In this document: positions 1 through 24,891 of the stretch, piece by piece
How positions within the stretch are numbered: the stretch's first letter is position 1
Layout: each line of letters starts with the position of its first letter
Notes under the pieces: model-generated
What the model saw: the letters and a program-made list of their open reading frames with translations, nothing else
What the model was told of the DNA's origin: nothing
Databases searched by the model: none
Assembly: GCA_946803715.1 (NCBI GenBank)
Contig: CAMPET010000218.1
Coordinates: forward strand, 94,498 to 119,388
Length of the DNA stretch: 24,891 bases
DNA from: Beroe ovata
Taxonomy: Eukaryota; Ctenophora; Nuda; Beroida; Beroidae
Direction of reading: 5' to 3'
Position numbers and translations under genes: made by a program

Positions 1-833
1 CTTCTTAAATGTGTGTCTCGAAGTCGCATGACACACAGCAACTCAGGGAAGCAAGATAGGGCCAAAATTTGATCGGGAATCGATTCAGTGTCCAAAATTA
101 CATAGGAATCGATGGTAGTTACATAAAAATCGGCCAAAAAAATTTTCGTCAAATTTCTGATATCAGTATCGGTAGAAAGTTAAGTGAATGATCCCACACT
201 TTTATACTTCATTTTTGAAGGTCTCTTAGGGAGACTTAACGAGCACTTAGCACACCAATTTTTCACCAAATCATCTCTCCTACTCTCAGACTACAAGTAT
301 CAACCCTTTTCATAATCATGCAGAATCCATACTAGCCGTGAAACCACGCCCAAATCACGATTTCAAACCCCTGGGAAGCAAAGCCTTCAAAAACACGAAA
401 ATCAATGGGACGCACCAGATGGGTCAAATATTTTTTCTCCGTACGACTACTCGAGATAAGTTTTTCTGGCCTAATTTTTGACGTAGAATCCGAATCTGAA
501 CGAGTTTTTGGTCTAGCTCATCGACAAATAGGTGAAAATTGCATTCCCTTCTTAAATGTGTGTCTCGAAGTCGCATGACACACAGCAACTCAGGGAAGCA
601 AGATAGGGCCAAAATTTGATCGGGAATCGATTCAGTGTCCAAAATTACATAGGAATCGATGGTAGTTACATAAAAATCGGCCAAAAAAATTTTCGTCAAA
701 TTTCTGATATCAGTATCGGTAGAAAGTTAAGTGAATGATCCCACACTTTTATACTTCATTTTTGAAGGTCTCTTAGGGAGACTTAACGAGCACTTATGAC
801 CCTCATTTTTCACCAAATCATTTCCTCTACAAT
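1..833. repeat. Tandem repeat with 547-bp period (about 1.5 units)
   Basis: Bases 1-249 recur without a visible change at 548-796, an offset of 547 bp. Weaker similarity continues past each copy: both go on into a stretch containing TTTTTCACCAAATCAT. The sequence at 250-547 is the rest of one unit. A diverged relative with the same 547-bp spacing lies at 20327-21020, so this is a dispersed repeat family. No convincing protein is encoded: the open frame on the minus strand (424-699) differs from its relatives mainly at amino-acid-changing positions. The repeat begins before the window. Confidence 0.9.
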
Positions 834-857
834 TATACTATAACATAAGTCTTTGAC

Positions 858-1025
858 GTATCACTGACACCAGTATATGACGAATCGTTGACACCAGTCT
901 GTGACATATTACTGACACCAGTATGTGACGCATCACTGACACCAGTATGTGACGAATCACTGTCATCAGTATGTGACGAATCACAGACACCAGTCTTTGA
1001 CGTTTTGAAGACACCAATGTGTACC
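858..1025. repeat. 24-bp minisatellite with a TGACACCAGT core
   Basis: About seven degenerate copies of a 24-bp unit of the form GAATCACTGACACCAGTATG plus TGAC follow each other directly. Later copies drift (for example GTTTTGAAGACACCAATGTG). The array lies in the region just upstream of the first visible exon of the AHNAK-like gene, so it is probably intronic. The core CTGACACCA is shared with the larger array at 13239-13840. Confidence 0.85.
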
Positions 1026-1067
1026 ATAGCGCTGACAGCATTATTTGACCATCAATATTTCTCGTAG

Positions 1068-1217
1068 GTGGTAAAGTCGACGCACCAGAGGCCGATATTG
1101 GTATTAAAGCCGATGCTGATATTGATATAAAAAAGCCGAAGAAAAAGAAGAGTGGTTTTGGATTTGGTATCGGAGGAAAGGCCAAAAAACCAGACGTTGA
1201 TGCTGACGTAGATATAG
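1068..1217 (+). CDS. AHNAK-like gene, internal exon (phase 1 to phase 1, 50 codons)
   Basis: The acceptor is CTCGTAG before GTGGTAAA and the donor is GATATAG followed by GTAATA. The exon encodes an acidic stretch of DIDIKKPKKKKSGFGFGIGG type, the same Lys-rich plus GFGFG signature as the larger exons. Its length is a multiple of three and both borders split a glycine codon after the first base. Confidence 0.75.
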
Positions 1218-4200
1218 GTAATATGATTTGGATCACCCTTATCAACAACGGATCCCATTGCATTTCTTCCATCATAACCCTTGAAATCGGACATGATCAT
1301 TTTCACCGATATTCCTTGGATTTGCTGATAAACTTGGCTATTTTTCAGGTGGTAATGCGAAAGCTGACATTGACATCGACAAACCAAAAGGAGGAATTGG
1401 TTTCGGTTTCGGCAAGAAGAAAGGAGGCTCTTCAAGTGACGAGGGAAAGAAGAAGAAGAGAGGCGGATTTGGATTTGGGCTCGGTGGTAAAGCAGACGCT
1501 GATGTCGACCTGAATTTGAAGGGCAGTGCTGATTTACCTGAAACTGACCTCAAAGTGAAAGGAAGTGCTCCTGACGTTGATATAGGTAAGGGTGCGGGTG
1601 TGTTGGTAAGGGTGGTATAATGAGCAAAATATCCATAGTATCGATTTATGATCATAGTGGTCACATGCCATAGTTGTCAGAGAGAGGTCCAATAGTGGTT
1701 CAATTGGCAGGTGCCCATTGCAAAATACCGCTGCAAAGATGCATGAACTTCATAGAATAAGTGCTCTTGGCATGTGTATGAACGCTTATATCTAGCTTAT
1801 TCAGTCTTCTAGATACTCATAAGGTCAGCATGACACAGTATAAGTTAGAACAAGTTGCATCAAATCAGTAGGAACCTAGTCTAGCTTCTTCAGCTGGTAT
1901 AGAATAGAGAACTTCCGCTGGTTGAGATAAAAATTACACTGCATGGTACACGACTATCTTTCATCTGCTTTGATATATCAGCATTGATACTATATTCTTA
2001 TATTGGTGTATTGCAATGCCAATAGATGAAATTCTCAGGTTGGGAAGTGAAGGACAGTGTCCCAACTGTGCCCATCAATCCAGCCACTATTGCTGATACC
2101 CATATTGATCAGCCTAAGGGAGGTCTTCCTGATGTTGATTTTGATCTCAAAGCCGAAGTTCCTGATGTGAAAGCAGAGGTTCCTGAAGTTGAAGCCGGAG
2201 TTTATATTGATATCAAGGGTCCAGAAGTTGATGTTTCCAAACCAGAGGCTGGTATAGACATTGATGTCAAAGCTCCGAAACCAAAAGGTGGTTTCAGTTT
2301 TGGATTCGGAGGTAAGAAAGGTAAAGACTCGAGTTCGGATGATGAGAAAAAGAAAAAGAGGAAAGGATTCGGTTTTGGATTTGGAGCTACACCTGATGTT
2401 GATTTAGATCTCAAAGCCAAAGGTGATGCTGAAATTGATTTACTAAAAGGAGAAGTGGGAATTGATGTACCGGAACCAAGCTTGTGTGTGAAATCAGAGG
2501 TTCCTGATGTTGAAGCTGGAGTTGATATTGATATCAAGGGTCCAGAAGTAGATGTTTCTAAACCAGAGACTGATATAGACATTGATGTCAAAGCTCCGAA
2601 ACCGAAAGGTGGATTTAGTTTCGGATTCGGAGGCAAGAAAGGCAAAGACTCGAGTTCGGATGATGAGAAAAAGAAAAAGAAGAAAGGATTCGGTTTTGGA
2701 TTTGGAGCTACGCCTGATGTTGACCTAGATCTCAAAGCCAAAGGTGATGTTGACATTGATTTACCAAAAGGAGAAGTGGGAATTGATGTACCAGAACCCA
2801 GCTTGGATGTGAAAGCTGAGGTTCCTGATGTTGAAGCTGGAGTTGATATTGATATCAAGGGTCCAGAGATTGACGTATCTAAATCAAAATCTGATGTAGA
2901 CATTGATGTCAAAGCTCCGAAACCAAAAGGTGGATTCAGTTTTGGATTTGGAGGCAAGAAAGGCAAAGACTCGAGTTCGGATGATGAGAAAAAGAAAAAG
3001 AAGAAAGGATTCGGTTTTGGATTTGGAGGCATGCCTGATATTGATTTAGATCTCAAAGCCAAAGGTGATGCTGAAATTGATTTACCAAAGGGAGAAGTTG
3101 GAATTGATGTACCAGAACCAAGCTTGGGTGTGAAAGCTGAGGTTCCTGATGTTAAAGCTGGAGTTGATATTGATATCAAGGGTCCAGAAGTTGATGTTTC
3201 TAAACCAAAAGCTGATGTAGACATTGATGTCAAGGCCCCGAAACCAAAAGGTGGATTCAGTTTCGGATTTGGAGGAAAAAAAGGAAGTTCCAGTGATGAG
3301 AAGAAAAAGAAGAAAGGATTAGGTTTTGGATTTGGAGGCACGCCTGATGTTGACCTAGATCTCAAAGCAAAAGGTGATGTTGACATTGATTTACCAAAGG
3401 GAGAAGTTGGAATTGATGTATCAGAACCCAGCTTGGGTGTGAAAGCTGAGGTTCCTGATGTTGAAGCTGGAGTTGATATTGATATTAAGGGTCCAGAAGT
3501 TGATGTTCCTAAACCAAAAACTGATGTAGACATTGATGTCAAGGCTCCAAAACCTGAAGGTGGTTTCGGTTTTGGTTTCCAAGGGAAGAAGAAAACAGAG
3601 TCCAGTTCTGACGAAGAAAAGAAGGAAAAGAGAGGTTTCGGTCTTGATTTAGGTGGTCTTGATTTTGATTTCGGTTTGAAGGGTAAAGGTGATTTGGGTC
3701 ATAAAGACGTCGAGGCCGATATAAGAACCGAATTGCCTGAGTTAAGCGGTGATATTGGTGAGTTTATATGTATGTGGTTCACAATGGTACACCACGTTAG
3801 TGATTTGCTACCTGCTTCGCATGTTCAAATGATTACTGCCTGCTTTGTACTATGATATAATTGCAACCTCTGAATTAACTTCTGATTCTCTGCCTTATTC
3901 ACGAGATGATGTCAACATTTTATGTCATTTTCGATCATTCATTAACTGTATCATCTAAGCAATGGCACACTGGGAATCGTTAATTTTTATTTTCGAAAAA
4001 AAATCATTTATAGCATTCTGTAATATATATGTTTGGGAATAGGGTGTACTTCTGAGAATGTTCCATTACTTATATTTTTGAATTTTCAGGTGGCGACATT
4101 GACGCTGGAATTAAAGTTCCCTCTGGAGATGTGAGTGTTTGAAAATTCTTTTTCGATTGTCATTTAATTTTCACATTTAGATAAATGCATTTAGATAAAT

Positions 4201-7200
4201 GCACCGTGTCAAATGCTCTGACTATTCTACTATTCCAACCTACCTCACCTTCAGGTGGATGCTAAAGTCGAGGCAGATGTGGACTTCAAAGGCCCAAAAC
4301 TCAAAAAACCTTCCTTCAAAATGCCTAAGTTCGGAGGCAAAGTGAAAGGTGATATTGATGTGAAAGCACCGAGTATTGAGGGAGACCTTGATGTGAAGGC
4401 TGATGTTGATGTACCTGAGGCAGATGTTAAGGTAAAATCACCAAAAGCGGATGTAGATATGGATCTGAAAGGTGATGTTGATGTTGACGTCAAGAAACCA
4501 AAGGTGAAAGCATCATCCTCATTCAAAATGCCCAAATTTGGAGGCAAGGTGAAAGCTAAGTCTCCTGAGGTTGATGTGGATGTCAAGGGACCGGATGCTG
4601 ATCTCGGTGGTGATATGAAAATGGGTGGAGATCTTGACTTGAAAGGAGATGTTGATGCCGATGTTGATCTAGATGTCAAGGGCAAGACGCCAAAGGGAGG
4701 ATTTGGCTTTGGACTCAAGATGCCTAAGTTCCATGGACCTGACTTTGGCGGTTCTGGCAAGGCAGACCTTGATGTGAAGACACCCAACATTGAGGGAGAC
4801 CTTGATGTCAAAGCCGATATTGATGTGCCTGATGTTGATATGGATTTGAAGGCACCCAAAGCTGATGTGGATTTGGATGCTGATGTTGATGTTGATGTCA
4901 AGAAACCAAAGGTAAAAGCATCATCGTCATTCAAAATGCCCAAATTCGGAGGGAAGGCTAAAGTTAAGAAACCAAGTGGAAGTCTCAGTGGTAGTCTCAG
5001 TGGAAGTGGAAGTATACATGGCTCAATTGATGCTGATCTTGACATCAAAGGGAAAAAACCGAAGAAGAAGGGTAGTTTCAATCTTGGACTCAAAATGCCT
5101 CACTTTGGTGGTTCTGGTAAGGCAGATCTTGATGTGAAGACACCAAGCATTGAAGGAGATCTTGATGTCAAGGCTGATGTTGATGTACCTGATGTTGATT
5201 TGAAAGTGAAAGCTCCCAAGCCAGATGTTGATGTCGATCTTAACGTTTCAGCTGATGCTGATCTTGATCTAGATGTGAAGGGCAACAAGCCAAAGGGAGG
5301 ATTTGGTTTTGGACTCAAGATGCCCAAGTTCCATGGTCCAGACTTTGGTGGTTCTGGCAAAGCAGATCTAGATGTGAAGACACCAAGCATTGAAGGAGAT
5401 CTTGATGTCAAGGCTGAAGTTGATGTACCTGATGTTGATGTAAAAGTGAAAGCTACCAAGCCAGATGTTGATGTCGACCTCAACGCTTCTGCTGATGCTG
5501 ATCTTGATCTAGATGTGAAGGGCAAGAAACCGAAGGGAGGATTTGGTTTCGGTATCAAGATGCCCAAGTTTCATGGTCCAGATTTTGGTGGTTCTGGGAA
5601 GGCAGATCTTGAGGTGAAGACACCAAGTTTTGAAGGAGATCTTGATGTCAAAGCTGATGTTGATGTACCCGATGTTGATGTGAAAGTGAAAGCTCCCAAG
5701 GCGGACGTCGATTTGGATCTCGGAGGAGACGCTGATGTTGACCTGGATGTCAAGAAACCGAAAGTGAAAGCATCATCTTCATTCAAAATGCCGAAATTTG
5801 GAGGCAAGGCTAAAGTTAAGAAACCAAGTGGAAGTCTCAGTGGCAGTCTTAGCGGAAGTGGAAGTTTACATGGCTCAATTGATGCAGATCTTGACATCAA
5901 AGGTAAAAAACCGAAGAAGAAGGGCAGTTTCAATCTTGGACTCAAAATGCCTCACTTTGGTGGTTCTGGTAAGGCAGATCTTGATGTGAAGACACCCAGC
6001 ATTGAAGGAGATCTGGACGTCAAGGCTGACGTTGATGTATCTGATGTTGATGTGAAAGTGAAAGCTCCCAAGCCAGATGTTGATGTTGATCTTAACGCTT
6101 CAGCTGATGCTGATCTTGATCTAGATGTGAAGGGCAAGAAGCCGAAGGGTGGATTTGGTTTTGGACTCAAGATGCCCAAGTTCCATGGTCCAGACTTTGG
6201 TGGTTCTGGTAAGGCAGATCTTGATGTGAAGACACCCAGCATTGAGGGAGACCTTGATGTCAAGGCTGATGTTGATGTACCTGATGTTGATGTGAACGTT
6301 AAGGCCCCGAAAGCTGAAGTTGATGCTGATTTAGATATTCATGGCAAGAAGCCAAAATTCAAGGGACCTTCATTGAAAATGCCAAAATTCAAAGGGAAGA
6401 TGACGGGCCCGGAAGGCAGCCTGAGTGGAAGTCTCAGCGGTAGTCTGAGCGGAAGTGGAAGTCTACATGGCTCAATCGATGCTGATCTTGACATTAAAGG
6501 CAAAAAACCAAAGAAGAAGGGCAGTTTCAATCTGGGATTCAAGATGCCTCACTTTGGTGGTTCTGGCAAGGCAGATCTTGATGTGAAGACACCAAGCATT
6601 GAAGGAGATCTTGATGTCAAAGCTGACGTTGATGTGCCTGATGTTGATGTGAAAGTGAAGGCACCCAAGCCAGATGTTGATGTCGATCTTAACGCTTCAG
6701 CTGATGCTGATCTTGATCTAGATGTGAAGGGCAAGAAGCCAAAGGGAGGATTCGGTTTTGGTATCAAGATGCCCAAGTTCCATGGTCCAGACTTTGGTGG
6801 TTCTGGAAAGGCAGATCTTGATGTGAAGACACCCAGCATTGAAGGAGATCTTGATGTCAAAGCTGACGTTGATGTGCCTGATGTTGATGTGAAAGTGAAG
6901 GCACCCAAGCCAGATGTTGATGTCGATCTTAACGCTTCAGCTGATGCTGATCTTGATCTAGATGTGAAGGGCAAGAAGCCAAAGGGAGGATTCGGTTTTG
7001 GTATCAAGATGCCCAAGTTCCATGGTCCAGACTTTGGTGGTTCTGGAAAGGCAGATCTTGATGTGAAGACACCCAGCATTGAAGGAGATCTTGATGTCAA
7101 GGCTGATGTTGATGTACCTGATGTTGATGTTAAGGTGAAGGCTCCCAAGGCGGACGTCGATTTGGATCTCAAAGGAGACGCTGATGTTGACATTGATGTC

Positions 7201-10200
7201 AAGAAACCAAAAGTGAAAGGATCATCGTCATTCAAAATGCCCAAATTTGGAGGCAAGGCCAAAGTAAAGAAACCAAGTGGAAGCCTCAGTGGTAGTCTAA
7301 GTGGGAGTGGAAGTCTGCACGGCTCAATTGATGCAGATCTTGACATCAAAGGTAAAAAGCCGAAGAAGAAGGGTAGTTTCAATCTGGGACTCAAAATGCC
7401 TCACTTTGGCGGTTCTGGAAAGGCAGATCTTGATGTGAAGACACCCAGCATTGAAGGAGATCTTGATGTCAAGGCTGATGTTGATGTGCCTGATGTTGAT
7501 GTGAAAGTGAAAGCTCCCAAGCCAGATGTTGATGTTGATCTCAACGCTTCTGCTGATGCTGATCTTGATCTAGATGTGAAGGGCAAGAAGCCAAAGGGTG
7601 GATTTGGTTTTGGACTCAAGATGCCCAAGTTCCATGGTCCAGACTTTGGTGGTTCTGCAAAGGCAGATCTTGATGTGAAGACACCCAGCATTGAAGGAGA
7701 CCTTGATGTCAAAGCTGATGTTGATGTGCCTGATGTTGATGTGAAAGTGAAAGCACCCAAGCCAGATGTTGATGTTGATCTTAACGCTTCAGCTGATGCT
7801 GATCTTGATCTAGATGTTAAAGCCAAGAAGCCGAAAGGAGGATTCGGTTTTGGTATCAAGATGCCCAAGTTCCATGGTCCAGACTTTGGTGGTTCAGGTA
7901 AGGCAGATCTTGATGTGAAGACACCCAGCATTGAAGGAGATCTTGATGTCAAGGCTGATGTTGATGTACCTGATGTTGATTTTAAGGTGAAGGCTCCCAA
8001 GGCGGACGTCGATTTGGATCTCAAAGGAGACGCTGATGTTGACATTGATGTCAAGAAACCAAAAGTGAAAGGATCATCGTCATTCAAAATGCCCAAATTT
8101 GGAGGCAAGGCCAAAGTAAAGAAACCAAGTGGAAGCCTCAGTGGTAGTCTAAGTGGGAGTGGAAGTCTGCACGGCTCAATTGATGCAGATCTTGACATCA
8201 AAGGTAAAAAGCCGAAGAAGAAGGGTAGTTTCAATCTGGGACTCAAAATGCCTCACTTTGGCGGTTCTGGAAAGGCAGATCTTGATGTGAAGACACCCAG
8301 CATTGAAGGAGATCTTGATGTCAAGGCTGATGTTGATGTGCCTGATGTTGATGTGAAAGTGAAAGCTCCCAAGCCAGATGTTGATGTTGATCTCAACGCT
8401 TCTGCTGATGCTGATCTTGATCTAGATGTGAAGGGCAAGAAGCCAAAGGGTGGATTTGGTTTTGGACTCAAGATGCCCAAGTTCCATGGTCCAGACTTTG
8501 GTGGTTCTGCAAAGGCAGATCTTGATGTGAAGACACCCAGCATTGAAGGAGACCTTGATGTCAAAGCTGATGTTGATGTGCCTGATGTTGATGTGAAAGT
8601 GAAAGCACCCAAGCCAGATGTTGATGTTGATCTTAACGCTTCAGCTGATGCTGATCTTGATCTAGATGTTAAAGCCAAGAAGCCGAAAGGAGGATTCGGT
8701 TTTGGTATCAAGATGCCCAAGTTCCATGGTCCAGACTTTGGTGGTTCAGGTAAGGCAGATCTTGATGTGAAGACACCCAGCATTGAAGGAGATCTTGATG
8801 TCAAAGCTGATGTTGATGTACCTGATGTTGATGTGAAAGTGAAAGCTCCCAAGCCAGATGTTGATGTTGATCTCAACGCTTCTGCTGATGCTGATCTTGA
8901 TCTAGATGTGAAGGGCAAGAAGCCAAAGGGTGGATTTGGTTTTGGACTCAAGATGCCCAAGTTCCATGGTCCAGACTTTGGTGGTTCTGCAAAGGCAGAT
9001 CTTGATGTGAAGACACCCAGCATTGAAGGAGATCTTGATGTCAAAGCTGACGTTGATGTACCTGATGTTGATGTGAAGGTGAAAGCTCCCAAAGCTGACG
9101 CTGACCTTGATCTAGATGTGAAAGCAAAAAAGCCGAAAAAGCCTAGAGGAAGTTTCAATTTCGGTCTCAAAATGCCTCACTTTGGTGGTTCTGGAAAGAC
9201 AGATCTAGATGTGAAGACACCCAGCATTGAAGGAGATCTTGATGTCAAGGCTGATGTTGATGTACCTGATGTTGATGTGAAAGTGAAAGCTCCCAAGCCA
9301 GATGTTGATGGCGATCTTAACGCTTCAGCTGATGCTGATCTTGATCTGGATGTGAAGGGCAAGAAGCCAAAGGGAGGATTTGGTTTTGGTCTCAAGATGC
9401 CCAAATTTGGTGGAAGTGGAGGAGGACATATCGATGCTGGCGTTGATGTGAAGGCACCAAGTGTTGATGCTGATCTTGATGCAAAAGTTGACGATCCTGA
9501 AGTCAACGCAGATGTGAACCTTGATGCAGATGTCGATGTTAAGCCCAAAAAACCAAAGGGTAGTTTTTCTCTTGGAATGAAGATGCCCCATTTCAAGGGT
9601 AAAGCCAAAGGACCTGAGATAAATGGCAGCATTGATGGAAGTCTAAACGGAGACATCAGTGAGCCTGATGTGGACATAGAAGTTCCAAGAGTGAAAGCGT
9701 CCGGTCCTGACATTGATGCTGATGTAAATCTCAATGCTAGTGCTGATGTTGACATCAAGAAACCAAAAAAGAAGTTCTCCTTCAAGATGCCCAGCAGGGG
9801 AAAAGTGAAGGGTCCTGAGATAAATGGTAAGGGAAGTGCCAAGGTGCCTGATGCTGATATAACTGTTGGAGCTGCAATTGGTGGAGACATAGATGGCCAA
9901 TTCTCAGACGATAGCTCAATTAGAAGTGGTGGTCTTTGTGTTCCATCTAGAAAATCGAAGAAACCAAAAGTGAAAGGAGGTGCATCTTTGTCTGTCGATA
10001 AGCCAAAGAAGTCCAAGAAACTTGGTGGTCTTGATCTGAACGTTCAGAAAGCATCACCAGATGTAGATGTCAAGATTGGTGGGGATATCAAGAAAAAGGG
10101 TATCAACGGCGATGCTGACATTGATGCAAATATTGGTGGTAAAGTTGGCGGAGACGTTTCGCTAGGAGGAGGGGCTGGTGCTGGTGTTGGTCTTGGAATC

Positions 10201-11778
10201 GGTTTGAAGGGCAAGAGGAAAGGATCAAAGAGCTCATCATCTTCTTCGAGCGATGATTCTAAGAAGAGGAAAGCTGGCTTTGGTATTGGTTTGAGTGGAC
10301 CGGATCTTGATTTGAGTTTGGGTGGGGGAGCCAAAGGCTCAGTCGATGGACCTGATATGAAGGTCAATGGCAAGGGTGGTATCTCTGGTGACTTAGGTGG
10401 AGGTATAGATGTTAACGCTCCTGATGTTAAAACATCTGGAGATGCTGATCTTGGAGGTGGTATTGGCCTGAATATCGATGCTGGTGTTTCAAAACCAGAT
10501 GCTGATGTGTCTGGCGGTATTGGTGGAGGAATCGGTGGTGGTCTGGATATAAGCCGAAAGAAGAAGAGCTCATCTTCAAGTGACAGCTCATCAAAGAAGA
10601 AGAAAGCTGGATTCGGTTTCGGATTCAATGGACCCGATCTGGATCTGAACCTTGGTGGTGGAGCCAAAACAGAAGCTCCAGATGCTAACCTTGGTGGTTC
10701 TGTTGGATTATCAAGTGACATTGGAGGAGATGTGAAAGTAGATGCTCCATCAGTCAAAGCCTCTGCTGGAGGAGACTCCGGTTTTGGAGGTGGTCTGGGA
10801 CTAGGAGGGGGAATCAGGGGTGATGTAGAAGCTCCCAAAATCGACACTGACGTTTCCCTTGGTGGTGGTGGAGTAGACAGTGACCTCAATCTTGGAGGTG
10901 GCATCGGGGGAGGAGTCAGTGGAGGTGCTGACATTGATACACCCTCAGTCGGTGGTGGATTCGGAATCGGTTTCGGCAAGAAATCGAAGAAATCCTCTGG
11001 TTCATCGTCAGATGATTCCAAGAAGAAGAAGAAGAAAGGAGGATTCGGTTTCGGACTTGGGGGCGGTGCTGATGTCGACCTCAGTTTGAAGAAGCCAGAA
11101 GCTGACATCGATGTTGGTGGTGGAATTGGTATTGGTGGTGGAGATGGTATTGATGCCGACATCGATGTTCCAGAACCAGAAGTCAAAGTGAAAGCAGGTG
11201 CACCAGATATTGGTGGAAGTATTGGAGGTGGTGCTGGAATTGGAGGTGGACTGAGCCTGGGTGGAAGTGCAGATGTCGAAGCACCAGAAGTCAGTGGGGG
11301 ACTCGATATTGGTAGCGGAGGCGGACTTGGAGGTGGATTGAGCCTGGGTGGAAGTGCAGATGTCGAAGCACCAGAAGTCGGTGGCGGACTCGATATTGGT
11401 GGTGGAGGTGGACTTGATGGAAGTGCTGGTGGTGGCATGAATTTAGGTGGTGGAACTGGTGGTGACATCAGTTTAGGTGGCGGAATCAGCGCCGATGCGC
11501 CAAAACTTGACACCGGAAATTCTGGTGTATCCATTGGAGGTGGTTTTGGTGCCGGAGGTGATGCTAGTGGTGACGCAAGTGGTGGTTTCAACCTGGGAGG
11601 AGGCATCAGTTTGGGTAAGAAAAAGAAGAAGAATAAGCGAAGGAAGAAGAAATCACACTCTTCTTCATCATCGAGCTCCTCATCAAGTTCCTCATCAAGT
11701 TCCTCATCATCATCAAGCTCATCATCTGATTCCGATAGTGACTCTAAGAAGCAGAAGAAGGATAAGCAAACGCGTTAG
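1068..11778 (+). CDS. AHNAK-like giant repeat protein, 3' part of gene (five exons, 5' end missing)
   Basis: Spliced coding exons read 1068-1217, 1349-1585, 2039-3757, 4090-4130 and 4255-11778, about 3,220 residues in all. Every border has GT/AG and the reading frame stays open across all four introns (131, 453, 332 and 124 bp). The protein is almost wholly repeats of alternating acidic and basic strands (DVDVKAPK, KGPEVDV, LKMPKF), as in the central repeats of vertebrate AHNAK/desmoyokin, a large scaffold at the cell cortex and membrane. Family knowledge suggests a structural or scaffolding role; nothing in the window shows a PDZ domain or a catalytic domain. The start codon and N-terminus lie upstream of the window or in exons I could not find at 1-1067. 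It could instead be a lineage-specific protein that converged on AHNAK-like composition. Confidence 0.82.
1349..1585 (+). CDS. AHNAK-like gene, internal exon (phase 1 to phase 1, 79 codons)
   Basis: The acceptor TTTTTCAG precedes GTGGTAAT and the donor is ATAG followed by GTAAGG. The encoded segment holds GIGFGFGKKKGGSSSDEGKK and a second GFGFGLGG block. The SSSDE cluster beside a Lys run resembles a casein kinase 2 site and recurs in the next exon. Borders again split a Gly codon, so this exon can be skipped or duplicated without a frameshift. Confidence 0.78.
2039..3757 (+). CDS. AHNAK-like gene, repeat exon 1 (573 codons, about five 107-aa repeats)
   Basis: The acceptor is ATTCTCAG, with GT TGG GAA following; an upstream in-frame ATG at 2026 lies inside the acceptor tract and is unlikely to be a start. 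The donor is GATATTG followed by GTGAGT. The exon encodes about five tandem repeats of roughly 107 residues. Each contains, in order, VPDVEAGVDIDIKGPEVDV, a KAPKPKGGFSFGFGGKKGK block, an SSSDDE cluster, a Lys run, GFGFGFG, and PDVDLDLKAKGD leading into LPKGEVGIDVPEPSL. Repeat four has a shortened Ser/Lys segment. The exon ends in a diverged repeat richer in FDFGLKGKGD. It is phase 1 at both ends like its upstream neighbours. Confidence 0.85.
4090..4130 (+). CDS. AHNAK-like gene, 41-bp linker exon
   Basis: This small exon follows TTTTCAG and ends before GTGAGTG. It encodes GGDIDAGIKVPSGD (the first Gly completed from the previous exon). It changes the intron phase from 1 to 0, which is needed to join the symmetric phase-1 exons to the phase-0 terminal exon. 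The whole open frame closes correctly only when it is included. Confidence 0.7.
4174..4201. repeat. Two direct copies of a 14-bp near-palindrome
   Basis: CATTTAGATAAATG occurs twice head to tail in the last intron of the AHNAK-like gene. Each copy is itself a palindrome apart from its two central bases. It is probably a slippage product. Confidence 0.8.
4255..11778 (+). CDS. AHNAK-like gene, 7.5-kb terminal repeat exon (2,507 codons)
   Basis: The exon begins at GTGGATGCTAAAGTC after CACCTTCAG and stays open to the TAG at 11776-11778. Residues 1 to about 1,750 alternate two modules. Module A is about 80 aa with KTPSIEGDLDVKADVDVPD, then KAPKPDVDVDLNASADADLD and KMPKFHGPDFGG. Module B carries SSSFKMPKFGGK, SGSLSGSLSGSGS and GSIDADLDIKGKKPKKKGSF. 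The KFHGPDF signature occurs 11 times and the SGSLSGSGS block five times. From about 9400 the repeats become irregular. From about 10100 the protein is glycine-rich (GGGIGG strings) with KKKSSSSSD-type clusters and GFGFGFN blocks. The C-terminus is a Lys/Arg-rich stretch, then a run of about two dozen serines, SDSDSD and KKQKKDKQTR. Long open frames on the opposite strand are a codon-usage by-product. Confidence 0.9.
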   Translation: MDAKVEADVDFKGPKLKKPSFKMPKFGGKVKGDIDVKAPSIEGDLDVKADVDVPEADVKVKSPKADVDMDLKGDVDVDVKKPKVKASSSFKMPKFGGKVKAKSPEVDVDVKGPDADLGGDMKMGGDLDLKGDVDADVDLDVKGKTPKGGFGFGLKMPKFHGPDFGGSGKADLDVKTPNIEGDLDVKADIDVPDVDMDLKAPKADVDLDADVDVDVKKPKVKASSSFKMPKFGGKAKVKKPSGSLSGSLSGSGSIHGSIDADLDIKGKKPKKKGSFNLGLKMPHFGGSGKADLDVKTPSIEGDLDVKADVDVPDVDLKVKAPKPDVDVDLNVSADADLDLDVKGNKPKGGFGFGLKMPKFHGPDFGGSGKADLDVKTPSIEGDLDVKAEVDVPDVDVKVKATKPDVDVDLNASADADLDLDVKGKKPKGGFGFGIKMPKFHGPDFGGSGKADLEVKTPSFEGDLDVKADVDVPDVDVKVKAPKADVDLDLGGDADVDLDVKKPKVKASSSFKMPKFGGKAKVKKPSGSLSGSLSGSGSLHGSIDADLDIKGKKPKKKGSFNLGLKMPHFGGSGKADLDVKTPSIEGDLDVKADVDVSDVDVKVKAPKPDVDVDLNASADADLDLDVKGKKPKGGFGFGLKMPKFHGPDFGGSGKADLDVKTPSIEGDLDVKADVDVPDVDVNVKAPKAEVDADLDIHGKKPKFKGPSLKMPKFKGKMTGPEGSLSGSLSGSLSGSGSLHGSIDADLDIKGKKPKKKGSFNLGFKMPHFGGSGKADLDVKTPSIEGDLDVKADVDVPDVDVKVKAPKPDVDVDLNASADADLDLDVKGKKPKGGFGFGIKMPKFHGPDFGGSGKADLDVKTPSIEGDLDVKADVDVPDVDVKVKAPKPDVDVDLNASADADLDLDVKGKKPKGGFGFGIKMPKFHGPDFGGSGKADLDVKTPSIEGDLDVKADVDVPDVDVKVKAPKADVDLDLKGDADVDIDVKKPKVKGSSSFKMPKFGGKAKVKKPSGSLSGSLSGSGSLHGSIDADLDIKGKKPKKKGSFNLGLKMPHFGGSGKADLDVKTPSIEGDLDVKADVDVPDVDVKVKAPKPDVDVDLNASADADLDLDVKGKKPKGGFGFGLKMPKFHGPDFGGSAKADLDVKTPSIEGDLDVKADVDVPDVDVKVKAPKPDVDVDLNASADADLDLDVKAKKPKGGFGFGIKMPKFHGPDFGGSGKADLDVKTPSIEGDLDVKADVDVPDVDFKVKAPKADVDLDLKGDADVDIDVKKPKVKGSSSFKMPKFGGKAKVKKPSGSLSGSLSGSGSLHGSIDADLDIKGKKPKKKGSFNLGLKMPHFGGSGKADLDVKTPSIEGDLDVKADVDVPDVDVKVKAPKPDVDVDLNASADADLDLDVKGKKPKGGFGFGLKMPKFHGPDFGGSAKADLDVKTPSIEGDLDVKADVDVPDVDVKVKAPKPDVDVDLNASADADLDLDVKAKKPKGGFGFGIKMPKFHGPDFGGSGKADLDVKTPSIEGDLDVKADVDVPDVDVKVKAPKPDVDVDLNASADADLDLDVKGKKPKGGFGFGLKMPKFHGPDFGGSAKADLDVKTPSIEGDLDVKADVDVPDVDVKVKAPKADADLDLDVKAKKPKKPRGSFNFGLKMPHFGGSGKTDLDVKTPSIEGDLDVKADVDVPDVDVKVKAPKPDVDGDLNASADADLDLDVKGKKPKGGFGFGLKMPKFGGSGGGHIDAGVDVKAPSVDADLDAKVDDPEVNADVNLDADVDVKPKKPKGSFSLGMKMPHFKGKAKGPEINGSIDGSLNGDISEPDVDIEVPRVKASGPDIDADVNLNASADVDIKKPKKKFSFKMPSRGKVKGPEINGKGSAKVPDADITVGAAIGGDIDGQFSDDSSIRSGGLCVPSRKSKKPKVKGGASLSVDKPKKSKKLGGLDLNVQKASPDVDVKIGGDIKKKGINGDADIDANIGGKVGGDVSLGGGAGAGVGLGIGLKGKRKGSKSSSSSSSDDSKKRKAGFGIGLSGPDLDLSLGGGAKGSVDGPDMKVNGKGGISGDLGGGIDVNAPDVKTSGDADLGGGIGLNIDAGVSKPDADVSGGIGGGIGGGLDISRKKKSSSSSDSSSKKKKAGFGFGFNGPDLDLNLGGGAKTEAPDANLGGSVGLSSDIGGDVKVDAPSVKASAGGDSGFGGGLGLGGGIRGDVEAPKIDTDVSLGGGGVDSDLNLGGGIGGGVSGGADIDTPSVGGGFGIGFGKKSKKSSGSSSDDSKKKKKKGGFGFGLGGGADVDLSLKKPEADIDVGGGIGIGGGDGIDADIDVPEPEVKVKAGAPDIGGSIGGGAGIGGGLSLGGSADVEAPEVSGGLDIGSGGGLGGGLSLGGSADVEAPEVGGGLDIGGGGGLDGSAGGGMNLGGGTGGDISLGGGISADAPKLDTGNSGVSIGGGFGAGGDASGDASGGFNLGGGISLGKKKKKNKRRKKKSHSSSSSSSSSSSSSSSSSSSSSSSDSDSDSKKQKKDKQTR
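6601..7080. repeat. Perfect 240-bp tandem duplication inside the coding exon
   Basis: Bases 6601-6840 and 6841-7080 read the same at every position I compared line by line, and each encodes one 80-residue module A. The absence even of silent differences, where other copies of the module differ at many third positions, indicates a very recent duplication or gene conversion. Confidence 0.93.
7048..8804. repeat. Near-identical 852-bp tandem duplication (284 aa) inside the coding exon
   Basis: The sequence from about 7048 is repeated at +852. Through about 7952 versus 8804 I saw only a handful of differences, one of them changing Val to Phe at about 7982 (GATTTTAAG against GATGTTAAG). The same 852-bp step separates the module B anchor GATCTTGACAT at 5032/5884, 6481/7333 and 7333/8185; the step 5884/6481 is 597 bp. 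It is thus a higher-order unit of one B and several A modules. Confidence 0.92.
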
Positions 11779-12305
11779 CGCCCTTCTTCCATCGTGTGAT
11801 TTTTTTGCATGTATGCGATGCGATAATGATATGATGATGTTCATGCGAATTCAGTGGATTTCAGGAATATTCGCGCCAATAATTGATACGCGGATGCCCC
11901 CTGATGATTACTTGACTCAAAGCGGAGACGACCACTAGTGCAACGACAATGAGATATAATTGAATTCTGGAGATATGTATAATTGAATTGATGAGATGAT
12001 TGATGAGTTAATTTTACGTTGTGTTTTAGGTTTTTTTGATCGTGTCGGTGTAGATCAACATGAATTTCTAATGCCCAGAACACCCTGCAGAAAAAGAATA
12101 TGTTTATCTATATTTATTCTTTACGAAGTATGATATGTATAAATATAAGTAAACTTTATTCTATTTTTATCATTTTAGTCGAGAGTTAATTTTTGAGCCG
12201 AATGTATGATTTCATGAATTCGAATATTCAAGTTTTTATATTAACTGTCCGTATGATACAGCTACCGCGTGGGTTGATACGAATCAGATTGAAAGTGTTT
12301 GTTGA

Positions 12306-12311
12306 AATAAA
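12306..12311 (+). terminator. Candidate polyadenylation signal AATAAA
   Basis: This is the first canonical AATAAA downstream of the AHNAK-like stop codon, about 530 bp away. T-rich sequence follows it within 30 bp (GTGGTTTTTTCC). A second AATAAA at 12517 is an alternative. Assignment is by position only. Confidence 0.35.
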
Positions 12312-13058
12312 GCGTAAAAACTGTGGTTTTTTCCTGATCTGGTTAAAAGTCACAGATTTCCAGCAACTCTGTAAGCAGTTAATGATTGTAAACATCATTT
12401 AGATCTGTCAAACTGATATTGTAAATACGATAGCTCTGGTTTTTTTTCATGACTAAATATATCGATACTAAATTATCAATATAAATAATATACTACATTA
12501 AAAGATTCAGGTTTTTAATAAATTTTGAGTAAATCATTATATACCTCGACTTTAAATATAGATCATGAGTTTTCCTTCATAATATATCAAGGGTTATGTT
12601 TAATAAGAACGCGGTGTTTTGAGTTTTAACGTTTTAATTTTTATCATGCAGTTACAACACGCCTAAAATTTGTTCTAATATTGTCTTGTCACAGATAGCG
12701 ATTAATTTATTGAAGTTTGTTAACACGTGTGAATTAGTCAAGACCCGTGCCAAACTGTGAAACTTCCAATATATCTGCGTGATATTTTACAAAACTTCGA
12801 CCTAAAAAGTGAAATTTTTGGTGAGATATGTGATGTATTGAGACATTTTATATTTTTAATTCTGATACATTGCCGTGAAAACCGTCTTTTCTTTTGTCAA
12901 AGATGAATCTCCTCTGTGAAGTGTGTTTGAGAGCTTTCTATAGCTCACACACTACGCAAAAACGCAGCGTGTATAGAGTGTACATTGTACATTGTACTCG
13001 CGCAGTGCAACTGCATTTGCAGAACTAAACTACGCGTGCGGTGATTTGTTAATGTGCG

Positions 13059-13090
13059 TCACGTGACATGTCACAACAGCCAATCAGCGC
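13059..13090. promoter_or_regulatory. E-box (CACGTG) beside a CCAAT box
   Basis: TCACGTGAC at 13059-13067 is followed 13 bases later by GCCAATCAGCGCGC, a good match to the NF-Y-type CCAAT box, in a locally CpG-richer segment. No gene start is recognisable next to it; the nearest downstream DNA is a minisatellite. It may be a promoter of an unrecognised transcript or chance. Confidence 0.3.
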
Positions 13091-13238
13091 GCTGCGTAGT
13101 TCATGCGTGGAATTCCTTTTCCCACAGTCAATGTTGTGTGTGTGTATGTGTGTTACTGTTACGCTTGTACAATGTATCTACATTGATGTGTATGAGCGAA
13201 CAGCCGTCGCAGTTTGCTTTATACACTAGGGGTAGTTG

Positions 13239-13840
13239 TCTCTGACACCAGTCTGCTCTCTGACACCACTCGTCGCTCTGACACCACTAATAGCTCTCTG
13301 ACACCACTTTCTTCTACTCTCTGACAACACTTTTTGCTAATTCATCTGACACCACCCTTATGGCACCTCTATTTCTCTGACACCAATTAGCTCTCTGACA
13401 CCACTCTGCTTTCTGACACCGCTTATAGCTCTCTGACANNNNNNNNNNNNNNNNNNNNNNNNNNNNNNNNNNNNNNNNNNNNNNNTGCTCTCTGACACCG
13501 CTTATAGCTCTCTGACACCACTTTCTTCTCTGACACAACTCTAACCTCTGACACCACTTTACTCTTTGACACCACTTCGCTCTCTGACACCACTCTCTAC
13601 TCTGACACCACTTTGCTCTCTGACACCACTCTGCTTTCTGACACCGCTTATAGCTCTCTGACACCACTTTCCTCTCTAACACCATTATTAACACTGACAC
13701 CGCGATACTCTCTATCATATCATCACTTTTCGCTCTTACACAACTTTTCGCCGCAACATCACTCTATTCTCTGGCACCACTCTTCACTCTGACTCAACTT
13801 TTCGCTCTGCCAAACTCTTCAAGCTCTGACTTCAAGTGTG
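13239..13840. repeat. CTCTGACACCACT minisatellite, about 16-18 bp unit, with assembly gap
   Basis: More than twenty copies of a unit like CTCTCTGACACCACTTT run across the segment, degenerating after about 13710. Some copies carry CGCTTATAG as a longer block that recurs on both sides of the gap and again at about 13640, pointing to a higher-order repeat. The minus-strand open frame through it (WCQRAK-type repeats) is just a translation of the 18-bp period. Confidence 0.92.
13439..13485. other. Assembly gap (47 Ns)
   Basis: The run of Ns interrupts the minisatellite. The flanks are themselves repeat copies, so the true length of the array is unknown and may have collapsed. Confidence 0.99.
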
Positions 13841-14416
13841 GCATATCACAGTTCACAACTTTTTATGTTAATTCGATTGTATATCTTGTCGACACTTCTT
13901 CACGTCATAGCACAGGCATCTGCCTCAATTTTCTGTCAACTTCTTGACATTCCTATATCTCCAAAATTCTAATTTCTCCTTAGGGTTACTTCTGGCATTC
14001 ATTTCTCACGGTATTTGTAATAGGTACTGATGGTGAAACGGCATCATGAAAGTAGACATGAACATGGTAAAATAATCTAGGTGATAGTTAACATTGTTGC
14101 AACTGATCATTTCATAGTCATATCATTCTGGAGTCATTCTTTCCTTCATTTTAACTGATTAGATTGTTTAGGGAACCAGCTTCATTATCAATATCATATA
14201 GATGAGCATTGAGCAATAATTCTTCATCAGAAATTTAGAAAATCATAGCTTCTTTGCTTCCGAAAACAGTCTAGGATGATCCATACACTTAGATCTTCCC
14301 TTCAACCAATCAGAATCGTTTAAACTCAGCTCAGTTAGTGAGCATTTAGTGAATTAATTGATTAATTGACTGAGTCCAATTTAGAATGCTTACAACTGGC
14401 GAGGTAACGCTTTATC

Positions 14417-14450
14417 CGCGCGCGAATCCATGGAAATGTTTTCGCGCGCG
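14417..14450. repeat. CpG-rich inverted repeat (10-bp arms, 14-base loop)
   Basis: CGCGCGCGAA at 14417-14426 is the exact reverse complement of TTCGCGCGCG at 14441-14450. It lies about 55-90 bases beyond the stop codon of the minus-strand membrane protein, so it could form a hairpin in that transcript's 3' UTR. The right arm with its preceding T (TTTCGCGC) also matches the E2F consensus. Just beyond it, TTTATC at 14411-14416 reads GATAAA on the minus strand, a rare polyadenylation-signal variant; no canonical AATAAA was seen for this gene. Confidence 0.7.
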
Positions 14451-14503
14451 ACACTTATCAACGTTTGTGACACAACAGTGCGACCGGCGTACATTTGCCA
14501 CAG

Positions 14504-17482
14504 TCAAATATCGGTCCCGTTTTTGAGCAGTAGTACCCTTGATCCATTTCTCGAGTGTCCTTTCTTGAAAGTCGCTACCACATGATCTCTGCTCCCGCTC
14601 TCTGATGAGCCTGAACCTCGTTGGTACGGCGAATCTGATCCTCTTGCTGAGAAGTGAGGGGAATCTTGTAACCCTCTCGCTGAAAACTGGGAATCTGACC
14701 CGGTGTGAATGTGTCCATGTCCTCGATTCCCCAACAAACTATCTGATGAGCTGTTGAAAACATCCATTTCTTGAGCAAGGAGGTGCTGGGGTCGGACAAA
14801 CACCCGGGCTAGACTTGGTGACCCTGCAGCATGCTGGACCGTATGCCGACGCCCATTTCGGTCGAATATCCTCGGGGCAGTTCCCGCCCGTGACATTGGC
14901 GGGGTCATAAACGGGTTGAACTTGTGCGGGTTGTTTGTTTTCGGCGGGGCTGCCGTGTTGGGCGGGAGAGTGCTGCTCTTTCTGCCTGTCCCCGGGGTTG
15001 AGAATCCCGGGGGAGGAGTACCCACTGGGAGCGTGCGGGCTCGGGATGGGACTGGCGGGGGAGGAGGGCGAGATGGTTTGGCGGGCTTTGAAATGTTGTT
15101 CATACTGTTGCTGTTGGGCAGGTTTGTGCTGTTGTGAAGAGGGTTGAGTGGGATGTTGTGGCAGCTGGAAATGGTGTTGCATCCACTGTTCTCCTTGATT
15201 TGAATTGGAAATTTGTGACCGGAGAATTTGTTGTTGGGTGAGCTATTGTTGCTACTCGAATTGGAGTTGTTGTTGAAATTAGCGGTGTTGTTGTAGTGGA
15301 AATTAGGAATGTTGTTACAACTCGAAAACTTGTGGAAACTAGCTATATTCCCACAACTTGACTGCATATTATTGCACCGGGATATTGTGTTACAATTCGC
15401 CACACTTCCTGCGATATTCCGCCCTATCTGAATCGTATGACTCCGACCATCATTCATGAACCTCGGATCTTGGTGAAATGAGGTCAGCTGGGGCTCCGTG
15501 ACACTCCGCGGGTCTTGTTGGAAGGAAGTGAAGGGTGCCTCCTGACACATAGACCGGTCAAACTGTTCACTGGGGTACGTGAACTCATCCTGGTCTCGGA
15601 ATCGTGGAGTTGACACCATGTACGATGGTGTGGATTCCGAGGACTGGGATCGGTGGCGGTAGCTGCGATTCAGATGGATTGTGCTCCCTTGATCGTGATT
15701 CGAGAATTGTTCCATCAGCTCGCTGATCAGTCTCCTCCTCTCCCTCCCTGGATTGGAGGTTGATTTGATCGAAGACGATGATTTCAATTTGTCCCGATAA
15801 GAGCTCAACAAATTCCCCCGATCATCGTCTTTACCCTTCTTATCCTTTCTCTTCCAACAACAGATACACTTGCAGCACTTCTGTAGGATGCCCATGACTT
15901 TCAGAACCTTGAGTACAATCCCGATAACGGTAAGAATACCGATTATCTCCGTTGCCATGATGATTCCTTCCTTCCAATTTGAAATCCCGTTGAACCATTC
16001 CGCTGGGTTCAGATGTTTTGCCCACGTTGCTGGGGAGAAAATACTCATCTTCTCCCCCTTCTTGTAATCAATCGAGGAATCGGGAAGTTCGAATTCCTCC
16101 AGGGGTTTCCGGTCACACATCACGGTTTTACACCGCATATTCTCAGCCCCGGTATCTGTGTAGAGGCATAGCGTGGCTTTTTCATCCTCCTTACAAATAG
16201 CGCTGACCCTAATGATGTAGGATTCCTTAGCGACTTCCTTATGAGCATCCATATTTATCTTGATAACATCGGTATTTTCTTCAGAAACCTTTTCGTCATC
16301 TGTATCGACAGTCAAGTTACCCGTGATACTACCCCTCCCGTCATAGATTGTAACATTGATGAAATAATTCGAGTGCTTGTCCATCATGACCGCTCCGTCA
16401 AAATCAGCGAAATGCGAGACATCAAATTCCTGAACCACCTCGTAATCCCCATTCAGAGTAATCGTGATATCAATGTTGCTGTATTGCCGGAAATGCGTTT
16501 CCACCCTCCGATCTTCGTCCATTCGTATAATTTTCGACAGCGAAGCTTTGTAAAGATGATTCAACTCGTTCTGATGATCGAACTTGTCATTCGTGTATTT
16601 GTTGTTAAACTGAACATTCAACTCGTCCTTGTCACAATTATGCACGTCCACGCTAAACGACTCCAAAATCTCATTTTCATCCATCTCATATTCCTCTCGA
16701 ATGTATTTATACCACCCCAGTTTTTGCGTGTCATACTCACTCAGACCATTAATCTGAGCACCTCCGTACAGTTTATCCCCGAGTTTAGGTCCGTAATACC
16801 ACCCTGGATAGAGAGATGATTCTATAGCTGGAGCATTGATCGTGAGATAAAACGGCTCGGTTATCGGATGACCCCCCTCTATGTCCACTTCTGTTGTTTT
16901 AGATTTTTGGGTGCTCAGGTTAGTCACGGTGAAAACAGCTCTGTTCGCCCCATTCCCCAACTCTATGGCTCTCCAAATGGTCTTGTTCGCAGGTGACACA
17001 GTGATACTGCAGCACACTTGCGAGCTACCTGTGAGAAACGATACGCACCCTGGTGTGCCGAGGTTGCTACGATACCAGTTTATGCACGTGCCTTGGGGTG
17101 TGTATTTGCTGTCTTTGCACGTGTCCGTGTTTGGGTTACAGAAATCCTCGGCTCCCGGACAATCACAGATACACTTGACATCCGTTTTCGGAATCCCAAA
17201 TAGGTAAGAGTTCTTGTACTGTAGGATACTCTTCACATTATCCAACGAAATCCCGTAGACCTCCCCCTCTAACTGCCACGTACTTTTCAGGGAAAAACAC
17301 GCTGTTTCCTTAAGTCCGAGCGAGATTGTGACGAGGGTCTGGGGCTTTTCCTCGCCCGTCACCCGGTCTCGGGTTAGGGTCCTCTTGTGATGGATAGGCG
17401 GAGATTTGCTACAGATGATGGAATGAGCCACAAGGAGAAGTGTGGAGAGGAGAAGGGAGAGAAGGAGGAGGTGGGTTGACAT
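14504..17482 (-). CDS. Candidate EFF-1/AFF-1-family cell-cell fusogen, single-exon type I membrane protein with long cytoplasmic tail
   Basis: The frame opens at 17578, but I choose the ATG at 17482 because it begins a textbook signal peptide (MSTHLLLLSLLLSTLLLV), giving 992 aa. Residues about 20-505 are extracellular. They include a cysteine-rich segment with CICDCPG (104-110), a C-x14-C spacing, CINWYR (133-138), PGC and a CC pair (157-158), then a W-x-AIEL motif, and several N-x-S/T sites. A hydrophobic span at about 506-532 is followed by CCKCICC and KRKDKKGK, a likely palmitoylated, positive-inside border. The tail of about 460 residues is Ser/Asn-rich with a RPPPPPVPSRA SH3-type motif (about 805). 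The C-x-C-x-C-PG and CC pattern, membrane topology and ectodomain size match the EFF/AFF family, whose members fuse somatic cells in nematodes and resemble class II fusion proteins. I assign the family from remembered pattern, not alignment. HAP2/GCS1 or an unrelated receptor remain alternatives. No intron is needed across about 3 kb. Confidence 0.68.
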   Translation of the reverse strand: MSTHLLLLSLLLSTLLLVAHSIICSKSPPIHHKRTLTRDRVTGEEKPQTLVTISLGLKETACFSLKSTWQLEGEVYGISLDNVKSILQYKNSYLFGIPKTDVKCICDCPGAEDFCNPNTDTCKDSKYTPQGTCINWYRSNLGTPGCVSFLTGSSQVCCSITVSPANKTIWRAIELGNGANRAVFTVTNLSTQKSKTTEVDIEGGHPITEPFYLTINAPAIESSLYPGWYYGPKLGDKLYGGAQINGLSEYDTQKLGWYKYIREEYEMDENEILESFSVDVHNCDKDELNVQFNNKYTNDKFDHQNELNHLYKASLSKIIRMDEDRRVETHFRQYSNIDITITLNGDYEVVQEFDVSHFADFDGAVMMDKHSNYFINVTIYDGRGSITGNLTVDTDDEKVSEENTDVIKINMDAHKEVAKESYIIRVSAICKEDEKATLCLYTDTGAENMRCKTVMCDRKPLEEFELPDSSIDYKKGEKMSIFSPATWAKHLNPAEWFNGISNWKEGIIMATEIIGILTVIGIVLKVLKVMGILQKCCKCICCWKRKDKKGKDDDRGNLLSSYRDKLKSSSSIKSTSNPGRERRRLISELMEQFSNHDQGSTIHLNRSYRHRSQSSESTPSYMVSTPRFRDQDEFTYPSEQFDRSMCQEAPFTSFQQDPRSVTEPQLTSFHQDPRFMNDGRSHTIQIGRNIAGSVANCNTISRCNNMQSSCGNIASFHKFSSCNNIPNFHYNNTANFNNNSNSSSNNSSPNNKFSGHKFPIQIKENSGCNTISSCHNIPLNPLHNSTNLPNSNSMNNISKPAKPSRPPPPPVPSRARTLPVGTPPPGFSTPGTGRKSSTLPPNTAAPPKTNNPHKFNPFMTPPMSRAGTAPRIFDRNGRRHTVQHAAGSPSLARVFVRPQHLLAQEMDVFNSSSDSLLGNRGHGHIHTGSDSQFSARGLQDSPHFSARGSDSPYQRGSGSSESGSRDHVVATFKKGHSRNGSRVLLLKNGTDI

Positions 17483-17636
17483 GTTGTTTTTTTGTTGTTT
17501 CCTACAATTTGGGAGGTTAGAAATAATCACGAATTTCATTTCAAATATCAAAGTTATGATCAACAATGAATTCAACAATCGATTCGTTCGAAAAAACTAC
17601 AACCTGTACTCAATCAAAAAGTGACCTAACTATCCA

Positions 17637-17646
17637 CTTTATTATA
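17637..17646 (-). promoter_or_regulatory. Possible TATA-like element upstream of the candidate fusogen
   Basis: On the minus strand the bases read TATAATAAAG, about 155 bases before the preferred ATG at 17482. The position is reasonable for a short 5' UTR. AT-rich DNA yields such motifs by chance, so support is weak. Confidence 0.22.
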
Positions 17647-18444
17647 CACACTATAGTTATTAGTTACGGAGCTCGGAGATTCGCGGGAAGTTTTTAACAT
17701 TTGACGCAACATTTGATGACATGGCTTCCCCCTACCGCTCCTTACATGTCCTTTTTGTGTAAAGCCCTACACTGCGGTAGTAGTATACGGGATATGAAAA
17801 ATGAAAACACAAAAATGTAACGTGATTATGAATATCATATACCGCGAGGTAGAACGACAGCCAAACAATTCACAGCTACTAGACCAACTGCAAAGTAAAA
17901 CGTCGCTCAGGAGCAGTAAACTAGAAAGCTTGACCAAATCTGCATTGCTTGCGAAGAGTAGTATACTTTTTTCAAGCACACCGAGGATTCAGAAACGTCA
18001 GCATATATCCAGATATGTCAAATCCCTACCGCTCTGTGAACATATCATCAGAGTTACAGTCAAGATGATGTCATCGTGACTTAACCCACGCACACACGCA
18101 CGCTTTTTCAAACGGAGAGAGATCTATTTTTAGAACTTCGTCTGCAGTTTGTTCGTCAAATTGAAATAATTAGAACCAAAATTCAAAATCAGCACGTGGT
18201 CACTGGTCAGCGCGATTACCGAAATAACAAACATAGCATACATACATACATATCACCATGGATACACGCAAATTCTACGTGTACCAGGAAAATTTCTGCG
18301 CTAGTAGTACTCGTATAATATGGATATCAGACTCAACTAGGTGGTGAAAGCTGCAACATGTTGTGCGGCTTCGCTGTATTGCGCGTTTTTGACAACATGT
18401 TCTTGAAGCGCGCCCGGTGTTGCTAGGCGAGAGAATGGGAGTGG

Positions 18445-18458
18445 GTTGCCCTGGCAAC
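18445..18458. promoter_or_regulatory. Palindromic RFX-type X-box
   Basis: GTTGCC-CT-GGCAAC is a perfect inverted pair separated by two bases and matches the X-box bound by RFX factors. About 26 bases upstream lies a degraded second copy, GTTGCTAGGCGA, and six bases downstream a CCAAT box (GCCAATTATG). Two palindromic AACATGTT motifs sit at about 18356 and 18395. X-boxes typically mark promoters of ciliary genes in animals. Here it is about 960 bases upstream of the candidate fusogen ATG, with no other gene recognised nearby. Confidence 0.55.
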
Positions 18459-18558
18459 AAGCCAATTATGCGGAGAGCTTGACACGCCTTGATACTATCG
18501 GAGAAGATGAGAGAGTGTAATTCGTAAGTAAGTGATCTCATCCGGTATTTGTTTAATT

Positions 18559-18612
18559 GTAACTTAGATTGTAACCTAGATCAAAGTAACCTAGATTGTA
18601 ACCTAGATCAAA
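18559..18612. repeat. 27-bp direct duplication
   Basis: GTAACTTAGATTGTAACCTA plus GATCAAA is followed at once by a copy with one difference (C for T). Each unit is itself an imperfect duplication of GTAACCTAGAT. No function is evident. Confidence 0.85.
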
Positions 18613-19600
18613 CTCTAGACTATATAGGACTTACTTCTTTTCTATGTAGATAAGTTGGAAGTAATTTCAAGCTTGATAAGGGCTACTACCCACAACCTAT
18701 AAGGATCATCCAACACTCAAAAAACGAAGTCCACAATCAAAACTAACTTATATAAAGATCGAATAGTTTTGTCCTGGGAAATTAGCCTAAACCTAAAATA
18801 GGACCAGCCCTAATTCTGAAGGGGAAGCCACAAAACAACCGCAATTTTTTACTTTGTATAAAGCACTGATCGCTAAATTGAGCGTTAATGTGCGCCTATT
18901 TTGACGTTATATGTTGTACGGTTATAATACAGTGAGATCATCGAGTTCATGCGGAGTGATGACATCTTGATGCATGAAGTGATGACACCAGCGCCGTGTC
19001 AACTTGGCGAGAAAAAAGCACTCCAGAATGAACTGGGTTTCCGGAATGTTCTGGGAAATGAGTTGGGCTTCAGGAGCAAGAATTACATTGCTTATTAGTC
19101 TCTAATTCATTGTTCTTGTCAGACTATGATAGGGGAATCATAGTGTATACGTGATTCGAGTCACAAAACATCGCAATAAAAATCAAAGTTAGCACTCAAA
19201 TTGTCCAAGTTTAACCAACATCTTGTAACAAATGAGATTTCCTGCAAAGGGAGAACACTGTAACTCGGAGGGTTAAACTTTTCCTATTACAGATCTGCTT
19301 CGTTTTTGATGAAGAAAGCGGCTGTTCCCGGCATTCTCTGGCAAGAGCTTGGATGGGACCTGGAAAATGATATTTCAAATTTCACCAGGAACAGCAATGT
19401 ATGATATAATCTTCTGGAGAATGCCATCTCTGTACCTTAGCAACTAAGACACTCCCGTGAAATTCTATTTAAGAATAATCCAGAAACTTGTTATTGTACG
19501 AACTACAATCTGCTCACAGGCGGAAAGGCAAAGCTGTAGCGTCGAGACCGGTCACAGTACGCTGCAGTGAGACTGCAGTCCCCTGGTGACCATTGCGTGA

Positions 19601-19663
19601 CATTGCGTGAGACTCGCGTGACGTTGCGTGAGTCCCGCGTGGCGTTGCGTGTGATGTAACGCG
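19601..19663. repeat. Short 21-bp tandem repeat (three copies), CpG-rich
   Basis: Three degenerate copies of CATTGCGTGAGACTCGCGTG plus A follow one another, preceded by a partial copy at 19591. The minus-strand frame through them (HATSRESHAMSRNGH-like) remains open over 19514-19774. It could only be coding if the FOS-like gene splices into it (see that entry). Confidence 0.7.
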
Positions 19664-19851
19664 ATGTTCTGTCAATGATCGTGCTGATGGACTTTGGCGG
19701 CAGGCGTGTCCTTCGAGTACCCTGGTGGAAGGTGAGTGAAAAGGGGCGAACAATTCGACATCATGCAGAAACATTTTGTAAAAGAGTGAGTGATGGTTGA
19801 GCTAATAAAAAGGAGGGTGTCATTTTTTTCAATTGGAGGTTCTCCCTCCTT

Positions 19852-19926
19852 TTACCTAGTTAGTTCATCTCTTTTCCTCTTCAAAGCAGCCACCTCCTCT
19901 TCTAAACATCTTGTGGCGGCTTGGAC
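19852..19926 (-). CDS. bZIP exon with the leucine zipper and stop
   Basis: The exon starts after ATATTTCAG and contributes four heptad positions (Val, Leu, Leu, Leu). The TAA overlaps a possible donor (ACTAG|GTAAAAG), so this may or may not be the terminal exon. No canonical AATAAA was seen downstream on this strand before about 19500. Confidence 0.8.
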   Translation of the reverse strand, partial: VQAATRCLEEEVAALKRKRDELTR

Positions 19927-20184
19927 CTGAAATATTTGGAAAGTTATCCGGTTCAAAAATTCACCTTTTGACTGAAACACTTTCCACTTTAACAGATAAT
20001 CACTTTTTTCACAGATAATCACGTTTCGACTCTACCGGAAAGAGTGTTTTTTCAATCTCACCTCATCGAATTCTCGTCTCACCAGGACTGAATGCGCTCG
20101 TCTCTTCTCCCTACACTTGGTAGCTGCCACCTTGTTCCTCTCTCTCCTGATCCGCCTCTTTTCTTCCTCCTCACGACTAACTGA
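19852..20184 (-). CDS. FOS/ATF3-type bZIP transcription factor, C-terminal exons (partial gene)
   Basis: Two minus-strand exons join in phase 0. 20184-20062 encodes SVSREEEEKRRIRRERNKVA and continues ATKCREKRRAHSV. After a 135-bp intron (GTGAGA...TTTCAG), 19926-19852 encodes VQAATRCLEEEVAALKRKRD and ELTR before TAA. The N-x2-AA-x2-CR core and the EEEEKRRIRRER lead are hallmarks of FOS-related AP-1 factors. Counting from that core, zipper d positions are Val, Val, Leu, Leu, Leu at exact heptads, in the FOS/ATF3 register. Such proteins bind AP-1 or CRE sites as heterodimers in the nucleus. The protein would end right after the last zipper leucine. Alternatively the bases AG|GTAAAA at the stop form a donor that could splice to AG at 19722, keeping the frame open to 19514. 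Upstream exons were not found. Confidence 0.87.
20062..20184 (-). CDS. bZIP exon with the DNA-binding basic region (41 codons)
   Basis: The acceptor on the minus strand is GGAACTTCAG before TCAGTTAGT and the donor is GATGAG followed by GTGAGATT. The frame is open for only about ten codons upstream of the acceptor, so the exon border there is likely. It holds the whole basic region and the first zipper position. The intron falls inside the zipper. Confidence 0.85.
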
Positions 20185-20326
20185 CTGAAGTTCCGGTAAG
20201 ATATCATTACAGTGTATTCACAGATTCGCTACCAGTTTAGTATGATACCAGTTAAGTACCAGTATGGTACCAGTTTGATAGAGATATGATAGACTAGACA
20301 CTGAAATCGAATATCTTTCATGTGAG

Positions 20327-21020
20327 CAGACAGCACCTCAGGGAAGCTAGATAGAGCCTCCATTCGGTCGGCAATGGATTCAGCGGTCAAAATTACATAG
20401 GAATCGATGGTACTTACGTGAAAATCGGCCAAAAAACTTTTCGTCAAATTTCTGATCCCAGTATCGATGGAAAATGTAATCGATGATGTCCACACTTTTG
20501 AACTCCTTTTTTGAAGGTCTTTAATGAAGACTAAACGGGTACTTAGGACGTCAATTTTTCACCAAATCATCTCTCCTCCTCTCAGACTGCAAGTATCAAC
20601 CCTTTTGATGATCATGCAGATTCCATAGGCGCCGTGGAACCACGCCCAAAACACGATTTCAAACCTGTAGGAAGCATTAACTGCAAAACACGAAAATCAA
20701 TGGGACGCACCAGATGGGTCAAAGAAATTTTCTCCGTACGATAACTCGTAATAGGTGTTCCTGGCCTATTTTTTGACGTAAAATCCGAATCTGAACGAAT
20801 TTTTGAGCTAGCTCATCGAGAAATAGGCGAAAATTCCAGTTAAGCCTTCGATAAATACTCCTTATTCAGGAGACAGACAGAGCCTCAGGGAAGCAAGATA
20901 GGGCCGAAATTCAGTCTGCGATCGATTCAGCGTCCAAAATCACATAAGAATCGATGCTGCTTACATGAAAATTGGCCAAAAACTTTTCGTCTAATTTCTG
21001 ATCTTAGTATCAGCTCTATA
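20327..21020. repeat. Diverged copy of the 547-bp repeat found at 1-833
   Basis: The motif CTCAGGGAAGC occurs at 20337 and 20884, 547 bp apart, exactly the spacing at 42 and 589 in the first locus. Long stretches match (TTTTCACCAAATCATCTCTCC; AATCAATGGGACGCACCAGA). The second unit breaks off at about 21015. It lies upstream of the FOS-like exons, presumably in an intron or 5' flank. Confidence 0.88.
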
Positions 21021-22070
21021 ATGTTTTTGACAAGTGCGCTTTGTTAACTCACTTTGCCTTGTGATTGAGAAACAAGTAGGAAGGCCAGCTGTGTGTATCT
21101 ATCAGATATTGGGCTTGTCCGGTAGTCTCCGTATGGGTGAGCACTCATATTGCGATTTGTTCAAAAACAGCTTTTTTATCTAAACTTCGGAATCAGGTGG
21201 TGCGATGGGGACGAAATACAGGGGTTTATTTTTGAAAATGAGGTTTTGTTTGTCGCTCAGAAAACCAAAACTAAGGAAAACACAACTGTTATACCGATCT
21301 CTACTCATCCAGATGAGTAACCGATTCCCTTCTCTGATTGGTCGGATCGTGTGTCACGCTGTCCCTTTTCGGAATTCTGATTGGTGTAGTTTATAATACG
21401 GTAAGTTTATAATATTCAAAGTTTCAACTTGAGTACACAACATGATACACAACCCCTGTTGAATGATATTGTGTAGGGAGTTTGGGTTTCAGATTATAAA
21501 GGAGCAGTGATAAATAAATGAGAACTAGGATATAACCGAATCCAGCTTTTCACCATTTCCCCTATGAGACATTATTGAGGAATGGTCAGACAGCTGGTTC
21601 ATCTTTCTGCCCCGATATCCCCCAATTTAAATATCTTGACAAAACGATATCCCATACACACGCAATTAACCCACACAATACCTGACACCTGTCCAGTATA
21701 TACGGTGGACGGTGGTGTTTGACTTCTTTAGCCGCTGTGGTCATTGGCTACCTCTATTTTCCGCTCCTCTCTGCCTCCCTCCCTCTCTTCCTCTCCTCTC
21801 CCTCCCTCTTTTTATCCGCCCCCTCCTCCCTCTCAGTCTCTCTCCCATTCTTCTCTCCTACCCTCCCCTATTTGACGCTCCCCCCGTTCCGTCACACTCT
21901 CTCTCTCACCCGATTGTCCAACTACTGTATGAGATTGTTTTTGAGTGGTTCCTGCCTTATTGGAGCCGTGTGTAAATCTGACATCCTATAAAATGTGTGT
22001 GTGTGGGGGAGGCTATTGTTCTATTGTGAAAGGATTCCTCCCCCTCTCTCCTTCTTCTTCATAACCCTTG
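21021..22070. other. Non-coding region upstream of the FOS-like exons
   Basis: No gene could be supported. Two CTGATTGGT elements (CCAAT boxes on the minus strand) stand at about 21335 and 21378, and AT-rich TTTATAATA motifs occur at about 21391 and 21406. A polypyrimidine tract is annotated separately. A TATAAAA at about 21986 (+) stands before a GT microsatellite. Confidence 0.45.
21765..21910. repeat. Polypyrimidine tract of about 145 bases
   Basis: The plus strand is almost pure C and T (TCCCTCCCTCTCTTCCTCTC and similar), with few purines. A second, shorter tract stands at about 22037-22060. The hydrophobic Ser/Leu/Pro-rich open frames across it arise from composition. Confidence 0.85.
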
Positions 22071-22071
22071 T

Positions 22072-22355
22072 CACGTGACACCTGGGAATCATTGTGGAAT
22101 GGAGCAATTCTATTGGCTGAATTTCCGCCAATATCCTTGCTCCATTGTCCCCCATATGCCAGTTTGCCTTAATTCTCGATTCTTATTGGACAGCTGATCC
22201 AGGGTTAACCAAAATTCTCGATTCCCATTGGACAGCTGATCCAGGGTTTACCAAAATCCTCGATTCCTATTGGTCAGATTATTCACAATTCTCGATTCTT
22301 ATTGGTCTTTGATCCACAATTCTCGATACCAATGACGGGTACAAGTGTGACGTCA
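22072..22355. promoter_or_regulatory. CCAAT-box array with E-box and CRE: candidate promoter
   Basis: In under 300 bases there are an E-box CACGTG (22072), seven CCAAT boxes (ATTGG at 22112, 22185, 22227, 22269 and 22301; CCAAT at 22128 and 22329) and a perfect palindromic CRE, TGACGTCA (22348-22355). Five of the seven CCAAT boxes point along the minus strand, towards the FOS-like gene about 2 kb away, but the plus-strand secreted-protein gene starts on the other side. Either or both may be driven from here. FOS-type promoters in other animals carry CREs, which fits but does not prove the link. Confidence 0.5.
22171..22340. repeat. Minisatellite of 42 then about 32 bp, one CCAAT box per unit
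   Basis: Units begin with AATTCTCGAT or AATCCTCGAT at 22171, 22213, 22255, 22287 and 22318. The first two also share TTGGACAGCTGATCCAGGGT, with TTAACC or TTTACC after it. Later units lost about 10 bp from this half. The CCAAT box is kept in all five; in the last it is on the opposite strand (GATACCAATGAC). Confidence 0.88.
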
Positions 22356-23094
22356 GTATCACCTGGTGGTACAACTCGATTGTCGGCGAAGATATTGCTC
22401 AGTGTTGCTGATCGACATTTCTATTTCGCCACGCTTCTCAATATGATATGATCCCCTTTTCAATTTCACGTTGAATTTCAAACTTTACAACTTCATGACA
22501 CACGCACACAAAAAACCAAACAACTTCTCTCAATTTGAGTTATACCGCACTCAATCGACAGTTATGAAATTGTTTGGTTATCGACAGCTAATGAAATTGT
22601 TTGGTTTTGATCTAATCTCAAATCAAATCGAGATGAACTTGCTTTACAGACACCGAAAATATGGACTGAACTTTGGCATGGGTTTAAATCTTAATCATCC
22701 ACAATGAAAGTTTGCTGCGACTTTTTCTAGACCAGCTTGACTGACTGAGTTTTCATTGTTATGATCCAATAATTCTATGATGGTCTTTATGTCCCCGTGT
22801 GCCCCCAGGGACATCAAGATTCAGGTGTCCGTCATCAAGTTCATATCGGCACAAGTGAGATCAGACATCACACTCTCCCTTCATATTCCAGCAATTCCTG
22901 ATATGAGATATCTCGAAAAATATAATTGGCTCTCTTCACATTCATTACAATTACCGTATATCTCGAAAAAAAAAGTATTTGGTGGACAGAAAAATCAATA
23001 CATGGCTCCGTATAAGGATTCAGCTTTATCATTTTCTACAGTGCAATAATACAGTGTATAATGACTTTGATTCATGATACTTTGTATTTTGCAG

Positions 23095-24891
23095 GTCTTC
23101 TCACGACAGGAGTGAATTTCTTTCCGACTTACAACAATGAAGTAGAGATGCATGTAGGGGAGTGTACCATTACTGGACTCTCGCCATCGGAAAACACCGC
23201 CCTCCAGATAACACCCAGATATGGAGCAGGGACACCGTGCTTATTCCAGTTTACCTCGGACACTTTCTCTGCTGGAAATTGTGATTCTGGTAGTAGTGAC
23301 TATCAGTTTGAGGGCACAGCGGAAGGTGTGAAGGTTTCCTACTTCGGTATAGAAACAGCAGAGTTTGTATGTGAGGCGGGTGTGATGGATACTACTAATA
23401 GTGGCGCGGGTCATCAGTCGGTTTCTGAGGAGTTCCAGGTTCACGAGAGACGGCTCCTCAGCTTTGAGGCACTGAGTGAGTGCATTTTATACTCAAATGA
23501 TACTCACCCACCCTTGTTTTCGCCGCCGAGTACCGAGTGTCTGCCGACCTAGTGTCCTATATTCTCAAATAATTCTCACTCGAATACTACAGTTGCTCTT
23601 TTGTGTGTCAATCAAACGAATGAGATGCAAAATGTGGTAGAATTCTTAGCAATTTTAAGATGAATACGATGGATAACTAAAGTCCCCCTTCATTTATATC
23701 CACTCTCCAATTCTCCGTAACATATTTTATAACCCCAACCCCCCCTCCCCTCCAATCCAGAGAATGCCTCTCTTTACACCGCTATCTCCGCAGGATGGAA
23801 AATCTCCTATGACGAACCGGTGGGGTATGAGGGAGGGATTCCCTATTTCGAGAGTCAGCCAAAGTCCGTCAAATTCAAAGTACTGGGTGATGAGGGCTTC
23901 CCAGTCATTGACACCAGCACGATAAGTCTGACTATCTCCTTCGCTAATGAAGATAGCTCTGTATCTTGTGTCGGTTTAATATGGGTTTGTTTACTGTGGT
24001 TGTATCTTTTAGGCGGTTCTGTGGGTTCCACGGGATTTTATTTCATATACCTATTCCATGAATTTGTACGATCGGTAGAACGCTATTGTCATTAATTGAC
24101 AAGATAGTGAAACGATTCACACAACTGTGACACAATACGGATTCACGAAAATATATTGTTTTCAGTCTCCTGTTCTCACGGAAGTTGATTGGTCCGGATG
24201 TGTTGGCGGAATCACATCTCGAACCGTGCTTTCTGTAGTTGGAGGAAGGATAGTCTTTAACACCGAAAGTGGAAGTTATGGACATCTTTCTCTTTTCTCC
24301 GTTTATGACAAGCCGCGGTTCCCTGTGATAGTGTATCGTGAGTAATCCCAACACCCAGAACATCGGGTTGGAGTGCCATTTTATGAGTAGATTAATTGGA
24401 TGAGTATTGAGTAGATTAGAATATCATTTGGAAAGGTTGGTTTGATGGTTTGAATTTTCATATTTCGATATTTTCAGCTAAGTGTGACGCTGGATTATAC
24501 ATCAAAGGGAATGAGTGTGCTGCGTGTGAGCGAGGTTTGGGATATATCTGATAGGTCACTGCAGTGAGGTCACTGTAGTGAGGTCACTGTAGTGAGGTCA
24601 CTGTAGTGAGGTCACTGTAGTGAGGTCGCTGTAGTGAGGTCGCTGTAGTGAAATCACTGTAGTGAAATCACTCTAGCTAGAATTTGATCATTGAAGTTGC
24701 ACCCTACGCCAAATTGCTGGGGCTCAAGGATTCATTATTTTTGTCATATGACACCCATTGCGGAATTCTCCTTGTTTAGGAGTGAGAGAGGACACGCAGA
24801 ATCAGTTGTTTGGATGCCAGGCGTGCGATGTAGGCCGCTGTCCCTCTGAAAATAGAGATGCGTGTGTAGATCGACCCCCTGGACAGGTACA
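23095..24891 (+). CDS. Multi-exon extracellular cysteine-rich protein, internal part (5' and 3' ends missing)
   Basis: Five exons join in frame: 23095-23475, 23761-23984 (or ending 23960), 24166-24337, 24478-24534 and 24780 to the edge, where CAG|GTACA may be another donor at 24887. Intron phases are 1, 1, 0, 1, 1. The first three exons encode a beta-rich, unrecognised region (NNEVEMHVGECTITGL; DEPVGYEGGIPYFES; TEVDWSGCVGGITS). The last two encode PKCDAGLYIKGNECAACERG and then CQACDVGRCPSE, whose spacing resembles GCC2/GCC3, ephrin-receptor-like or TNFR-type Cys repeats of secreted and cell-surface proteins. No membrane segment is visible in the part present. An exon at 22809-22854 (CCCCCAG acceptor, GTGAGA donor) could precede it, since its end phase fits, but the start codon and signal peptide were not found. 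Function is unknown. Confidence 0.72.
24553..24678. repeat. 14-bp minisatellite, nine copies, in an intron
   Basis: Nine consecutive units of AGGTCACTGTAGTG, with the last two changed to AAATCACT-. The first copy contains CACTGCAGTG, a perfect 10-bp palindrome; the others are one base from it. The array fills half of the 245-bp intron between the two cysteine-rich exons. Confidence 0.93.

What the first reader, a model, noticed from the sequence alone, without database searches (positions are those of the whole stretch)
14504..17482. Single-exon EFF-1/AFF-1-like candidate cell fusogen
The ectodomain combines a signal peptide, a CxCxC-PG motif, a WYR/PGC/CC cysteine module and one C-terminal membrane span. 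This pattern fits the EFF/AFF fusogens, best known from nematodes and reported only patchily elsewhere. The neighbouring genes have several introns, yet about 3 kb of coding sequence here has none. That could mean retroposition, lateral acquisition or intron loss.
Basis: partly seen in the sequence, partly recalled or inferred. Interest (0 to 1): 0.85.

Follow-up and report, generated by a model that had tools for sequence, protein, structure and literature searches.

The report
Comb-jelly relative of worm cell-fusion protein
The gene is a true relative of the worm protein EFF-1, which makes cells merge; it sits in what is most likely a comb-jelly genome that carries four such genes, and its membrane-facing tip is greasy where the worm proteins sampled here are mostly polar or acidic, which makes it testable whether comb jellies use these proteins to build their fused nerve nets.

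Summary

The host is most likely a ctenophore: two glutamate-receptor genes match ctenophore structures best. The genome holds four EFF-AFF loci: two single-exon, two with introns.

The intronless state looks old: two relatives on contigs of 217 and 412 kb are single frames from end to end, and several other long open frames occur in this genome.

The new point is the domain II tip. Nematode EFF-1 is acidic there (PMC4050280), and 37 of 37 readable loops from an EFF-1 search lack F, W and Y. The ctenophore-type loop is hydrophobic in 14 of 14 readable cases. I propose a class II cell-cell fusogen with a true fusion loop, perhaps able to fuse unilaterally. That this builds the syncytial nerve net is untested but directly testable. 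A ctenophore family member was already reported (PMC4723337).

The parts
14504..17482 (-). single-exon coding sequence, EFF-AFF family cell-cell fusogen, 992 aa
17420..17482 (-). signal-peptide-like stretch, residues 1-21
   Evidence: hydropathy; no predictor run
15968..17419 (-). ectodomain, residues 22-505, class II fusogen fold
   Evidence: AlphaFold2 model of residues 22-510, pLDDT 78.6; Foldseek and VIA-align matches
15989..17320 (-). Pfam EFF-AFF match, residues 55-498, model 1-467 of 467
17159..17173 (-). CICDC (CxCxC) motif, residues 104-108
17009..17047 (-). domain II tip loop C146-C158, hydrophobic (F149-L150); aligns with the acidic EDD tip of EFF-1
15983..16027 (-). juxtamembrane motif TWAKHLNPAEWFNGI, residues 486-500
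15893..15967 (-). single transmembrane span, residues about 506-530
   Evidence: hydropathy peak
14507..15892 (-). long cytoplasmic tail, residues 531-992, low complexity with short conserved motifs
15026..15076 (-). proline-rich SH3-ligand-like motif, residues 803-819
   Evidence: similar stretches in P0002-P0004
14507..14518 (-). C-terminal GTDI, class I PDZ-ligand-like
   Evidence: SDV, SEL, SDL end P0002, P0003, P0004

Best explanation
This is a ctenophore member of the EFF-AFF (Fusion Family) class II cell-cell fusogens, one of four loci in its genome. Shown here: family membership, a predicted class II ectodomain, a type I membrane layout by hydropathy, a single-exon coding frame with old intronless relatives, and a hydrophobic loop at the domain II tip. 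Inferred: it sits in the plasma membrane, trimerises and folds back into a hairpin that pulls two cell membranes together, and unlike nematode EFF-1 it inserts its greasy tip (F149-L150 and equivalents) into the opposite membrane. A long tail with SH3- and PDZ-ligand-like motifs would place it at actin- and scaffold-rich contacts. Where it acts (nerve net, other syncytia, wound healing or gametes) is not known.
Against: No function was tested. The tip assignment rests on alignment at about 20% identity (though bracketed by conserved cysteines) and on a model whose coordinates I could not inspect; the two ten-residue blocks with the tip have pLDDT 71 and 86. Many nematode tips are polar rather than acidic, and several of the 37 are near-duplicates. 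Other family members (arthropods, chordate, protist) were not sampled, so a polar tip may be a nematode trait only. The host phylum is inferred: epsilon receptors occur in other animals, and the ctenophore ones may simply be the nearest in the PDB. P0002-P0013 carry no organism names.
Confidence: 0.75

Rival explanations
1. It keeps the class II fold but no longer fuses membranes, serving as an adhesion or recognition receptor. The long, fast-changing tail would be a signalling part.
For: Single span and a 460-residue tail with SH3- and PDZ-ligand-like motifs; EFF-1 is only 658 aa in all (P0014). The paralogues diverge strongly (22-32% identity to this one).
Against: The ectodomain is the conserved part, including the juxtamembrane motif and an invariant hydrophobic tip, as expected if membrane insertion is under selection.
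Confidence: 0.17
2. It is a fusogen that works as nematode EFF-1 does (bilateral, same protein needed on both cells), and the hydrophobic tip has no membrane role.
For: Same family and fold; EFF-1 and AFF-1 act bilaterally (PMC9259645, passages).
Against: The tip chemistry differs consistently between the two groups, and viral class II proteins with hydrophobic loops act unilaterally.
Confidence: 0.35
3. It is a gamete fusogen, standing in for HAP2/GCS1, rather than a somatic one.
For: No HAP2-GCS1 match was found in this genome.
Against: That search rang in no control genome and is uninformative by its own warning; a multi-exon HAP2 could be missed. No expression data.
Confidence: 0.2
4. A recent retrocopy, pseudogene or laterally acquired gene.
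For: No introns in 2979 bases; a 16 of 17 base direct repeat flanks it at 14184 and 17825.
Against: Open and conserved to its last residues; P0002 and P0004, at 75% and 63% identity, are also single frames from end to end on long contigs; no poly-A tract in the 600 bases downstream, read by eye; the repeat is AT-rich and one of twelve families listed in that stretch.
Confidence: 0.04

Closest known systems
C. elegans EFF-1 / AFF-1 (Pfam PF14884, Fusion Family)
   Same: Full-length profile match, conserved cysteine framework (14 of 14 from C40 to C499), class II fold, type I topology, juxtamembrane LNPA.W motif
   Different: Hydrophobic instead of acidic or polar tip loop, 9-12 residues against 8 in EFF-1; an extra cysteine pair (C430, C456) in 12 of 12 ctenophore-type rows of the alignment, and no match for EFF-1 C525/C528; a much longer tail; no introns in the coding frame. 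AFF-1 itself was not compared by name
Other non-nematode Fusion Family proteins (a small number of arthropods, a ctenophore, a chordate and a protist, as cited in PMC4723337)
   Same: Same family, and probably the same phylum for the ctenophore one
HAP2/GCS1 gamete fusogens and archaeal Fsx1
   Same: Class II fold (HAP2 5ow3 at Foldseek E 5.3e-14; Fsx1 from PMC9259645 passages, not compared here)
   Different: No HAP2-GCS1 profile hit for the window protein at E up to 1
Viral class II fusion proteins (for example phlebovirus Gc)
   Different: No viral hit in the PDB sequence search; part of a virus particle, whereas this is one of four loci in an animal genome

Membership tests
EFF-AFF Fusion Family (PF14884) | match above the curated Pfam cut-off | tested here: met
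   194.1 bits against 25
EFF-AFF Fusion Family (PF14884) | conserved ectodomain cysteine framework | tested here: met
   14 of 14 EFF-1 cysteines from C40 to C499 aligned; EFF-1 C525 and C528 are not matched
EFF-AFF Fusion Family (PF14884) | class II three-domain fold closest to EFF-1 | tested here: met
EFF-AFF Fusion Family (PF14884) | type I single-pass membrane protein with signal peptide | tested here: met
   hydropathy only
EFF-AFF Fusion Family (PF14884) | acidic or polar domain II tip as in nematode members (a trait of EFF-1, not known to define the family) | tested here: not met
   hydrophobic in 14 of 14 readable ctenophore-type tips
EFF-AFF Fusion Family (PF14884) | fuses cells, bilaterally | not testable with these tools
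   needs expression and content-mixing assays
HAP2/GCS1 | HAP2-GCS1 profile match | tested here: not met
   not among matches at E up to 1
Viral class II glycoprotein | viral gene context or sequence match | tested here: inconclusive
   fold similar, no viral sequence match in the PDB sequence search; no dedicated viral sequence search was run

The most novel reading that the evidence does not exclude
Ctenophores carry an expanded set of Fusion Family fusogens that keep a true hydrophobic fusion loop and can fuse unilaterally, so the polar tip and bilateral mode of the nematode proteins would be derived; one or more of these fusogens joins neurites into the syncytial nerve net.
Probability: 0.15. 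Interest if true: 0.9.

Novelty: new variant of a known kind. Interest (0 to 1): 0.62.

Why it matters
Burkhardt et al. 2023 (PMC7617566, passages) left open whether ctenophore nerve-net neurons stay joined after division or whether their neurites fuse. A four-gene fusogen family in what is most likely a ctenophore gives named genes to knock out and to locate by expression. The tip difference also makes testable how a class II cell fusogen moves between unilateral and bilateral fusion, and which state is older.

Tried and rejected
Glass-sponge host: considered because of genome size (77.8 Mb), single-exon genes and syncytial tissue. Dropped because the genome has Wnt matches on four contigs (the one on C64 lies in a 6033-codon frame and may not be a Wnt gene), whereas O. 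minuta and A. vastus lack Wnt (passages), and because the glutamate receptors point to ctenophores. Placozoan or other host: not excluded by a tree; no reference set was on hand. Homeodomains: 87 matches; the 30 fetched were read by eye and I recognised no Hox-type domain; not a formal test. COX1 (PF00115) found nothing, so the mitochondrial code could not be used. The eukaryotic SSU rRNA search did not complete twice. A search for the assembly by its contig number gave nothing usable.

Structure: the first job, with 10 close sequences, gave pLDDT 42.9 and was discarded; the second used 44 rows, of which P0036 and P0055 are visibly misaligned at the tip and P0012 lacks it. The tree used 14 of 16 ctenophore-type rows (fragments P0012 and P0013 left out) and 16 of the 43 proteins. 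C321 has a very long branch (4.73), and the program warns that the joins C321 with C145, C55 with P0011, and between the two main groups involve long branches and may be false.

Intron positions: none of 9 introns in C145 coincides with any of 6 in C55; the exon models are mine, by eye, the last C145 donor was taken as GC and its tail exon is unresolved. I draw no firm conclusion.

Novelty search: papers holding at least two of 'fusexin', 'EFF-1', 'ctenophore' (11 papers, all listed; passages read in five), at least two of 'ctenophore', 'fusogen', 'syncytial' (1,388 papers, 20 listed; passages read in two of them afterwards, and in three met before), 'EFF-1, AFF-1, fusogen, sponge' (one paper, listing only) and 'EFF-AFF, fusogen, genome' (none). 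None of the titles and passages that I saw treats the ctenophore tip. Avinoam 2011 and Perez-Vargas 2014 are not held, so earlier notice of this point in them cannot be excluded.

Full report
WHAT IS THERE. The minus-strand frame from 17482 to 14504 encodes 992 residues with no internal stop. hmmscan gives Pfam EFF-AFF over all 467 model positions at E 4.7e-57, and phmmer against the PDB gives C. elegans EFF-1A at E 2.6e-24. The layout is a hydrophobic N-terminus (residues 1-21), a cysteine-rich ectodomain, one span near 506-530 and a 460-residue tail (hydropathy).

WHOSE GENOME. The assembly has 77.8 Mb in 534 contigs and no name. The S1 half of the glutamate-receptor ligand domain of L041 scores 136.8 bits with ML032222a, 98.4 with 4zdm and 72.3 with the best other receptor, a kainate receptor. 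A second gene, L043, scores 110.5 and 81.3 with the same two and 61.3 with the best other, NMDA 1. ML032222a and PbiGluR3 are from M. leidyi and P. bachei (PMC12226733, passages); that 4zdm is PbiGluR3 is recalled. The same paper says that epsilon receptors occur in other animals too, so this is strong but not proof. Wnt matches on four contigs argue against a glass sponge. I put a ctenophore at about 0.9. 'Ctenophore-type' below means this genome's proteins and P0002-P0013, which bear no organism names.

FOUR GENES. PF14884 matches lie on C218 (this gene), C321, C55 and C145. C321 is a single open frame of 641 aa. C145 and C55 have introns by my exon models. The C55 gene lies between RPB1-like C-terminal heptad repeats on the opposite strand (31 heptads at L039 908-2805 and 6685-7370), so it appears to be nested inside the RNA polymerase II gene. 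In the tree the ctenophore-type and nematode rows fall on two sides of one branch (100/100; 14 and 16 rows). The window gene pairs with P0002 (100/100), at 75% identity. Several other joins involve long branches and are flagged as possibly false.

WHY NO INTRONS. P0002 (902 aa, contig 216,869) and P0004 (829 aa, contig 412,460) are single frames from signal-peptide-like start to conserved end. P0009 and P0010, on contigs of 118,926 and 117,876, are uninterrupted over 656 and 723 aa but begin at about window residues 87 and 60, so an intron upstream is possible there. That contigs of this size are genomic is inference. P0011, which groups with the intron-bearing C55 (a flagged long-branch join), is also one frame, on a 17.6 kb contig. 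The database may favour single-exon copies for genomes without annotation, so the share of intronless relatives cannot be read from it; but two full-length cases show that the state is old. In this genome the AHNAK-like open frame next door (2507 codons), two glutamate-receptor frames of 885 and 879 codons and a 556-codon aminopeptidase-P-like frame beside C145 are also long open frames. I measured no rate, but a single exon is not in itself a sign of foreign origin here.

THE TIP. Zeev-Ben-Mordehai et al. (PMC4050280, passages) state that viral class II proteins carry a hydrophobic loop at the domain II tip while that of EFF-1 is highly acidic, with EDD at 157-159. Adding the 22 residues by which that numbering differs from P0014 puts it between C177 and C186 of EFF-1, which align with window C146 and C157. 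In the window this loop is VSFLTGSSQV. In P0002-P0010 it contains FL followed by G and S, and F149, L150, G152 and S153 are invariant in 10 of 10 rows. The paralogues read LWLGAETVS (C321), GLFSAMGSAEI (C55) and LMFTGSGQS (C145), and P0011 reads GIGSILGSAEV. Of 43 proteins found with EFF-1 (39 named nematode, 4 unnamed), 37 have a loop that the pattern can read; none has F, W or Y and none has more than two aliphatic or aromatic residues. Two or more acidic residues occur in 17 of 37; many others are polar but not acidic (for example SPGSQSKL), and some of the 37 are near-duplicates. One of the six unread ones, P0040, aligns with a loop holding M and L but no F, W or Y. The contrast is consistent within what was sampled; arthropod, chordate and protist members were not.

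HOW IT PROBABLY WORKS. EFF-1 and AFF-1 must be on both membranes, while viral class II proteins act from one side (PMC9259645, passages). A hydrophobic tip in the ctenophore-type proteins suggests insertion into the facing membrane, hairpin formation and possibly unilateral fusion. This is inference. The tail carries a proline-rich stretch in P0001-P0004 and ends in TDI, SDV, SEL or SDL in those four, which resembles SH3 and class I PDZ ligands (recalled consensus, not tested); P0005-P0010 end otherwise.

WHAT IS KNOWN. PMC4723337 (passage) cites family members in nematodes, a small number of arthropods, a ctenophore, a chordate and a protist. So a ctenophore member is not new. In my searches I saw no paper on the tip chemistry or on a multi-gene family in ctenophores (listings, and passages in some), but the two founding papers were not held. 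Burkhardt et al. 2023 cite an EFF-1 paper and ask whether neurites fuse or remain joined (passages).

VERDICT. A firm family member, in a likely ctenophore, with a consistent and testable change at the functional tip. Interest 0.62: the family is known, yet the gene set makes an open question about the syncytial nerve net directly testable.

Noticed in passing
L039 about 3261-6178 (+), with heptads at 908-2805 and 6685-7370 (-): The C55 fusogen paralogue appears nested within the RNA polymerase II largest-subunit gene, between blocks of C-terminal heptad repeats on the opposite strand.
   Followed up: partly
L040 and L039: The two intron-bearing paralogues share none of the intron positions that I mapped (9 against 6; nearest pair two alignment columns and one phase apart). 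This might mean independent intron gain into an intron-poor ancestor.
   Followed up: partly
window 4255-11778 (+): A 2507-codon open frame of AHNAK-like repeats (the AHNAK likeness is recalled); Pfam gave only matches that look like repeat noise.
   Followed up: no
window 13507-13819, N run 13439-13485: Array of about 18-base units with the core CTCTGACACCACTT, next to a run of 47 N.
   Followed up: no
window 14184-14200 and 17825-17841: A 16 of 17 base direct repeat flanks the fusogen gene; probably chance, possibly an old target-site duplication.
   Followed up: no
window 14507-14518: C-terminal TDI, with SDV, SEL and SDL in P0002-P0004: a class I PDZ-ligand-like end that is absent in P0005-P0010.
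   Followed up: partly
window 23061-24891 (+): Right-hand neighbour at the contig end: cysteine-rich and apparently multi-exon by eye; one exon gave no Pfam match.
   Followed up: no
P0013: A 401-aa fragment with the fusogen stem and span and a different tail; listed with Pfam PF27934 in the database but with no match in my Pfam scan.
   Followed up: no
P0007, P0009, P0010: Three orthologues lack roughly the first 45 to 87 residues in their open frame, which may mean a 5' intron in those species or a cut contig.
   Followed up: no
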